DNA of 64,000 nt, taken from positions 1 to 64,000 of the forward strand of contig BGOK01000006.1 of NCBI GenBank assembly GCA_003569205.1. Reading direction: 5' to 3'. Source of the DNA: Verrucomicrobiota bacterium (GTDB taxonomy: Bacteria; Verrucomicrobiota; Verrucomicrobiia; Opitutales; UBA953). Below the pieces are notes generated by a model. It was not told where the DNA came from. It saw nothing but the letters and a program-made list of their open reading frames with translations, and ran no database searches. Made by a program: the position numbers and the translations under genes. Shown piece by piece: positions 1-64,000 of this stretch. How positions within the stretch are numbered: position 1 is the first letter of the stretch; each line of letters opens with the position of its first letter.

Positions 1-901
1 CAATGAGGTCGAGGTTACCGCGGAGATACTCGACGCACTCGAGGCGCCAAGGCTCACCGTGGTCGAAAGCCGCTTCCGTGGCGAGGAGGCCGAAGGCGTT
101 CTGATCCAACGAGAGGCCATGGAAAATTCGGCGGAAACGCGTGCGCAGGTTGGCATCCGGAATAATCGCGAAGCCGCAGGTGAGGCCCGCAATGTTGTAG
201 GTCTTACTCGCGGCCATCAACGTGACCGTGCGCGCGGCGAGGTCTTCGCTCATCGCGGCGAAGATGGTGTGCTTGGCCTGCGGGTCGAGGACGAGGTCGC
301 AGTGAATTTCGTCGGAGCAGACGAGGAGGTCGTGCTTGCGCACCAAGGCCGCCAGGCGGTCGAGTTCGACGCGATCAAAGACGCGGGCGAGCGGGTTGTA
401 AGGATTACACAGCAGGAGAATCTTGGCGTGCGGCTGGGCGCAGGCCTCTTCGAGCTTAGCCCAGTCAAACGTCCAGCGTCCGTCCACAAAGACCATCTCT
501 AGCTTGAGCGAATTACGTTCGGAGAAGACGGGGCGCCGTCAGGAAGGGCGGTAGACGGGCGCGGTGGTGACGACGGACTCGCCGGGCTTGGTGGCCGCGC
601 GAATGGAGGCGTGGATACCGGGCACCAAGGAGCACATGAAGGTGATCCACTCAGGGCGGATCTCCCAGCCATGGCGGCGGCGGATATGGTTAACGATTGA
701 GGCGAAGACGGTGTCACGTTGCGCAGGATAACCGTAGACACCGTGGGCGGCGCGCGCCTGCACGGCGGCAACCACCGCGGGGGGCGACACGAAATCCATG
801 TCGGCAATCCAGCAAGGGATGATGTCGCGATCGGCATACTTGTGCCACTTCGTGCTGTCCGTCCCAGAGCGTTCCGGACAGCTGTCAAAATTGAAAGCCA
901 T
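1..901 (-). pseudogene. PatB/MalY-type aminotransferase (cystathionine beta-lyase family), in-frame stop, 3' end off the window
   Basis: PLP-dependent class I/II aminotransferase of the MalY/PatB C-S lyase branch, which cleaves cystathionine to homocysteine, pyruvate and ammonia. Reading starts at the ATG at 901 (MAFNFDSCPERSG). The family motifs IPCWIADMDF, YGYP, SDEIHCDLV and the PLP-lysine context AASKTYNIAGL are all present. A TGA at 539-541 interrupts the reading, but the same frame is open again right after it and runs off the left edge. The expected PVYRPFLTAPVF is restored if one T is added to the CCTTCC run and one C removed from the GCGCCCC run a few bases later. Two compensating homopolymer changes therefore explain the stop, pointing to sequence error or a very recent lesion. 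The C-terminal domain lies beyond base 1. Confidence 0.8.
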
Positions 902-1061
902 TCTAGGGAGAACCTTGGGTTGAAGTCAGGTGCGGGCAAATGCATTTTCAGCGAATGACACCCACTTGGGTCACCCCGGCCGAAATCCGCGGCCTCTCAT
1001 GGTCCCGGCGGGTTCGCTTGGGGCGCCCGCCGCAAGGCGGCTTGTTTAAAGGAGGAAGCTA

Positions 1062-1789
1062 ATGGGGCTGCTCGATGCCCTCGACCGGGGCCTCCTTGAC
1101 CTCATCTTCCCCCGCGACTGTGCGGTCACGCAGTTGCCGCTGGATCAAGGGCCGTTCAGGCACCTCTCCACCGAGGGACTCGCCGCCCTCCCGCGCATCA
1201 CCGACCCGCGCTGCCTGACTTGCGGCCATCCCTTTGACGGTGGCTAGAAGGCGACCGGAGCTGCCCCCACTGCGCGGAACTACACCCCGCCTTTGACCGA
1301 GCGATTTGTGCCTTCCGGGCCCTGGGACCGGTCCGACACATCCTCCACCGCATCAAATACGAGCGGTCACCCTACTTGGCCGATGACTTGGTGGCAGCCG
1401 CCGCCACGGATGAGCCGTTCCACCGTCACCTCGCTGGGTCCATCCTCGTGCCCGTTCCGCTCCATACAGAGAAAGCGTGGGCCCGTGGCTACAACCAGAG
1501 CGAGCGCATCGCAGCGGGCCTCGCCCGCCATATTCCTGGCTGCACCGTCGCGTCACTCCTCGAGAAACATACCGCCACAGAATCGCAAACCCGCTTGGAC
1601 CGCACCAAACGACTGCGCAACGTCGCCAAAGCTTTCCGCCTCAAGCGCGGGCACGCCGTCGACCCCAGCCAGCGCTACGTCATCATCGACGACGTCCTCA
1701 CGACCGGCGCCACGCTCCATGCTTGCGCCGCGGTCCTGCGCGCGGCCGGAGCCACGTCCGTCAACGCCGCCGCCCTCGCCCACGGCTAA
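1062..1789 (+). pseudogene. comF: ComF family phosphoribosyltransferase-like protein, frameshifted
   Basis: ComF-like double-zinc-ribbon plus phosphoribosyltransferase protein, associated with DNA uptake or processing in competent bacteria. A strong GGAGG at 1051-1055 precedes the ATG at 1062. The N-terminal part carries CLTC and, after the shift, CPHC; the first cysteine pair is degenerate (CAVT). The C-terminal half holds the PRPP-binding loop VIIDDVLTTGATLHAC and the PVPL...RGYNQSE motif. The first frame ends at the TAG at 1245-1247. The downstream frame reads WLEGDRSCPHCAELHPAFD and continues to 1789. Adding one G to the GG before TGG (about 1239-1243) joins the halves, so a single-base homopolymer deletion is the simplest explanation. 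The 3' end overlaps the convergent rluA-like gene. Confidence 0.85.
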
Positions 1790-2587
1790 ACCCCAGAAGC
1801 GCGTCTAGCTCTGACTCGGATACGCCCATCTTACTGAGCACAAACGCCCGCATGTCCGGAGCCAAGGGCGCACGGAAGATACGCTGAAATAGCGGGGCGC
1901 GAAAATCTAGACGCGCGGCATGTAAGGCTTGCCGCTCCATCTCGAGGCTTTGCCCTAAACGGTCCGTCCACCCCTGCTCGACGAACTCCAAGTAGAGTGA
2001 GTCGTCGCCGCCGTAGAGTTTATCGCCGATGACTGGATGACCGAGCCAGAGCGCATGCGCCCGGATCTGGTGCTTCCGTCCCGTATGCGGGCTAACGCGA
2101 GCCAAGGTGTAGCCTCCCCGCACGAGGGCGGGCTCAAAGAACGTCGCCGCCGGCGAGGTGCCGGGCCCGACACGGACCGCGGTCTTCACCACGACCTTAC
2201 TCGTTTCATCGGGGCCCAGCGATTGATCCACCTGCACGGGCTCACGAAGCTCGCCTTTGAGAATGGCGTAGTAAGTTTTGAGACCCAACGACGCTCCATC
2301 GCAGTCTGCGAAAGCGAGGCCGCCGCGGCGTGCTTAGCGATGAGGATGATGCCACTGGTCTCGCGGTCGAGGCGACTGACCAAGTGCAGGGTTGTTAAGC
2401 CCTTCCACTCGCGCACCGCGCCCACGAGCGAGGACCACGGTCCGTCCTTCGAGGGATGGCACACCAACCAACCGGGCTTATCGAAGACGAAGAAATCGTC
2501 GTCCTCCTCGATGAGCCACTGCGGTAGTTCAGCGGGATTGACCTTGGGGGCGGGACGGTTCGGGACCGCAGCTTCATCACCGCTCAT
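1761..2587 (-). pseudogene. RluA family pseudouridine synthase, frameshifted
   Basis: RNA pseudouridine synthase of the RluA/RluD family, which isomerises uridine in rRNA or tRNA. The N-terminal part (start 2587, MSGDEAAVPN) has FDKPGWLVCHPSKD and the catalytic-Asp motif SRLDRETSGIILIAKH (the usual HRLD His is Ser). The C-terminal part has TGRKHQIRAHALWLGHPVIGDKLYGG. The two halves lie in different frames. Adding one A to the A4 run (TTTT at 2276-2279 on the plus strand) gives RWVSKTYYAILKGEL, the usual family sequence. The start overlaps the stop of folC by four bases, so the two are translationally coupled. Both functional segments are intact, so I treat this as one gene with a homopolymer indel. 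Confidence 0.85.
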
Positions 2588-3852
2588 GGCTTAAGCGGTA
2601 GGCGATCCTGCCAAGCGGACGTTGGCACGGCGTGCCCTTCAAACCGCGCCAAGACTTCTCCCACTAAATAAAGTGAGCCCAGGACGACGACCGTCGCCCC
2701 TTGGGTCGCGCAAGTCGCTGCGGCCGGGAAAAGCTCCGCTACGGTGGTGCGGATAACTTCACCGCGAAAATCCGCCGGCACGAGCGCGGCGAGTTCCTCG
2801 ACGGTACATGCCCGTTCGTTGTCTGGTCGCACGAGGACGAGCCGCGCGGCGTGACGAGCAGCCGCAACCACGAGCGGGCGGGCGCGGTCTACGCCCAAGG
2901 CGCCCACCACAATGGTCGGGCGGTCCAACGCCGCGAGGAGGGGTTCAATTGTGCGGATACCTTCCTCGTTATGCGAACCGTCGATAATCAAAGCACGCCC
3001 ATCGTTCAGCGTCAGGCGCTGCCACCGTCCTGCCCAAGCGATATGCTGCAAGGCCGTCGCTGCAGCCTGAGCGTCAAACGGCAGGCGTGTAGCGAGCTCG
3101 CACGCCAACCAAGCGGCGCCCGCGTTCCAGCGTTGGTGTACGCCGAGGAGATTCGTCTCCGGCAACGCCGACCCAAAGCGGTCGCGGACAAAATATAACG
3201 GGGCGCCAATCTCCTGAGCGCGTTGCACAATGACGGCCTCCGCTTCGGCTGGAAGTTGACCGACGACACAAGGCACGCCCGGCTTGAGGATACCGGCCTT
3301 CTCGCCCGCGATGGCCGCGAGCGTCGTGCCAAGGTATTCTTGGTGGTCGAGTCCGATGGACGTGATCACGCAAACCTCAGGGGTGCAAATATTCGTGGCA
3401 TCGAGCCGACCGCCCAACCCAGTCTCCAGCACCGTCACTTCGACCTGCCTCGTCCGAAACTCCATCCACGCCGCGGCGGTGATGAGCTCGAAGAACGTCG
3501 GCGCCAACCCCGCGTCGGCCGCCAAGATAGCCTCGTAGTGCGGGCGGAGCTCCTCGGCGAGGGCGACCACGCGGGCTTCCGTGGTCGGCACGCGATCGAC
3601 TTGTAAGCGCTCACCAATCTCCACGAGGTGGGGGCTGGTATACAAACCCGTCCGGCGGCCCTGCGCACGCTGGATGGCTTCGATCATCGCGGACGTCGAG
3701 CCCTTGCCATTGGTGCCGGCCACGTGGAAACACGGGGCCCAACGCTCGGGGCAGCCGAGGCGCTCAGACAACGCGCGCATACGGTCAACGCCGAGACGCG
3801 AACCGAGGTTACGCAATCCCGTCAACCAGCGCAGTGTGGCGGCCGCTTCCAT
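2584..3852 (-). CDS. folC: Bifunctional folylpolyglutamate/dihydrofolate synthase
   Basis: Mur-ligase-fold enzyme that joins dihydropteroate or folate to glutamate using ATP (folate biosynthesis and retention, cytoplasm). At 422 aa the length is normal. The P-loop FHVAGTNGKGSTSAM lies at about residues 42-56, the folate/Mg motif SIGLDHQEYLG near 165-176 and the C-terminal-domain motif IIDGSHNEEGI near 300. The start at 3852 follows accD by 15 bases on the same strand and the stop overlaps the rluA-like start (ATGA), so accD-folC-rluA form an operon. An accD-folC pair is a common bacterial arrangement. Confidence 0.95.
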   Translation of the reverse strand: MEAAATLRWLTGLRNLGSRLGVDRMRALSERLGCPERWAPCFHVAGTNGKGSTSAMIEAIQRAQGRRTGLYTSPHLVEIGERLQVDRVPTTEARVVALAEELRPHYEAILAADAGLAPTFFELITAAAWMEFRTRQVEVTVLETGLGGRLDATNICTPEVCVITSIGLDHQEYLGTTLAAIAGEKAGILKPGVPCVVGQLPAEAEAVIVQRAQEIGAPLYFVRDRFGSALPETNLLGVHQRWNAGAAWLACELATRLPFDAQAAATALQHIAWAGRWQRLTLNDGRALIIDGSHNEEGIRTIEPLLAALDRPTIVVGALGVDRARPLVVAAARHAARLVLVRPDNERACTVEELAALVPADFRGEVIRTTVAELFPAAATCATQGATVVVLGSLYLVGEVLARFEGHAVPTSAWQDRLPLKP

Positions 3853-3867
3853 ATCGGCCGAGGGCCG

Positions 3868-4737
3868 TTAGGCCGCGCGACGCTTGCCGCCCTTCGGCGC
3901 GCGGTGAGCCAAGGCCCGGAGTAGGCTCGCTAACTTCGCCTTCATCTCCTTGCGGTGCACAATCATGTCGATGAGCCCGCGCTTGAGGAGGAATTCCGAG
4001 GTCTGGAAGCCTTCCGGGAGATCCTGGTTGGTCGTTTCCTTAATGACGCGGGCACCGGCGAAACCGATGAGCGCGGCCGGCTCGGCGACGATGACATCGC
4101 CCAGGGTGGCGTAGGAGGCCATCACGCCAGCCATGGTCGGATTGGTGAGAACCGAAATATAAGGCAAGCCGGCCGCCCGGAGCTTGGCGAGGGCCGCGCT
4201 GGTCTTGGCCATCTGCATCAACGAAAGGATGCCTTCCTGCATACGGGCGCCGCCAGAGGCACAGACGACGACGCACGGGCACTTCATCTTGATGGCACGC
4301 TCGATGGCACGGGTCACCTTCTCGCCGGCGACGGAACCCATCGACGCACCCATGAACGAGAAGTCCATGATCGCGAGGGAAACGGGTAGGCCGTCCATGA
4401 GGCCGTGGCCGCAAATGACGGAGTCGCGCAGGCCAGACTTCTTCTGGTGCTGGGCCAGACGCTCGGGGTAGGAACCGCCGGCCGTGAACTTAAGGGGGTC
4501 GCGGGAATATAGTTTGGAGTCCGTTTCCTTCCAGGTGCCGTCGTCGATTAAAAGGGCGATGCGACGCTTGGTGGATAGGCGCTCGTGGTAGCCGCTGACC
4601 GGGAAGACGTTCCAATTGGCCTCGAGGTCCTTGGTATAGACCATCTCGCCGTCGAGGGGGCACTTGGTCCAGAGACCTGCCGGGATATCCTTTTTCTTCG
4701 GAGTCGGGGTATGCGTACGCTTGCGGAAGACGGCCAT
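3868..4737 (-). CDS. accD: Acetyl-CoA carboxylase carboxyltransferase subunit beta, degenerate zinc ribbon
   Basis: Beta subunit of the acetyl-CoA carboxylase carboxyltransferase, which with AccA transfers the carboxyl group from biotin to acetyl-CoA (first step of fatty-acid synthesis). At 289 aa it has the crotonase-type core: [31 protein letters not shown] and [12 protein letters not shown]. The oddity is at the N-terminus. The family normally has a four-cysteine zinc ribbon (CxxC...CxxC). Here the aligned stretch reads [10 protein letters not shown]...NVFPVSGYH, keeping one Cys and replacing the other three with Asp, Phe and Ser. The zinc site is therefore lost although the fold around it appears kept. 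It is the first gene of the accD-folC-rluA operon. Confidence 0.95.
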
Positions 4738-4804
4738 GGTGGAGAGCCGAGATGTTGAGAGTTTCTGCCGCGTGGTGAAAGGTTAAAGGCACGTCGAGAA
4801 CCAC

Positions 4805-4831
4805 GAAAAACGCTGTTTAAGGCGGTTTTTC
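4805..4831 (-). terminator. Possible weak terminator between the M20 peptidase and accD
   Basis: On the minus strand GAAAAACCGC and GCGTTTTTC flank an 8-base loop, and the 3' arm ends in five Ts. The stem is AT-rich with one bulge, so this is a weak call. It lies 28 bases after the peptidase stop and would separate it from the accD operon. Confidence 0.35.
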
Positions 4832-4858
4832 GCAGAGCGGTGGCCGACCACCTAGGCT

Positions 4859-6238
4859 TCAGCGACGCGGCGTCCCAGCGATGCGCTCGAGGAGGAGTTC
4901 GTAAGCCTTCACGGCCTTCTCGGCCAACCCGAGTTCAAAGTTCTCATCCGGGGCGTGGAGGTTAGAATCAGGCGTGAACAGCCCGATCATGACCGAGTCG
5001 AGGCCGGTCTCGCGACGGATGTCGCCGATGATGGGCACGCTGCCGCCTTCACGCAGGTAGAGGGGTGCTTTGCCGAAGGCTTGGGTGATGGCCTTATCAG
5101 CCTCACGGAAGGCACGAGCGAGGACCGGGTTCTGATCCTTCGGCGTATTCGGACGGTCCGGCGGACAAACGTAATAAGCCGCGTTGCCCTGCATCTCTTG
5201 GATTTCCACGCGGACGCCTTTGGGGGCGCGGGCACGGATGGCCTCAGCCACCTTGCGGTGCACCACCACCGGGTCTTGGCCGGAGACGAGGCGACAGGTA
5301 ATCTTGGCGAAGACCTTGGATGGGATGACGGTCTTGGAGCCCTTGCCCTGGTAGCCGCCACCAATGCCATTGAACTCCAACGTCGGGGCGAAACGTACGG
5401 CCTCGAGCGCATCCAAGCCTGGGGCGGGGTGAAGCTCATCCACCGCCAAGAAGCGGCGGTAGTCGTCCTCCGTTAAGGGGAGCTTGCGGAGCTCTTCACG
5501 CTCCCAGCGGGTCGGCTGTTCCACGCCGTCGTAGAAGCCCTCCACCGTCACAGCGTTATCAGCGTCGTGCAGTGAGGCGCAGAGTTCCGCCAAGGCCTGA
5601 ATGGGGTTATAGACCGCCCCGCCGTGGAGGCCAGAGTGCAGGTCGGAACGTGGACCGGTCAGGCCGACCTCAAGCCCGATGATACCGCGCAGGCCCGTCG
5701 TGATGACGATTTGGTCGGCTGAGGGCGAAGCCGTGTCCGAAAGTACCACGCAATCGGCCTCGGCCAGCTCCTGCTTATGGTTATGCAGGAACTCTGGGAA
5801 GCTCGGGGAGCCGATTTCCTCTTCGCCTTCGATTAGGAAAGTGATGCGGAGCGGGAGGTCGGGACGGCGCTTCAGCAACTGGGCGAGTGCCACGACCGCC
5901 ACGAGGTGCGGGCCCTTATTATCAGCGGTACCGCGACCCCAGATACGCCCATCGCGCACCACGGGTTCAAAGGCGGGCGTGGTCCAAAGATTCAACGGAT
6001 CGGCGGGCTGGACGTCGTAGTGCCCGTAAAGCACGACGTGCGGCCATTCGGCCGGGCCGCGGCGACGGGCCAACACGATCGGATGAAGCGGGGTGGGCAC
6101 GACCTCGATCTCCAAGCCGGCCTGCTTCAGCAAGCCGCAGATATGCTCGCGGGCACCCGTCATGCCGGCCTTAAAGGCGGGGTCGGTTGAGACGCTCGGG
6201 TGCTTGACGTATTCGATGAGTTCGCGGACGAGATCCAT
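4859..6238 (-). CDS. M20 family dipeptidase/metallopeptidase
   Basis: Zinc-dependent exopeptidase of the M20 family (dipeptidase subgroup), probably cytoplasmic as no signal peptide is visible. Metal-binding and catalytic motifs are intact: VVLYGHYDVQPADP (about residue 75), WGRGTADNKGP (about 110) and LIEGEEEIGSPSF (about 140), plus a dimerisation-domain segment SDLHSGLHGGAVYNP. I chose the ATG at 6238 because GGAG sits five bases upstream; an in-frame TTG at 6253 is the alternative. Its 459 aa length suits the family. Substrate unknown; beta-alanyl or general dipeptides are typical. It is divergent from tyrS across the repeat-rich region 6254-6655. Confidence 0.9.
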   Translation of the reverse strand: MDLVRELIEYVKHPSVSTDPAFKAGMTGAREHICGLLKQAGLEIEVVPTPLHPIVLARRRGPAEWPHVVLYGHYDVQPADPLNLWTTPAFEPVVRDGRIWGRGTADNKGPHLVAVVALAQLLKRRPDLPLRITFLIEGEEEIGSPSFPEFLHNHKQELAEADCVVLSDTASPSADQIVITTGLRGIIGLEVGLTGPRSDLHSGLHGGAVYNPIQALAELCASLHDADNAVTVEGFYDGVEQPTRWEREELRKLPLTEDDYRRFLAVDELHPAPGLDALEAVRFAPTLEFNGIGGGYQGKGSKTVIPSKVFAKITCRLVSGQDPVVVHRKVAEAIRARAPKGVRVEIQEMQGNAAYYVCPPDRPNTPKDQNPVLARAFREADKAITQAFGKAPLYLREGGSVPIIGDIRRETGLDSVMIGLFTPDSNLHAPDENFELGLAEKAVKAYELLLERIAGTPRR

Positions 6239-6290
6239 GGCTCCATTAGGCAAGGAAGAGGCCGGAGGGCAAGAGAGAGGCGGAGGAAGC

Positions 6291-6342
6291 AGTGCAAAGG
6301 TGCAAAGGCGGCAGAGCCGCGTGTAAAAGTGTAAAGGTGGGA
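6291..6342 (+). repeat. Hairpin-cored GTGCAAA repeat, copy 1
   Basis: Layout: two GTGCAAAG octamers, then the hairpin GCGGC-AGA-GCCGC (6308-6320), then GTGTAAAAGTGTAAAGGTG. It shares this layout (conserved 8-base-period flanks, variable hairpin) with the copies at 6519, 35829 and 36373. Copy 1 is inverted relative to copy 2, about 200 bases away. Confidence 0.7.
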
Positions 6343-6351
6343 TGCAAGTTT

Positions 6352-6373
6352 GGGGTCGGGGTAGGGGTCGGGG
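6352..6373 (+). other. Canonical G-quadruplex motif
   Basis: Four tracts of four Gs separated by two-base loops (TC, TA, TC) at 6352-6355, 6358-6361, 6364-6367 and 6370-6373. This meets the strict four-tract definition and could fold on the plus strand, upstream of both divergent genes (M20 peptidase and tyrS). Function is unproven. Confidence 0.7.
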
Positions 6374-6380
6374 TCGGAAA

Positions 6381-6516
6381 ACATGTCCGAATTTCAGGTC
6401 TCGGGTCTCGGCAGCCGGGTCCCAGGTTCAAGTCTTCAGGTTCGGGTACAGGTTCAGGATTTGAATTTTGCCCCGCACCAGAGACCTGAGGGCCGAGACC
6501 TGAGACCCGAAAATGT
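6381..6516. repeat. Internal imperfect inverted repeat
   Basis: Left arm 6381-6413 (ACATGTCCGAATTTCAGG..., with GGTCTCGGGTCTCGGC) and right arm 6491-6516, whose reverse complement begins ACATTTTCGGGTCTCAGG and ends GGTCTCGGCC. The arms match closely apart from a few substitutions and enclose about 75 bases. The repeat is nested inside the pair of hairpin-cored repeats at 6291 and 6519, so the region could extrude as a large cruciform or RNA stem. Confidence 0.6.
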
Positions 6517-6518
6517 CT

Positions 6519-6571
6519 TCACTTTTGCACCTTTGCACAGGCCGAAGGCCGATTTGCACTTTTGCACAACC
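6519..6571 (-). repeat. Hairpin-cored GTGCAAA repeat, copy 2 (inverted)
   Basis: Read on the minus strand: GTGCAAAAGTGCAAA, a hairpin GGCC-TTC-GGCC (plus-strand positions 6540-6550), then GTGCAAAGGTGCAAAAGTG. Same architecture as copy 1, in the opposite orientation. Confidence 0.7.
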
Positions 6572-6573
6572 TG

Positions 6574-6595
6574 CCCCTGCCCCTGTCCCTGCCCC
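6574..6595 (-). other. G-quadruplex motif on the minus strand
   Basis: C-tracts at 6574-6577, 6580-6583, 6587-6589 and 6592-6595 give GGGG-CA-GGG-ACA-GGGG-CA-GGGG on the minus strand. It lies about 60 bases before the tyrS start and could act in its 5' leader as a C-rich run. It is also a simple CCTGCC-type repeat, so it may be slippage-prone. Confidence 0.5.
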
Positions 6596-6655
6596 TCAAA
6601 AGAGCTTCCGCTCTTTTGTCTTCCCCCTCCCCTCCCCCTTGGGAAGAGTGATGGC

Positions 6656-7843
6656 ATGTCCCCCGCGGAACAGTTAACGGCCATGAAGGCCCGCACCGAG
6701 AAATTCATCGGGGGCGAAGCTATCCTCAAGCGCCTTGAGGCCGGGAAGACCCTGCGTGTGAAGCTCGGCGTCGACCCGACCCGCCCTGACCTGACCTTTG
6801 GCCACATGGTCGTGCTGAATAAGCTCCGCCAGTTCCAGGACCTCGGCCATCAAGCCGTCCTCATCATCGGCGACTACACCACGCGCATCGGTGACCCGAC
6901 GGGTCGTTCCGATACGCGCCCGGTGCTGACGGAAGCGGAAATCGAATTCAACGCGAAGACCTACCTCGAACAGGCCTACCGGATCCTTGACCCAAAGAAG
7001 ACGGAAATCCGCCGCAACAGCGAGTGGTTTGGGCAGATGACGTTCTTGGACGCACTGCAGCTCAGCCGCCAGATGACGGTCGCCCAGATGCTCGTCCGCG
7101 ATGACTTCGCCAAGCGCTACGCAGGGGAGACTCCCATTTCGATTGTCGAATTCCTCTACCCGCTGCTGCAAGGGCATGACTCTGTCATGCTCAAGGCTGA
7201 CCTCGAAATCGGTGGCAGCGACCAACTCTTTAATATGATGGTCGGACGCGACCTGCAGGAACAGGCCGGTCAAGCCCCGCAGGCCGTGCTCGGCATGCCC
7301 TTGCTCGTCGGCCTCGACGGCGAGAAGAAGATGTCGAAGAGCCTTGGGAACTACATCTCGTTCAATCACAGCCCGAAGGATATTTTCGGCAAGGTGATGT
7401 CGGTGCCCGACGCCACGATGTGGGTCTACTACCGCCTTCTCCTGGAACTCAGCGAAGACGAGATCCGCGACCTACAGGCGCAGCACCCGATGGAAATGAA
7501 GAAGCAGCTCGCGACGCGCCTAACGGACAAATTCCATGGCGTGAGCGCTGGGGCCAAGGAACGTGCCGAATTTGAGAATGTGTTCTCCAAGGGCGGCGTC
7601 CGCTCGGACATGCCGGAGTTTGCTTGGGCGGCCCTAGCGGGCGGCGCCACCGAAGCCAGCATCGTCGACCTGCTCGCCGCCACAAACCTCTTCCCTTCCA
7701 AGAAAGAAATCCGCCGCCTGATCGAAGGCGGAGCGGTAAAAATCGGGGACGACAAGGTCTCCGACCCTGCGCTGAAGGTCGCCCAGCCAACGGGCGAAAT
7801 CGTCATCCAGGCGGGCAAGCGGACCTTCGTGAAGGTTAAGTGA
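6656..7843 (+). CDS. tyrS: Tyrosyl-tRNA synthetase
   Basis: Class I aminoacyl-tRNA synthetase that charges tRNA-Tyr. At 395 aa it has the HIGH-type motif as TFGHMVVLNKL, KMSKS as KKMSKSLGNYI, a GDYTTRIGDPTGRSD segment and a C-terminal S4 RNA-binding region (KKEIRRLIEGGAVKIGDDKV). The reading frame is open much further upstream, to 6383, but that part is only the repeat region. The family N-terminus fits MSPAEQLTAMKART at 6656, preceded by GGGAAGAG. It belongs to the TyrRS form with the longer KMSKS-side insert (TyrZ-like) by general sequence feel, which I cannot confirm. Confidence 0.95.
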   Translation: MSPAEQLTAMKARTEKFIGGEAILKRLEAGKTLRVKLGVDPTRPDLTFGHMVVLNKLRQFQDLGHQAVLIIGDYTTRIGDPTGRSDTRPVLTEAEIEFNAKTYLEQAYRILDPKKTEIRRNSEWFGQMTFLDALQLSRQMTVAQMLVRDDFAKRYAGETPISIVEFLYPLLQGHDSVMLKADLEIGGSDQLFNMMVGRDLQEQAGQAPQAVLGMPLLVGLDGEKKMSKSLGNYISFNHSPKDIFGKVMSVPDATMWVYYRLLLELSEDEIRDLQAQHPMEMKKQLATRLTDKFHGVSAGAKERAEFENVFSKGGVRSDMPEFAWAALAGGATEASIVDLLAATNLFPSKKEIRRLIEGGAVKIGDDKVSDPALKVAQPTGEIVIQAGKRTFVKVK

Positions 7844-7939
7844 CGCCGCGGCGGCGGGCCTGTGGACAAGTCGGCGAATAAACTGCCGATTATCCCCTTC
7901 CCCTGCCCTGCGCCTGCGACGTAATATCGGGGCTCACGC

Positions 7940-10900
7940 ATGGCCGACCCGGAATCCATCAGTCGAGACTTCGTGCACCTCCACGTGCACACCGACTACA
8001 GCATGCTCGACGGCTGCTCACGCATCGATCGTTTGATGGACCGGGCGTGCGATATGAACATGCGGGCGGTGGCGATCACGGACCACGGCAACCTCTTCGG
8101 GCTCTTCGATTTCTGGAACGAAGCCAAGCAGCGCTCCAAGGGTGACGTGAAACTCAAACCGCTCCTCGGCTGCGAGCTCTACCTCGTCTGGGACCACGCC
8201 CTCACCGACAAACCAGATCGCCGTGAGCACAAGTACTACCACATGGGGGTACTGGCCCGGAATTTCAAAGGCTACCAGAATCTGACCAAGCTCGTCTCCG
8301 ACGCGCATATTCGTGGACTCCACTATAAGCCACGGACCGACATCACCCAACTCGCCAAGCATGCGGACGGGCTCATCGGCTTTAGCGGTTGCCTGCAAGG
8401 CGTCATCCCCCAGCACCTACTGAAGGGCGACTACGAAGGCGCCCGCCAGGCGTGCGGTCGCTTTGTCGAAATCTTCGGTCGCGAGAACTTCATCATCGAG
8501 CTCATGGACCATGGCCTCGAGGAGCAGAAGCGCATCATCGCTGACCTCCTGAAGCTTGCCACGGAATTCAACCTCCGGGTCGTCGCCACCAACGACGTCC
8601 ACTACGTCGATGCCTCTGACAATGTCGCGCACGACGCGATGCTGTGTATCCAGACCGGCGCCCGCCTCGCGGATGAACGCCGCATGAAGTATACGGCCCA
8701 GGAATTCTACCTGAAGACCGAGGCCGAAATGCGCCGCGTCTTCTCCGAAGTGCCACAGGCCATCACGAACACGGTCGACATCGCGGAGATGTGCGATGTG
8801 CAGCTGCCCGTCGGCAAGAACCACTACCCAGTCTACATCTTCTCCGAAGGCGTAAAGCCAAAGGTCGAGAAGAAGACGGATGCCATCTTGGACGGGTATG
8901 AAAAATTGAAGAACGGCTTGCTCGTGGCCGCGGGCAAGAAGGGTGACTTCGCTATCGCCGAAGACACGCGCAAGGGCATGCGGGCCAACGGCTCCTACCT
9001 CCTCGAAATCGTCAAGCTCGGCCTCAAGGAACGCTACGCCGTCGACTACAATGACCCTAAGGCGCAGGCCGACGAAAAGGTTCCGGGACCCGGGCAAGCC
9101 AGTCCCGCCGAGCTCTGCCGCCGCGTCGACTACGAGTTGGGCGTCATCGGCGGCACGGGCTTCGTCGACTACTTCCTCATTGTCTGGGACTTCATCGATT
9201 GGGCGCGCCGCCAAGATATTCCGGTCGGCCCAGGCCGAGGCTCGGGGGCCGGTTCCATCGTCGCCTATTGCCTGAAAATCACGGACATCGACCCCATTCG
9301 CTTTGGGTTACTGTTCGAGCGCTTCCTTAACCCAGAGCGAGTCTCCGCACCCGACTTCGATATCGACTTCTGCATGCGCCGTCGTGACGAGGTCGTCGAC
9401 TACGTCCGCCAGAAATACGGCGCCGACCGCGTCGCCAACATCATCACCTTCGGTACGTTCGGCGCCAAGATGGTCGTCCGCGACTTGGCGCGTATCCGGG
9501 ACCTGCCGTTCATCGAAACCAATCGCCTCGCGAAGCTCGTCCCCGACGACATTAACATCTCGCTCGATGACGCCCTAAAGAAGTCCAATGAACTGCGCGC
9601 TGAGGTCAGCAGCAACCCGACCGCGGCTAGCATCATCGAGACCGGGCGCGTGATCGAGGGCATGGTGCGCAATAGCGGCAAGCACGCGTGCGGCATGATT
9701 ATCGCTGACCGGCCGCTGACTGACATTATTCCCGTGACGATGCAGGATGGCGACCTGACGACTCAGTACGCCAAGGACCCGGTTGAGAAGTTGGGCCTAC
9801 TCAAGATGGACTTCCTTGGGCTGAAGACGCTCACCGTGGTCGATGACGCCCAGAAGCTCGTGCGGAAGCATCGCAAGCTACCTAAGTTTAATATCGAGAA
9901 AGTTGGCTTCGAGGATGCCAAGACCTTCGCCCTTCTCAACGACGCCAAGACCGTCGGCGTCTTCCAACTCGAATCCGGCGGCATGCAGTCGCTCTGCCGC
10001 CAATTTAATATCTCAGCCATTGACGAGATTGTCGCGCTCATCGCGCTCTATCGTCCGGGACCCATGCAGTTCATCCCGGACTACATTAAGGGCAAGAAGG
10101 ACCCCAACTACGTCAAATACGCCCACCCGCTCCTCGAGAAGGTGGCCAAGGAAACCTACGGCATCCTCGTCTACCAGGAACAGGTCATGGAAGCCGCGCG
10201 CGTGGTCGCCGGCTACACCCTCGGCGGCGCCGACATGCTCCGCCGCGCGATGGGCAAGAAGATCCGCGAGGAGATGGAAAAGCAGCGGGACATCTTCGTC
10301 GCGGGCGCGAAAGCCACGAACAACATCGAGAAGAAGAAGGCCGAGGAAATCTTCGCGACGCTGGAGAAGTTCGCGGAATACGGCTTCAACAAGTCGCACT
10401 CGGCCGCCTACGCCATCCTTTCGTACCAGACCGCCTACCTGAAGGCCAACTACCCGGTCGAGTTCATGTCGGCCGTGTTGACGTCCGAACAAGGCAATGC
10501 CGATAAGCTCGCGGAATTCGTCGCGGAAGTCGAAGCCCTAGGCATGAAGATGCTCGGGCCGGACGTGAACCAATCGGACACCGACTTCACCCCGGTCATC
10601 AAGGACAACGCCATCCGCTTCGGCCTCGGCGCCATCAAGGGCGTCGGTGAAGGTGCCGCCAGGGCGATCGTGGCCGAGCGCGAGGCCAATGGCGCCTTCA
10701 AGGACTTCTCCGATTTCATCTGCCGCATGGGCGATCAGGCTCTCAATGCCCGTTCGATTGAAGCCTTGGCCCGCGCCGGTGGCTTTGACTTCACGGGCGA
10801 AGACCGCCGCCACTTGGTTGACTCCATCGAATCGGTCCGTCGCCACTTCTCCTCGGAACGCAAGGAGCGCGCCAGCGGCCAAGGCAGCCTCTTTGATATG

Positions 10901-11686
10901 CTCGGCTCGGAGGACAGCGGCTCGATGAATGCCGCTGACCTTATTCTGCGTAAGTCGGACAAAATGCCGAAGCTGGAGATGCTCAATAACGAGAAGCAAC
11001 TCCTCGGGTTCTACCTCAGTGGCCACCCCTTGGCAGACTACCACGGACTCGACGAGGCCATTGCGAACTTCAGCACCACGCTTGACCGTATCACCCTCGA
11101 CCAGAAAGAACGCCACATCGTCCGCCTCTGTGGCATCGTCGGCGGACTTGAGAAGAAAATCTCCAAGAAGGATAATCGCCCGTGGGCCTTATTCCATGTC
11201 GCGACCCGCTCGGTCAGCATCCCCGTCACCATCTTCACCGACGCCTACGATGCGGTCTCCGTCTTAAAGGACGGCGACCTCCCTTTGCTCATGGACGGCG
11301 CGCACGTCATCGTCGACGCCCGCCTCTCCTACCGCGAAGAACGCAGCGAATGGTCGATCAGCGCCCACGCCGTCCAACCGCTCCGCAATGCGCCGGCGAT
11401 GATTAAGCGCATCCTCTTTGCGTTGCGGCCTGGCCCTGAGGCCGGCGACTTCATGGAGAAACTTGTCGCCCACACCCGCCGCGTCGATGGCAGCACCCTC
11501 GTGCAGGTCGGTATCCTCCAGGCCGACGGTCGCGTCCTCATCGCCGAAGCCGCCCGTGGCATGACGACGCGCTTTGACCCAGTCATCTACGGACAGCTCG
11601 CCAAGCATCCGGCCCTCGCGGGCGTGCAGATCGACCCCGTTCCGCCGACCCAACCGCCCCAGCGTAAGTACGGCCCGCGCAGCTAA
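7940..11686 (+). CDS. dnaE: DNA polymerase III subunit alpha
   Basis: Replicative DNA polymerase catalytic subunit (1,248 aa, normal for DnaE1). The N-terminal PHP domain has an intact metal site, starting [13 protein letters not shown]. The palm carries [14 protein letters not shown] and [20 protein letters not shown], with the catalytic aspartates in DFDIDF. The finger region has [15 protein letters not shown] and [11 protein letters not shown], followed by a helix-hairpin-helix ([16 protein letters not shown]) and a C-terminal OB-type segment. The start ATG at 7940 comes 96 bases after tyrS. The 3' end overlaps the convergent methyltransferase gene by four bases. A complete PHP site suggests it may retain proofreading activity, as proposed for many DnaE1 proteins. 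Confidence 0.97.
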
Positions 11687-12456
11687 GTTCGCCTGATTAC
11701 GGCGTCGGCGAACTTACGGTTGTTGGGCTGATCAAGGCCCGCCCTCGGCAGAACACCTGCGAACGCTTCTGTGGGCGCGCCCGCGCGGCGCACATAGACC
11801 ACTTCGATCGACAAGGGCATCGCCCCATCCGAGCAAAGAGGCGCGTAATTATTACCGTGCAGGTGCGCGACCACGTGCGTCGCGCTCATCTTTTCAGTGA
11901 AGGCGAGGATCTCGTCGGCATGGGCTTCGACGTCGTGCAACTCGATCGCCAGAAATTCGATTCGCCCGGCCATGGCGACGATCTCGTCGAAGATTTCGTA
12001 TTCGGACCCCTCGATATCGACCTTGAGGCCGATGCACGCGGAGAACGGCATCCGGTCGGCGGCGGCAGCCACTCCCAGCCGACTGGCACCAGTGCCAATC
12101 CACTCGCGGTAATGAACGACAGGCGGACGGAAGAAGCGGAAGTAGTCACAGCAGGCCCGGAACTTAGCCCATTCGCGCCGCGAGTAGATCGCACCCAGCA
12201 AAGCCCAGAAGCCAGCCCGGATGAAACGTCCCTTGCCAACCGTCGGGTCATAGGCGTGAATGGGCGCCATCGGGTGGGCGGTGGCGAACTCACGCTCGAA
12301 ACTCCAATCAAAGTTAAGCCCGAAAGACAAGAGGGCATCGGCGGAACGGAAGGCGGCGATGGGCATGACGTAGCCACCGTCGTTGTCGCGTCCATAACGA
12401 CGCAGGTCGGTGAAATCACTGGGCCAAAGTTTATGGATTAATTGCGGTGCGACCAT
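11683..12456 (-). CDS. FkbM-type SAM-dependent methyltransferase
   Basis: Class I methyltransferase of the FkbM/Methyltransf_21 group, usually methylating sugars or polyketides. The diagnostic segment is IGLKVDIEGSEYEIFDEIV (about residues 155-175), and an N-terminal RYGRDNDGGYVMP matches the family's nDGGYv motif. I chose the ATG at 12456; a TTG at 12492 would add 12 residues. It is the first glycan-related gene after the housekeeping block, convergent with dnaE (stops overlap). Substrate unknown; O-methylation of a sugar in the neighbouring polysaccharide is the reasonable guess. No neighbour shares its transcription unit. Confidence 0.7.
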   Translation of the reverse strand: MVAPQLIHKLWPSDFTDLRRYGRDNDGGYVMPIAAFRSADALLSFGLNFDWSFEREFATAHPMAPIHAYDPTVGKGRFIRAGFWALLGAIYSRREWAKFRACCDYFRFFRPPVVHYREWIGTGASRLGVAAAADRMPFSACIGLKVDIEGSEYEIFDEIVAMAGRIEFLAIELHDVEAHADEILAFTEKMSATHVVAHLHGNNYAPLCSDGAMPLSIEVVYVRRAGAPTEAFAGVLPRAGLDQPNNRKFADAVIRRT

Positions 12457-12549
12457 GCGACCATTACGAACGCCAGCGGGTAGGGGTGTCAATCCCCTGC
12501 CCCTCTATACCCTTGCCGTTTCTTCACTAGTAGCATAAGAGCGTAAGCT

Positions 12550-13494
12550 ATGACCTCATCGACGGCTTATTGGTCGGTGTCAATCGTCGCAGCCTTCGTC
12601 GCCTTGGCGATCCTACTGCGGGGCCCATCGCGCGCCTGGAGGCGGAAGCGTAAGTACCGGCGGCAGATGGCCAAGGCCGCCGCCTACTGGAAAGACCTTA
12701 CAGTTCAGGTCAGGCCGAAGGATGGCTTCTATGTGATCGCCACCATGACGACCGCACCGGACCGCATCCACCTACTTGAGCCGGTGCTGCAGACGCTGAT
12801 CAGCGGGCAAAGCCGCCCGCCTGACGAAATCCACCTCAATATCCCTTATCTCTTCGGGCGGACCGGACAGGAATACGTGCTGCCAGGCTTCCTAGATGGG
12901 TATCCAGTGAAAATCTTCCGCGGAGATGACGAAGGTCCCGGAACCAAACTAATCCCGACAATTCGCCGGACACCAGCCGACGCGGATGTCTGGTTTTTTA
13001 TCGTCGATGACGACGTACGTCACCTACCGGAGGCGTTGGCGTCCCTACTGGACCGAGCGCTCGTAGACCCCAGCCAGGCTTATGGCTATGCCGACAACTA
13101 CCTTTACCGTCGCTGGACGGCACCAGACGGCGAAGTGGATATCCTATGCGGCTTCGCGGGCTTCATCGTCCACCGCTCCTTCTTTAAGGAGGACTTCGAA
13201 GCTTACCTCACCCACGCCCTCAGCCATCCCAGTAGCCGCTTCCATGACGACGTCTATCTGAGTAACTACCTCGGGTTGAAGGGCGTATGTCGGCGCCGCA
13301 TCGCCACCGAGCAGGTGAGCCTCGAGCGCATGGAGAAACTAGGCTGCCTTCTGGAGCAAGGCGGTAACGACACCTCGTTGGCCATGGGCCACGGTACTGG
13401 AGAGAACACCCGGGTCCGTGCCCATCGCGCGATGGATTTCCTGCGGGATACCGGACTCGCCGCCTTCAGCCAGAATTCTACGACGAAGCAATGA
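12550..13494 (+). CDS. Membrane-anchored GT-A-like glycosyltransferase (family unclear)
   Basis: 314 aa. An N-terminal hydrophobic helix (about residues 7-24) is followed by a basic RAWRRKRKYRR stop-transfer, so it is probably inner-membrane anchored with a cytoplasmic catalytic domain. The core resembles GT-A folds: TTAPDRIHLLEPVLQTLISG at the front, WFFIVDDDVRHLPEAL as a DxD-like metal site, then a CGFAGFIVHRSFF acceptor-side segment and FHDDVYLSNYLGLKG. I do not recognise the exact family. It overlaps the GT10 gene downstream by four bases (ATGA), so both are probably co-translated and may act on the same glycan. Confidence 0.6.
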   Translation: MTSSTAYWSVSIVAAFVALAILLRGPSRAWRRKRKYRRQMAKAAAYWKDLTVQVRPKDGFYVIATMTTAPDRIHLLEPVLQTLISGQSRPPDEIHLNIPYLFGRTGQEYVLPGFLDGYPVKIFRGDDEGPGTKLIPTIRRTPADADVWFFIVDDDVRHLPEALASLLDRALVDPSQAYGYADNYLYRRWTAPDGEVDILCGFAGFIVHRSFFKEDFEAYLTHALSHPSSRFHDDVYLSNYLGLKGVCRRRIATEQVSLERMEKLGCLLEQGGNDTSLAMGHGTGENTRVRAHRAMDFLRDTGLAAFSQNSTTKQ

Positions 13495-14486
13495 GCCCGC
13501 TCAAAGTCGCGTTCAGTGACTTTATCTTCAACGCCCACGCGACGGATAAGTTCGGCTCTTTTAATCCTACTGACAACGTCTTCACCCGATTACTGGCACA
13601 AGAATATGACGTGCGGACGGTTCCCTTAGCTGAAGCCGACGTGCTTATATATTCGACCTTCGGACGTACGCACCAGACGTTCCGCGGGCGAAAGATATTC
13701 TTCACGTCGGAGAACGTCCTCCCCGACTTCGGCGAGTGTGACTTCGCGATCTCCTTCAGCCACCTACCGGACGAGCCCAGGCATTTCCGTCTTCCGCAGT
13801 ATGTCTTCTATGTCGAAGACCCTGCCTTGCTTATCAAAGGCGTCGATTTCGACGCGGACGCCATCTTGCAGGCCAAGAGGAAGTTCTGTAATTTCATCGT
13901 CTCCAATCCCCGCTGTCCAGAACGCAATAGGTTCTTCCGGAAGCTACACCGTCGACGTCATGTCGATTCCGGGGGACGTCATTTCAACAACCTCGGAGCG
14001 CCCATCAGTGACAAGCCGTCCTTCATTAGGGATTATAAATTTACCCTGGCCTTCGAGAATTCCTCTTCATCTGGCTATACGACCGAGAAACTCGTCGAGC
14101 CAATGATAGCCGGGAGTTTGCCTATATATTGGGGCAACCCGGAGGTAGCTCGCGACTTCAACCCGAGAAGCTTCATCAACGTCTCGGACTTCCCGTCATT
14201 CGACGCAGCCATCGACCATATCATGGCCGTCGACGCGGATGATAATCTCTTTCTTTCATACCTGCGGGAACCATGGTTCAACGGAAACACCCCGCCCGAG
14301 TGGTTTCACCCGTCGATTCAGCTTCAGGCATTACAAAGGTTCCTAACCATGTCACCCGCGGGCGGACCTCGGATCTATCGCAACAGGAAATTGCGCGAGC
14401 ATACTTACGCAAACGGAGTCCAGGGAGCCATATCCAGTTTGGCGTGCAGGCTGGACGGGCTGCTATGGAAGGCCGGCTGGCGCTAG
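13491..14486 (+). CDS. GT10 family (alpha-1,3/1,4-fucosyltransferase-like) glycosyltransferase
   Basis: 331 aa protein with the GT10 signature FTLAFENSSSSGYTTEKLVE followed by AGSLPIYWGNPEVARDFNP, the GDP-fucose-binding region of alpha-1,3-fucosyltransferases. The family transfers L-fucose from GDP-fucose to GlcNAc-type acceptors. The donor can be made by gmd/fcl at 58.7-60.7 kb in this same window, which supports the assignment. The start overlaps the upstream gene by four bases. Third-position GC looks lower than in the housekeeping genes (runs such as CTTATATATTCG), suggesting horizontal acquisition. Linkage specificity cannot be told from sequence. Confidence 0.85.
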   Translation: MSPLKVAFSDFIFNAHATDKFGSFNPTDNVFTRLLAQEYDVRTVPLAEADVLIYSTFGRTHQTFRGRKIFFTSENVLPDFGECDFAISFSHLPDEPRHFRLPQYVFYVEDPALLIKGVDFDADAILQAKRKFCNFIVSNPRCPERNRFFRKLHRRRHVDSGGRHFNNLGAPISDKPSFIRDYKFTLAFENSSSSGYTTEKLVEPMIAGSLPIYWGNPEVARDFNPRSFINVSDFPSFDAAIDHIMAVDADDNLFLSYLREPWFNGNTPPEWFHPSIQLQALQRFLTMSPAGGPRIYRNRKLREHTYANGVQGAISSLACRLDGLLWKAGWR

Positions 14487-14507
14487 GCTGCCTGATGATT
14501 TACTTCC

Positions 14508-15653
14508 TTAGGTGGACCGACAGACGGCGCGGATCTTACTGAGCATATCACTGCTGCTGGCGAGGTATCGCGTAATATAAGCTCGGGCGGCCGAGCGTAT
14601 CACGGCGGCTTGCGCAGGGTTGGCGAGGGCCACCCGCAAACATGCGACCGTCGCCGGCCAATCGCTCGGATTTAGACCCAGACGTGCATCGTCCGGCACC
14701 TCGGAGGCAAAGGCCGTTTCATGGGCAAACAGCCCGACCAGCCCATTGTGCGCTAGAGATTTTAGCACCGCTCCCTCCACGGTCGCCGACCAGCTGGAGG
14801 GGCATAGTACAAGGTCGGCCGTAGCCACCGCTTCAGCTAACCCGCTGGCCCAGTTCATCCGCTGGAAGGTGATATTAGTCGGCAAGCCGGCAACGGCACC
14901 AAAATGGTAGATAAATTCCTTTTCGTCGCTCGGAATGAGAAAATCGCAGTCGGGCATAAGACGGGCTAAAGTAACGACATGGGCGACTCCTTTAGCGGGA
15001 TAGCACGCGCCGTGGAAAACAATCAGCGGCCGCGTGCGGGTGGGACGCTCTCGTAAGACCGCAGGCACCTCGACGTCCGGGACAGAGAGCGGGACGACGT
15101 GGACGATCGCTTGGGGTCCGAAGTGCGATTGCAACAACCGGGCATGCGACTCACATTGTGCCATGAGCCGGAGTCGACCGCTCTGGACCCACTGGGGGAA
15201 GTGAGCATGGAAAGGCCCAGAGCGGAACCAGTTAACGCAGCCATGCTCGGCCGCGGCCGCGCCGTCATTACCGAGGCAGCGGAGGCAGGGGGTCGCTTCG
15301 CCGACCAAGCAGTTATAGGAACGGACGCAGAAGGTGTAAGAGTCTAGGACATACATCCAGGTGACGGGGCGGGACTCGACGACGGCCGCAAACGTGCGAA
15401 AACCGATGGTCTGCGGGTGCAGTAAGACGACGGCTTCAGCCGAACGAGAGGCTCTCTGGACACGACCGGCAAAGCCTGCTCGATTGAAGACATACTTCAG
15501 CAGCCCCCACAGGCTGGAGCCGCGGCGCATCTTGAATAGAAATCTCGCCGAGGGATCTGAACGGCCTTCCTCAATCAGGCCAATCATCAAAGCCCCCGTG
15601 CCGGTCGGACCGGGTCCGATGCCTGAGACAAAAGTGATGGCCGTTGAGTTCAT
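14508..15653 (-). CDS. Glycosyltransferase, probably GT4/GT1-like
   Basis: 381 aa protein with a GT-B layout. The N-terminus is ITFVSGIGPGPTGTGALMIGL, a mid-protein LIVFHGACYPAKGVAHVV segment resembles the GT4 domain linker and donor loop, and the C-terminal region has DLVLCPSSWSATVEGAVLKSLAHNG in place of the usual E-x7-E. A cysteine-rich insertion (CVRSYNC...CLRCLG...HGC, about residues 108-140) is unusual and could bind metal. Its start overlaps the upstream SDR stop (ATGA), making it the last gene of the rfbF-G-H-SDR operon. It may therefore transfer the CDP-dideoxyhexose, but that is inference. Confidence 0.65.
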   Translation of the reverse strand: MNSTAITFVSGIGPGPTGTGALMIGLIEEGRSDPSARFLFKMRRGSSLWGLLKYVFNRAGFAGRVQRASRSAEAVVLLHPQTIGFRTFAAVVESRPVTWMYVLDSYTFCVRSYNCLVGEATPCLRCLGNDGAAAAEHGCVNWFRSGPFHAHFPQWVQSGRLRLMAQCESHARLLQSHFGPQAIVHVVPLSVPDVEVPAVLRERPTRTRPLIVFHGACYPAKGVAHVVTLARLMPDCDFLIPSDEKEFIYHFGAVAGLPTNITFQRMNWASGLAEAVATADLVLCPSSWSATVEGAVLKSLAHNGLVGLFAHETAFASEVPDDARLGLNPSDWPATVACLRVALANPAQAAVIRSAARAYITRYLASSSDMLSKIRAVCRST

Positions 15654-16519
15654 CTAAAAGAAGCAGGTAGGTCGTACGTGGCACGACAGACCAAGGGGAT
15701 AAAGGCCTGAATTTTTGACGTGTCCAGCCCGGAGGCCAACGGCCGAGGCGTGGCCGCGGTATCTACGGCGGCTTGCGCCAAGAGGCGAACTTTCTCGACA
15801 TGGCCCAAGCCTTTCAAGCCCTGGATAATCTCGCGGGCCCAAGCGAGACGGGTCAGTTGCGGCCGTTCCCCAGCAAGATGCCAGATGCCTTGGGCTTGGC
15901 GCTGGAGCAGGCCCAGCGTCCAGGTCGCCACGTCACCCGCCCACGTGGGATTACCACTGTGTATACTGGAGACGCGCAACTCATCACCAGCAAGATTCGC
16001 GCGACTCACCTGATAGACAAAGTTCTTCCCCTTGGCCTCTTCGCCCCAGACGTGAATCAGGCGCAAAATCAAGGCGTCCCCGCCCGTCGCTTCGGCGATA
16101 AGCCGCTCGCATTCCGCTTTATGGCGTCCGTAGACGTTCACAGGCCGGGGTGCATCTGCCTCCGTGTAGCTTCCGTTCACTCCATCGAAGACATAGGCAC
16201 TGGAATAGTAGACGAAGCGTACTCCTTGTTTAGCACAGAGCTTAGATAAGGCTAAAGGCTGCTCGAGGTTTTCCTGACGTGATCGTTCAGGGTCAGCCTC
16301 GCAGCCATCGGCCCAGGTAAACCCAGCGGCACAAGCCACGACCTCTGGACGAAATTCCTCGAGTAAAGCTGCAATCGTCGCTTGATCACCGAGTTGGCAG
16401 GCGCGGATATCAGCGGCTGCCGTGCGGGCCGTGCCCAAGGTCTCGAACCCCGCCTGCTTAGCTGCGGCTAAGAGGTGTGAGCCCACTAAACCACTGGCGC
16501 CGATAACCAACAGCTTCAT
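15650..16519 (-). CDS. NAD-dependent sugar reductase/epimerase (RmlD-like SDR)
   Basis: Extended short-chain dehydrogenase of the RmlD-substrate-binding type. It has an N-terminal Rossmann motif LVIGASGLVGSHLL, FVYYSSAYVFDG and catalytic YGRHK (YxxxK). At 289 aa the length suits an RmlD-like 4-ketoreductase. It is coupled to rfbH by a four-base overlap, so the likely job is reduction of the CDP-4-keto-3,6-dideoxyhexose made by RfbH, giving a CDP-3,6-dideoxyhexose such as abequose, paratose or ascarylose. Stereochemistry cannot be predicted. RmlD itself (dTDP-rhamnose) is less likely because no rmlA, rmlB or rmlC is nearby. Confidence 0.75.
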   Translation of the reverse strand: MKLLVIGASGLVGSHLLAAAKQAGFETLGTARTAAADIRACQLGDQATIAALLEEFRPEVVACAAGFTWADGCEADPERSRQENLEQPLALSKLCAKQGVRFVYYSSAYVFDGVNGSYTEADAPRPVNVYGRHKAECERLIAEATGGDALILRLIHVWGEEAKGKNFVYQVSRANLAGDELRVSSIHSGNPTWAGDVATWTLGLLQRQAQGIWHLAGERPQLTRLAWAREIIQGLKGLGHVEKVRLLAQAAVDTAATPRPLASGLDTSKIQAFIPLVCRATYDLPASFR

Positions 16520-18006
16520 CGCCGTTCAGCCACGAACTTAAGGATACAGTCGGCCATCCGGTCAATCATCGCCGGAGTCAGCCCAGGGAAGGTGCCGACA
16601 AACAAGGCTTGGCGCATGAGCTGATCCGCGCCGGCTAAATCACCGACGACACGGAAAGCCTCGGGCCGATCCTGACGGAGGCGGACAAAGGCTGGCTGGC
16701 GCACGAGGTTGCCGCCGAAAAGCATCCGGTTGCCAATCTTTTGCTGATCGAGATGTCGACCGAGCTCCGTGTGCGTAAATGGCGCCGACTTATCGACGAA
16801 GAGCATAAAGCCAAACCATGAGCACTCCGTACGACAACCCGAGGCATCCCACTGAAACCCGCCAGGGCTCCAGGCAGCGGCATGGGTCGGTAGCGAAAAG
16901 CGGAGGACGTTTGCAACCGGTTCAAGCGCTTGGCGTAGTCGTTGCCAATTGGCCTTACGTGCCTCGATAAAACTAGGGAGACGACCCAACTGGACGCGCC
17001 CGATGGCAGCTTGGATGTCGAGCGGCTTCACGTTATAGCCGAGGTGGCCGTAGATGTACTTATGATCGTAGCCCTCAGGCAGTTCACCCAGCTTCCAGCC
17101 GAAACGCTTACCGCAGGTGTTATCGACGCCGCTGGCACACCAGCAATCGCGACCCCAATCGCGAAAGCTCTCGACGATAGACTTAAGCGGCGGATGGCGG
17201 ACGATACTGACCGCCCCACCTTCGCCCATCGTCAGGTGGTGTGGCGGATAGAAGGACTGGGTCGAGAGGTCCCCCCAGGTGCCGGTGTAACGGGTAGTGT
17301 GGATGCCATCATCGGGAATGCCAGGGGAATTGCCTTCGATGCCAAGCTCCTTGGCCATCGCCTTGGGCATCGAGTAGGTCGAACCCAGCGCGTCGCAGTT
17401 ATCTTCGACCAACCAAAGATCGTGCCGACGGCAAAAGCGTAAAACTGCGGCGAGGTCAAACGGGTTACCAAGCGTATGGGCGACCATCACGGCCTTGGTC
17501 TTGCCTGGAACGTAGGCGAGCTCGAGCTGAGTGGGATCCAGATTGCCTGTGATAGGGTCGTTATCAATGAAGACCGGCACTGCGCCATTCTGGATGATAG
17601 GTGCAACCGTCGTCGGGAAACCAGCCGCACAGGTAATGACTTCATCGCCTGGACGAATCCGACGTGCCGGTGGCAACTTATGGGAGGTCAGCGCGCTGAA
17701 CGCTACTAGGTTTGCGGAGGAACCCGAGTTAACCAAGAGCACATGGCGCACACCGAGGAAGTCGGCTAAACCCTTCTCCATCGCGGCGCCTTCTTTCCCG
17801 AGCGTCAGCCAGAAGTCCAAGGTGGACCCGACAGCCGCCTCGACCTCTTCGGGGCCGAACACTCGGGCGGCATAAGGGACGCCATCCTTCGCCGGGTCAT
17901 GTGCCGGACGTGCAGGATGATCAGCGGGCAAAAAGCCCGGGTGCACGGCCTGCGCATACTCGCGAGTCAGGCGAAGGATTTCATGGCGAATCTGCTCAGG
18001 CGTCAT
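16516..18006 (-). CDS. rfbH: CDP-4-keto-6-deoxy-D-glucose 3-dehydrase (RfbH/DdhC-like)
   Basis: PMP-dependent C-3 dehydrase of the DegT fold. It removes the 3-OH of CDP-4-keto-6-deoxyglucose and normally needs a [2Fe-2S] centre and a flavo-reductase partner. The diagnostic segment FYPPHHLTMGEGGAVS has His where aminotransferases have the PLP lysine, exactly as in DdhC/AscC. Cysteines in DWGRDCWCASGVDNTCGKRFG fit the iron-sulfur ligand region. Start at the ATG at 18006 (MTPEQIRHEIL), five bases after rfbG. At 496 aa it is longer than the usual 437, mainly through an insert around AMAKELGIEGNSPG. The reductase partner RfbI/AscD is not in this window. Confidence 0.92.
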   Translation of the reverse strand: MTPEQIRHEILRLTREYAQAVHPGFLPADHPARPAHDPAKDGVPYAARVFGPEEVEAAVGSTLDFWLTLGKEGAAMEKGLADFLGVRHVLLVNSGSSANLVAFSALTSHKLPPARRIRPGDEVITCAAGFPTTVAPIIQNGAVPVFIDNDPITGNLDPTQLELAYVPGKTKAVMVAHTLGNPFDLAAVLRFCRRHDLWLVEDNCDALGSTYSMPKAMAKELGIEGNSPGIPDDGIHTTRYTGTWGDLSTQSFYPPHHLTMGEGGAVSIVRHPPLKSIVESFRDWGRDCWCASGVDNTCGKRFGWKLGELPEGYDHKYIYGHLGYNVKPLDIQAAIGRVQLGRLPSFIEARKANWQRLRQALEPVANVLRFSLPTHAAAWSPGGFQWDASGCRTECSWFGFMLFVDKSAPFTHTELGRHLDQQKIGNRMLFGGNLVRQPAFVRLRQDRPEAFRVVGDLAGADQLMRQALFVGTFPGLTPAMIDRMADCILKFVAERR

Positions 18007-18011
18007 AAAGT

Positions 18012-19109
18012 TTAGCGGGTCCAAGTTAGCCCAGCCGCACGCGCGGCCTCTATATAGGCATGCAGGTCGCGGTCGCACAGCGCTTGGGGCGAAGCCCCAG
18101 CGTGCCGGTCACGATACCAAGCCGCCGTGGTGTGGACGGTCGTGGTGAAATCCCAGACGGGCTTCCAGCCGAGGACTTCCTCGGCCTTGGTTATATCCAG
18201 ATGAAGTAAGCCAGCTTCATGTGGGGCCGCCGGATCGGTGAGATCTTCCTGGCGGCCAGGCCACTCGTGCATCAAGGCGTCGACCAAGTCTCCGACAGGG
18301 CGAGCGGATTCGCCGCGTGGGCCGAAGTTAAAACCCTCCCGCAGGCGGGCGGGCTGACGGGCCAAGCTCGGCTGACGCAGGCAGGCGCCCAACCAGAGAT
18401 AGCCGGCGAGCGGCTCGAGCACATGCTGCCATGGTCGCGTGGCACGCCGATTACGGATGACTGCGGGGGCCCCTGCCTCCAGCGCCCGAATGCAGTCGGG
18501 AATAATTCGATCCGCCGAAAAATCGCCGCCCCCGATGACATTGCCAGCACGCCCGGAAGCCAAGGCCCCAGGCCCTTGCGCCGGCAGGTAGGAGCGCCGC
18601 CAGGAAGCGACTAAGATTTCCGTCATGCCTTTAGAGGCGCTGTATGGATCGTGTCCGCCCATCGGCTCATCTTCGCGATAGCCAGCAGAGCGCTCGTGGT
18701 TTTCGTAGCACTTGTCCGAGGTCACAACGACGACCGTAGCCTCCGGAGCCTCAACCCGGACGGCATCCAGCAAATGTGCTGTGCCCATCACGTTGGTTTC
18801 CATCGTCTCAACTGGGATCGAGTAGGAAAGGCGGACTAACGGCTGCGCCGCTAGATGGAGGACAATTTCGGGACGGAATTCTCGAACCGCGGCTCGGACC
18901 GCGGCTCGGTCACGGACATCGGCGAATTCGGACCGCAAACGCTGAGGCAATCCGAGCCAAGCATGCAGCGGCTGGTCGGCCTGTGGCGCGAGGGCATACC
19001 CGCGGACATCTGCACCCAAGGCCAGTAGCCAATGGGCGATCCACGCACCTTTGAAGCCCGTCTGACCCGTGAGTAGCACGCGTCGTCCACTGTAGGCACC
19101 ACCGAACAT
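18012..19109 (-). CDS. rfbG: CDP-glucose 4,6-dehydratase
   Basis: Extended SDR that converts CDP-glucose to CDP-4-keto-6-deoxyglucose. The Rossmann motif LLTGQTGFKGAWIAHWL, VTSDKCYEN, catalytic DPYSASKGMTE (YxxxK) and AGNVIGGGDFS are typical of RfbG. I chose the ATG at 19109 (MFGGAYSGRRVLL) because it overlaps the rfbF stop as TAATG, indicating coupled translation; an upstream start at 19145 would lie inside rfbF. 365 aa. Second enzyme of the rfbF-G-H cassette. Confidence 0.95.
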   Translation of the reverse strand: MFGGAYSGRRVLLTGQTGFKGAWIAHWLLALGADVRGYALAPQADQPLHAWLGLPQRLRSEFADVRDRAAVRAAVREFRPEIVLHLAAQPLVRLSYSIPVETMETNVMGTAHLLDAVRVEAPEATVVVVTSDKCYENHERSAGYREDEPMGGHDPYSASKGMTEILVASWRRSYLPAQGPGALASGRAGNVIGGGDFSADRIIPDCIRALEAGAPAVIRNRRATRPWQHVLEPLAGYLWLGACLRQPSLARQPARLREGFNFGPRGESARPVGDLVDALMHEWPGRQEDLTDPAAPHEAGLLHLDITKAEEVLGWKPVWDFTTTVHTTAAWYRDRHAGASPQALCDRDLHAYIEAARAAGLTWTR

Positions 19110-19876
19110 TACCACTTTTTCCAAGGAGCCCGGCCCGAAGCCCACAGTTCCTCGAGGAGGTTCTTCTCGCGCAAGGTATCCATCGGCTGCCAGAACCCGC
19201 GGTGTGGATAGGCTGTAAGTTGATTGCTAGCAGCTAGGGCCTCCAAGGGGCTGCGCTCCCAGATACAGTCATCGCCAGTGATCAAATCGAGGACCGCGGG
19301 CTCAAGGACAAAGAAGCCTCCATTAATGAAAGCCCCGTCCCCTGCGGGCTTTTCCTTAAAAGAGCGCACCGCACCTTGCTCGATCTCTAAAGCCCCGTAA
19401 CGGCCTGGGGGTTGCACTGCGGTGACGGTGGCCTTGCGGCCAGCCTGCCGATGGCAGGCAAGTAAGGCGGCAATATCGACATCGCCAACCCCATCGCCGT
19501 AGGTGAGAAAAAACGTCCCGTCGAGATGCTCCCGGACTCGACCGAGGCGACCGCCCGTCTGGGTCTTTTCCCCAGTATCCACCAAGGTGACCCGCCAAGG
19601 CTCGGCATTGCGCTGATGCACCTCCATCGTGTTCTTGTTCATGTCAAACGTGACGTCGGACATGTGCAGGAAGTAGTTAGCGAAATACTCCTTAATGACG
19701 TACCCTTTGAATCCGCAGCAGATTACGAAATCCGTCACCCCGTGGGCAGCGTAGATTTTCATGACATGCCAAAGGAGGGGCTTCCCGCCGACTTCCACCA
19801 TAGGCTTCGGACGTAAGACCGTCTCCTCACTGAGGCGTGTACCGAGACCGCCGGCCAAGATGACAGCTTTGGGCAT
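19109..19876 (-). CDS. rfbF: Glucose-1-phosphate cytidylyltransferase
   Basis: Makes CDP-glucose from CTP and glucose-1-phosphate, the entry step to 3,6-dideoxyhexoses. The nucleotidyltransferase motif AVILAGGLGTRLSEET and RPKPMVEVGGKPLLWH lie at the N-terminus, with YGDGVGDVDI as the metal site and FKEKPAGDGAFINGGFFV in the sugar-binding part. 255 aa, matching RfbF. Start at 19876 (MPKAVILAGG). First gene of the minus-strand operon rfbF-rfbG-rfbH-SDR-GT, and divergent from the GT2 gene at 20,129. Confidence 0.95.
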   Translation of the reverse strand: MPKAVILAGGLGTRLSEETVLRPKPMVEVGGKPLLWHVMKIYAAHGVTDFVICCGFKGYVIKEYFANYFLHMSDVTFDMNKNTMEVHQRNAEPWRVTLVDTGEKTQTGGRLGRVREHLDGTFFLTYGDGVGDVDIAALLACHRQAGRKATVTAVQPPGRYGALEIEQGAVRSFKEKPAGDGAFINGGFFVLEPAVLDLITGDDCIWERSPLEALAASNQLTAYPHRGFWQPMDTLREKNLLEELWASGRAPWKKW

Positions 19877-20007
19877 GGAGGCAGAGACAGGCACGTCCTT
19901 TAGTTAGGCCCGAGTAAACCTTGTTTCAAGCGCAGAAACTAACAGCAACGAGTACTTACTACGGCTGGCAAGCGATAAAGGGTAGGTCGTAACCGACACG
20001 TCATCGT

Positions 20008-20037
20008 ACTCAACTAGATAGCCTCGGTCAGTTGAGT
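20008..20037. promoter_or_regulatory. Inverted repeat in the rfbF/GT2 divergent intergenic region
   Basis: ACTCAACT (20008-20015) and AGTTGAGT (20030-20037) form a perfect 8-base stem around a 14-base loop. It sits in the middle of the 250-base gap between the divergent rfbF operon and the GT2 gene, so it could be an operator or an RNA stem. No other evidence. Confidence 0.35.
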
Positions 20038-20128
20038 GAGGAAAAGCCTCTGATAAGCCTAAATGTGATACCTCAGATTCACGCTCCAACCTTGTCCTCT
20101 CGCGTCGCCAGCGGCTGTGTGCGTCGCT

Positions 20129-21127
20129 ATGAACCCACGACCTTCAATTAGTGTGGTCCTGCCAACCTATAACTGCCGTCACTTACTCGGTGCTCATCTG
20201 CGTGCGATGCAAGCGTGGCTAGACTTAGTCGATGAAGTCATCGTCGTGGACAGCCGCTCGACGGACGGTACGCTGGACTTAATCCGGGCCGAACTACAGC
20301 ACCCGCAGCTCCGTATCATTGAACGTGACCGCGGGCTTTACGCCTCCTGGAATGAGGGCATCGCCGCGACGACGGGTGACTGGGTCTACATCAGCACGGC
20401 CGGTGACCTTATCACCCGGGATCAACTCCTGCACCTCCGGGAGGTCGGTGAAGCACTCTCGGCCGACGTAGTCGTCAGTCCCCCAGACTTCGCCTATGAG
20501 GATGGACGGCCAGCCCGTGACCTCGGGTGGCCGCCGGCTAAGTTACTGGCGGCCTTCGGCCTTGGACAACCGTTCGCGATGCAACCAGAGGCCACGCAAT
20601 TCCTAGCCTTCCAATTCTGCCCCCAAGCAATCCTCGGGAGCTCGGCCTCGAATCTTTATCGAGGACCCCATCTGCGCGCACGTCCCTTCCCCGCGGAATA
20701 CGGGGTCGTCGGCGATACCGCCTGGATCATGCGTTATGGCCACGAGACGCGCCTGGCGCTGACTCCGCGAAGTGGCTCCTCCTTCTGCATCCACGAGAAA
20801 GAATCTAAGGGGACGCCTGAACAGTGCGTGGAGCTTCACCGACGATTGATTGGCCATGAATCGGCCCGGCTCCGCGAAAGCCTGCAGGTCAGCCCGCGGC
20901 TGGCAAACCTGTTGGACGAGCAGGAACGTCCTGCACGCACGAAACGGCTGTGGGCGGAGAAGCGCCAACTATGGCACGCACCAGAGAATCGAGTGACCAA
21001 CAAACTCCGCTGGCTGTCCGTCACTTCACGCTACCTATGGTCCAGGCTGAAGGACAAGCGACTGGCTCGACGGTCCATGCAGGCGCTGCAAACGAACAGC
21101 GCTTTATTTACACACCTGTCCGACTAG
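20129..21127 (+). CDS. GT2 family glycosyltransferase (tandem paralogue A)
   Basis: GT-A fold inverting glycosyltransferase. N-terminal SISVVLPTYNCRHLL, EVIVVDSRSTDGTLDLI, then RDRGLYASWNEGIAATTGDW and VYISTAGDLI, where SAGD (here TAGD) replaces the DxD. This GLY(Y/A)..WN.G...GDW pattern is typical of WcaA/GT2 enzymes in O-antigen loci. 332 aa from the ATG at 20129 (MNPRPSISVV), with a GTG-side extension rejected. The gene at 21565 is a close paralogue, sharing PTYNC, the DSRSTDGTL stretch, RIIERDRGLYASWNEGIAA and the RARPFP...GDTAW segment, so the two arose by duplication and probably transfer related sugars. Confidence 0.85.
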   Translation: MNPRPSISVVLPTYNCRHLLGAHLRAMQAWLDLVDEVIVVDSRSTDGTLDLIRAELQHPQLRIIERDRGLYASWNEGIAATTGDWVYISTAGDLITRDQLLHLREVGEALSADVVVSPPDFAYEDGRPARDLGWPPAKLLAAFGLGQPFAMQPEATQFLAFQFCPQAILGSSASNLYRGPHLRARPFPAEYGVVGDTAWIMRYGHETRLALTPRSGSSFCIHEKESKGTPEQCVELHRRLIGHESARLRESLQVSPRLANLLDEQERPARTKRLWAEKRQLWHAPENRVTNKLRWLSVTSRYLWSRLKDKRLARRSMQALQTNSALFTHLSD

Positions 21128-21564
21128 GCCCCCTAGGCAAAAATCAAGTTCTCCCTCCCACGCTAGTTTTCAGTGGGATACGGGATTCAGCGCAAAATTC
21201 ACAGTTTTTGGAAGGTTGAAGCGAGTCATTATCTTCTGGGCGGAAAGTACGATTGCGCGGCTCGCTGAGCGGTAGCTTTAAATGACCGAGTTCCGTCGCG
21301 TAGGCCTCGGATAGCACGGCGCCATTGCGTAAGGGTAAGCCGTAGCGCCGCCCGCCTCGGCGGCAACCTTCCACCATAAGAGGATACCCTATGCCGTCGC
21401 GTAAAAAGTTGCTAGACCGCGATTTGTCCCAAATTTCCCTTCGCTCTCGTAAGAGCAATACGCATCCTACTTTACGACACCTTATTGTATATTGTCTCAA
21501 TTAGAATAGTTCGCAATCTAAGGTTGCTTTCATTTTTGCGACCGCTGGCAATATTAGACACCCT
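21128..21564. other. 437-base gap between GT2 paralogues; possible gene remnant
   Basis: Noticeably more AT-rich at the right end than its neighbours. A minus-strand stretch at about 21230-21360 reads RRYGLPLRNGAVLSEAYATE and on to LKLPLSEPRNRTFRPEDN, which has the look of real coding sequence, but I recognise no family and there is no plausible start. It may be the remnant of a deleted gene between two duplicated genes. No terminator or RNA gene seen. Confidence 0.3.
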
Positions 21565-22548
21565 ATGGCAGCAAAGCCGACACTCACCGTAGTTATTCCC
21601 ACTTATAACTGCGCTCCGCTCATAGAGCGGCATCTTGCGTCGATGGCCAAATGGGTCGATCTTGTGGACGAAATTATCGTCGTCGACAGCCGCTCTACCG
21701 ACGGAACGCTCACACTCATTCGATCCCACCTACAGCACCCGAACCTCCGCATCATCGAGCGCGACCGCGGCCTCTACGCCTCTTGGAACGAAGGTATCGC
21801 CGCCGCCAAGGGCGACTGGATCTACGTCAGCACCGCGGGGGATATCATCGGCCGGGAGCATCTGGCCCGCCTTTTGGCCGCCGGCGTCGACACGGACGCC
21901 GACGTCGTCGTCAGCCCGCAGCGCTTCGTCGACGAGACCGGTGCGCCTATCGTGGATGGCCCATTCGTGAACCCCGCCATCCACAAGGCCTTAGCACCCT
22001 TCGGCCAAGTCGTAGTGCCACCCTTGCTAGTCAGGCTGTTTGCGTTCCGCAAGGCGAAGCCCAACGCACTACTTGGTAGCTGCGCCAGCGACCTGTTCAA
22101 AGGCTCCTTCCTCCGAGCACGACCTTTCCCGACTGATTACGGCACGCATGGCGATACGGCTTGGACGCTGCGGCATAGCGGGGAGATGAGCCTCTGCCTG
22201 GTGCCGGTGGCCGGCGCCGACTTTTGCATCCACGCCAAAGAACCCGTCTCCGAGGCCGTCGACCTGAAGTCAATTCTAGACCAAATATTCCTGCGCGAAG
22301 CGCGCGGCGAACTTCCCGCCGCACATGCCGCCTTGGCCGCGTTGGCGCTGGGCACACGGATGGCCGCCATCGAGCGAAGTAAACGCTGGCGCCAGCGACC
22401 TCGCACCATCTCAAACTATCTGGGCTTTATGAGCGCCGCGGTTCGCTATCTTTGGCTCCGGGCTCGCCTCCAAATGGTGGAGACCAAGTTGGAACGAGCA
22501 CTGTTGGTACAACTAAGGGCGCGGGGGAATCAGACATTAGTCGGATAG
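21565..22548 (+). CDS. GT2 family glycosyltransferase (tandem paralogue B)
   Basis: 327 aa paralogue of the GT2 gene at 20,129, with the same order of motifs: VVIPTYNCAPLIERH, EIIVVDSRSTDGTLTLI, RIIERDRGLYASWNEGIAAAKGDW, STAGDIIGREH, LLGSCASDLFKGSFLRARPFPTDYG and GDTAWTLRH. The C-terminus ends in a basic helix-rich segment (YLWLRARLQMVETKLERALL) that may touch the membrane. Start ATG at 21565. Its 3' end overlaps the convergent gene at 22,537 by 12 bases. Likely adds a sugar in the same polysaccharide as paralogue A. Confidence 0.85.
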   Translation: MAAKPTLTVVIPTYNCAPLIERHLASMAKWVDLVDEIIVVDSRSTDGTLTLIRSHLQHPNLRIIERDRGLYASWNEGIAAAKGDWIYVSTAGDIIGREHLARLLAAGVDTDADVVVSPQRFVDETGAPIVDGPFVNPAIHKALAPFGQVVVPPLLVRLFAFRKAKPNALLGSCASDLFKGSFLRARPFPTDYGTHGDTAWTLRHSGEMSLCLVPVAGADFCIHAKEPVSEAVDLKSILDQIFLREARGELPAAHAALAALALGTRMAAIERSKRWRQRPRTISNYLGFMSAAVRYLWLRARLQMVETKLERALLVQLRARGNQTLVG

Positions 22549-23481
22549 CCACAAATCCCCGGCTGGGCGAGTGCGGAAGTCATAGATTTTTCTGAGCAGC
22601 TTCACCCATGCCCGCGCCCATCGGTTTATCCCGGCGTGGCATGACGCTGCCAGCTTGGCGTCGTACAGTACCGCGGGCTCGACTTTGACCAGCTTAGTCC
22701 AGTCGCCGGCAAAGTTATAAGCGTGCGCCGGCGCCCACCAAGGGCGGGCTGAACCCTTGTAATGAGTGCCGCCGCCAGCGAATCCGATATTGAGTACGAG
22801 ATTGTGCCGGGGAATCACCGTCAGGCGCTCCGACCGGAGCATCTGTACAAGGAGTTGAAAGTCCCAAGTGTGGATGTCGCCCCCTTGAATGCGGAGAAAG
22901 GACCGCTCCAGGACGCGGAAGGTGCGACCGCCGAAGAGTCGAAGCCATGGCTCGTCTGCCCGCACCATCTCCGGAATTAGCCGATACTCGTCCCAAGTCC
23001 GCCGCCAAGTGGCCCAACCCCAGGTGGTGGCGATTCGACTGAAGCCATAATCCTCTGGTAGTGCGACGTCGGGGACCATATTCGTGCCGGCAATAAGGCC
23101 GATGCGCGGATCATGACGGTGACGCTCCAACATCGCCGCAGCATAGGGGAAGAAGGCCGGCGAAGGCAGGCAGTCGTCCTCCAAGATAATACCTTCACCC
23201 GCCTCGCGGAGAAACCAGTCGATAGCTGCACTGACCCCGCGACCGCAACCAAGATTGTCCGTCTGGAACAGCACGCGGCAATCGCAGGGCCAGTCTACCT
23301 GCGCGACCAGACGCCGGACTTCGCTGACGCGCTCCTCCTCCTCCGGGCGCGCCGGCCGAGGCCCGTCGCAAGCAAAGAAAAAACGTGCTGGTCGGGCGGC
23401 ACGAATGGCCTCAAAGACCCTCGCAGCGGTGTCGGGGCGGTTGAAGGCAATGAGAAGGACCGGTGGGGTCGGGAAGGCCAT
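22537..23481 (-). CDS. GT-A-type glycosyltransferase (HlpA-like group)
   Basis: 314 aa. N-terminal PPVLLIAFNRPDTAARVFEAI, then RFFFACDGPRPARPEEE, LGCGRGVSAAIDWFL and ILEDDCLPSPAFFPYAAAML, where EDD is the metal/nucleotide site, followed by GFSRIATTWGWATWRRTWD. This is the layout of the nucleotide-diphospho-sugar transferases often annotated as GT2 or hemolytic-protein HlpA-like. No signal peptide. It stands alone on the minus strand between plus-strand genes. Donor and acceptor unknown. Confidence 0.75.
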   Translation of the reverse strand: MAFPTPPVLLIAFNRPDTAARVFEAIRAARPARFFFACDGPRPARPEEEERVSEVRRLVAQVDWPCDCRVLFQTDNLGCGRGVSAAIDWFLREAGEGIILEDDCLPSPAFFPYAAAMLERHRHDPRIGLIAGTNMVPDVALPEDYGFSRIATTWGWATWRRTWDEYRLIPEMVRADEPWLRLFGGRTFRVLERSFLRIQGGDIHTWDFQLLVQMLRSERLTVIPRHNLVLNIGFAGGGTHYKGSARPWWAPAHAYNFAGDWTKLVKVEPAVLYDAKLAASCHAGINRWARAWVKLLRKIYDFRTRPAGDLWLSD

Positions 23482-23578
23482 AACGCAACTTGACGACGGC
23501 AGGCCGTGAAGTCAATCGGGGGGCCCGTGTGGGGCTAACGATTTACTTCAAAATGGCCTCTCTAATAATTTTTGTAAC

Positions 23579-23710
23579 ATGCAGTATTTAGTCACAGCCT
23601 CAGCGGCCTTTAGGGACATGCATCTCGCACGCCGACTGCTCGCCAAAGGGCACCAAATCATCGGCCTAGACAAACATCGATATAAGATGCTGCGGGGCAC
23701 GTTCATGGAA
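23579..23710 (+). pseudogene. Remnant of a UXS/epimerase-type SDR N-terminus
   Basis: MQYLVTASAAFRDMHLARRL followed by LAKGHQIIGLD copies the start of an extended SDR such as uxs at 32,206 (MRYLVTGAAGFLGYHLSARL, then LRDGHQVVGMD). The glycine-rich NAD motif is destroyed (TASAAFRDM instead of TGAAGFLGM) and similarity stops after about 35 residues. This is a decayed fragment, left by recombination or duplication of a sugar-epimerase gene, immediately upstream of the Gfo/Idh gene. The rest of the 311-base gap 23482-23792 shows nothing I recognise. Confidence 0.6.
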
Positions 23711-23792
23711 AGTTGGTGGAAAGCCGCCCCTTTCCAGCGAACGCGAAGAATTCCTTCTTCCCTTGCTCTACCATCTCGAGGTAAAAAACGCC

Positions 23793-24896
23793 ATGACACC
23801 ACGCCCCCTTGGTTTCGGCATCTGGGGAACCGGCATGATTGCCGAGTTCCACGCGAAGGCGCTCGCCGAAATCCCCGGCGTCAAGGTCGTGGCGGCCTAT
23901 AACCGCACTCCGGCCAAAGCGGAAGAGTTTGCCCGGAAGTTCGGAGCGGTCGCCTGCGCGACCCCGGAAGCTTTGCTGGCACATCCGGACGTAGACGTGG
24001 TCTGCTTGTGCACGCCGAGCGGTGACCACCTCGCCCCCGCGTTGGCCTGCGCCCAGGCCGGCAAGCACGTGGTCGTAGAGAAGCCCCTTGAGGTCACCCT
24101 CGCCCGTTGCGATGCACTGACGTCGGCCTGCGCCCAAGCGGGCGTCGTGCTCGCCGGCATCCTGCCCCGCCGCTTCGGCGCTGGCTCGCAGGCGTTGAAG
24201 GCCGCCATCGATTCAGGGCGCTTCGGGCAAATCACTTTAGCGGGGGCGCTTATCCCTTGGTGGCGTACACAAGCCTACTACGATTCCGCCGCTTGGCGTG
24301 GCACGTTCGCCCTCGATGGCGGCGGGGCCCTGATGAATCAAGGCATCCACACCATCGACCTGCTGCTTTGGTTCCTCGGCCCAGTGAAGCGCGTCTCGGC
24401 GACCGCCGGGCTCGTCGCCCATGAGGGCATCGAGGTCGAAGACATTGCCGCGGGCTGGATCGAATTCGCCAACGGCGCCCGAGCGACGCTCGCGGGCTCG
24501 ACGGCTTGCTGGTCTGGCACAGGCTTCCCCGCTGAAATTCGTATTCACGGCACGACTGGCTCGGCCGTGCTCCGCGATGACAAACTGACGGCTTTCGAAT
24601 TCGCAGTGCCGCAGGCCGCCGACGCCCAGCACCTTGCGCCCGCGGCCGAAGGGGCTGGGGCCGGCGCCAATGACCCGAAGGCGATTGGGCACGCCTGGCA
24701 TCGGATGAACTTAGAAGACGCCATCTCCGCCATCCGCTCAAAGGGCCGTCCTTCAGTCGATGGAGCCGAAGGCCGCAAAGCAGTCGAGCTGATCCTCGCC
24801 CTCTACGCGTCGGCGCAAAACGGCGGAACTCCCGTGGAGCTCCCGCTCAAGGGTGACCCCGTCCTCCGCCCGCTAAGCGTCAAGAAGCAGGTTTAG
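23793..24896 (+). CDS. Gfo/Idh/MocA family oxidoreductase
   Basis: NAD(P)-dependent sugar oxidoreductase, 367 aa. Rossmann start LGFGIWGTGMIAEFHAKAL, the conserved CTPSGDHLAPAL, EKPLEVTLARCDAL (catalytic EKP), and a C-terminal substrate domain with DGGGALMNQGIHTIDLLLWF (the His-x3-Asp pair of the family). The start at the ATG at 23793 (MTPRPLGF) is the one that gives the family N-terminus. Such enzymes oxidise or epimerise many sugars or inositols; in a glycan locus it may make a modified UDP-sugar (WlbA-like), but the substrate is not predictable. The 3' end overlaps the convergent GH128 gene. Confidence 0.85.
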   Translation: MTPRPLGFGIWGTGMIAEFHAKALAEIPGVKVVAAYNRTPAKAEEFARKFGAVACATPEALLAHPDVDVVCLCTPSGDHLAPALACAQAGKHVVVEKPLEVTLARCDALTSACAQAGVVLAGILPRRFGAGSQALKAAIDSGRFGQITLAGALIPWWRTQAYYDSAAWRGTFALDGGGALMNQGIHTIDLLLWFLGPVKRVSATAGLVAHEGIEVEDIAAGWIEFANGARATLAGSTACWSGTGFPAEIRIHGTTGSAVLRDDKLTAFEFAVPQAADAQHLAPAAEGAGAGANDPKAIGHAWHRMNLEDAISAIRSKGRPSVDGAEGRKAVELILALYASAQNGGTPVELPLKGDPVLRPLSVKKQV

Positions 24897-25675
24897 TCTC
24901 CCGCCGAGCGATACACTTCGCCGAGTTTGGTGAGTTCACCGTCCTTCAGCAACGCGGCCTTACCAGTGCCGGTATTAAAATAGGCGTAACGCTCAACGAA
25001 CCGTTGCCGCTCTAAAGCCCGCAGGGCGCCCTTCAGGAACTGCACCTGCCCAGCCTCGTCCGCACTCGAATACATGCCGTTGAACTCCGTGACCCAAACG
25101 GGTCGCTTGTAGTTCGCGTTCAGTTCCTTGAGCCAATCTTCGAAAGCCCCCGGGTCAGCGCTGCGGTACCAATGGGCGGTGACGAAATCAATCCGCAGTT
25201 TCTTGCGCTGGGCTTGCTCCATGAACTCGCGCATCCACGCCCCGCCCCCGCCGTCTGAAGAGACGCTGGGCGAGCCTAAGCGGAGTTTCTTCTCTTCGGC
25301 GAACTTCACCAAGAGCGGCCAAGCCTCAATCGCCTGAGCCACCGTGAGGTTACCCTGTGAAGTGCGCTCGGGCTCGTTGAAACCGAGCAGATGCTTGGCG
25401 TTGGTGTCGCTAACCTGGCTAAGTTCTGAAGACCCCACGGGCTGCCGATTGCCCTTCACCATCGGGACAAATTCGTAGCCTTCCGTACCCTTCCCTGAGC
25501 CGCCCCACGCATACCACCACGTGCAGCCGAACTGCTTGGCCGATTCAGGCCGATTCCCCGCCCACCCTTTCTTGGGCGAGCGGCGCGCCGACTTTTCCTG
25601 CGCCCAGGCCGACCATGGAGCCAGGGTCGCGGTCGCCAGCAAGAGGCGCAGGGTGTCTCGACGGCTTAAGGACAT
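24893..25675 (-). CDS. Secreted GH128-like (Asl1-type) glycoside hydrolase
   Basis: 260 aa. Twin-arginine-like signal peptide: SRRDTLRLLLATATL, hydrophobic core, cleavage after AWAQ. The mature part has the GH128/Asl1 TIM-barrel features: WWYAWGG, LLGFNEPERTSQ (acid/base Glu in NEP), IDFVTAHWY and RPVWVTEFNGMYS (nucleophile Glu in TEF). Family members cleave beta-1,3-glucan. Start at the ATG at 25675 (MSLSRRDTLRL). In this locus it could trim or release the polymer, or degrade a foreign glucan. Exported to the periplasm or outside. Confidence 0.8.
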   Translation of the reverse strand: MSLSRRDTLRLLLATATLAPWSAWAQEKSARRSPKKGWAGNRPESAKQFGCTWWYAWGGSGKGTEGYEFVPMVKGNRQPVGSSELSQVSDTNAKHLLGFNEPERTSQGNLTVAQAIEAWPLLVKFAEEKKLRLGSPSVSSDGGGGAWMREFMEQAQRKKLRIDFVTAHWYRSADPGAFEDWLKELNANYKRPVWVTEFNGMYSSADEAGQVQFLKGALRALERQRFVERYAYFNTGTGKAALLKDGELTKLGEVYRSAGD

Positions 25676-25758
25676 AGAAAAAAGGTAGCAGGCAGTAAAA
25701 TGATGCAAAGCGTCAAATCGCCCTTTGCAGACGAGAGGCCGTAGCCTTTAATCGGCCC

Positions 25759-28075
25759 ATGCCCCTGCTCGGCCGAATCCTCTGCCTGCTCGCTGGCTGC
25801 CACTTAATGGCGGCGGAGGTCCTGTTCGAGCGCGGCCGTTGGAACGTTCCTGTGGTCATGCCGGCTAACCCCGAACCCGATGAATGGTATGCCGCGCATT
25901 CGCTGGTCGATTGGTGCGAACGCGTGACTGGGAAAAAGCCCCGAATTAATCGAAGAGCCCGCCCAAGCCAGTGGCACCTCAGCGGGCCTCTACGTTGGGA
26001 AGACCCAAGCTGCCCAAAAGGCCGGCGTGCTTGCGCCGCCAGGCGAGGGCGACACGGCCACCTGCCGGGCGATTGGTCGCTCGGTCTTCTTGGTTGGTAA
26101 TAATCCGACCGCCACCCGCATCGCCGTTGGTCGTTTCTGCGAACGTTCACTCGGCGTCTTCTTCGCTTTCCCCGGACCAGGTGGCGCCGACTGGGTCATG
26201 CTGAACCGAGTCGTCTCGCCGGCGGACGACGTCTTCCGCCCAGCCTTTGCTTGGCGTGAGATCGGCGGCCTCCGCAATGAGCTAAGCCAAGAATGGGCCT
26301 ACAGCGTGGGCTATGGCCGGGCCCCGACTTTCTCCCACGGACTCTATGCCGCGTTCGGTAAAAAGGAATTCGCCGAAGACCCGACGCTCTTTGCGTCCGT
26401 CAACGGCGTCCGCCAAGCCCCCCAAGGCGATGGCTATGACGCTAACCCGAACCTCGCCCACCCCCGCGCCCCCGAGATGGGCGCCCGCCAAGCCCGTGCC
26501 TGGTTTCATAAGCAACCAGACGCCTTCTGCGTGCCCCTCGGGGTCAACGATTCCCTGACGTTCGATGACTCTGTCGCATCCGAGGGCTGGTATCGCGAAA
26601 GGCCAGTAAGGACGGATTACGTGGTCCGCTACTTAAACGAAGTCGCCAAGTCTTTCTGGCAGCCGACGGGCGACCTGCGCGGCGAACGCCATGCACTTGG
26701 CACCCTAGCCTACCTGCAGACATTACGGGCACCGACAGTAAAGGTCGACCCAGCCATCTTCCCTTGGGTCTGTGCTGATCGCATTGGTTACGCCGATCCC
26801 AGTTTCGCGGCTCAAGAATCCGCCAACCTCAAAGCATGGGTGCAATCCGGCGCCCGCCGCGTGGGCGCCTACGATTATTGGTATGGCGTCGACTACACGA
26901 GCCCGCGAGCCCACTTCGCCGCGCAAGCAGCCTCCATCCGCACCGCTCAGGCGGTCGGGGTAAAGGGCTGGTATGCGGAACTCGCCCCGCTCTGGGGTTT
27001 TGACGCCCCCAAGGCCTGGCTCGGTGCTAAGCTACTGGAACGACCCGACCAAGACGCCGAAGCGCTCCTGACTCGTTGGTTTGCAGCCGCCTATGGACCG
27101 GCCGCGGAACCCATGCGGGCTGCTTATCGGATAGTCGAAGCCGCTTGGACGCGCGATGCACAGGTGGGCGGGGCCAACCAATGGATTCGCCACTTTCGCG
27201 AGGAAAGCTCCGCCACCGTTCTAAGTGATGACGAAGTCGCTCGTATCTCCGCTTATGTCGCTCAAGCGGAAGTCGCCCTCGCTGAAAACGCCAAGCTGAC
27301 CTTCCGCCTGCAGAACCAGCGCTGGCGCCTGCAGCAATTCGTCGACGCCTGGACGCTGTCCGTGAAATTCCGGCGGGTCTACGCTGCCCGGTTGGCTTCG
27401 GCTCAAACGAGCACGCACGCCCTCTCGTGCCTCCAGCGTCTCATCAAGGCCGAAGCCGATTTCCAAGCACACCAGCAACGCTTCAATATCGCCTGGGGAG
27501 CCTATAGCCTACCTGTGCATTGGTTAGAATTCATCCCGACTGATCCCCGTCCTGAATTCTGCGCCGCTGCTTTCGCCCGCCCCGAACTCCGCACCGATTT
27601 AACCGCGTTAACCCTCACCGACCAGACAGGCCTCAGCGCCTTAAATGCCTTTTGGCTGCAGCATGCGGAGGAGGCCGTCGTTACCTCGCGTCCGGTGACC
27701 ACCGAAGCCCTCTTTGAGGCCTGGCAGTTCCGCCGGGCGAACCAGCAATTCAGTGTCGTCTCGGCTGGCACCGGCCTCATCCAAGTCACCCGTGACGCTG
27801 GCACGTTAACGCGCTCCCAACCAATTGTGGAAGGTTGCTTCGTGCAGCTCGCCGTGAAACTGACAGGCCATGCGCCCACCTGGGACGTTCGCCTGACGAT
27901 GACCTTCAAAGGGAGCGGCAAGCCCCTGACCCGCACGGTCCGTTGCACGCCAGAGTCGGGCGAACTCATCTTACCTGCGCCCAAAGGGGCAACTGAAGTC
28001 GAGTTTGCCATCGTCTTCGAAAACGGGGTCACCCTAATGTCCGTCGAAACGGCGGTGCTCACGCCCCGGCGCTAA
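25759..28075 (+). pseudogene. Secreted DUF4838 domain protein (glycoside-hydrolase-like), frameshifted
   Basis: Large secreted protein with a DUF4838 domain, common in Verrucomicrobiota and Planctomycetota and distantly related to alpha-glucuronidase/hexosaminidase folds. A signal peptide (LLGRILCLLAGCHLMAAE) opens the first frame, which runs to RVTGKKPRI at about 25,940. The second frame continues as ELIEEPAQASGTSAGLYVGK and is open to 28,075. Removing one base from the A5 (25933-25937) or C4 (25939-25942) run joins them. The body has the W-rich core WAYSVGYG, WVCADRIGYADP and GAYDYWYGVDY. The second half is a beta-rich C-terminal module. It ends two bases before the pglC-like start, so the two are co-transcribed. 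Confidence 0.8.
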
Positions 28076-28077
28076 TC

Positions 28078-28701
28078 ATGGTAAAACGCCTCTTCGACAT
28101 CTTCTTCTCTCTGGGCTGGCTGATCTTCTTCAGCCCCCTACTAGCGGGCGTGGCACTACTGGTCAGACTGAAGCTGGGCTCACCTATTCTATTCCTGCAG
28201 GAACGCCCTGGCCGGCACGGGAAGCCCTTTAAAGTCGTGAAGTTTCGGACGATGACCGATGGCGTCGACGGCACCGGCAAACCTTTACCAGATGAGGTTC
28301 GCCTAACGGCCTTCGGCCGGTTTCTCCGCTCCACCACCTTGGACGAGTTTCCCCAGATGTGGAACGTACTGCTCGGCGACATGAGCGTCGTCGGCCCACG
28401 CCCCTTATTAATGCGCTACCTGCCACGCTACAACCCCTTCCAAGCTCAGCGCATGCTTATGAAGCCGGGCGTCACCGGCTGGGCGCAGGTCAATGGCCGC
28501 AACGCGCTGACGTGGGATGAGAAATTCGCGCTCGATGTCTGGTATGTCCAAAACCAGAGCCTCTGGCTGGATCTTCGCATCGTCGTGAAAACGTTCTTCG
28601 TAGTCTTTGGGCGGCGTAACGTGAACTCCGCGAACGCCGCCACGATGGAAGAGTTCCTGGGCGACGGGAGCGGCTTGGCGGATGGGCAGCCGACCGAGTA
28701 A
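28078..28701 (+). CDS. PglC-like undecaprenyl-phosphate sugar phosphotransferase
   Basis: Small monotopic phosphoglycosyl transferase (207 aa) that starts glycan assembly by moving a sugar-1-phosphate from UDP-sugar to undecaprenyl phosphate. One N-terminal re-entrant helix (FDIFFSLGWLIFFSPLLAGVA), FLQERPGRHGKPFKVVKFRT, the catalytic DE dyad in STTLDEFPQMWNVLLGDMS, then VGPRPLL and KPGVTGWAQVNGRN. This is the PglC/WcaJ-catalytic-domain architecture. Together with the NeuD/PglD-like acyltransferase and the DegT aminotransferase on the other strand it suggests a 4-amino sugar (bacillosamine-like) as first residue. It starts two bases after the DUF4838 stop. Confidence 0.92.
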   Translation: MVKRLFDIFFSLGWLIFFSPLLAGVALLVRLKLGSPILFLQERPGRHGKPFKVVKFRTMTDGVDGTGKPLPDEVRLTAFGRFLRSTTLDEFPQMWNVLLGDMSVVGPRPLLMRYLPRYNPFQAQRMLMKPGVTGWAQVNGRNALTWDEKFALDVWYVQNQSLWLDLRIVVKTFFVVFGRRNVNSANAATMEEFLGDGSGLADGQPTE

Positions 28702-28906
28702 TATTCAACTGTCTCTACTGAGCATTGCCCAATCAGTTTCGTCGGGCGGTGCATGGTCGTCAACGAAGCGATTCTATCGGGCGGGCAATCACCGCCGAAT
28801 CATCGAACTCATCACCGTGTGCCTAAAAGATTGGGTTAAGTTGGTTGAAGAGAGAAGTGCCGCCTTGCGTAGCTATCCGAAGATCGTGCCCTTCGCCGCC
28901 TGACTC

Positions 28907-29677
28907 TCAGCGTTCGAACGACCCCAAGGTCGCCATGACCTGCTCCCTATTCCACAGGCACATCTCGCGCTCCGGATCCGGCGCAACCCAGTCGTCGATC
29001 CGCGCCAATGTTTCCCGCGGGAAATTATAAGGAGGCGCAAAGAGGTCCATGACCCGAAAAGATCCAGTCTGGATGTCGCGGTTCACGGTCGTACCGTCAT
29101 TCTTATGGCTAGTCGTTAGCAGGTAGGGAATGCCCGAAGCGACGAAGTTCTCCAGGACCGCCCGCGTATCCGAGTAGGAGAGGTGAAAGAGGCAGTCACG
29201 GCAAATCATCAGGGCCGCTGGCGGAAACTTGCCGCTGATAAGGTCGATGTGCACAAAAGAAACGCGGTCGGTCCGATGACGTTCTTCAAGCGAGCTGATC
29301 AGCGGCTTGACGATATCGCCTCCGACGTAGCTGACGTCGATTTCGCGCAGTAAATGGCTCATCCAATTGAAGTCGCCGCAGGGCGCATCGAAGACGCGAC
29401 GAATGCCGAACTTCCGGAAGAGCGAAGGAAGTTCTTTCCGCAGATTCTCCGTATATTTCAGGGTAGACCCTGTCCCGCTGACGCTTTCCTTGCTTTGCCA
29501 GTAGTCGTTCTGGTAAATCCAGGTGAATCGTTGTTCCGCGGTCGGCAGCGATAGGATCTTCGAGACTGCGATTTTACGGCGGATAAGCTCATAGGGCCGG
29601 CCAAAAATCTTGAGCACGGTCTTCACGAAGCCGACCCGTTGAATCGAATCGCGGATTTTGCGTACAGGCGAAGTCAT
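28907..29677 (-). CDS. Class I SAM-dependent methyltransferase
   Basis: 256 aa. Motif I is VFDAPCGDFNWMSHLL (about residues 95-110), followed by VGGDIVKPLISSLEERH (motif II acidic residue), LICRDCLFHLSYSDT and LLTTSHKNDGTTVNRDI. A basic N-terminal region (KTVLKIFGRPYELIRRKIA) precedes it. This type is frequent next to glycosyltransferases and probably methylates a sugar hydroxyl. Isolated on its strand, separated from ugd by 245 bases with a terminator. Base composition is less GC-rich than ugd and uxs beside it, which suggests separate acquisition. Confidence 0.7.
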   Translation of the reverse strand: MTSPVRKIRDSIQRVGFVKTVLKIFGRPYELIRRKIAVSKILSLPTAEQRFTWIYQNDYWQSKESVSGTGSTLKYTENLRKELPSLFRKFGIRRVFDAPCGDFNWMSHLLREIDVSYVGGDIVKPLISSLEERHRTDRVSFVHIDLISGKFPPAALMICRDCLFHLSYSDTRAVLENFVASGIPYLLTTSHKNDGTTVNRDIQTGSFRVMDLFAPPYNFPRETLARIDDWVAPDPEREMCLWNREQVMATLGSFER

Positions 29678-29874
29678 AGGGTTGCCGTCACGTTAGATTC
29701 CAAAAGACTTCCTTCAAAGCATTAACTTTAACTGGGAGGAAAATCGCAGCCGCCCAGTACTATGGCTCCTAAAACAATTACCGCGGTCGACTAATGGGCG
29801 GCTAATCCTACGCCGCAAACGCCGCCATGATGGATGTGTTCGCAAGCGTCGGTAAACAACGACCACAATAGGCA

Positions 29875-29900
29875 CAAAAAAGCCGCACTGGGTGCGGCTC
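29875..29900 (-). terminator. Rho-independent terminator after ugd
   Basis: A perfect 8-base stem, AGCCGCAC/GTGCGGCT, with a 3-base loop at 29881-29899, followed on the minus strand by T6. It lies 24 bases beyond the ugd stop and closes the long minus-strand polysaccharide operon. Confidence 0.85.
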
Positions 29901-29922
29901 AGAAAACGGTCGACGCGATGGG

Positions 29923-31269
29923 CTAGTCGGGGGCCGAACCAATGACACGCAGTCGGAAGCCAGCCTGTTGGACAGCGGCTCGATCAACCACATTGCGTCC
30001 GTCGCAAACCGTGGCGCCTGGACTTAGCTTTACGGAAGCCCAAGCAATCGAGCGGAACTCTTCCCACTCCGTGAGGACGGCGACGGCACCCGCGCCAGCC
30101 AGGGCCTGCGCAGCGCTTGAGGCTAAGGAGAACTGGGCAGGGTTCCCGAGTTCGGCGGCAAAGCGTTGGCCATCGACTCGCGGGTCATAAGCGACGACCT
30201 CGCAGCCGGAATGCAATAAGGCCCGGCAGACGGTAAGGGCGGCCGATTCACGGAAGTCATTGGTGTCCTTCTTAAATGCCAACCCGAGGACTGCCACCCG
30301 GCGGTTTACGGCCGCCTGCTGGACGGCCTCGGCAAAGCGACGTTTCTGCCACTCGTTGATATCCACCACGCCTTGCCAATAGGCGGCGACTTCGGGGAGC
30401 GCATGGTGCTCGCAAAGGTAAATCAGCGACAGCAGATCTTTCTGGAAACAGGACCCACCGAAACCAACGGAAGCCTGGAGGAACTTTGGGCCGATGCGCG
30501 AATCCGCTCCCACCACCGTAGCGACTTCCGACACTTCGGCGCCGGTCTGCTCACAAAGTGCCGAGAGAGAATTAATGGAAGAAACGCGCTGGGCCAGAAA
30601 GGCGTTCGCAGCCAGCTTGGATAGCTCCGCTGACCAAAGGCCCGTGGTGAGGATTTTTTCCGAGGCCACCCAAGAGGCATAGATGGACTTTAATGCTACC
30701 ACGGCAGCGGGGTCTTCACCGCCAATGAGCACGCGATCGGGCTGTTGCAGGTCACGAATAGCCGTACCTTCGGCCAAGAATTCTGGGTTGGAGAGTACGG
30801 CGAAAGTTCCGCCGGCTTGGTTCGCCGAAAGAATCTGCTGAATGCGTTCCGCCGCTCGCACTGGCATGGTCGACTTCTCGACCACAATGGTATGGCCGCG
30901 GGCGTGCTCGGCGATGAGGCGGGCACAGGCCTCGACATACTGTAAGTCGGAGGCCTTTCCGGCGCCCTCACCTGCGGTTTTCGTAGGGGTCTGGACAGAG
31001 ATGAAAACAATGTCGGCTTCGGCTAAAGCCGCTAACCCTTCGGCCTGTGGCCGGAAGTAAAGGTTGCGACCCCGGGTGCGGCTCACGACCTCGGACAAGC
31101 CAGGCTCAAAGACCGGCAAGGTGTCGCTATTCCAAGCCGCAATCCGCTCGGCATTCAAGTCTAGCACGGTCACTTGGACATCTGGGCAACGATCGGCGAT
31201 GACCGCCATTGTGGGGCCGCCGACGTAGCCAGCGCCGATACAGACAATCTTTTGAGGGCGAAATAGCAT
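29923..31269 (-). CDS. ugd: UDP-glucose 6-dehydrogenase
   Basis: NAD-dependent oxidation of UDP-glucose to UDP-glucuronate. 448 aa; the eukaryote-like opening PQKIVCIGAGYVGGPTMAVIA and the FEPGLSEVV segment identify the Ugd branch rather than WecC. The catalytic cysteine is in GFGGSCFQKDLLSL, with FLAEGTAIRDL, AELSKLAANAFLAQR and the C-terminal LGLAFKKDTNDFRES. Start at the ATG at 31269. It is the last gene of the operon, four bases after uxs, so the pair makes UDP-glucuronate and then UDP-xylose. Confidence 0.96.
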   Translation of the reverse strand: MLFRPQKIVCIGAGYVGGPTMAVIADRCPDVQVTVLDLNAERIAAWNSDTLPVFEPGLSEVVSRTRGRNLYFRPQAEGLAALAEADIVFISVQTPTKTAGEGAGKASDLQYVEACARLIAEHARGHTIVVEKSTMPVRAAERIQQILSANQAGGTFAVLSNPEFLAEGTAIRDLQQPDRVLIGGEDPAAVVALKSIYASWVASEKILTTGLWSAELSKLAANAFLAQRVSSINSLSALCEQTGAEVSEVATVVGADSRIGPKFLQASVGFGGSCFQKDLLSLIYLCEHHALPEVAAYWQGVVDINEWQKRRFAEAVQQAAVNRRVAVLGLAFKKDTNDFRESAALTVCRALLHSGCEVVAYDPRVDGQRFAAELGNPAQFSLASSAAQALAGAGAVAVLTEWEEFRSIAWASVKLSPGATVCDGRNVVDRAAVQQAGFRLRVIGSAPD

Positions 31270-31273
31270 GGCT

Positions 31274-32206
31274 TTAGCGTTGGCTTAAGGGGCGGAGGTA
31301 GGCGGTGGTTCGGCGGAGGCCTTCGGCCAGCTCGACGGTAGGCTGCCATTGCAAATGAGCCCGGGCTTTGGCGATATCGGGGCAGCGTTGCTTAGGGTCG
31401 TCCACGGGGAGCGGCCGATACTGAATCGGGGTGACCATGCCGACTTCGGCCTGCACGGCCTGCGCGAGCTCAAGCATCGTGAATTCCGTGGGGTTACCGA
31501 GATTCACCGGACCAAGGTTAGTGGGCGCCGCCAGCACCCGCAAAAAGCCCTCAATCAGATCATCCACATAGCAGAAAGAGCGGGTCTGGCTACCATCACC
31601 GTAAACCGTGAGCGCTTCGCCGCGCAGAGCCTGGAGGAGGAAGTTGGTGACCACGCGGCCGTCATCGAGGCGCATATTCGGTCCATAGGTATTAAAGATA
31701 CGGACCAGGCGAGCATCCACCCGGCCCAACCGCTGGAAATCGGCGCAGATTGTTTCCGCCAAGCGCTTGCCCTCGTCGTAACAAGCCCGCGGGCCCACCG
31801 AATTCACGTTGCCCAGATAGCCTTCCGGCTGCGGGTGCACTAAAGGATCACCATAGATTTCGGAGGTCGAGGCTTGGAGGAGTTTAGCCTGGTGGCGCTC
31901 GGCATTTTCCAAGGCATGTAACGTCCCGAGGAAGGCAATCTTGGCCGTATAGATGGGGTCCTTCTGGTAATGGGGCGGGGAAGCTGGGCAGGCCAGATTG
32001 CAGACCACGTCCACCGCTTGGTCGTAGGGGACGGTGACATCATGCTGCACGAAGCGAAAGCCCGCATGCGCGGCTAAGGCTTGGATGTTCGCCTCAGTGC
32101 CTGAATGGAAGTTATCCATCCCGACGACTTGGTGGCCATCGCGTAGTAGCCGTGCGGATAAATGGTAACCGAGGAAGCCGGCGGCGCCGGTGACGAGGTA
32201 TCGCAT
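31274..32206 (-). CDS. uxs: UDP-glucuronate decarboxylase (UDP-xylose synthase)
   Basis: Extended SDR converting UDP-glucuronate to UDP-xylose. At 310 aa it has YLVTGAAGFLGYHL, the UXS-diagnostic CNLACPASPPHYQKDP, LLQASTSEIYGDPLVHPQ, catalytic RACYDEGKRLAE (YxxxK) and FNTYGPNMRLDDGRVVTNFL. It follows a GT gene by five bases and precedes ugd, which provides its substrate. Start at the ATG at 32206. A decayed relative of this N-terminus lies at 23,579. Confidence 0.95.
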   Translation of the reverse strand: MRYLVTGAAGFLGYHLSARLLRDGHQVVGMDNFHSGTEANIQALAAHAGFRFVQHDVTVPYDQAVDVVCNLACPASPPHYQKDPIYTAKIAFLGTLHALENAERHQAKLLQASTSEIYGDPLVHPQPEGYLGNVNSVGPRACYDEGKRLAETICADFQRLGRVDARLVRIFNTYGPNMRLDDGRVVTNFLLQALRGEALTVYGDGSQTRSFCYVDDLIEGFLRVLAAPTNLGPVNLGNPTEFTMLELAQAVQAEVGMVTPIQYRPLPVDDPKQRCPDIAKARAHLQWQPTVELAEGLRRTTAYLRPLSQR

Positions 32207-32211
32207 CGAAA

Positions 32212-33243
32212 TTAGGAAAGTTTTTTCGCGATGGCAGCGACGCGGTCGGCAAAGATGGCGGGGCCATGGGTGGCGGCGCGGATACGTGATTCCGCCTGGG
32301 CAAGACCGAGGGCAGCGTCATCGGACGACGCCAGTTGCAAGATGGCCTGCGCTAACGCATCGCGGTCGCCGGCGGGAAACTCAGCGGCATTCATCTGGGT
32401 CGCAAAATCGTGGCGGGAGCCGATGGTGGCGGAAAGTAACAGTTGGCAGCCGGAGAGGGCAGCTTCGTGCACAACGAGCCCCCAAGCCTCACTATAGCTA
32501 GGCAAGGCGAAGATACGCGCCGACCGGTAAAGCGCCCCGAGTTCGGCAGGCTGAACGAAGCCATGGACTTGGATGCGCGGGTGGGCCGGGATTTTATCCT
32601 GTAACGGGCCGCTGCCATACAAGTGGAGTTCCCACTCCGGCAACTGGTCAGCGACGGACGCAAAGGCCGTGGCGAGACCTACGCAGTCCTTACGCTCGAT
32701 ATACTGCCCAACGAATAAGATACGCTTGGGGCGAGCGGCCAGTGGTGGGCCATCAAAGAAAACCGTCGGGTCTGCGCCGTAAAGGCCTTCCGCAATCTCT
32801 TCATCAGTGAAGCCATACCAACGGGCGAGGCGGCGACCGGAAATACCCGGCACGAGGACGGCCGCGAACTTCCGCTTCCGCGCGAGGCGGAACCATAATC
32901 CGCCAAACCACTGCCGGAGATCGCCGCGCCAGTCATTATCCATAAGCAGGCAGACCTTGCCGCCAGCGGCACGGACTTCATCACCCAAGGCATTAAAGGC
33001 CGGGCACGCCCAGCCCGCTTGGAAAAAGACCGTGGGCGTGGCTAAGCCTAAGTCCGCCCAGCGGACAACTCGTGACGCCTCCACCCATTGAATTGGCTGA
33101 CCGAGGGCCGCTTCCATCCCCTGAATGGGCACGGCCGGGCGTGTCCCGATAACGGCACACGGCTGACCGAGCTGCGCCAGGGCCGAACGGAGCTGCCGAG
33201 CCGCGTATTGCGGCAGGCCCTGCCATGAAAAGGCGATAGTCAT
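32212..33243 (-). CDS. GT4 family glycosyltransferase
   Basis: 343 aa GT-B enzyme. The C-terminal half carries the donor-site hallmarks PKRILFVGQYIERKDCVGL, WELHLYGSGPLQDKIP and the E-x7-E segment PSYSEAWGLVVHEAALSG. Start overlaps the wzx stop by four bases. Since uxs and ugd follow it, it is a candidate xylosyl- or glucuronosyltransferase, but that is inference from position only. Confidence 0.85.
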   Translation of the reverse strand: MTIAFSWQGLPQYAARQLRSALAQLGQPCAVIGTRPAVPIQGMEAALGQPIQWVEASRVVRWADLGLATPTVFFQAGWACPAFNALGDEVRAAGGKVCLLMDNDWRGDLRQWFGGLWFRLARKRKFAAVLVPGISGRRLARWYGFTDEEIAEGLYGADPTVFFDGPPLAARPKRILFVGQYIERKDCVGLATAFASVADQLPEWELHLYGSGPLQDKIPAHPRIQVHGFVQPAELGALYRSARIFALPSYSEAWGLVVHEAALSGCQLLLSATIGSRHDFATQMNAAEFPAGDRDALAQAILQLASSDDAALGLAQAESRIRAATHGPAIFADRVAAIAKKLS

Positions 33244-34691
33244 CGTTCAAGAGAGTTGACTTGGGCTTCGCGACGCATGGTTCGATAATAGATTCCGGCA
33301 CAAAGGAGTCCGAGGATGCCCGTGGGAATTAGGCCCCAGAAATCGCCCTCCGCAGAAGCTACGCTCCACTGTGCGACAGCTAAAGCAGCTCCCGCCAAGC
33401 CCGCCAAAACCCACGTCCGTGCACCAATCCAATAACCAGTTCGCCAGCGCATCACCAACGTCATCAAGACCGCATAGGCCACGTAGCCCGCGGCAAACGC
33501 AATAGCGGCGCCAGACAACCCGAATGTTCCAATTAAAGCCAATGGCAATAGCCCGAGGATTAGGTTAGAAATCAATTCAACGATGAGGACGGAGCGGTTG
33601 GACCCGCGCGCCTGGAGCCAGAAGCCCATCGGCCAAGAAATCAAACGGAAGAACACCCCCCAGACCATCCAGCTCAGCAAGGGAATGGCCGGCTCAAATT
33701 GGTCGGCCGTGTATAGCCAGTGGATGCAGACGCGACCCATCGTTAGTAAGGCCGCCAATAAAGGAAGCGCCAGCAGCAGTCCTGCTTGAATCTGCTTCTC
33801 CACCAAGGCCCGGGCTTCCGTTTCATCCTTAGCCGCGGCGACACGGGGAAAGAAGTCCGTCGCCATGGCCGCAAAGACAAAGCCAGGTAAGCTACTCGCA
33901 ATGGCCAAGGCTGCTTGGTAATGTCCCGCAGCTACTAATCCAAACTCACGTAAGACAATCCAGCGCGCCACGTAGGCCGATAATTGTGAGAGCAACCCAA
34001 CCACCATCAAGGCACCGCCCAGCTGGAGTAGTTCGCGAATAAGCGCGCGGTCAGGCGCAGCGTCAGTCACCGCTGGACAGTGCTTACGTGCCGCCACCCA
34101 CATGAAGACGGCTGGAGCGCCGGTCGCTACGAGGATACCGAGGGTGACTCCAATGAGAGAATGCCCTGCTTGGTGGCAGAGGTAGACCAGCGGTAGCCCT
34201 AAGAGGACGCCGGCAAAGGCGGACAGCACTTGGGTCGTGGCCAGCGCGCGCAAATGGCCGCTGGCTTGCAAGATGGCACCCCACATGCCGGCGGCGACCA
34301 AGAGAGGCACCGCCATTCCTGCCAAGCCCAACTCCAAGATATGTCGATCGTTGGGCTGAAAGGTCCACAGTCCAATCGGCACAAATAGTATCGCGACCGC
34401 TAAGAGTCCGAACCAACTGAGGCGGACTCCCAGCCAACGAACCGCGGCTATCTTGGCGGCTTGTTCGTCCGGCGTGGCTGACGCCACCGTGCGCACGCCG
34501 GCGGTGGCCAACCCCCACCCTGCGGCCATTGCAACGAGTCCGTTAAAGGAAACCAAAATGCCCGCGAGGCCGACCCCTGCGGGGCCGACCATCAAGGCAA
34601 TCGCTTTGGTGCGAAAGAAAGCTGCTACCAAGACTAAGACCGAGGCTCCGCCCATGAGCGCGCTGGAACGAAGAATGCGGGCGAAAGCCAT
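33240..34691 (-). CDS. wzx: Wzx-type oligosaccharide flippase
   Basis: 483 aa polytopic inner-membrane protein with about twelve hydrophobic segments of the MATE/MOP fold, such as LMGGASVLVLVAAFFRTKAIALM at the N-terminus and GLVAAGHYQAALAIASSLPGFVFA mid-protein (each described within 20-residue parts). It moves undecaprenyl-linked repeat units across the inner membrane. Neighbours (initiating transferase, Wzy-like proteins, many GTs) support a Wzx/Wzy-dependent pathway. Start at the ATG at 34691, seven bases after the DegT stop. The last residues overlap the following GT. Confidence 0.85.
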   Translation of the reverse strand: MAFARILRSSALMGGASVLVLVAAFFRTKAIALMVGPAGVGLAGILVSFNGLVAMAAGWGLATAGVRTVASATPDEQAAKIAAVRWLGVRLSWFGLLAVAILFVPIGLWTFQPNDRHILELGLAGMAVPLLVAAGMWGAILQASGHLRALATTQVLSAFAGVLLGLPLVYLCHQAGHSLIGVTLGILVATGAPAVFMWVAARKHCPAVTDAAPDRALIRELLQLGGALMVVGLLSQLSAYVARWIVLREFGLVAAGHYQAALAIASSLPGFVFAAMATDFFPRVAAAKDETEARALVEKQIQAGLLLALPLLAALLTMGRVCIHWLYTADQFEPAIPLLSWMVWGVFFRLISWPMGFWLQARGSNRSVLIVELISNLILGLLPLALIGTFGLSGAAIAFAAGYVAYAVLMTLVMRWRTGYWIGARTWVLAGLAGAALAVAQWSVASAEGDFWGLIPTGILGLLCAGIYYRTMRREAQVNSLER

Positions 34692-34698
34692 TCGGAGA

Positions 34699-35823
34699 TT
34701 ACTTAAGGACGGACTTCACGCCCGCGATGACGCGGTCGCGGTCTTCGACGGACATTCCTGAGCCCGAAGGCAGACAGAGTCCTTGGGCGAAGAGGCCTTC
34801 GGCGACTTGACCGCCAAAGTATTCAGCCCCCGCGAAGACAGGCTGTAGGTGCAAGGGCTTCCATATCGGCCGGGCTTCGATATCGAGTTTCTCTAAGGCA
34901 AGCCTCACGTCATCCGTGGTGGCTCCCGCTTTGGTCGGGTCAATCGTCAGACAGGATAACCAGTGCGTAGACTCTCCCCAGGATGCCTCGGGCTGCATGA
35001 CAATACCTGGGCAAGGGGCGAAGGCCTTTTGGTAGGCGCGGTAGTGATCGCGGCGACGGGTGACCTTGCCGGCTAAGCGGAGCAACTGGCCACGGCCAAT
35101 CGCCGCGCAAATATTACTGAGGCGATAGTTATAACCGATCGTTGAGTGCTGGTAGTGAGCAGCGGGCTCGCGCGCTTGGGTGGCTAGGAAACGAGCCTGC
35201 TGCGCGAGCTCCGCATTATCGGTGACGAGCATACCGCCCCCCGAGGTAGTAATGATTTTATTGCCGTTGAAGGAATGAATTCCAAAGAGCCCGTGGGAGC
35301 CGGGGCTGGTTTCGCCGTAACTGGCGCCCAGCGCTTCGGCGGCGTCTTCAATCAACTTCACGCCGTAGCGCTCACAACAGGCCTTAATGGGCGCAATGTC
35401 AGCGGACTGACCATAGAGGTGGACTAAGACCAGGGCTTTAGGCGTCCGGCCAGCCTTGGCCTTACGCTCAATGACCTCACAGGCCACCGCCGGATCCATA
35501 TTCCAACTCAGGGCTTCTGAATCGATAAACACCGGCTTGGCGCCCAGATAGGTAATCGGCGCGGCCGAAGCGATGAAGGTGAGCGTCGAGCACAGGACTT
35601 CGTCGCCCGGACCCACCCCAGCAAGCCGCAGCGCTAAGTGTAAAGCGGCGGTACCCGAGGAGACGCCAACGGCGTGGCGCGAACCAACGATCTCGGCAAA
35701 CTCGCGCTCAAACGCATCCAGCTGCGGGCCGATGGGAGCGACCCAGTTGGATTCGAACGCTTCGAGTACGAACTCAACCTCGGCACTGCCGACGTCAGGA
35801 GGGGAAAGGTAAAGGCGAGGCAT
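34699..35823 (-). CDS. DegT/DnrJ/EryC1-type sugar aminotransferase (PglE-like)
   Basis: PLP enzyme transferring an amino group to a keto-sugar nucleotide. 374 aa; LYLSPPDVGSAE start, SSGTAALHLALRLAGV, LIEDAAEALGASY and the PLP lysine in IHSFNGNKIITTSGGGML. GYNYRLSNICAAIGRGQL is also conserved. With the NeuD/PglD-like acyltransferase just upstream in the operon and the PglC-like transferase on the other strand, a UDP-4-amino-4,6-dideoxyhexose is likely. The required 4,6-dehydratase (PglF type) is not in this window. The start codon directly abuts a hairpin repeat (35829-35887) that now forms the 5' leader. Confidence 0.92.
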   Translation of the reverse strand: MPRLYLSPPDVGSAEVEFVLEAFESNWVAPIGPQLDAFEREFAEIVGSRHAVGVSSGTAALHLALRLAGVGPGDEVLCSTLTFIASAAPITYLGAKPVFIDSEALSWNMDPAVACEVIERKAKAGRTPKALVLVHLYGQSADIAPIKACCERYGVKLIEDAAEALGASYGETSPGSHGLFGIHSFNGNKIITTSGGGMLVTDNAELAQQARFLATQAREPAAHYQHSTIGYNYRLSNICAAIGRGQLLRLAGKVTRRRDHYRAYQKAFAPCPGIVMQPEASWGESTHWLSCLTIDPTKAGATTDDVRLALEKLDIEARPIWKPLHLQPVFAGAEYFGGQVAEGLFAQGLCLPSGSGMSVEDRDRVIAGVKSVLK

Positions 35824-35828
35824 AGCGT

Positions 35829-35887
35829 TTTAAAAGTGTAAAAGTGCAAATCGGAGCGGGGCTCCGGTGCAAAGGTGGAAAAGTGAT
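35829..35887 (+). repeat. Hairpin-cored GTGCAAA repeat, copy 3 (left end of the S23 unit)
   Basis: AAAAGTGTAAAAGTGCAAAT, then a 6-base stem CGGAGC-GGG-GCTCCG (35852-35866), then GTGCAAAGGTGGAAAAGTG. Same layout as the copies at 6291 and 6519; inverted relative to the copy at 36373. Confidence 0.7.
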
Positions 35888-35968
35888 ACAAAACCGCCTA
35901 GACCGCGCTGAGGAATCAACGTGACGAAGGATAGTTGGTGGGCGACAGACATTCTGTTTGTTCCTTCT

Positions 35969-36364
35969 ATGGCTACATTCACTAGATTTGAAGAAATTGA
36001 AGCGTGGAAGACCGCGGAGTTCATGGTCGTTAAAGTCTATGCTCTTCTGGCAGACGGCCCAGGGGCCAGAGACTGGGCACTGAAAGACCAACTGCAGCGA
36101 GCGTCTGTATCTATTATGTGTAATATCGCCGAAGGCTTTGAGAGCCGATCGGACCGCACATTTTACGACATGCTCCGCCGTGCTAAAGGCTCGTGCGGTG
36201 AAGTCAGGACCTTAGTCCATATCGCCGGAAAGATTGGGTATATCTCCGAGGAAAAGGTCACTGCGATGATGCCAATCTGCCTAAAGTGCTCGGGCCAGCT
36301 TCAAGCCCTGATGTCACACTTGGAAACCACACGGCCAGAAGTTCGTAGCCGTAAATTGTGGTGA
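35969..36364 (+). CDS. Four-helix-bundle protein (S23 / 23S rRNA intervening-sequence protein family)
   Basis: About 131 aa, all-helical protein of the bIVP/S23 (also Avd-like) family. Hallmarks are FTRFEEIEAWKTAEFMVVKV, DQLQRASVSIMCNIAEGFES and FYDMLRRAKGSCGEVRTLV. Family members are encoded within intervening sequences of 23S rRNA genes in some bacteria or scattered in genomes; an Avd relative supports diversity-generating retroelements. The biochemical role of free-standing copies is unknown. I chose the ATG at 35969 because it gives the family N-terminus (MATFTRFEEIEAW); an upstream GTG at 35921 is possible. It is the only plus-strand gene between 28.7 and 62 kb, which fits insertion. Confidence 0.85.
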   Translation: MATFTRFEEIEAWKTAEFMVVKVYALLADGPGARDWALKDQLQRASVSIMCNIAEGFESRSDRTFYDMLRRAKGSCGEVRTLVHIAGKIGYISEEKVTAMMPICLKCSGQLQALMSHLETTRPEVRSRKLW

Positions 36365-36372
36365 TCGCACCT

Positions 36373-36428
36373 GTCTTCACTTTTTCACTTTTGCACAAGC
36401 CTTAGGCGGGTTGCACTTTTGCACCCTC
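36373..36428 (-). repeat. Hairpin-cored GTGCAAA repeat, copy 4 (right end of the S23 unit)
   Basis: On the minus strand: GTGCAAAAGTGCAACCC, a GCCTAAGGC core (plus-strand 36399-36407), then GTGCAAAAGTGAAAAAGTG. It ends exactly at the epsI stop codon (36429-36431). Confidence 0.65.
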
Positions 36429-37154
36429 TCATTTCCACTCCCGATCCGAAAATACTCCCAGGCCTTGCAAGGCCTGCAGGAACTCTCGGTTAATGGGGTC
36501 GGCAAGGATTTGATCCACGGGAAGGTTGGAGGAGAGACGGATGAACATCTGCTCGCTCTTCTGATTGAGGCCATAGGTGCGGATATCCTTCCAAAGCAAA
36601 GGTAAGCGTTCGAGGCGTCCGACGAGTCCGTCGCGCCAACCCGCCGATTGCTCTTCGTATCGGTTAGGTTGGCCGTTCACGAGATGCCAGAAAGCCACGT
36701 TCTGCCGGCCGCCTGAGGGAACGAGATACTGGCCATACTCATAAGGCAATAAGGGGCGACCGCCGACCTGAGCCGTGACCGCATATTTACGCTCGGTGCG
36801 AATACAGCCGTTGTTAACCCAACAGGAATCAGGATTATGTGAACCTGCATCGACGACGGAGACCTTACCGGGCTCCCAGTAAGCGGCGTAGACCAAGATC
36901 GAGGTTTCGCCCCGAACATAAAGCGCTTGGGCTGACTGACTGAAATTTAAGATCCCCTGGACGTTCATGTTCCCGGCTTTGCTGTCGGCAACGGGGATAT
37001 CACGGCGCGTCCAGCCGGCGATATTCCGCGGCAAGGCGTCCACGACTTGGCCCGTAAAACGGCGATCCCGGTGTGAGAAATATTCCGCCGCGACCACGAG
37101 GCCAAGTAGGAGGACGAGGCAGGTGGCCCCGACATAGAGGAGGGCTTTGCGCAT
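36429..37154 (-). CDS. Exosortase-associated EpsI family protein
   Basis: 241 aa with an N-terminal membrane anchor (LLYVGATCLVLLLGLVVAAEY) and a periplasmic EpsI domain. Family marks: VYAAYWEPGKVSVVDAGSHN followed by PDSCWVNNGC (the HxPxxC-like segment) and a downstream FWHLVNGQPNRYEE. EpsI domains normally occur fused to or beside an exosortase in exopolysaccharide loci linked to PEP-CTERM-type proteins; no exosortase is in this window. The start is one base after the NeuD stop, so it belongs to the operon. Function is not established biochemically. Confidence 0.8.
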   Translation of the reverse strand: MRKALLYVGATCLVLLLGLVVAAEYFSHRDRRFTGQVVDALPRNIAGWTRRDIPVADSKAGNMNVQGILNFSQSAQALYVRGETSILVYAAYWEPGKVSVVDAGSHNPDSCWVNNGCIRTERKYAVTAQVGGRPLLPYEYGQYLVPSGGRQNVAFWHLVNGQPNRYEEQSAGWRDGLVGRLERLPLLWKDIRTYGLNQKSEQMFIRLSSNLPVDQILADPINREFLQALQGLGVFSDREWK

Positions 37155-37155
37155 A

Positions 37156-37782
37156 TCAGAGAACGCGGGCAGGGTTGCCGACTACGGTGACACCGGCGGG
37201 CACATCACGAATAACCACGGCACCAGCACCCAGGGTGGCGCCGCTTCCGACGGACAAACCAGGGATAATCGAAACCCGGCTGCCCATGAAGACCCGGTCG
37301 GCGACTTGCACTCGCCCCGTCACATCACAATGCGCACTCAAGGTTGACCAGTCACCAATCGAAGCATCATGGCCAATCGTCACATGGAGGTTAAGCATCA
37401 CGAAGTCGCCTAAAGTAATATCGGCACTCGCGATGGCGCCAGGACAGAGGACGACCCCGCGCCCGAGTTTAACCCGATCACCGACCAACGCGCGCGGGTG
37501 GATGAAGGTCAGGAAGTTTGCGCCGGCCGCCTGCAAGGGCTGCAGGAGCTTTTCCTTCACCGGCGGGAGCCCTAGTCCACAGAGGTAAAGGTTCGCGGGG
37601 TCAACGACGTGGCCCGCGAGCGGCAGGACTTGGGCAAAAGAGCCGAATGGTTGGAGGGCCTGGGGGTTGTCATCGAGGAACCCCCCCAGCTCCCAAGCCC
37701 GGCCACAATCTGGGTGCTGGGTCGCCCAGATGTAGAGCTCACGCCCAAAGCCACCAGCACCCACGATTAATAGTTTTTTCAT
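37156..37782 (-). CDS. NeuD/PglD-type sugar O/N-acyltransferase
   Basis: 208 aa left-handed beta-helix acyltransferase. N-terminal Rossmann-like LLIVGAGGFGRELYIWA, followed by hexapeptide repeats (VKLGRGVVLCPGAIASADITLGD, split here into turns) and the catalytic-His segment MLNLHVTIGHDASIG, ending VGSGATLGAGAVV. The family acetylates amino-sugar nucleotides (PglD) or sialic acid (NeuD) using acetyl-CoA. Here the start overlaps the ACP stop by four bases (ATGA), so the acyl donor may be an acyl-ACP; that is an inference from coupling. Confidence 0.85.
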   Translation of the reverse strand: MKKLLIVGAGGFGRELYIWATQHPDCGRAWELGGFLDDNPQALQPFGSFAQVLPLAGHVVDPANLYLCGLGLPPVKEKLLQPLQAAGANFLTFIHPRALVGDRVKLGRGVVLCPGAIASADITLGDFVMLNLHVTIGHDASIGDWSTLSAHCDVTGRVQVADRVFMGSRVSIIPGLSVGSGATLGAGAVVIRDVPAGVTVVGNPARVL

Positions 37783-38003
37783 AGTCGTTCAGGAAGGAGT
37801 TTAAGGAGGTCGCCGACGGTCTTGCAGCCGTGGATATCCGCACTGCTGATGACTAGGCCGTGCTGGGTCTCACAATGCAGGATGACGAGTAGTACCGCTA
37901 AGGAGCCCCAGTTTGGGAGCGTCGCTAACGGCGTGTGTTCGGTGGCACCGACGAAAAAGTCCACGTCATGCTGGAGCGCCTGCAGTTTTTCAGCGGAGGT
38001 CAT
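37779..38003 (-). CDS. Acyl-carrier-protein-like protein, non-canonical attachment motif
   Basis: 74 aa. The segment NWGSLAVLLVILHCETQHG with a C-terminal HGCKTVGDLLKLL matches helix II and helix IV of acyl carrier proteins. The usual DSL motif is GSL; the attachment serine is retained but the preceding Asp, often needed for phosphopantetheinyl-transferase recognition, is Gly. I chose the ATG at 38003 because it overlaps the KASIII stop as ATGA. It lies between the KASIII and the NeuD-type acyltransferase, all coupled, so it likely carries an acyl group between them. Confidence 0.75.
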   Translation of the reverse strand: MTSAEKLQALQHDVDFFVGATEHTPLATLPNWGSLAVLLVILHCETQHGLVISSADIHGCKTVGDLLKLLPERL

Positions 38004-39076
38004 GCGGAATGCGGATAGGGCTGAGTCGGGGCGATGACGAGTGGGCCGAACTCCGCCGCCACGGCGCCCCAAGACCAACCCACCCCAAACCCGCAAAGGA
38101 CGAGCCGGAGGGAACGGGCCGAAAGCGGTTCGGCGAAGGCATGGATTAAAGCACACGGAATCGAAGCGGAGCTCTGGTTGCCGTACCGCTCCACGACGTC
38201 GCTCGGAGTCTTCTCCGCCGGGAAGCCGCACTTTCGCCCAACCGTGGTGATGACAAAACGGTTCGCTTGGTGCAGGACCAACCCATCCGTTGCCTCGACC
38301 GTGTAATGGGCGTGGCGCATGACAGCGGCGACGGCGGGGGGCGCCTGTCGGAGGGAAAAATTGAACACTTCCCCACCCTGCATCGCCAAATTAGCAGCAT
38401 GACGGACGTTACCGTCCAGGTCGGGAATCTCCGTCAAGGGCTTAGAGTCATGTGGCATCCGCGCACCGCCTTGGGGGACGATGATGGCATTCGCGCCCGC
38501 GCCGTCGGCGCCGAGCTCGAAATGCCAAGCCGTGGCCAGGCCCGTGCGTTCAATCAAAGCCGCGGAGCCGGCATCGCCAAAGAGTGGGTCGGTCGAACGG
38601 TCTTTAGCGTGGGTTAACCGCGAGAGCGTGTCGCCGGCGCATAATAGCACGCGAGCGGCGCCGCCATGCGCACAGAGGAGTGCGGCCTGCTGGAGGCCGT
38701 AGACCCATCCGGAGCAACCGAGTGACAGGTCGAACGCGGCTGCCCCCGTCGCGAGGCCCAAGCGGCCATGCAGTAATGAGGCGTTATTGGGCTGGGAATG
38801 GTCGGGCGTCTGCGTGACGAAAATCACGGCATCGATGGAGGAGGCGTCTAAGCCAGCGGCGTCTAATAAGCGGCGGCTGGCGTCTTCGCAGAGGTCAAGC
38901 GCGGTGATGCCAGGCGCGGCTACCTTACGTTCGCGTAAACCGATCGTCTGCGCGGTCCGCTCCAGAATCACCCGGTCGAGGCCCAAGGCTAGGCCATCCG
39001 CCATGAAATCGCGGGTCAGCGAACCGGTGGATACGGCGAGCCCTGCTAGTCGGACGTTAGTGATGGAACTATGCAT
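38000..39076 (-). CDS. 3-oxoacyl-ACP synthase III (FabH-like)
   Basis: Condensing enzyme, 358 aa. The Cys-His-Asn triad is visible: FDLSLGCSGWVYGL, GLVLHQANRFVI and ERYGNQSSASIPCAL. It condenses an acyl-CoA (or acyl group) with malonyl-ACP to a beta-ketoacyl-ACP. The start is the ATG at 39076 (MHSSITNVRLAG), seven bases after the asnB stop; a much longer upstream reading is not credible. The housekeeping fabH is expected elsewhere; this copy sits in the polysaccharide operon and is coupled to its own ACP, so it probably makes a short beta-keto acyl group for glycan decoration or another locus-specific acyl product. Confidence 0.88.
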   Translation of the reverse strand: MHSSITNVRLAGLAVSTGSLTRDFMADGLALGLDRVILERTAQTIGLRERKVAAPGITALDLCEDASRRLLDAAGLDASSIDAVIFVTQTPDHSQPNNASLLHGRLGLATGAAAFDLSLGCSGWVYGLQQAALLCAHGGAARVLLCAGDTLSRLTHAKDRSTDPLFGDAGSAALIERTGLATAWHFELGADGAGANAIIVPQGGARMPHDSKPLTEIPDLDGNVRHAANLAMQGGEVFNFSLRQAPPAVAAVMRHAHYTVEATDGLVLHQANRFVITTVGRKCGFPAEKTPSDVVERYGNQSSASIPCALIHAFAEPLSARSLRLVLCGFGVGWSWGAVAAEFGPLVIAPTQPYPHSA

Positions 39077-39083
39077 GGTTAAA

Positions 39084-40984
39084 TTATCTTTGGGCGAATT
39101 GCCGGAGCCAGGACTCGACGCATAAGACGCCCAGCAACGGATAGGTGGCATCGATTTCGCCGCGACGGTCGGCGTCCAGTAAAGCGACCACGCCGGCACC
39201 ATCGAAGACCCCCGTGCCGTCGAGTCGGCCTTCCGCGGCCAGGCGGCGTAGCTGTGGCCCATAGACCTCATGGAAGAAACTCCGCAGAGGCAGGCCGAAG
39301 CCGGACTTAGAGCGAGCGAGGACTTCGTCTGGGACCACGCCGCGGAGGGCACGCCGGAAGAGATACTTCGTTTCGCTCCCCTGGATGCGCTGCTTGTCGG
39401 TGAGACGTTCCGCAAAAGACGCGAGGTCGGCGTCGAGGAGCGGTACCCGGATTTCTACCCCGCAGGCCATGCCCATCTTGTCCTTGTAGTTCAGGTTATG
39501 GCTCGCGAGAAAGAAGCTACGGTCGAGGTGCAGCATTCGGCTCAGGTGCGTCACGCCTTCTGGTAACTGAGCCAGCGAGCCCGTCAGGAGATCTGTAGAC
39601 CGCCGGTGCCCGAGGGCGGCGCGGAAATCCGCCCCCAGCATGGGCAGCATGGCCTCATGGCCCAGCCAAAGGAAATAGCTCGCGAGACGTTCAGCTGGAT
39701 CTGCATCCGCATGTCCGAATAGCTTGCTTAAGCGGCGGCCCAACGGATGCGTCTGCAAGTTGTCGGCGGTCAACTGACGTAACCCCGCCCGGAGCGGCTT
39801 GGGCCACCAGCCCCAGTAGCGCTCGGACTGCAAAGCTTGGTGCCGACGGTAACCGCTGAAGAGATCGTCACCGCCCGCACCGGAAAGTAGGACCTTCACG
39901 CCACGCTCGCGTGCCGACCGACTGATCGCGTACGTCATGAACGCCGCTGGGTCAGGCGTCGGCTCATCGAGCATCCAGACCAAGCGGTCGACGTCCTGAA
40001 TCGCGGCGGACTCTTGGGTAATGGCGTGCAAGGGAATGCCCAAGCGCTTCGCCGCTAGCTGGGCGTAGGGGAAATCGTCCACGAACCCATCGTTACCGGA
40101 GTGCGCCGACGCCGATGCTTGGACGGTAAAGCAAGGGTAACGAGACCCCTCGCCGAGCGCTTGGACGGAAAGGGCAGCGAGGGCTGTCGAGTCGACACCC
40201 CCAGAAAGGAATCCCCCAATCGGCACATCTGATACTAATTGCCGGCGCACCGCCTGTTGCAGGTAAGAGCGGCAGGCCTCGACCGCGTCGGCCGTGCTGA
40301 GGTCGTGCGGGCCCTGCTCATTGGGACGGGCTGCGAACCTACGCACGACAGGCAGAGCGTCTTCGCACCATTCCATAATCTCTCCCGGCTGAAGTTTGCG
40401 AATCCCGCGGGCAGGCGTCAGGTCACATGGCGCATAGAGTAATGTTAGGTAAGACGCGATCGCGACGGGGTCAGGGGACCAATCGATACCCGGCACTGGA
40501 CGGAGTGCTTTGATTTCGGAAGCAAAGCGAAGCCACCCGAGGTCCGAGTCCAATAGAGCGGCTTCACTCCGGCGGCGTCACGGACTAAAATCATCCGACG
40601 CTCCGCCGGAAACCAAGCGGCGAAGGCAAAGATACCGTTAAGCCAAGGTAGACACTTCTCGCCGAAACGGGCCAGTAATTCAACAAGGACTTCAGTGTCG
40701 CTCGCCCCACGGAAGGTCACCCCTTCACTGCTGAGGCGATCCCGGAGTTCGCGGAAGTTATAGATCTCCCCGTTAAAAGTCACCACCACCCGGCGGTCGG
40801 CCGACGCCATCGGCTGTGCCCCCGCCGGCGAAAGGTCGATAATCGCTAAGCGCGCATGCGCTAGGCCGACGCGGCCTTCCGACCAAGCCCCTTGCCCGTC
40901 GGGACCGCGATGCGCAATCGCTGCACCCATTTCGGTGAGCAAGGCGGGGGCAAAGTCCCCGAAGTATCCAGCGATGCCGCACAT
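39084..40984 (-). pseudogene. AsnB-like glutamine amidotransferase (asparagine-synthase family), frameshifted
   Basis: Class II glutamine amidotransferase with an ATP-dependent synthetase domain. The N-terminus MCGIAGYFGDF keeps Cys2, with HRGPDGQGAW and FNGEIYNFRELR; the second domain has GGFLSGGVDSTALAALSV (P-loop) and the C-terminal FLASHNLNYKDKMGMACG. The first frame ends after VRDAAGVKPLYW; the second continues DSDLGWLRFASEIKAL. Adding one G at about 40,550 (TGGAC to TGGGAC) joins them. Within polysaccharide loci such enzymes amidate uronic acids (WbpS-like); UDP-ManNAcA from wecB/wecC is a plausible target. Start is one base after the GT stop at 40986. Confidence 0.88.
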
Positions 40985-40985
40985 G

Positions 40986-42005
40986 TTAAGTTTGGAGCCC
41001 TTGGAAAGGCGTCCCCTCGCTCAACCAAGCAAGCAAACCCACCAAATCATCCTGCACTTTGGTAATAGAAGCGGGGGCGGGATGCCCCGAGCACCTCGCA
41101 ACGAGATCCGCGATGGACTCTGGCGAATAGGGGTCAAAGACCGCAAAGGGTTCGACTACCGCCCGAACGTACGGACGATCGGCGGCTAACACGGCACACT
41201 GGGCATCGGCAGCTTCGATTAAGCCTAACCCGAAACTTTCAACTAACGATGGATAAATCTGGTAGCCACACTGCGCGTAGATTGGGCCCGGCGGAGCATA
41301 CCCATGGTTAGTGATGCGGGCGCCCGCCGACTGTAGGGCCGAAATTTTCGCCAGCATCGCAGGGTAAGCCGAAGTAACGGTGAGATGCAGGCTGGGGCGG
41401 AGCCCGCGAGCCAGCAAGAGGCGCCAGGCGCCAAGGAGCCGCTGGTGGTTCTTATGCGGGTGAGCCTCGCTGACATAGGCGAACTGATCCCACTGCCGCG
41501 CACCCGCGGACTGTATCGCTGAACGTGAAAAGGCAAAAAATGGCTGGACGGCGACCTGGGCACGGCCAGCGATGATTGGCTGCAGGGCCGACACCATATT
41601 GGTCGTTTGGACAAGGAAGGTGTCTGTGTTGCGTGCGTAGTGGCGAATGTAGGCCATCTTTAAGCGGGCGATACGTCGATCACTGGCTGACTGCTGCGGA
41701 TACTCCTCGCAGAAGAGGAGATTATGAAAATACGTGGCCGTGGGCACCGGCAACCTAAGCAGCGGTGGCACGTTGCCAAAGCACAGCACACGTGAAAACT
41801 CCCGCCCATGAGCTTGGTAAAAGCGACGTCGGGCGAAATGATCAGGAACCGCGTCGAAGACCTTACAGCCTGCCGTATCTAGGTCTTTGACCCGGATGTC
41901 GCGCATGAGCGCAAATTCAGCCCGACCCCGCAGTTCATTGATTAGTCGACGCAAGAGGCCTACCCCGCCGCCGACGTTAACGTATGTGGCGTCGATGAGA
42001 ATCAT
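40986..42005 (-). CDS. GT4-like glycosyltransferase
   Basis: 339 aa GT-B type. N-terminal ILIDATYVNVGGGVGLLRRL, mid-protein FAYVSEAHPHKNHQRLLGAW (the K/E donor-site loop) and C-terminal IYPSLVESFGLGLIEAADAQ (E-x7-E). I chose the ATG at 42005, which overlaps the stop of the GT2 gene as ATGA; an earlier start at 42062 lies inside that gene. Adds a sugar in the repeat unit; donor unknown. Confidence 0.88.
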   Translation of the reverse strand: MILIDATYVNVGGGVGLLRRLINELRGRAEFALMRDIRVKDLDTAGCKVFDAVPDHFARRRFYQAHGREFSRVLCFGNVPPLLRLPVPTATYFHNLLFCEEYPQQSASDRRIARLKMAYIRHYARNTDTFLVQTTNMVSALQPIIAGRAQVAVQPFFAFSRSAIQSAGARQWDQFAYVSEAHPHKNHQRLLGAWRLLLARGLRPSLHLTVTSAYPAMLAKISALQSAGARITNHGYAPPGPIYAQCGYQIYPSLVESFGLGLIEAADAQCAVLAADRPYVRAVVEPFAVFDPYSPESIADLVARCSGHPAPASITKVQDDLVGLLAWLSEGTPFQGLQT

Positions 42006-42841
42006 ACCTTGGGAGCAATGAGGAGAGCCGGCTTGCCGCGAAACGCTCGAGTATCCGCCCAAGTCCCCAAGGCACTACCGTCTAAAATCTTTTGTACGGC
42101 TGAAAGCAGGCGGGCCCAAGGGGAGAGGCGATAACCAAGGCGAGCATAGAGGGCGGCGACCTCGGCCTGGATTTCCTTGGCGCGGGGATTCACGTAGGCA
42201 GAGAATTGGTCCGCAGTCTTCGACTGCTCGTGCATCCGGAAAGCCCAGCAGTAGTGACGAAAGCGCTGGGGGTAATACCCGCGCGCCATAAACTTCAGCC
42301 ACAAATCAAGGTCCATGGCGTAACGTAAGTCGGTCGAGAATCCCCCAACCTCCCGATACAGTTCTGCGGAAAAGAAGCTGCTGGGCCCGCAGACGGTGAT
42401 GGGGGCATCCGCGCGACGCAACCAGGCCGGCTGCCTCGTGGGACCTCGGAAACAGGAAATGATATTTAGGGCGGCGTCCGTGCGGACAAAGTCGCCCGAA
42501 GCCCACGCATACCGGCCATCCGCAAGGGCCAACTTCGCCGCGGCCAATGCACCAGGGAGCAGGATGTCGTCCGCGTTGAGCCAGACGAAATAGCGGCCGC
42601 GACCCCGGGCAAAGCCTTTATTGAAGGCATCGCTCTGGCCGCGATCCGGCTCGCTCACCCACCACGCTAAGCGCGGGGCATACTCCTGGAGGATATCCAC
42701 CGTGCCGTCCGTGCTCGCCCCGTCGACGACGATGAGCTCGAGGTCCTGGCATGACTGCGCAAAGACCGAATCTAACGCTGCCCGGAGGAATCGGCCGTAG
42801 TTATAGGTGACGATGACGACGGTGAAGCAAGGGGCGTCCAT
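42002..42841 (-). CDS. GT2 family glycosyltransferase
   Basis: 279 aa from the ATG at 42841. FTVVIVTYNYGRFLRAALDS, LELIVVDGASTDGTVDILQEY, EPDRGQSDAFNKGFARGRG and YFVWLNADDILLPGAL (ADD as the metal site) make this a clear GT2 enzyme. Starting at 42841 leaves a 41-base overlap with the membrane-protein gene upstream, and a start at 42883 would overlap more; the shorter one gives the usual family N-terminus. Likely builds the repeat unit; donor unknown. Confidence 0.9.
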   Translation of the reverse strand: MDAPCFTVVIVTYNYGRFLRAALDSVFAQSCQDLELIVVDGASTDGTVDILQEYAPRLAWWVSEPDRGQSDAFNKGFARGRGRYFVWLNADDILLPGALAAAKLALADGRYAWASGDFVRTDAALNIISCFRGPTRQPAWLRRADAPITVCGPSSFFSAELYREVGGFSTDLRYAMDLDLWLKFMARGYYPQRFRHYCWAFRMHEQSKTADQFSAYVNPRAKEIQAEVAALYARLGYRLSPWARLLSAVQKILDGSALGTWADTRAFRGKPALLIAPKV

Positions 42842-44096
42842 CGGGGGAATTGGGTTGGGCGGCCGGCACCGCGGTTTTGGCAAAAGCGCGGAAGTTAAAG
42901 AGGAGGCATAGTGCCACGCCGAAGATTAAATAGGCTGAGGCTAGCCAGCCGCCCGAAATCGAGTAGACGACGAGATAATTAAAGGGCACGAGTATCACGG
43001 CCTTCTGATCGATATCGCCAGGCCCAAAGAACACACGCACGGTGGCATACAGCATTGCCAGCCACATGGAGAGCATCAGGACGGCCCCGAGCTTCAGCAC
43101 CGGCGTCAGCGTACTATAGTGTAAGCCCGTGACAATTACCTTCATGGGAACGCCGGTTTCTGGGTCGTAGCCATTCATCAGAAATCCCGTGCCGAGCCCA
43201 TTACCGGCGACCCAACCTCGGAGCGATATTTGCTCCAAAAATGCTTCGAATTCCAGATCGCGGCCGGTCGTATTACCGATGCTGTCGATGCCGCGGGCAT
43301 TCGTGATGGAGTCTAACATGAAATATCCACCTAAAATCATTAGCGGCAGAATAAGGAATAACCAAACCGTAAAGCCTGTGGCGAAGGCCCCCATCGCACG
43401 TCGCAACAAGAGCAGCATTAATTGCGCAAATAAGAGGAAGAAGGCAACCGCGATGGAGCGCGTGAGCGTGAAATAGGCGACGAGCCCAACCATGGCCACC
43501 GACAGAATCGGCAAAAGAAGCCCTAAGCGAAAAACCACCTGCAAGGGCACTAAGAAGAGCAATGGACTGATGATGTAGAATAAGCTGATGCTAACGACAC
43601 GGTTACCGGCGTCGGCGTCGATTTGCACATAGCCGAAGCGCATCAGGAGGATATTCGCCGCCCCCATCAGGATACAGACCCAGGAGACGCGGGAAACTAA
43701 GGTGCGGAGGGACTCAAAGGAGGCCTCGCCGAGCTTCAGGCCAAAGGCGACCGCGAAGAACAGCAACCCATCCAAAATAAACTCGCGTAAACCAAAGGCC
43801 CAGGTGCCTTCCGTCCCGCGCGTTAAATAAGTAACAATCATGCCATAGACCATCAACCCCACCGCCCACATAGAGGTGCCACGCCAAAAACGGTGCACGA
43901 AGAGGTAGGGAATCGCAACTAAGAGCATGATTACCCCGAAGACCACGTCACCATAGTAAGGCAGGACCGCCTTCACCCACTGCGTCGGCAAGGTCAAAAC
44001 AACGTAGGCAAAAAGGAGTATCCACGTCGTAAACACCCCGACGGGCATGAGCTGACGGGGGGCGAACGGCGCGGGCATGGGCGGAGCGGGCTGCAT
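42801..44096 (-). CDS. O-antigen polymerase/ligase-like membrane protein (Wzy candidate)
   Basis: 431 aa polytopic inner-membrane protein with roughly ten hydrophobic segments and large loops. The periplasmic loop contains GWVAGNGLGTGFLMNGYDPE followed by VTGLHYSTLTPVLKLGAVLML, reminiscent of the conserved ligand loop of the Wzy/WaaL superfamily. It probably polymerises or ligates the glycan. Start at 44096 (ATG), three bases after the FkbM stop; the C-terminal tail (LLHRRHRHL) overlaps the GT2 gene. A second protein of this class is at 54,970. Confidence 0.7.
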   Translation of the reverse strand: MQPAPPMPAPFAPRQLMPVGVFTTWILLFAYVVLTLPTQWVKAVLPYYGDVVFGVIMLLVAIPYLFVHRFWRGTSMWAVGLMVYGMIVTYLTRGTEGTWAFGLREFILDGLLFFAVAFGLKLGEASFESLRTLVSRVSWVCILMGAANILLMRFGYVQIDADAGNRVVSISLFYIISPLLFLVPLQVVFRLGLLLPILSVAMVGLVAYFTLTRSIAVAFFLLFAQLMLLLLRRAMGAFATGFTVWLFLILPLMILGGYFMLDSITNARGIDSIGNTTGRDLEFEAFLEQISLRGWVAGNGLGTGFLMNGYDPETGVPMKVIVTGLHYSTLTPVLKLGAVLMLSMWLAMLYATVRVFFGPGDIDQKAVILVPFNYLVVYSISGGWLASAYLIFGVALCLLFNFRAFAKTAVPAAQPNSPDGRPLLHRRHRHL

Positions 44097-44099
44097 GAA

Positions 44100-44972
44100 T
44101 CAGAAAGTCATCCCGATGACGGTCACGGGCGGAGCGGAGGCGAGCCGGGCCTCGATGAAGGCAAGGTCGCGGCAGTAGAGGGTGTTATGCGGACCTGGCA
44201 CCTCCAAGGGACGTAGCTGGCGGGCAAATGGATCGTAAGCGAAGGGCCGAAAACCAGCGGCGAGGAGTTCCGCATGCAAGACCGCCTCGTCATAGCCGTA
44301 GCGCTGGCCTAGGCCATTGAGCTCCACAATGATGGCGCGTAAGGCCGGGTTCGCCAAATGCCGCTGCGCGCCGCGGAAGACTTCCGTCTCGAAGCCTTCC
44401 ACGTCCACTTTCATCAACAGCGGCGTGGCGAAGAGGTCCTCGTCCAAAGTGACGACTGGTACCTCGAGGGCAGCGGCTTCATCGGGCCGAGCTACATGGT
44501 TCATGGCATCTTGACCTTCACTCATTCGGAGCGTCCCGGGGGCTGAGCCAACCGCGGCATTCACCAAGCGCGACCGCTCATCGAGTGCATTGTTGAGCTG
44601 CAAATTATCCTGCAGTCGTTGAAAGGTAACCGGTACGGGCTCGTAGCTGACGGTACAGGCCTGGCAAACCCCGCGAGCCAAAACCGTGTAGCTCCCCATG
44701 TTCGCGCCTACGTCGACAAAGCGGTCGTCCGGACGAAGCAGGTGCAGAAGGAATGCCATGTCTTCAAACTCGTGGAGCCCCGCGTAATAATTACCCGTTA
44801 GCCCGCCCCAGCCGCGCTGCAACCAAAGCCTAGATTCACCAATCCAGTCGTAGCGGTGCCGCCCTGGACGAAGCCGCGAGATACCCTGCCACCACAGGAA
44901 CCGGCCGAAGCCCAACCAGGGGCGGCCGCGCAACAATGGGTGCTGCGAAAGAAAGCGGATGGTGGGGTGCAT
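44100..44972 (-). CDS. FkbM family methyltransferase
   Basis: 290 aa. Clear FkbM pattern: RFVDVGANMGSYTVLARGVC, VSYEPVPVTFQRLQDNLQLN, MKVDVEGFETEVFRGAQR and AIIVELNGLGQRYG. Uses SAM to O-methylate a sugar hydroxyl. It follows the AMP-ligase gene by two bases and precedes the Wzy-like gene, so it probably methylates the growing repeat unit. Motifs are much more canonical than in the FkbM-like gene at 11,683. Confidence 0.92.
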   Translation of the reverse strand: MHPTIRFLSQHPLLRGRPWLGFGRFLWWQGISRLRPGRHRYDWIGESRLWLQRGWGGLTGNYYAGLHEFEDMAFLLHLLRPDDRFVDVGANMGSYTVLARGVCQACTVSYEPVPVTFQRLQDNLQLNNALDERSRLVNAAVGSAPGTLRMSEGQDAMNHVARPDEAAALEVPVVTLDEDLFATPLLMKVDVEGFETEVFRGAQRHLANPALRAIIVELNGLGQRYGYDEAVLHAELLAAGFRPFAYDPFARQLRPLEVPGPHNTLYCRDLAFIEARLASAPPVTVIGMTF

Positions 44973-44974
44973 AC

Positions 44975-46318
44975 TTAGCGGATTTTTTTGAGTCGCTCAC
45001 CGCTGACCGCGGCGACGAAGCGGACGCGCGTCGGGACCTTATGCGCCGCCAACGCGCGCCGACAAGCGTTCCGAATGGCCGCCCGGAGTTGCTCGTGGTC
45101 CGCCGCGGGCGCCGCCACGATGTCCGCCACGACCGCCTGGCCAACTAAGGCGTTGGCCTCGCCACGCACCCGGCAATCAAGGACTAAGGGTAAGTTCAAG
45201 ATCACGGATTCAACCTCGGCGGGCATGAGTTTCTCTCCACCGACGTTGATCACTTCGCCCAAGCGGCCGAGGATGCGCAACGTGCCCTCGGGGCCGAGCT
45301 CGACCTTGTCGCCAGTCCGGAACCAACCATCGCTGGTGAACTTCCCTGCCCCATCGCGCGCGTCTAGGTAGCCTCCCACCTGCGTCAGACTCCGCAGCCA
45401 GAGTTCATCGTCCACCACTTTCCATTCGGTGGACGGGTCCACAAACCGGATGAAGGTCGAATCGGCATCCGGACTTTCCGTCCGGATAATGCCGGTCTCA
45501 CTCGTGCCAAAGGTCTGGATAAAGCGCACCCGCGGGAAGGCTGCCCGCAAGCGTGGCAGTAGGCCCGGCGGCATGGGCTCCGTGCCGTAGGTGATGACAC
45601 GCAAGGAACCAAGGTCGTGGGCATGGTGTTCACCGGAAACCAGGAGTAGATTTAAAAACGTCGGCGAGGCCGGCAAGACGGCGACCCGATAATGGGCTAT
45701 CGCTGCCGCGACGACGGCCGCGGAGCGATCAGCGGGGACCACTAAGGTGGACCCTGTTGCCAAAGCGCCGAGCAACGTGTTCAGCCCGCCAATGTGGTCG
45801 AAGCCGAGCAACGCGAGCACCGGCAGGCGATTGCGTCGGCGGTCTTGGTAGGTGGAAAGTAAGACGGTGAGGTCTTGCACCATCGCTTTCGGCCGGCCGC
45901 TAGTCCCGCTGGAAAAAAGTACGAGGCCCGCATGGCCCTGCGTCCGTAATTGACCGAAGGCCGCATGCGCCGAGGGCTCGGACATCCGCGGTAAAAGCGT
46001 CCAGCCAAAGCCCGCGCTCGTGACAATCCATTGCGCACCGATCTCGCCAAGTTTCCCCGGGTGCTCAGCCAGATTGCCGGCCAGCGGGGTCACGCTATGG
46101 CCAGCTTCAGCCAAGGCGAACAGCCAGGCAACCGCCGCTGGCTCATGCTCTCCGACAAGGGCGAAGACCGCTGGGCCGTCCAAGGCTAGGGCCTGCAGGT
46201 CGATGCGGATGGCCGCCTGCAGGCGAGCGAGGTCTGCATAGGTACAATCGCCCCAAGGCCCTTGCATGGCGAGGGCTGGACCGCAGTCCTGCAAGCGTTG
46301 TTCAAACCAAACGGACAT
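44975..46318 (-). CDS. AMP-forming acyl-CoA/acyl-ACP synthetase
   Basis: 447 aa ANL-superfamily ligase that adenylates a carboxylic acid and passes it to CoA or an ACP phosphopantetheine. P-loop GLVLFSSGTSGRPKAMVQDL, QTFGTSETGIIRTES, DGWFRTGDKVELGPEG and the catalytic C-terminal lysine in SGERLKKIR. I chose the ATG at 46318, overlapping the SDR stop as TGATG. It sits at the 3' end of an ACP-SDR-ligase trio, so the ACP at 47,012 is the likely acceptor. Shorter than typical acyl-CoA synthetases (500+ aa), like many glycan- or polyketide-linked relatives. Confidence 0.9.
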   Translation of the reverse strand: MSVWFEQRLQDCGPALAMQGPWGDCTYADLARLQAAIRIDLQALALDGPAVFALVGEHEPAAVAWLFALAEAGHSVTPLAGNLAEHPGKLGEIGAQWIVTSAGFGWTLLPRMSEPSAHAAFGQLRTQGHAGLVLFSSGTSGRPKAMVQDLTVLLSTYQDRRRNRLPVLALLGFDHIGGLNTLLGALATGSTLVVPADRSAAVVAAAIAHYRVAVLPASPTFLNLLLVSGEHHAHDLGSLRVITYGTEPMPPGLLPRLRAAFPRVRFIQTFGTSETGIIRTESPDADSTFIRFVDPSTEWKVVDDELWLRSLTQVGGYLDARDGAGKFTSDGWFRTGDKVELGPEGTLRILGRLGEVINVGGEKLMPAEVESVILNLPLVLDCRVRGEANALVGQAVVADIVAAPAADHEQLRAAIRNACRRALAAHKVPTRVRFVAAVSGERLKKIR

Positions 46319-47007
46319 CAGTTGAGTTGACCGAGGTAACGAATGGAGCCGTTGGCTAAGGAAGGCGCCCGCCATTCTTGGGCGATAAAGTCGACGGCCT
46401 CCGCAAGCGTTGTCCCTTGGGGCCGGCCGATACGCTGATTAAGGGTATGGATTTTATCGGCCCCGACGGCCCGCGTGAGGTCCGTATCGACAGGACCAAG
46501 CCCCACGGCGTTCACGCGGATACCATAGGATTGCAATTCGGTGGCAGCGACCTTGGTCAAGGCTTCCACGGCGGCCTTGCTCGCCACATAGGCGGCTTCG
46601 CCCGCCAACGACAGCGGCACCGCAACTGTCGTGAGGTTGACCACCAAGCCCGCCCGCTGCCGAACCATCGCCTTACCGACTGCCTGTAGGCAATGCAGCG
46701 TGCCGAGGTAATTCACGCGCATGAGGGCTTCGGCCGTGGCCGCAGGTGTAAGCAGTAAAGCGTTCATCGACGCCGCGCCGGCGTTATTGATCAGTAGGTC
46801 AATCCGGCCAGCGGCCAGCACGGTAGCGACGGCGGCCTGCACCGACGCCTCGATACCCACATCCACGGCATGGGCTTGAAAATGCGGATGGACCAAAGAC
46901 TGCGGGCTACGGGCGAAGCCGTGCACGGTCCAGCCGTCGGCCAGTAGGCTTTCGGCGAGGGCCCGGCCAAGGCCGCGCGACGATCCCGTTATGATAGCGA
47001 CAGGCAT
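46318..47007 (-). CDS. Short-chain dehydrogenase/reductase (FabG-like)
   Basis: 229 aa classical SDR: VAIITGSSRGLGRALAESLL, LLINNAGAASMNALLL, and catalytic AGEAAYVASKAAVEALTKV (YxxxK). Closest in style to 3-oxoacyl-ACP reductases. I chose the ATG at 47007 (MPVAIITGSS), five bases after the ACP stop. Together with the ACP and ligase it can reduce a beta-keto acyl group on a carrier, complementing the KASIII at 38,000. A sugar reductase role is possible but less natural here. Confidence 0.88.
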   Translation of the reverse strand: MPVAIITGSSRGLGRALAESLLADGWTVHGFARSPQSLVHPHFQAHAVDVGIEASVQAAVATVLAAGRIDLLINNAGAASMNALLLTPAATAEALMRVNYLGTLHCLQAVGKAMVRQRAGLVVNLTTVAVPLSLAGEAAYVASKAAVEALTKVAATELQSYGIRVNAVGLGPVDTDLTRAVGADKIHTLNQRIGRPQGTTLAEAVDFIAQEWRAPSLANGSIRYLGQLN

Positions 47008-47011
47008 GGGT

Positions 47012-47329
47012 TTAGGCTCGGGTAGCGGTGACAATTTCGACGATGTGGTCAGCCAATAAGCCAACGCGACGGAAGGGGGAAGTCAGGCGGCTCATCGCCT
47101 TCTCATCGGCAATGGTCACCCATACCCCACAGGCTTTATGAATGTCGCCCTCGAGGTCGGACATCAACGTCACGAGGCCAATGCTGTCGAGAGGGGAAGC
47201 CTCACCAAAGAGGCGGGTCTGCTCATCGGCCATTGCCAAGGCCGGCTGGCCCAACTCCTGCCCGAAGCGGGCGAGTCGAGCTAAGACGAGCTTTACGGCG
47301 TCATCCCTTGTAAAGGTTGGCATGTTCAT
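47012..47329 (-). CDS. Acyl carrier protein
   Basis: 105 aa with EASPLDSIGLVTLMSDLEGD, the canonical DSx phosphopantetheine site, preceded by an N-terminal helix (RDDAVKLVLARLARFGQEL). Longer than FabF-type ACPs (about 80 aa), as in specialised carrier proteins. I chose the ATG at 47329, which overlaps the upstream GT4 stop as ATGA. First gene of the ACP-SDR-ligase module. The second ACP in the locus (37,779) has a degenerate GSL site, so this one is the more likely active carrier. Confidence 0.9.
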   Translation of the reverse strand: MNMPTFTRDDAVKLVLARLARFGQELGQPALAMADEQTRLFGEASPLDSIGLVTLMSDLEGDIHKACGVWVTIADEKAMSRLTSPFRRVGLLADHIVEIVTATRA

Positions 47330-48552
47330 GAAAGTTTTTGGGCAACACCCTGCAGCACATCGACGAATTGGGTCGCGAGATCGCCACGGGCGAAACGTTC
47401 CTCCGCGAGAGTCCGCGCGGCAACCGCGGCGCGCCGGCACCGTTCCGGGTCAGCGGCCAAGGCCTGCAAAGCATCGGCGAAAGCGGCGGGGTCACGAGGC
47501 GGCACCACGATGCCGGCGCCGGCTTGCTTAATCATCGCCGCTAACCAACCAGGGTAGTTATTGACGATGGGAATCCCCGCGGCGGCGTAATCGAAGAATT
47601 TATTAGGCGAGGTACCGTCGTAGAAGGCCGGCACATCCTTGAGCACCATCAAGCCGCAATCGAGTGACGCCGTGATGGCCCCTAACTGCTGCTTCGGGAA
47701 AGGGTCGAAGAAGAGGCAATTGGTCAGGCCATCAGCTGCGGCCAACGCCCTTAGGCGGTCTTTTTCCTTCCCGTCGCCGATGAAGGCCAGCTTGACGCGG
47801 GTATCGCCGCGTCGACGCAGCTCGCGGGCAACATCCAATAAGGCATCGAGGCCGTTGGCCGGGCCATGGGCGCCCGTAAAGCCCGCCACAAAATCCCCCG
47901 TGGTGATGCCGGGTAAAGCGAGCGGCGCCCGCCGGCGGGGGTGAAACAAATCCAAATCGCACCCGTTCGGAATCAAGGTAACCGCGCGGCCCTGCGGCGC
48001 GCGGCGTTGAATCCCCGCCACGATCCCAGGGGAAAGTCCAATACACGCATCGGCGCCGCGATAAGCCGCCCACTCGAGGAAAGACATGGCACCGAGCAGT
48101 AAAGGGTTTCGCACCCCTAAGGCACGCGGGAGCTCGGGCCAAAGGTCACGCACCTCAAAGACGAAAGGCTTCCCGCGGAGCCAGCGCGCGGCGAGCCCAG
48201 GAAGGGCGGCCGTCAGCGGCGTCGAAGTGGCGAAGGCAACGTCGTAACTTTCGGTTAAGGCCAAACGGAGCGAGCGAAGGGCAAACCAGGTGAACGTCCA
48301 ACCACGCCGCAGTAAGCTGTCACGGTTAGAGTAAGGAAGCGGCAGGGAAATCACATCGATGCCGTCGACGTCGCCGCGCGACCAACCGGCCCGTTGATTC
48401 CAGGGTAGGTTCAAGCCCGACTGAGCGTGGGCACCGCAAACCATCGTGACCGAATGCCCACGAGCGACGCAGGCCCGCGCGAACTCATAGGAACGCGTCC
48501 CACCGGACCCAAGCGGGGTCGCAAAATGCTGATGGAAGTAGAGGAGCCGCAT
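47326..48552 (-). CDS. GT4 family glycosyltransferase (WbuB-like)
   Basis: 408 aa GT-B enzyme of the WbuB type that transfers FucNAc- or related sugars in O-antigen loci. MRLLYFHQHFATPLGSGGTR start with a G-rich loop, PFVFEVRDLWPELPRALGV, IGLSPGIVAGIQRRAP, VTLIPNGCDLDLFHP, FIGDGKEKDRLRALA and GTSPNKFFDYAAAGIPIV are family features. It starts twelve bases after wecB, whose product feeds UDP-ManNAc(A), so a ManNAcA or FucNAc transferase role is plausible. Confidence 0.9.
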   Translation of the reverse strand: MRLLYFHQHFATPLGSGGTRSYEFARACVARGHSVTMVCGAHAQSGLNLPWNQRAGWSRGDVDGIDVISLPLPYSNRDSLLRRGWTFTWFALRSLRLALTESYDVAFATSTPLTAALPGLAARWLRGKPFVFEVRDLWPELPRALGVRNPLLLGAMSFLEWAAYRGADACIGLSPGIVAGIQRRAPQGRAVTLIPNGCDLDLFHPRRRAPLALPGITTGDFVAGFTGAHGPANGLDALLDVARELRRRGDTRVKLAFIGDGKEKDRLRALAAADGLTNCLFFDPFPKQQLGAITASLDCGLMVLKDVPAFYDGTSPNKFFDYAAAGIPIVNNYPGWLAAMIKQAGAGIVVPPRDPAAFADALQALAADPERCRRAAVAARTLAEERFARGDLATQFVDVLQGVAQKLS

Positions 48553-48564
48553 ACCGGCGGGCGC

Positions 48565-49716
48565 TTAGCCGAGATCCTGTTCCAAGACGGCGCGAATTTT
48601 ACGGGCGGCGGTACCGTCACCGTAGGGATTCTGTAGTTTAGAGCGGCGCAGGTACTCAACCGGGTCGTCGAGTAGGCGCGTGGTTTCCTGACAAATGCGC
48701 GCTGGGTCGGTACCGACCAAGATACAAGTCCCGGCGGCGACGGCTTCGACGCGTTCGGTGGTATTACGTAAAACCAAGACGGGCTTCCCCAAGGAAGGCG
48801 CCTCTTCCTGCACGCCACCCGAGTCGGTGAGAATCACCGTGGCGCGATCCATGAGCCAGACGAAGTCTTCATAGCGCGCTGGCGAAATCAGGGCGATCCG
48901 CGGGTTTTTACCGAGGAGCCGATGCACTGGTTCCTGGACTAAGGGATTAAGGTGCACCGGATACAGCACGCCGAGGTCTGGATGGCGCTCCGTCAGTTGC
49001 TGCAGCGCCCGGCAAATTTGCTCGAAGCCTAAGCCGAAGGATTCGCGGCGGTGGCCCGTAACCAGCAGCCACCGGGCCTTCGGGTCGGTCAGGAACCGCT
49101 GCGCGAACGCCGGTGGGACGCCTAAGCGCGCGATGACTTCCGCGTCTTGCCCGAGGCCCTGCAAGCGAGCCCGCGTCCAGAGCAAGGCATCGACCACGGT
49201 ATTACCAGTCACAGTGCAGGATTTATCGTCGATAGCTTCGCTAAGGAGGTTTTCGCGGGCCTGCTCGGTCGGACAGAAATTCCAACGGACTAAGGGTGCG
49301 GTCAAGCGGCGGTTCATCTCCTCTGGAAACGGCGAGCGCATGTCATCCGTGCGGAGGCCGGCTTCCACGTGCCCCACTGGGACGTTCGCATAGAACGCGG
49401 CCAAGGCCGAACCGAGGACGGTCGTGGTATCACCCTGCACAAGGACCGCATCGGGACGGGCCATGGTAATCCAAGCGTGGACGGACGTGAGGACCCGAGC
49501 AGTAAGATCAGACAAGCCTTGGCCGGGCTGCATGAGGTTCAGGTCCACATCTGGACGGAGGCCAAAGACGGCGAGCGTCTGGTCGAGCATCTGACGATGC
49601 TGGGCGGTCACGACGAGTACCGGGCGAATTTTCTTCGACTGCAGCAGCTCAAAATAGAGCGGCGCCATCTTGATGCATTCGGGACGGGTGCCAACAATCA
49701 GGGCGACAGTACGCAT
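48565..49716 (-). CDS. wecB: Non-hydrolysing UDP-N-acetylglucosamine 2-epimerase
   Basis: Interconverts UDP-GlcNAc and UDP-ManNAc. 383 aa; VALIVGTRPECIKMAPLYFE, VLVQGDTTTVLGSALAAF, VGHVEAGLRTDDMRSPFPEE, FCPTEQARENLL, TGHRRESFGLGFEQICRAL and LTDSGGVQEEAPSLGKPVLVL are all canonical. Start at the ATG at 49716, five bases after the heparinase stop. With wecC it yields UDP-ManNAcA. Confidence 0.97.
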   Translation of the reverse strand: MRTVALIVGTRPECIKMAPLYFELLQSKKIRPVLVVTAQHRQMLDQTLAVFGLRPDVDLNLMQPGQGLSDLTARVLTSVHAWITMARPDAVLVQGDTTTVLGSALAAFYANVPVGHVEAGLRTDDMRSPFPEEMNRRLTAPLVRWNFCPTEQARENLLSEAIDDKSCTVTGNTVVDALLWTRARLQGLGQDAEVIARLGVPPAFAQRFLTDPKARWLLVTGHRRESFGLGFEQICRALQQLTERHPDLGVLYPVHLNPLVQEPVHRLLGKNPRIALISPARYEDFVWLMDRATVILTDSGGVQEEAPSLGKPVLVLRNTTERVEAVAAGTCILVGTDPARICQETTRLLDDPVEYLRRSKLQNPYGDGTAARKIRAVLEQDLG

Positions 49717-49721
49717 GTTGT

Positions 49722-51650
49722 TTAAAGGGGGTAAGGGAGGCCGTCGACCAACACGGCGTCGGGGCGTAAATCAATGGTGCAACCGAGGGCGGTCACGAAA
49801 GTGACGGTACGACCAGCAGCCGTCAGTCGGCGCGTCCAAGACGGTTCCCGGCGACCATACCGCGGCGCAAAGAAGCCCTCCCCTGTCTGCGTATCCGCTG
49901 AAATCCAAGTTTCCGCAGAGGGTTCCGAGCAGACCACGGATAGCCGCTCCAGTCCGGCACGGGTGCGGCCGTGCCAACGAAGTTCGCAACCGTCTGCGGC
50001 AGCGGAAGCGTGGACTTGATCGACGATGACAAAGCCTTGCGGTAAACGCAGGAGCCGGCGGGTCCACGTGGCTCCCGCCAGATCGCGCAGGCTGGCACAA
50101 AAGCCCAAGGGCTCGGACTGGCGGATACAAGGTACCCACGGCAACCACAGGAATCGGCCGGCCTTACGCATCGGCCCACGGCCCGCCTGGGTGACGACAT
50201 TATGGTGCACGGCTGATCCAAAATCTTCCGCTGAGCCGCCACGGTAGGAAAATGTGCCGACGTCTTCGGTGAGCCAGGCGCCATCCCAATAGAGGGAGAC
50301 GTGCAACTGGTCGGCCTGGCTAGGCCGGTTCCGCCAAGCGGAGGGCATCCGCATAAACGCCGCACCGCGATAGTTGCGCAACACGCCGACGCCAGCGGCC
50401 AGACAGTCCACCTGTCCGCCACCCGCCTCAGAGCGCGTGGTGATCGGCATAGGCCCAACCAATAACAGGGAGGCCTCATCCCACGGACCAGCGACTGGCC
50501 GAGTGCCGAGGAACAAGGCCTGCGCGGCGCCAACGGCGGGGCGAAAGTCGTGGGCGGGCACTCCGCTCAGGGGAAAGAGGTCGGCGCTATCGTCGGCACC
50601 ATAACGCGGCACGGTCCCGTCCGCCTCCATTAAGTTCAGCAGGAACTCAGTGGCTTGGCTGACCTGATCGCGCGTGTGCGGCGGGAGCCGTTCACCTTCT
50701 GCAATCAGGACAACCTCGGCCCACGTCATGAGCTGCAAGAACAGACGATGGTAGTTCGAAGAGTGCTGACTGAAGCCACCATCCGCATCAACGAGCGCAT
50801 CGACCTGCGGAAAAAGGGTCTCGAGCCCTTGGTCGCGCCAGCCCGCAGAGCCTTCCAGCTGCGGCCACAATGCGCCCGCGGTGAAGAGTCCTAATGACTC
50901 GCTGATGCCGTGGTTGTTCTGCTGCGAAAGGGCGTACGACAGGTGCGCCTGGATACGCTCCACCGTCGCCGTCGCCAGCCGGGCGGTCAGCAGCACGCGC
51001 GTATCCGTCGTCGCGGGGTGACTACGAAAGGCCTGCAACGCGTAGCCTACAGCGATGAGCCGGAACGATGCTTCCTGTCCGCACATCCATTGCGGCCCAC
51101 GGTTGGGCGGGTTAGCCTGCATCCAGTCTTCGAGCAAAGCCCAGAAACGTTCGACGTGCCGAGTCTCTCCATCGAGCACCCAAGCACGCACTAACGGGTA
51201 GACCCAAGCGAAGCGCGAGAGTTCCCAAACCCCTTTGATGTCGGTAGTGCTAGCGTCCGAGAGTTTCGTCCAATGCCCGGAGGCATCCACGCTAGCGCCA
51301 TTGAGCACGCTCGTTTGCCAACATGGCTGCAAGCCGGCATCAAATAAGTCGTGGTTAAAGATTCGAAAACGCCCGAGCGCTAAGAGATCGGCGTCAGCAA
51401 CGGGGGAATGTCCATTCTCGACTGCCCACGCTTCCACATGCGGGGCCAGAAAAGCCCGGTCGATTTTAGCAATCGGGAGACAGGGTGCGGAGCGACGCCA
51501 GCGAGCCGCATAATCGTCGGGCACCTGAATCTGGTCCCAAGTCTGCAGCGGGCAGCGACGCTCCAGCCAGCCGAACGAACGTTCGGCCTGGAACCAAAGC
51601 CGCCGCAAAAACCATGCGGGGCCAAGATGCTGGAGAGCGGAAAGATACAA
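49722..51650 (-). CDS. Heparinase II/III family polysaccharide lyase-like protein
   Basis: 642 aa with an (alpha/alpha)-toroid N-terminal half (for example NPPNRGPQWMCGQEASFRLI and LSQQNNHGISESLGLFTAGA, both typical) and a C-terminal beta-sandwich heparinase domain (LYWDGAWLTEDVGTFSYRGG, VHHNVVTQAGRGPMRKAG). No signal peptide is evident, so it is probably not exported by Sec in the usual way. Such proteins accompany bi-domain oxidoreductases, wecB and wecC in many polysaccharide loci and may edit or cleave uronate-containing chains. Start at 51650; the gene is five bases from wecC. Substrate unproven. Confidence 0.85.
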   Translation of the reverse strand: MYLSALQHLGPAWFLRRLWFQAERSFGWLERRCPLQTWDQIQVPDDYAARWRRSAPCLPIAKIDRAFLAPHVEAWAVENGHSPVADADLLALGRFRIFNHDLFDAGLQPCWQTSVLNGASVDASGHWTKLSDASTTDIKGVWELSRFAWVYPLVRAWVLDGETRHVERFWALLEDWMQANPPNRGPQWMCGQEASFRLIAVGYALQAFRSHPATTDTRVLLTARLATATVERIQAHLSYALSQQNNHGISESLGLFTAGALWPQLEGSAGWRDQGLETLFPQVDALVDADGGFSQHSSNYHRLFLQLMTWAEVVLIAEGERLPPHTRDQVSQATEFLLNLMEADGTVPRYGADDSADLFPLSGVPAHDFRPAVGAAQALFLGTRPVAGPWDEASLLLVGPMPITTRSEAGGGQVDCLAAGVGVLRNYRGAAFMRMPSAWRNRPSQADQLHVSLYWDGAWLTEDVGTFSYRGGSAEDFGSAVHHNVVTQAGRGPMRKAGRFLWLPWVPCIRQSEPLGFCASLRDLAGATWTRRLLRLPQGFVIVDQVHASAAADGCELRWHGRTRAGLERLSVVCSEPSAETWISADTQTGEGFFAPRYGRREPSWTRRLTAAGRTVTFVTALGCTIDLRPDAVLVDGLPYPL

Positions 51651-51655
51651 AAAGA

Positions 51656-52885
51656 TTAGCGAATTTGGCCGCGCGTATCGATGAGCGCCTTGCCAGCGAA
51701 CGAGGCTAAGGTCAGCGACCCGAAGGCCCGGTGATCAACCAGCAGAACAATCACGTTCGCGGCCGCCATGGCTTCTTCAAGACTCACGAGCTTGGCCTTG
51801 CCCGCTAAACCGGGTGGCAAGGTGCGCACATGCGGCTCGACGGCCAAGACGGGGAGGCCGGCAGCGGCGAGCGCCGCGGTAATTTCGACCGCTGGAGATT
51901 CGCGTAGGTCATCGACGTTGGCCTTGAAGGCTAGCCCGAGGCAGGCCACGACCGGCTGAGCGTGCTGAGCGGCGGCCGCCCGGACTTGCGCGACGACGTG
52001 ATGCGGCTTGTGGTCATTCACTTCACGGGCCGTACGCATGAGGCGAGCCTCCTCGGGCGCTGCGGCTACAATAAACCAAGGGTCCACGGCGATACAGTGA
52101 CCGCCCACCCCGGGCCCGGGCTGCAGAATCTTCACGCGGGGGTGGCGATTCGCCAAACGGATGAGTTCCCAGACGTCGATTTTTAGGCGATCACAAATTA
52201 ACGAGAGCTCGTTAGCGAAAGCGATGTTCACGTCGCGGAAAGCGTTCTCGGTCAACTTCGCCAGCTCAGCCGTCCGGGCATCGGTCAGAAAAATCTGGGC
52301 GGTGCAAAAGGTTTCGTACAAGGCCTTGGCGCGAACGGACGCGGCGGGCGTAAGGCCACCCGCGATACGATCATTGGAAACGAGTTCCTTAAGCATCTGA
52401 CCGGGTAAGATGCGCTCGGGGCAATGCGCGTAGAGAATATCCGGCGGGAGTACGAGACCGCGACTAGCTAACTCTGCTTCCAGCCAAGCTTTTACTTTTT
52501 CGGTCGTGCCGACCGGAGAGGTGGATTCAAGGATAACCAGGTTGCCGGCGCGGACGTGCGGAGCCAGCGAACGGGTGGCGGCCTCGACATACGAGAGGTC
52601 GGGCAAGCGACTCCCGTCAGGCTGAACGTCAAAAGGCGTAGGGACGGCGAGAATGAAGACCGCCGCCGGTGCGGGGACGGTGGCCGCACGTAAGTTGCCC
52701 GATTGCACAGCGGCGCGGACGAGTACATCTAGGTCGGGCTCCTGAATGTGGATTTTACCGCTATTGATGGTCTCGACCACCGTAGGGCTGATGTCGACGC
52801 CGAGGACGCGCTTACCCTTGGTCGCGAAGATGGAAGCCGTCGGTAAACCAATGTAGCCGAGGCCGAGGACGCACAGGTCGTTCAT
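51656..52885 (-). CDS. wecC: UDP-N-acetyl-D-mannosamine dehydrogenase
   Basis: NAD-dependent oxidation of UDP-ManNAc to UDP-ManNAcA. 409 aa, with LCVLGLGYIGLPTASIFATK, ESTSPVGTTEKVKAWL, CPERILPGQML, LTENAFRDVNIAFANELSLI and the catalytic cysteine in PGPGVGGHCIAVDPWFI, all WecC-specific. The C-terminal half has CLGLAFKANVDDLRESPAVE. Its start overlaps the bi-domain oxidoreductase stop (ATGA). Pairs with wecB. Confidence 0.97.
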   Translation of the reverse strand: MNDLCVLGLGYIGLPTASIFATKGKRVLGVDISPTVVETINSGKIHIQEPDLDVLVRAAVQSGNLRAATVPAPAAVFILAVPTPFDVQPDGSRLPDLSYVEAATRSLAPHVRAGNLVILESTSPVGTTEKVKAWLEAELASRGLVLPPDILYAHCPERILPGQMLKELVSNDRIAGGLTPAASVRAKALYETFCTAQIFLTDARTAELAKLTENAFRDVNIAFANELSLICDRLKIDVWELIRLANRHPRVKILQPGPGVGGHCIAVDPWFIVAAAPEEARLMRTAREVNDHKPHHVVAQVRAAAAQHAQPVVACLGLAFKANVDDLRESPAVEITAALAAAGLPVLAVEPHVRTLPPGLAGKAKLVSLEEAMAAANVIVLLVDHRAFGSLTLASFAGKALIDTRGQIR

Positions 52886-54954
52886 GGAGAGGAAGAGATG
52901 GGCATGCTTTGCATACGAATGGACCAGCGGGATACCTCCAGTAACTCGTCGAGGGGAATGGGGGGTGGGGCGGCGGCGGTGGCGGCCCGGAGAAAAGCTT
53001 GGAGCGCCCAGCGGTGGCCTTTGTCGGGCGAAGACATCCAGAAGCCGCCGCGGTTAAATCCAGTGATACCGCGACCGCGGCACTTCGTCCAGTTATCGAT
53101 TTCCACTTCCCAATCCGCACCAGAAATCTGGAAGTGCTCCTTGGGCTGACTGGGCGAGAGGTCCGTGAGGTAATGAATTTGGCCCGTGGAGCCGTCTGCA
53201 AACTCTAAGGTAAAGCGACCCGCATCTTGTCCATCGGCACCGCGATAGGTGGCGTGGACGGAAGCAATCGGAACGCCCGCCCAGTAACGGAAGAGGTCCA
53301 CGAAGTGGCAGGCCTCGCCGACAATCCGCCCGCCACCTACTTGCGGGTCTAAGAGCCAATGATCACGCGCGAGGGTGCCGGCATTGATGGTGGCTTCAAA
53401 ATGCTTTGGACCCGGGATTTGCCGGAGGCGCTGGGCAATATGTTGGGCCAGCGGGGCGAAGCGACGGTTGAAGCCCACCATGAGGAGCTGGCCAGAGGCT
53501 GCTTGGGCGGCAGCGATTTCCGTTAACTCGACCTCGGAGAGTGCCAACGGCTTCTCGACCCAGACAGCCTTACCAGCCTGCAAGGCCGCGATGGCCTGGG
53601 CCGCGTGCTGATGGTGTCGCGTCGACAGGAAGACCGAGCGGACAGCCGTATCGGCGAGGACTGCCGGTAAATCCGTGGAGACACGCCAGGCCTTAGCTTG
53701 GCGGGCGACAATCAAAGCGGAGGCACCTCGGGCTGAAACCACATGGGCGACGACCGGGCACGGGTTTTGGGCGAGCAACGCAGGCACGAGCGTGCGAGCG
53801 GCAAAATTTCCTGCGCCGATGAGTGCCACCTGCTGAACGGCGGGTGACGGCACGGATGACCGGAGGGTAACGTTTTGCGCTAAGAGGCCCTCGGCATCGC
53901 CATAGGCCAGTAGCAGACCCAGAGTCCCCTTTCGGTGCATCGTGCCGTAAGCGCGATCTGCATGCTCAAACGCTAGGCGTTCGGAGATTAAACCCTCGGT
54001 CGACAGACGACCTTGGGCCATGAGCGTGAGTACCGCCTGAAAGTTACTCCGCGCCGAGTAAACATCCGTCGGGTCGGGTGAGCCATAGGACTGGGAAACC
54101 TGAAAGCTAACTTCGTTGCGGTAGAAATCCGCGCGATTCAGTTGCAGTCCGACTACGCCAACCAAGACGACTTTACCGTGGCGACGGCAACAACGGGCGG
54201 CGAGATTAACGGGCTCTGAGGCCGGCGTGGAAGCAGTGATGAGTACTCCCGCAACGCCCGACCCTTCCGACCAAGCCAGGATGTCGGGCAACGGATCAGC
54301 CGACGCGTGTAACGTGAAGCAGCGGGCGCCGAAACGTTCGGCGGCCAGGCATTTATCTGGATCGGGGTCGAGGCCATAGACCTCGTACCCTTGGGCGACC
54401 AGTAAGCGCACCGCGAGTTGGCCAATTAAACCCAGACCACTGACCACAATGCGGTCGCCGGGCTGGGCACCCATTAAGCGCACCCCTTGAAGGGCGATGG
54501 CGGCGAGGGGCGTAAACACCGCGTCCTCGTCGGTAACATTGTCGGGAATTCGCTCGACGAGTCCATCGGCCACCGAGACGACTTCCGCGTGCGGTCCATT
54601 GGAAACGACGCGGTCGCCCAGCGAGAGGTCCGACCTCGTCGGGGACGCGACGACCCGACCAACATTGCAATAGCCCATGGGAATGGGCTGAGCGAGCTTG
54701 CTCCGGATGGCCTGGACAGCGGGCAGAAAACCTTCGGCCCGAATCTTTTGCCAAACTTGGCGGACCCGCTCGGGCTGTTGGCGGGCCTTCTGCAACCAGC
54801 CAGCGCGGCCGAACTCCACCAACATGCGCTCCGTGCCGAGTGACACTAACGAATGCGTGGCTTGAATCAGGACGCACCCCGCCGCCGGGCCCGGCGCAGG
54901 CACGTGAGCCAGTTCCGTTCGACCGGAACCTAAGTACTGAAGAATTTGTCGCAT
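52882..54954 (-). CDS. Bi-domain oxidoreductase: alcohol-dehydrogenase-like plus Gfo/Idh/MocA
   Basis: 690 aa fusion. Residues about 1-350 form a medium-chain dehydrogenase-like domain (SLGTERMLVEFGRAGW, MGYCNVGRVV, DRIVVSGLGLIGQLAVRLL). Residues about 370-690 form a Gfo/Idh/MocA domain (VALIGAGNFAARTLVPALLA, STRHHQHAAQAIAALQAGKA, EKPLALSEVELTEIA and EACHFVDLFRYW, with His-x3-Asp). The combination is a recognised bi-domain family found beside heparinase genes. It probably acts on a keto/uronic sugar nucleotide with two coupled redox steps. Start at 54954. Confidence 0.93.
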   Translation of the reverse strand: MRQILQYLGSGRTELAHVPAPGPAAGCVLIQATHSLVSLGTERMLVEFGRAGWLQKARQQPERVRQVWQKIRAEGFLPAVQAIRSKLAQPIPMGYCNVGRVVASPTRSDLSLGDRVVSNGPHAEVVSVADGLVERIPDNVTDEDAVFTPLAAIALQGVRLMGAQPGDRIVVSGLGLIGQLAVRLLVAQGYEVYGLDPDPDKCLAAERFGARCFTLHASADPLPDILAWSEGSGVAGVLITASTPASEPVNLAARCCRRHGKVVLVGVVGLQLNRADFYRNEVSFQVSQSYGSPDPTDVYSARSNFQAVLTLMAQGRLSTEGLISERLAFEHADRAYGTMHRKGTLGLLLAYGDAEGLLAQNVTLRSSVPSPAVQQVALIGAGNFAARTLVPALLAQNPCPVVAHVVSARGASALIVARQAKAWRVSTDLPAVLADTAVRSVFLSTRHHQHAAQAIAALQAGKAVWVEKPLALSEVELTEIAAAQAASGQLLMVGFNRRFAPLAQHIAQRLRQIPGPKHFEATINAGTLARDHWLLDPQVGGGRIVGEACHFVDLFRYWAGVPIASVHATYRGADGQDAGRFTLEFADGSTGQIHYLTDLSPSQPKEHFQISGADWEVEIDNWTKCRGRGITGFNRGGFWMSSPDKGHRWALQAFLRAATAAAPPPIPLDELLEVSRWSIRMQSMPISSSP

Positions 54955-54969
54955 CCTAGCTCCTTAAAC

Positions 54970-56648
54970 CTACTCCCCTTCGGCCGGTAAAACGTCCGCC
55001 TGGGTCCGTAAATCGTGTTCGGTGAACGTCACCATCGCGGCGACAATCAAGGCCAGGGAATAGAGCAGCGGCGTGAACCAGAAAATTAATTCGAGTGATG
55101 CGTGCAGGCTCACGAGAATCAGCACGCCGGCCAACGGAATCGCCTCGGGATGACCGCGGCGACAGGCCCGGCAAATCCAACGTCCCAACCACCACAAGCC
55201 AACGAGGACCGGAAGCATCCCGACTACGCCCCATTCGGCGAGCATCTGCAACCAGTCGCAATGGGCATAGGTAGCACGAATGGCCAACTTGCCATTCGCG
55301 TCTTGGAGGGGCTTCTCGTCCGCCTGAAAGACCGGGGAAACCCAACGGTAAGAACCGGCGCCCCAACCCGTCCAGACCTTACCTGACCAGCCGCCGGCAC
55401 TGGCCATCGCCCAGGTCGAGCGGCGGAGGGGTGCGCGGTCATCGGCGCCGCTGACCTGATACTTATCGGCCTTCAACTGGATTTTTTTCTCCAGACTCCG
55501 GAAGTCGCCGGCGAAAAAGAAGGCTGCGAAAACCACCGCCAGCCCGGCGACAGAGACCCAGATGACATCACGCGACGCCAGCGCTTCCTTCGGCGTGCCC
55601 AGAAAATAAGCCAGCGGGGTAACGACCGCCAACAGGACGAGCCCCATGATAGAGGCGCCGACACTCGTCGTGAAGAAAACAAAAGTCCGAGGAAAGCGGC
55701 GCAAAAAGCGGCGAGGAGGTAGGGCCCCCCACGGGTAACGGAAGCCTGGGTGCGACGTAAATGCCAGAAGGTCAGCGCTACCGCGACGGCGGCATTCAAA
55801 TAAAAATAGATGCCCGCGTGGTTCCGGTTGATAAACGTCCCGAACGTGGTTGCCCCGACGGGCACGGGATAGCCGAGGATCTCTTCCATATAGCCCCGTT
55901 GATTGAGAAACCCGTAGACGGCATAGACGACCGCGACCGCGAGGCCAATCCAAGCGAGGATGACTAGGCCTCGCCGCCGGCGCAGGCCGGCGCGCAGCGC
56001 CCCGAAGATCAGCCAAGGTCCCATTAAGGTAAGCATGAGGCGCCAAGCGTTCATGCCACCTGGGTCATTTTCATCGGACACGAACGGCGCCACGAGGCCG
56101 CTCGGCAACCACGCCACTGGCTTCTCCTTGAAGATGCGCCAGAAGAGGTCCTTCTCCACGACCGTGCCCCAGGGGTTCAAGGCCTGCACCGCGCAATAAG
56201 TGAAGAGAATAACCACGACCCAGAAAGGAACGGATGTCACCCAATCGCGCAGGCATTCCTTGGCGGGCCGGGAGCGTCGGTCGCCGTAAAGGAGAATCGC
56301 GGGGAAGACTTGAGCGACTAGGCCGCCCACCGGGAAGGCCCAATAGTCGACATTCGTCAGGGCGCTGAAGCCATCGTCCGGGCTCGGTAGCCGCAACCAG
56401 GTATATCCCAAAGCGAGCGCCCAAGCTCCGAGCGCATAACACTGCGCCCGATGATTTCCCACCGCCGCCACCAGCGCCGCCACCGCTACGCCCAGCAACA
56501 GTAGCATCGGCCAGAGCACCACCCCACCCCACGTCCAAGGCACCAGCACGAGGATGGCCGCCGTCAAACCAATGACGGAAATCTCACGGGGCGTGAGCGC
56601 CGGCCGACGCAAACGGTGGCCAGCTTCAATAGTGCGGTCAGCAGCCAT
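54970..56648 (-). pseudogene. O-antigen ligase/polymerase (Wzy_C superfamily), frameshifted
   Basis: Large polytopic membrane protein. The N-terminal frame (start ATG 56648, MAADRTIEAGHRL) has several membrane helices (ISVIGLTAAILVLVPWTWGG) and a mid-protein VGATTFGTFINRNHAGIYFY, the conserved NRNHAG loop. The C-terminal frame has WTGWGAGSYRWVSPVFQADE and YAHCDWLQMLAEWGVVGMLP, the H-D-x-L-x-E-x-G motif of the WaaL/Wzy_C family. The halves overlap in different frames. One extra base at about 55,654-55,661 restores FSSRRVSASIMGLV or a similar join. Probably ligates or polymerises the glycan in the periplasm. Confidence 0.85.
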
Positions 56649-56653
56649 GCAAA

Positions 56654-57628
56654 TTAAACGAGGCCCGCTTGATAGATATCGTGGATGCGGAGCAGGCCGA
56701 GGCAACGTTGCGTCGTCGGCTCAGTCACGGGCAGGACGGAAATCTGCGACGGGCGATCCTCCATAACCCGGGCGGCATCCCCGAGCGAAACCGCGGGGTG
56801 CGTGCGGATGGGGTTTTTCGTCATGATATCGCCGGCGTTAGCCGCGTTGAGATCGATACCACGGCTCAAAGCCCGCCGAAGGTCACCATCCGTGATCAAG
56901 CCGGCCAGGACTCCATCCGTGCCCAAGATACAAGCGGCGCCGTGCGGATGACGGGTCATGGCGATGACGGTGTCACGGAGCGATGTTTCTGCGGAAACGA
57001 CCGCACAACGCTCGAGCGGTTGCAGGGCTTCGCCCACGGTGAGTAGTAAATTGCGCCCGAGTTGACCTGCCGGGTGGAAGCGCGCGAAGTCGCTCGCGGC
57101 AAAACCGCGCTTAGTCATCAAGGCCGCCGCCAAGGCATCGCCCAAGGCTAACGTCAGGAGCGCACTCGTTGTTGGGACCAGCCCCAACGGGTCGGCTTCC
57201 GGGCGCGCGCCAATATCGAGGACAATATCGGACTGCGTGGCCAGGGGAGACTGGACATTGCCGACAATGGCAATGAGCGGGGACTTGAAAGAGCGCAGGA
57301 CGGGCAAGAGCCGCACCAATTCGGCGGTCGAGCCCGATCGGGACACGAGGATGACCGGATCGCCGGGCTGAAGGATACCCAGGTCGCCATGGACGGCGTC
57401 GGCGGCATGCAGAAAAATCGCGGGCGTCCCTGTACTGCACAGCGTCGCCGCGATCTTCTGCGCGATGAGGCCGGACTTACCGACGCCGCAAAGGACGACC
57501 TTGCCGGAATGCGCAGCAATCAAATCGACGGCCTTCGTAAAGGTGCCGTCCAGACGCGTGGCGAGTTCGGAGAGCGCCTCGGCTTCGGCCTGCAGGAGAG
57601 CACGGGCGGAATTTAGGGGAGTGGTCAT
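56654..57628 (-). CDS. kdsD: Arabinose-5-phosphate isomerase (KpsF/GutQ family)
   Basis: Isomerises ribulose-5-phosphate to arabinose-5-phosphate, the precursor of Kdo. 324 aa: SIS domain with VVLCGVGKSGLIAQKIAATL, HGDLGILQPGDPVILVSRSG and FHPAGQLGRNLL; then two CBS domains (CILGTDGVLAGLITDGDLRR and ISVLPVTEPTTQRCLGLLRI). The KdsB gene lies 138 bases upstream on the same strand, which supports a Kdo role, either for LPS or for a Kdo-containing capsule. kdsA and kdsC are not here. Confidence 0.95.
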   Translation of the reverse strand: MTTPLNSARALLQAEAEALSELATRLDGTFTKAVDLIAAHSGKVVLCGVGKSGLIAQKIAATLCSTGTPAIFLHAADAVHGDLGILQPGDPVILVSRSGSTAELVRLLPVLRSFKSPLIAIVGNVQSPLATQSDIVLDIGARPEADPLGLVPTTSALLTLALGDALAAALMTKRGFAASDFARFHPAGQLGRNLLLTVGEALQPLERCAVVSAETSLRDTVIAMTRHPHGAACILGTDGVLAGLITDGDLRRALSRGIDLNAANAGDIMTKNPIRTHPAVSLGDAARVMEDRPSQISVLPVTEPTTQRCLGLLRIHDIYQAGLV

Positions 57629-57664
57629 GGGGTGAAAGAAGAAAGAGTTGAGGCAGGGATGGAG

Positions 57665-57700
57665 GGCAAAGGTGCAAAGGTGGTGAGCGGGCGGTAAAAG
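57665..57700 (+). repeat. Possible half copy of the GTGCAAA repeat
   Basis: GGCAAAGGTGCAAAGGTGG then GAGCGGGCGG and TAAAAG, in the kdsD-kdsB gap. Only the first arm is clear and no hairpin is visible, so this is a degenerate or partial copy. Confidence 0.35.
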
Positions 57701-57766
57701 AAATAGGTCGGGCCGACGATTGGCACCTTGGCGCGCTGCGGCTCCTGCCGAAGCCTTAGGCCGCGA

Positions 57767-58498
57767 TCACAGCATCTTCCGGGCGACCTCAAGGTCTTCC
57801 GGGGTATCAATCGCCACGGGATGATACTGGGTAACGACGGTCTGGAATGTGAAGCCGTGAGCCAGGAAACGTAGCTGCTCCAGCGACTCGACCGTTTCGA
57901 GTTCGGTGGGTGCGAGCTTCGAGTAACCAGCCAAAGTTGCGCGGTCGTAACCGTAGACGCCGATATGGACCCAGTAATCGCGACGAGCAACCCACTCGGT
58001 CGGATCAACGCCGCGGAGGTGCGGAATCGGACTCCGCGAGAAGTAGATGGCTTCGCCACTCTCGGCCCGAACGACTTTGACCACACTGCTAGCCATTAGA
58101 CGCTCCGTTGTCTGAATCTTCGCGACGGCGGTGACCAGCCGGCACTTCGTCTCCTTCCAGCGCGAGATCAAGCCGTCTAAAAGGTCGGGCTGAATAAAAG
58201 GCTCGTCGCCCTGGACGTTCAGGAAAAAATCACCGGGCACCTGGTCGATGACGCTCGCCATGCGCGCGGTCCCTGAAGGGCAATCGGGAGAAGTCAGCAC
58301 GACTTCCGCACCGAAGCCACGGGCGACCTGCGCAACCTCTTCGGAATCAGTCAGCAGGATGACGCGGTCCGCCTGGCGGACCTGCTTGGCCTTTTCCCAA
58401 ACATGCTGGACCACGGGCTTACCGCCGAGGTCGAGCAGAACCTTGCGCGGTAGGCGCGTCGAGGCGAGGCGAGCGGGGATGCAAAGGGTAATGGACAT
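57767..58498 (-). CDS. kdsB: 3-deoxy-manno-octulosonate cytidylyltransferase (CMP-Kdo synthetase)
   Basis: Activates Kdo with CTP. 243 aa from the ATG at 58498 (MSITLCIPARLAST). LCIPARLASTRLPRKVLLDL, VILLTDSEEVAQVARGFGAE, SGTARMASVIDQV, NVQGDEPFIQPDLLDGL and YFSRSPIPHLRG are the KdsB signatures. An earlier in-frame ATG at 58579 is rejected because the family starts at the chosen residue. Its neighbours are kdsD (downstream) and fcl (upstream). Confidence 0.95.
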   Translation of the reverse strand: MSITLCIPARLASTRLPRKVLLDLGGKPVVQHVWEKAKQVRQADRVILLTDSEEVAQVARGFGAEVVLTSPDCPSGTARMASVIDQVPGDFFLNVQGDEPFIQPDLLDGLISRWKETKCRLVTAVAKIQTTERLMASSVVKVVRAESGEAIYFSRSPIPHLRGVDPTEWVARRDYWVHIGVYGYDRATLAGYSKLAPTELETVESLEQLRFLAHGFTFQTVVTQYHPVAIDTPEDLEVARKML

Positions 58499-58675
58499 TA
58501 TGAAACAGGGGTTGGGGGATTCGTTGGCTAGTGGGCTAGGAGCATCGGTGGGAGTGCGGAGGTCCGAATTAGCAGCCAAGGGAAGCCGGGGCTTGAAGAA
58601 TAGGAACGGTGATATCCGGCACTAACCGAGTGAACGTACCCACTATTCAACCAGCCAACGAAGCAACTAGGCCGC

Positions 58676-59617
58676 TTACTTCCGCGCGTCGGTGCCGTGC
58701 TGGAGATACCAGGCGTAGACCCCGCGGATACCTTCATCTAAGCCAATTCGGGGACTCCAACCGAGGCTCTTAATGCGAGCGACATCCATGAGTTTGCGCG
58801 GGGTACCATCGGGCAAGGCGGGATCGAACTCTAGCTGTCCCGCAAAGCCGACGATGGTCGCAACCTTCTCGGCTAACGCTCGAATGGAAAGCTCTTCACC
58901 CGAACCAATGTTGATATGGCCGGCCTCAGCATAACGGTCCATCAGCAACAAACAGGCACTCGCCACATCGTCGGCGTGGAGGAATTCGCGGAGCGGCGTA
59001 CCCGTGCCCCAAAGCATCAGCTGGGCGTCGCCCCGGAGCTTGGCTTCATGCATCTTGCGAATCAGCGCCGGGAGTACGTGGGAGTTTTGAAGCGAGAAAT
59101 TATCGCCCTGCCCGTAGAGGTTGCAGGGCATTGCGCTGATGAAGTCGCACCCGTATTGCTGGCGGGCGAAGGTACAGAGCTTAATCCCAGCAATCTTGGC
59201 GACCGCGTACGCCTCGTTGGTAACCTCGAGCGGGCCAGTGAGCAGCGCCGCCTCTTGAATCGGTTGCAGGGCGAACTTCGGGTAGATGCAACTGGAACCC
59301 AGAAACAATAACTTCTGCACGCCGGCATGGCGGGCCCCGTCGATGACGTTCGCCGCCATCATCAAATTGTCGTACAGGAAGTCGTACGGCGCCGAGGAAT
59401 TGTGGTGGATGCCGCCGACGCGGGCCGCCGCCATAATCACATAGGTTGGCCGCTCGTGGGCGTAGAACGCCCGCACCGCCGCACCATCGCGGAGGTCGAG
59501 CTCGGCCGACGTCCGCACGATGACCTGCGTATGGCCAGCGGCCTGCAGGGCACGCACGATGGCTGACCCGACCATACCGCGGTGACCCGCGACGTAAACT
59601 TTAGCAGTGCGATCCAT
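58676..59617 (-). CDS. fcl: GDP-L-fucose synthase
   Basis: Epimerase-reductase converting GDP-4-keto-6-deoxymannose to GDP-L-fucose with NADPH. 313 aa: VYVAGHRGMVGSAIVRAL (Rossmann), LFLGSSCIYPKFALQPIQE, catalytic NEAYAVAKIAGIKLC (YxxxK) and the conserved LREFLHADDVASACLLLMD. It follows gmd with a four-base gap, so the pair is co-translated. Supplies the GT10 fucosyltransferase at 13.5 kb. Confidence 0.96.
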   Translation of the reverse strand: MDRTAKVYVAGHRGMVGSAIVRALQAAGHTQVIVRTSAELDLRDGAAVRAFYAHERPTYVIMAAARVGGIHHNSSAPYDFLYDNLMMAANVIDGARHAGVQKLLFLGSSCIYPKFALQPIQEAALLTGPLEVTNEAYAVAKIAGIKLCTFARQQYGCDFISAMPCNLYGQGDNFSLQNSHVLPALIRKMHEAKLRGDAQLMLWGTGTPLREFLHADDVASACLLLMDRYAEAGHINIGSGEELSIRALAEKVATIVGFAGQLEFDPALPDGTPRKLMDVARIKSLGWSPRIGLDEGIRGVYAWYLQHGTDARK

Positions 59618-59621
59618 CCGC

Positions 59622-60683
59622 TCAGCGATGCTTGTGAGCGACGAGCTTCAGGTCCGAATCGACCATCTTGTGCACCAGTTGCTCGAAGGATGTCTGCTGG
59701 GGATCCCAGCCTAATTCGCGGATGGCCTTCGCGGGGTTACCCAAGAGCTGCTCGACTTCGGTCGGGCGGAAGTAGCGCGGGTCGACGGCGACCAGCGTCT
59801 TGCCCGACTTCGGGTCGATGCCCTTCTCGTCCGCCCCAACGCCCCGCCATTCCAATTCGATGCCCGCGCGACGGAAGGCGTGCGTGCAGAATTCGCGCAC
59901 GGTATACATCTTACCCGTCGCAATGACGAAGTCATCGGGCTGGTGATGCTGCAGGATAAGCCACATGCACTGGACGAAGTCGGGGGCATAGCCCCAATCG
60001 CGTTGCGAGGACAGGTTGCCGAGGAAGAGGCAGTCCTGCCGGCCGTGGATAATATTCGCAACGGCCAGGGTGATTTTGCGGGTGACGAACGTTTCCCCGC
60101 GCCGCTCTGACTCGTGGTTAAAGAGGATACCGTTACTGGCGAAGATGCCGTAGGCTTCGCGGTAGTTACGCGTAATCCAATAGGCGTAGATCTTGGCGAC
60201 ACCGTAAGGGCTGCGCGGGTAGAACGGGGTGGTCTCCGACTGCGGCACTTCGACGACCTTGCCGTAGAGCTCGGAAGTCGACGCTTGGTAGATCCGGACC
60301 TTCTGCTCCATCTTCAAGATACGGATCGCCTCGAGGAGGCGAAGCGTGCCGAGGCCGTCGGTGTCGGCGGTGTACTCCGGCACATCGAAGGAGACCTTCA
60401 CGTGGGACATCGCGCCGAGGTTGTAGATTTCGTCCGGCTGTACATCGCCGATGACGCGGATGAGGTTGGTGCTGTCGCCCAAGTCGCCGTAGTGGAGCTT
60501 GATCTTCTTGATGTGGATGTCGCGGACGAGGTCATCCATGTAAAGGTGCTCGATCCGTTCCGTATTGAAACTGGAGGAGCGGCGGATGAGCCCATGGACC
60601 TCGTAGCCCTTATTGAGTAAGAACTCGGCGAGGTAGGAGCCGTCTTGACCGGTGATGCCGGTGATGAGTGCGCGTTTTTTCAT
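59622..60683 (-). CDS. gmd: GDP-mannose 4,6-dehydratase
   Basis: First step of GDP-fucose synthesis. 353 aa; [20 protein letters not shown], the dehydratase-specific [17 protein letters not shown]-like [20 protein letters not shown], catalytic [15 protein letters not shown] and [18 protein letters not shown]. All are diagnostic of Gmd. Start at the ATG at 60683, about twelve bases after the cytidylyltransferase-like gene. manB/manC for GDP-mannose lie elsewhere. Confidence 0.97.
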
Positions 60684-60695
60684 GTCTGGGAAAAG

Positions 60696-61127
60696 TTAGG
60701 CCTGTTTGGCTTGGGCGATGATGCGGGAGCTGCTGTCGATCTTGGCGCCCAAGCCGTCGATCAGTTTAGCCCCATGCTTATTTAGCACGACCATCTCGGG
60801 AATATTGCCGGCATGGCGGTCGCCACCCTTGCAGAAGACGGCGTCGTGACCCGCGGCGCGGGCCTCGCTGATGAGCAACTCTAAGGTCGCGCAGACTGAG
60901 CCGTCTTGGTCGATGGCGAGGACCGCCCGGTCAACGATACGGAGCGCGGTGGTCACCGCGAGCCGGGTGTCCTGGTCCATGAAGGACTTACCTTTTTTGA
61001 GCGCCCCTTGGGCGTCATTATTCACGATGACCCAAAGCGCGTCTCCTTGGGCGCGGGATAGCTCTAGTAACTCGAGGTGCCCGCGGTGCAAGGGATCGAA
61101 ATAGCCGCTGGTGATGGCGATACGCAT
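60696..61127 (-). CDS. Cytidylyltransferase/adenylyltransferase family protein (HxGH)
   Basis: 143 aa small nucleotidyltransferase. ITSGYFDPLHRGHLELLELS carries the HxGH active site and ends in a PPAT/TagD-like fold with NNDAQGALKKGKSFMDQDTR. The closest known roles are glycerol-3-phosphate or heptose-1-phosphate nucleotidylyltransfer (TagD, HldE C-domain). Here it is the first gene of the gmd-fcl-kds operon, so a glycerol- or heptose-phosphate donor for the glycan is a guess. Start at 61127. Confidence 0.8.
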   Translation of the reverse strand: MRIAITSGYFDPLHRGHLELLELSRAQGDALWVIVNNDAQGALKKGKSFMDQDTRLAVTTALRIVDRAVLAIDQDGSVCATLELLISEARAAGHDAVFCKGGDRHAGNIPEMVVLNKHGAKLIDGLGAKIDSSSRIIAQAKQA

Positions 61128-61356
61128 AGGGTGACGAAAGGTTTAAGCGGTTTGCGGTGGGCGGAAAGCGATTAGGAAGATGCCGCCAAGGTGGGGCTTG
61201 GGATAGGAGGCCGTAAATGTTGGGTGGAGGATATTATTTTCTAACCACCAACCACTACTGCTTATTTAGCTACCCGGGTAGGCTACCGCACGTGGAGGCG
61301 ATGGTCGCCGCACGTGAGGGAAGATGGACTGTCAGCCGAGTGATCGGCCAAAAACT

Positions 61357-61881
61357 TTAGGACTCCCTCGGGGGAGGGAGCATCAAAGGAAAGAGTTCGA
61401 GGGCACGGGCGTTCCAGCGGCGAAGCTGGGTCAGCCGTTCGATGACCGCGGGAGAGGCTTGCGTGCCCTGGGCGCCTTGGACGATGCGGTCGAGGCTGGG
61501 GCTCGATTGCTCCAAGGCGGGTAAAACCTGACTGCGCAGCAGGGTGACCAAGGACGCGGCCAAGGAGGGGGTCGGTTGCCAGCGCTCCCGGCGGGAGCCA
61601 GGGGCCTTAACCGAGAGGACCATGCCTTGATCTCTAAGAAACTTAAGTCCTTGACTGACAGAGCCTTTACTCATCCCTAGGCGGCCCTGGATTTGGTCGA
61701 AATCGACCGCCGCAGGCGACGCATAAAGCAACGAATAGATCTCGGCGACCGAACGCGGGACCCCTAAAATACCCGCCATTCTGACGAAAAACTCCGCTAA
61801 TTCAGCTTCATGGGCACTCAGCGGCGCAAAGGAAGGCCGGCTCTTACGACGGGCAGATAGTTTAGATGAAGGGGGCGTCAT
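61357..61881 (-). CDS. GbsR/MarR-type winged-helix regulator
   Basis: 174 aa. A basic tail (KLSARRKSRPSF) precedes a winged helix-turn-helix: ILGVPRSVAEIYSLLYASPA, FDQIQGRLGMSKGSVSQGLK (recognition helix) and LRDQGMVLSVKAPGSRRERW. The C-terminal half is helical, likely for dimerisation. The GbsR branch controls compatible-solute or envelope-related genes. It lies at the boundary of the polysaccharide operon and upstream of a near-palindrome (61905-61927), consistent with autoregulation. A capsule-control role is inferred, not shown. Start at the ATG at 61881. Confidence 0.8.
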   Translation of the reverse strand: MTPPSSKLSARRKSRPSFAPLSAHEAELAEFFVRMAGILGVPRSVAEIYSLLYASPAAVDFDQIQGRLGMSKGSVSQGLKFLRDQGMVLSVKAPGSRRERWQPTPSLAASLVTLLRSQVLPALEQSSPSLDRIVQGAQGTQASPAVIERLTQLRRWNARALELFPLMLPPPRES

Positions 61882-61904
61882 CGGACTAGCGGGGGACTCG
61901 GTTG

Positions 61905-61927
61905 ATGTTTCAATATTTTTTGAACAT
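61905..61927. promoter_or_regulatory. Near-palindrome upstream of the GbsR-type regulator (candidate operator)
   Basis: ATGTTTCAA, a 6-base spacer and TTGAACAT (one base bulge) lie 24 bases upstream of the regulator start, within the divergent intergenic region shared with the Gfo/Idh gene. Position and symmetry fit an autoregulatory site. Binding is unproven. Confidence 0.45.
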
Positions 61928-62027
61928 ACGCAAGGGCTTTTTGCCAGAATGAGTTAAAGTGCCCAGATACCCCTGCCCTGCCCACCCTTGCCTCTCCTTC
62001 GGGCAAGGCCTAAATCTGGCTACACCC

Positions 62028-63302
62028 ATGCGACGTCTTACCCTGGCCTTCTGCGGTTGTGGATCCCGCGCTCGGACCTACGCAGGGATCGCCGCTGAGA
62101 TGCCTGACCGCTTTGCGCTCGTGGCTGGGGCCGACCCGGTCGAAGGACGCGTCGAGTTCATCCGGGGCAAGTCTGACCGTCCGTCGGACTTCCAGGGCTT
62201 CGCTTCAGCCGAGGCCATGTTCGCGGCCGGCAAGCCAGCGGATGTCGTTATCATCGGCACCCAAGATGCCCAGCACCGCGACCACGCCATCCGCGCCATG
62301 GAGCTCGGTTGCGACCTACTCCTGGAGAAGCCCATCGCCAACCGGCTCGAAGACGTCCTCGCCGTCCAGGCCGCCGCCCGGCGCCTCGGGCGTCGCGTCG
62401 TCGTCTGCCACGTCCTCCGCTACACGCCTTTCTACGCCCAAGTCGAAAGCCTCCTCCGTAGCGGGGTCGTCGGTGAAATCGTGACTGCCAACTTCATCGA
62501 AGGCGTTCAACCCTGGCATCAAGCGCACTCCTTCGTCCGCGGACATTGGGCCAACGAAAGCAAGTCCTCGCCGATGATCTTAGCGAAGAGCTGCCACGAC
62601 ATGGATCTCTTGGCCTGGCTCATCAATCGGCCCTGTTTAGCAGTTTCCTCGCATGGCGCACTGACGCAATTCACCGCGGCCCACGCCCCGGCGGGCGCAC
62701 CCGCGCGTTGCACCGACGGATGTCCCGTGGCCAGCCAGTGCCCTTACGATGCGCACCGCTACGCCCAACCCGAAGGCCGCCGCTGGCTGGGTATGGTCTA
62801 TGATCGCGCAAAGGAAGCCACGGACGAAGAAATCTTCACGTGGCTTCGCACGAGCCCCTGGGGACGCTGCGCCTTCCGCTGCGATAACGATGTCGTCGAC
62901 CATCAGGTGCTGGCGCTAAAATTTACGGGCGAGGTGACCGCGACCTTCACGATGACCGCGTTCGACGACGGCCGGCAGCTGGAGATTTTTGGGACTAAAG
63001 GCGTCCTGCGCGGTGGCGCCTTCGTCAAAAAGCACTTGGGCTGTGACTTGGTCTTCACGCCACACGGCTGGAATCAAACCGCAGAGAAAATCACCGTGGA
63101 GACGCCCACGGGCGGGTATGCCGGCCACGGCGGTGGCGACGCGGGGCTAATGGCCACACTCCACGCCGAGCTGACGGGAGCCGATGCCTCCGCGCTACGC
63201 ACCTCGCTAGAGGTTTCGATTCAAAGCCACCGCATGGCCTTTGCGGCGGAAACTTCCCGCAAAGAAGGCCGCACCGTGGTCATTGAGACCTCGGCCGGCT
63301 AA
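62028..63302 (+). CDS. Gfo/Idh/MocA family oxidoreductase with Cys cluster
   Basis: 424 aa from the ATG at 62028 (MRRLTLAFCGCGSR). Rossmann GCGSRARTYAGIAAEMPDRF, IIGTQDAQHRDHAIRAMELG, EKPIANRLEDVLAVQAAA (catalytic EKP) and a C-terminal sugar domain with KSCHDMDLLAWLI (His-x3-Asp-like). A cysteine-rich segment ARCTDGCPVASQCPYDAHRY, typical of one Gfo/Idh subgroup, may bind metal or form a cluster. The start is preceded by a short hairpin in the leader. Divergent from the regulator. Substrate unknown; acts on a cyclic sugar or inositol. Confidence 0.85.
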   Translation: MRRLTLAFCGCGSRARTYAGIAAEMPDRFALVAGADPVEGRVEFIRGKSDRPSDFQGFASAEAMFAAGKPADVVIIGTQDAQHRDHAIRAMELGCDLLLEKPIANRLEDVLAVQAAARRLGRRVVVCHVLRYTPFYAQVESLLRSGVVGEIVTANFIEGVQPWHQAHSFVRGHWANESKSSPMILAKSCHDMDLLAWLINRPCLAVSSHGALTQFTAAHAPAGAPARCTDGCPVASQCPYDAHRYAQPEGRRWLGMVYDRAKEATDEEIFTWLRTSPWGRCAFRCDNDVVDHQVLALKFTGEVTATFTMTAFDDGRQLEIFGTKGVLRGGAFVKKHLGCDLVFTPHGWNQTAEKITVETPTGGYAGHGGGDAGLMATLHAELTGADASALRTSLEVSIQSHRMAFAAETSRKEGRTVVIETSAG

Positions 63303-63314
63303 AGACTTCCACCT

Positions 63315-63392
63315 TGGCGCCCCCTTGGGGATTCGAACCCCAGTTACCTCAATGAAAACGAGGTGTCCTGGACCGGGCTAGACGAAGGGGGC
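63315..63392 (-). tRNA. tRNA-Glu (anticodon TTC)
   Basis: Cloverleaf folds cleanly on the minus strand. The acceptor stem GCCCCCT pairs with AGGGGGC. The anticodon stem CCTCG/TGAGG closes a 7-base loop TTTTCAT with anticodon TTC. The T-arm is CTGGGGTTCGAATCCCCA, and a 3' CCA is encoded (63315-63317). The discriminator is G. Confidence 0.97.
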
Positions 63393-63453
63393 TTCCGGTG
63401 GAGAGACGGAACTTACGGACCGGCTCCCCTTGGTCAAGTTTTTAGGCGAGGGC

Positions 63454-63485
63454 ACAAAAAAGGGGTGCGCCGAACGACGCACCCC
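63454..63485 (-). terminator. Rho-independent terminator after the autotransporter gene
   Basis: On the minus strand GGGGTGCG pairs with CGCACCCC around an 8-base loop (63462-63485), followed by T6 and then GTGCC. It lies about 28 bases after the stop of the barrel gene. Confidence 0.85.
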
Positions 63486-63512
63486 AAATTTCTTAGGTTT
63501 TAGGCCGATTTC

Positions 63513-64000
63513 TTAGAAGCGCTTACGGTAGCCCGCATTCACGCCGATCGAGTTCCCGTTACCCTGTTCGTAGGACAAACCAACCGAGAAGGTGGAATTC
63601 TCATCCGGTCCGAAGTTCAGGGACGGGTTAACGTAGAACCCCGAACCGGCGCTCACGCGCAAGCTGGAGGTGTAAGTCGTGTTGATACCCGTGGCGTTCG
63701 TGGACGTGAAGTCCCCAAACTCACCCGAGAACTGTTTCACGTAGCCCACGTCCATGGATAGACGGTAGCGCCAATCGCCACGGCCTTCTTCCCACACGTG
63801 GTGGAAGCCAGTGCCCACGCGCACCGAGGACTGCGAAACCGACCCAGAGGTGACCGCCATTGCGTCGGCCTGGCCAGATTCGTCCATGCTCGATAACTTG
63901 GTCGAAGCATACTGCACACCGATGAAGGGCGTGATAAAGCTGTCGGCCGACTTCAGCGCGATGACGGTCCCGAGGCGACCCCAGACGCCATAGGTCAAAG
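63513..64000 (-). CDS. Autotransporter beta-barrel domain (C-terminal part)
   Basis: The C-terminal 160 or so residues of an outer-membrane barrel, with alternating hydrophobic and polar strands (for example GDWRYRLSMDVGYVKQF, SSLRVSAGSGFYVNPSLNF, TFSVGLSYEQGNG) and a terminal SIGVNAGYRKRF ending in Phe, the BAM insertion signal. The reading is open to the right edge, so the passenger and signal peptide are outside the window. A strong terminator follows. Autotransporters of this kind with adhesin or protease passengers are common in Gram-negative envelopes; the passenger is unknown. Confidence 0.85.
   Translation of the reverse strand, partial: LTYGVWGRLGTVIALKSADSFITPFIGVQYASTKLSSMDESGQADAMAVTSGSVSQSSVRVGTGFHHVWEEGRGDWRYRLSMDVGYVKQFSGEFGDFTSTNATGINTTYTSSLRVSAGSGFYVNPSLNFGPDENSTFSVGLSYEQGNGNSIGVNAGYRKRF

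What the first reader, a model, noticed from the sequence alone, without database searches (positions are those of the whole stretch)
35829..36428. S23-type gene bracketed by inverted hairpin repeats, inserted in the polysaccharide operon
The sequence shows a 600-base unit: two copies of the same hairpin-cored repeat in opposite orientation at the ends and one plus-strand four-helix-bundle gene inside. It breaks a minus-strand operon whose other junctions are only 1-7 bases or overlaps, and its edges touch the epsI stop and the degT start. S23/IVP proteins are known from intervening sequences bounded by inverted repeats in 23S rRNA, so a related mobile or RNA-processing element outside rRNA is possible. 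No transposase is seen, so mobility would need a helper.
Basis: partly seen in the sequence, partly recalled or inferred. Interest (0 to 1): 0.8.

Follow-up and report, generated by a model that had tools for sequence, protein, structure and literature searches.

The report
Mobile S23 gene between heptamer arrays
A tiny gene of the S23 four-helix-bundle family sits here between two inward-pointing arrays of 7-8-letter repeats, and the same arrangement turns up across many bacterial phyla, inserting cleanly between genes without any recognisable transposase, so it looks like an overlooked kind of very small mobile element.

Summary
The 600-bp unit holds an S23 (TIGR02436/PF05635) gene between inverted short-repeat arrays (GTGCAAAR), each interrupted by a different small hairpin. 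In 55 genomes of the genus I found about 130 S23 genes: 74 of 99 testable ones have strongly inverted flanks, against 0 of 65 control genes, and each S23 clade has its own array. In 78 S23 loci spread over many phyla the same holds (65% against 3%); arrays have period 7-8 with an RGTY core read inward from both ends. Arrays are also dispersed without S23, as inverted pairs that always point inward (18/18), and are commoner where the cognate S23 exists. The degT-epsI site is empty (4-24 bp) in seven relatives and holds a second S23 clade with other arrays in eight. Closed Nostoc plasmids show clean filled and empty sites, with apparent 4-5 bp target duplications. S23 is under purifying selection (dN/dS 0.04-0.09). 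No reverse transcriptase is found in 54 of 55 genomes. Best reading: a REPIN-RAYT-like gene-plus-repeat mobile system whose partner is S23, related to rRNA intervening sequences. Insertion is shown by comparison; S23's mobilising role is inferred; RNA processing is untested.

The parts
35832..35886 (+). left array: AAAAGTG/GTGCAAA units interrupted by hairpin CGGAGCgggGCTCCG (35852-35866); reads inward on the plus strand
   Evidence: inner and outer parts pair with the right array
35969..36364 (+). S23 / four-helix-bundle gene (131 aa from ATG; a longer GTG start at 35921 is unlikely)
   Evidence: TIGR02436 and PF05635; orthologues 63-98% identical in the genus; predicted fold pLDDT 94, matches 2GSC at Z 18.8
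36376..36424 (-). right array, inverted relative to the left one, with a different hairpin core (AAGCCTTAGGCGGGTT, 36397-36412)
34699..35823 (-). degT-family aminotransferase of the polysaccharide operon: left border of the insertion site
   Evidence: PF01041; junction comparison
36429..37154 (-). epsI / DUF3485 gene: right border of the insertion site
   Evidence: PF11984; 36 of 55 genomes of the genus hold a homologue
6292..6600 (.). S23-less pair of the same array family (plus-strand array from 6292, minus-strand arrays 6524-6567) with further inverted array families nested inside and outside
   Evidence: the same spacer is about 100 bp and array-free in six relatives

Best explanation
The unit is one copy of a widespread class of very small insertion elements made of an S23 gene between two inward-reading arrays of 7-8-nt repeats, which act as its ends. 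Each S23 lineage recognises its own array. S23 is the trans-acting partner that lets S23-bearing copies and S23-less array pairs spread into gaps between genes, in the way a RAYT partners its REPINs but with an unrelated protein. Shown: the architecture, its linkage to S23, clade-specific arrays, presence/absence at several sites, S23-less inverted pairs, purifying selection on S23. Inferred: that S23 binds the arrays as an oligomer (relatives form pentamers, and a conserved polar face Q41-R44-S48-N52-E55 plus S75-E78 could read the RGTY core), and that this binding drives copying or insertion. Whether the active form is DNA ends or an RNA stem, and which nuclease or polymerase helps, is unknown.
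For: Inverted flanks: 74/99 S23 genes in the genus against 0/65 control genes (Fisher p = 3e-25); 51/78 across many phyla against 5/157. Sense-strand upstream arm is G-rich in 97/98. Period 7-8 with strand-asymmetric AAGT/AGTC/AGTT/GGGT in both arms. Each S23 clade has its own array; S23 genes in one genome almost never share one (1 of 104 pairs). S23 similarity predicts array similarity across phyla after GC control (partial Mantel r = 0.34, p = 0.0005). Dispersed copies are commoner with the cognate S23: GTGCAAA median 36 against 6, p = 1.4e-4; GAGTAT 10-38 against median 0.5, p = 4e-4. S23-less pairs point inward 18/18. Filled and empty sites: degT-epsI, NAD-kinase/ABC spacer, Nostoc plasmids with TTCTA, TAATG/TTATG and TTAG duplications, CTTA at eps. 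dN/dS 0.04-0.09 in five clades. No RT in 54/55 genomes.
Against: No experiment shows movement or binding. Orthologous S23 genes over 80% identical mostly sit at the same site (61/82 and 115/130 pairs), so much of the clade-array match is plain vertical inheritance. No recent multi-copy S23 families inside one genome were seen. Arrays persist in some genomes without the cognate S23 (91 copies in G023), though MAGs break at repeats. S23 has no known catalytic activity. Target duplications rest on four sites, were read by eye, and one further Nostoc site is not a clean insertion. Y1-positive genomes also have more arrays (p = 0.001).
Confidence: 0.55

Rival explanations
1. RNA-level element: the arms pair in transcripts to form a stem that RNase III cuts, as in 23S rRNA intervening sequences, and S23 binds the repeat-bearing 5' arm (TRAP-like, one subunit per heptamer) to control its own mRNA or the host operon. 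Movement is rare and incidental.
For: The unit folds into a two-part terminal stem, z -3.5. Coxiella IVS has a 28-bp terminal stem cut by RNase III (PMC4990558). A 7-8-nt period suits single-strand reading better than the DNA helical repeat (inference). Relatives are pentamers (2GSC, five chains; PMC10053308).
Against: Both arms keep the same inward-reading core, which an RNA reader of the 5' arm alone would not need. Arms of one locus are only slightly better matched to each other than to arms of its orthologue (median 57 against 53, p = 0.018), so compensatory stem selection looks weak. S23-less pairs are dispersed and polymorphic.
Confidence: 0.25
2. S23 is a passenger: the array pairs are MITE- or REPIN-like elements moved by an unrelated transposase encoded elsewhere (for example a Y1/RAYT), and S23 genes were captured between two arrays.
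For: Y1_Tnp matches occur in 28/55 genomes, and Y1-positive genomes carry more arrays (p = 0.001, not corrected for genome size). Most array pairs lack S23.
Against: Genomes rich in arrays without a Y1 match exist (G012 55 copies, G010 40, G047 36, G019 23 at 99% completeness). The best RAYT examined is bordered by other palindromes, GGTCAGACTACTACATCGTAGTCTGACC. Independent capture of the same gene by dozens of unrelated arrays in many phyla, with matching clade-specific arrays, is unlikely. S23 is under purifying selection.
Confidence: 0.13
3. S23 genes merely insert into, or accumulate in, intergenic repeat landscapes that are there for other reasons.
For: Intergenic spacers in these genomes are mosaics of several array families.
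Against: Control genes, including 20 with open spacers on both sides, hardly ever show such flanks. Arms match each other, not the arms of other S23 loci in the same genome. In Nostoc plasmids the inserted segment is only arms plus S23.
Confidence: 0.05

Closest known systems
23S rRNA intervening sequences (IVS) with S23p/IVP, e.g. Coxiella burnetii (PMC4990558)
   Same: Same protein family; a small element of one S23 ORF whose termini are inverted repeats that pair in RNA; mobility long suspected.
   Different: Lies between protein genes, not inside rRNA; ends are arrays of 7-8-nt repeats, clade-specific and dispersed through the genome; RNase III excision untested here.
REPIN-RAYT systems (PMC3116915)
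   Same: A gene that is single and distinctive within each genome, bordered by its own repeat type; the repeat is dispersed, largely as inverted pairs; several gene-repeat pairs per genome.
   Different: Partner is an S23 four-helix bundle with no Y1 HUH nuclease; repeats are short tandem arrays with an RGTY core, not 16-mer palindromes; S23-bearing units themselves occupy variable sites.
Avd accessory protein of diversity-generating retroelements (4DWL, 8UB7)
   Same: Same fold (VIA Z 13.4-13.6) and, by CDD as cited in PMC10053308, the same superfamily; Avd acts with nucleic acid.
   Different: No reverse transcriptase is present (1 of 55 genomes); about 9-11% identity; no TR/VR.
Intergenic heptamer arrays: TAACTGA repeats (PMC4679880) and cyanobacterial STRRs (the latter from my own knowledge)
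   Same: Tandem 7-nt units in intergenic space, in Cyanobacteria and Bacteroidetes among others.
   Different: Reported as direct repeats without a partner gene; 'S23' does not occur in PMC4679880. Here such arrays are tied to S23 genes.

Membership tests
S23 / 23S_rRNA_IVP protein family | sequence match to PF05635 / TIGR02436 above the curated cut-off | tested here: met
   90 bits against 33.8 and 84 against 24
S23 / 23S_rRNA_IVP protein family | four-helix bundle like 2GSC/2RLD | tested here: met
   AF2 pLDDT 94; VIA Z 18.8 to 2GSC, 15.9 to 2RLD
rRNA intervening sequence (IVS) | located inside a 23S rRNA gene | tested here: not met
   between degT and epsI; no Rfam match in 35500-36800
rRNA intervening sequence (IVS) | terminal inverted repeats forming a stem | tested here: met
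rRNA intervening sequence (IVS) | excision from the transcript by RNase III | not testable with these tools
   needs RNA experiments
REPIN-RAYT | partner gene is a Y1 (HUH) tyrosine transposase | tested here: not met
   the partner is S23; Y1 genes in the genus lie elsewhere, and the one read clearly has other palindromes
REPIN-RAYT | gene single-copy, each with its own dispersed, mostly inverted-paired repeat | tested here: met
MITE of a known transposon | terminal repeats shared with an autonomous transposase-bearing element | tested here: inconclusive
   own-genome hits to the unit were all to the end repeats, but the neighbourhoods of all copies were not annotated
Diversity-generating retroelement | reverse transcriptase in the genome | tested here: not met
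   PF00078 in 1 of 55 genomes, none in G000

The most novel reading that the evidence does not exclude
S23 proteins are themselves the mobility proteins of a bacteria-wide, transposase-free class of autonomous elements of about 400-600 bp: they recognise RGTY heptamer arrays at the ends and drive insertion, and they generate the short tandem repeats scattered through many bacterial genomes. rRNA intervening sequences would be members that landed in rRNA.
Probability: 0.33. Interest if true: 0.96.

Novelty: new variant of a known kind. Interest (0 to 1): 0.86.

Why it matters
S23/IVP genes are annotated in a vast range of bacteria as 'four helix bundle protein' or 'S23 ribosomal protein' with no function, and the origin of intergenic heptamer arrays (STRRs, TAACTGA repeats) is an open question for which PMC4679880 states that no mechanism is evident. 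Tying the two together gives both a testable explanation, offers a source for rRNA intervening sequences, and points to a gene-plus-repeat mobile system whose partner protein has no known nuclease fold. The fold shared with Avd suggests a common theme of nucleic-acid handling.

Tried and rejected
Simple chance: rejected by control genes, mismatched flank pairs and reversed-pattern controls. IS-like multi-copy transposon: no recent S23 paralogues within genomes. RT in trans: RVT_1 in only 1/55 genomes. RAYT as partner: Y1 does not track arrays strictly and has other palindromes. Strong concerted evolution of the two arms: only weak. S23 inside rRNA among the 80 broad loci: no convincing 23S marks at the S23 sites. 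TAACTGA arrays next to S23: exact TCAGTTATCAGTTA found only in two viral-contig loci, no plasmid match (where the low-complexity filter may hide it); not settled. S23 in annotated phages: none. Literature: nine searches of the open PMC library found no description of S23 genes bordered by such arrays; subscription papers could not be read.

Full report
What is there. The window's unit at 35829-36428 is a plus-strand S23 gene (35969-36364) between two arrays of GTGCAAAR-type units that read inward from both ends. It sits between the minus-strand genes degT and epsI. The protein is a clear S23/IVP family member (TIGR02436, PF05635). Its predicted structure is confident and matches the S23 structures 2GSC and 2RLD, then the DGR protein Avd. 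Each array is split by a small hairpin; the two hairpins differ in sequence. Folded as RNA, the ends close in a two-part stem.

The linkage is general within the genus. A family search found about 130 S23 genes in 43 of 55 genomes. For 99 with usable flanks I compared the upstream flank with the reverse complement of the downstream flank: 74 score at least 40, against 0 of 65 control genes in the same loci and 4% of mismatched S23 flank pairs; direct repeats are rare. A tree of 113 S23 domains shows that each clade carries its own array, for example GAGTATSG, GGACACGTGG, TTGACAAG, GCGGTTRG, GAGTCGGGGAA. The upstream arm is G-rich on the sense strand in 97 of 98. Caution: pairs over 80% identical mostly share the genomic site, so that part is vertical inheritance. 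Two S23 genes of one genome share an array in only 1 of 104 pairs.

It is general across Bacteria. A scan of one genome per species gave 80 S23 loci from Cyanobacteria, Bacteroidota, Patescibacteria, Acidobacteria, Chloroflexota, Nitrospirota, Planctomycetes and others. Of 78 testable, 65% have inverted flanks scoring at least 30, against 3% of 157 control genes (Fisher 8e-26). The arrays have period 7-8 and a strand-asymmetric RGTY core in both arms. S23 similarity predicts array similarity after correcting for GC. Eight cyanobacterial plasmid S23 genes were read in annotated records; six have strong inverted arrays, for example GGGAGTA units around an S23 gene between nrdB and nrdA.

Arrays also live without S23. 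GTGCAAARGTGCAAA occurs 54 times in this genome and 0-91 times in relatives, with no hits for the reversed control pattern. Counts are higher with the cognate S23 (median 36 against 6); a second family behaves likewise. Nearby arrays of opposite orientation always point inward (18 of 18, of which three enclose S23). Such pairs enclose about 100-350 bp, often with other array pairs nested inside.

Evidence for insertion. At degT-epsI, seven relatives have only 4-24 bp between the genes; nine of the junctions read in full hold the GTGCAAA-clade S23, and eight hold a different S23 clade with different arrays. The array-free allele of G064 has the length expected of the filled alleles of G017, G057 and G043 minus the element and minus one copy of CTTA. 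A second S23 of this genome, between an ABC protein gene and an NAD-kinase-like gene, is present only in G000 and one close relative; others have S23-less array pairs of their own families, or a bare spacer (the two neighbour names are my reading of the sequence, not a family search). A spacer near window 6.3 kb is bare in six relatives and filled with various array pairs elsewhere. Closed Nostoc plasmids give named cases: the same operon is empty in pNsp_c, pNsp_b, pC052_B and p057_H (GGTTCTAGGTTATG) and filled in pNsp_a, pC052_D and pNPM1, where TTCTA borders both ends of arms plus S23. In pNsp_c another S23 unit sits one gene further on, at an overlapping TAATG stop/start that appears duplicated as TAATG...TTATG; pNe_5 has S23 between nrdB and nrdA where Calothrix NIES-4105 is bare. 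A site after a TraM-like gene is also variable but not a clean insertion. The target duplications were read by eye at four sites and need a systematic test.

Is S23 a passenger? dN/dS is 0.04-0.09 in five clades, so the protein is maintained. Reverse transcriptase is absent from 54 of 55 genomes. Y1 transposases are present in about half and their presence does correlate with array number (p = 0.001, uncorrected for size), but several array-rich genomes have none, and the best RAYT examined is bordered by unrelated palindromes. S23 number correlates with array number after genome size is taken into account (partial rho 0.52); these counts do not correct for phylogeny or for incomplete assemblies.

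Mechanism. Shown: a unit of arms plus S23 that is present or absent between genes; S23-less derivatives; clade-specific arrays. Inferred: S23 recognises the array. Invariant Q41, S48, N52, E55 and nearly invariant R44 lie on one face of helix 2, and S75, E78 on helix 3 (and helix limits). Whether recognition is of DNA ends, which the symmetry of the two arms favours, or of an RNA stem, which the IVS parallel favours, is open. So is the enzyme that cuts and joins.

Comparison with known systems. It works like REPIN-RAYT (PMC3116915), where each single-copy gene has its own dispersed, mostly inverted-paired repeat, but it is not one: the partner is not a Y1 protein. It shares protein and end structure with rRNA IVSs (PMC4990558), but it is not in rRNA. 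Intergenic heptamer arrays are described without a partner gene (PMC4679880). I found no description of this combination in the open library. I therefore call it a new variant of a known kind; if S23 alone proves to be the mobility protein, it would be categorically new.

Noticed in passing
window 6260-6640: Spacer between two divergent genes filled with at least three nested families of inward-pointing short-repeat arrays; bare in six relatives.
   Followed up: partly
L365 (Anabaena sp. 90 pANA02) 1468-1836 and L363 (Pseudanabaena galeata pPg_01) 1492-1851: S23 gene sitting between cas6 and cas4 in cyanobacterial CRISPR operons on two different plasmids; worth asking whether it is a recurrent insertion or a functional link.
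   Followed up: no
L357 around 601-1546: A RAYT-like Y1 gene in a relative (G014) bordered by GGTCAGACTACTACATCGTAGTCTGACC palindromes, a separate REP-type family in the same genus.
   Followed up: partly
L020, L021: In other families of the order, relatives of this S23 also appear to sit in nucleotide-sugar/polysaccharide loci; possible preference for, or tolerance in, surface-polysaccharide operons.
   Followed up: no
G050:C12:3568-3885, G040:C1:52415-52732: S23 homologues with an in-frame TGA: decaying copies.
   Followed up: no
L268, L269 (viral contigs): S23 loci on viral contigs that carry TCAGTTATCAGTTA, the complement of the published TAACTGA heptamer array.
   Followed up: no
L151, L158, L164: Many intergenic regions also carry GGTAGGG...CCCTACC hairpin repeats nested inside the arrays; a further dispersed palindrome family, not analysed.
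   Followed up: no
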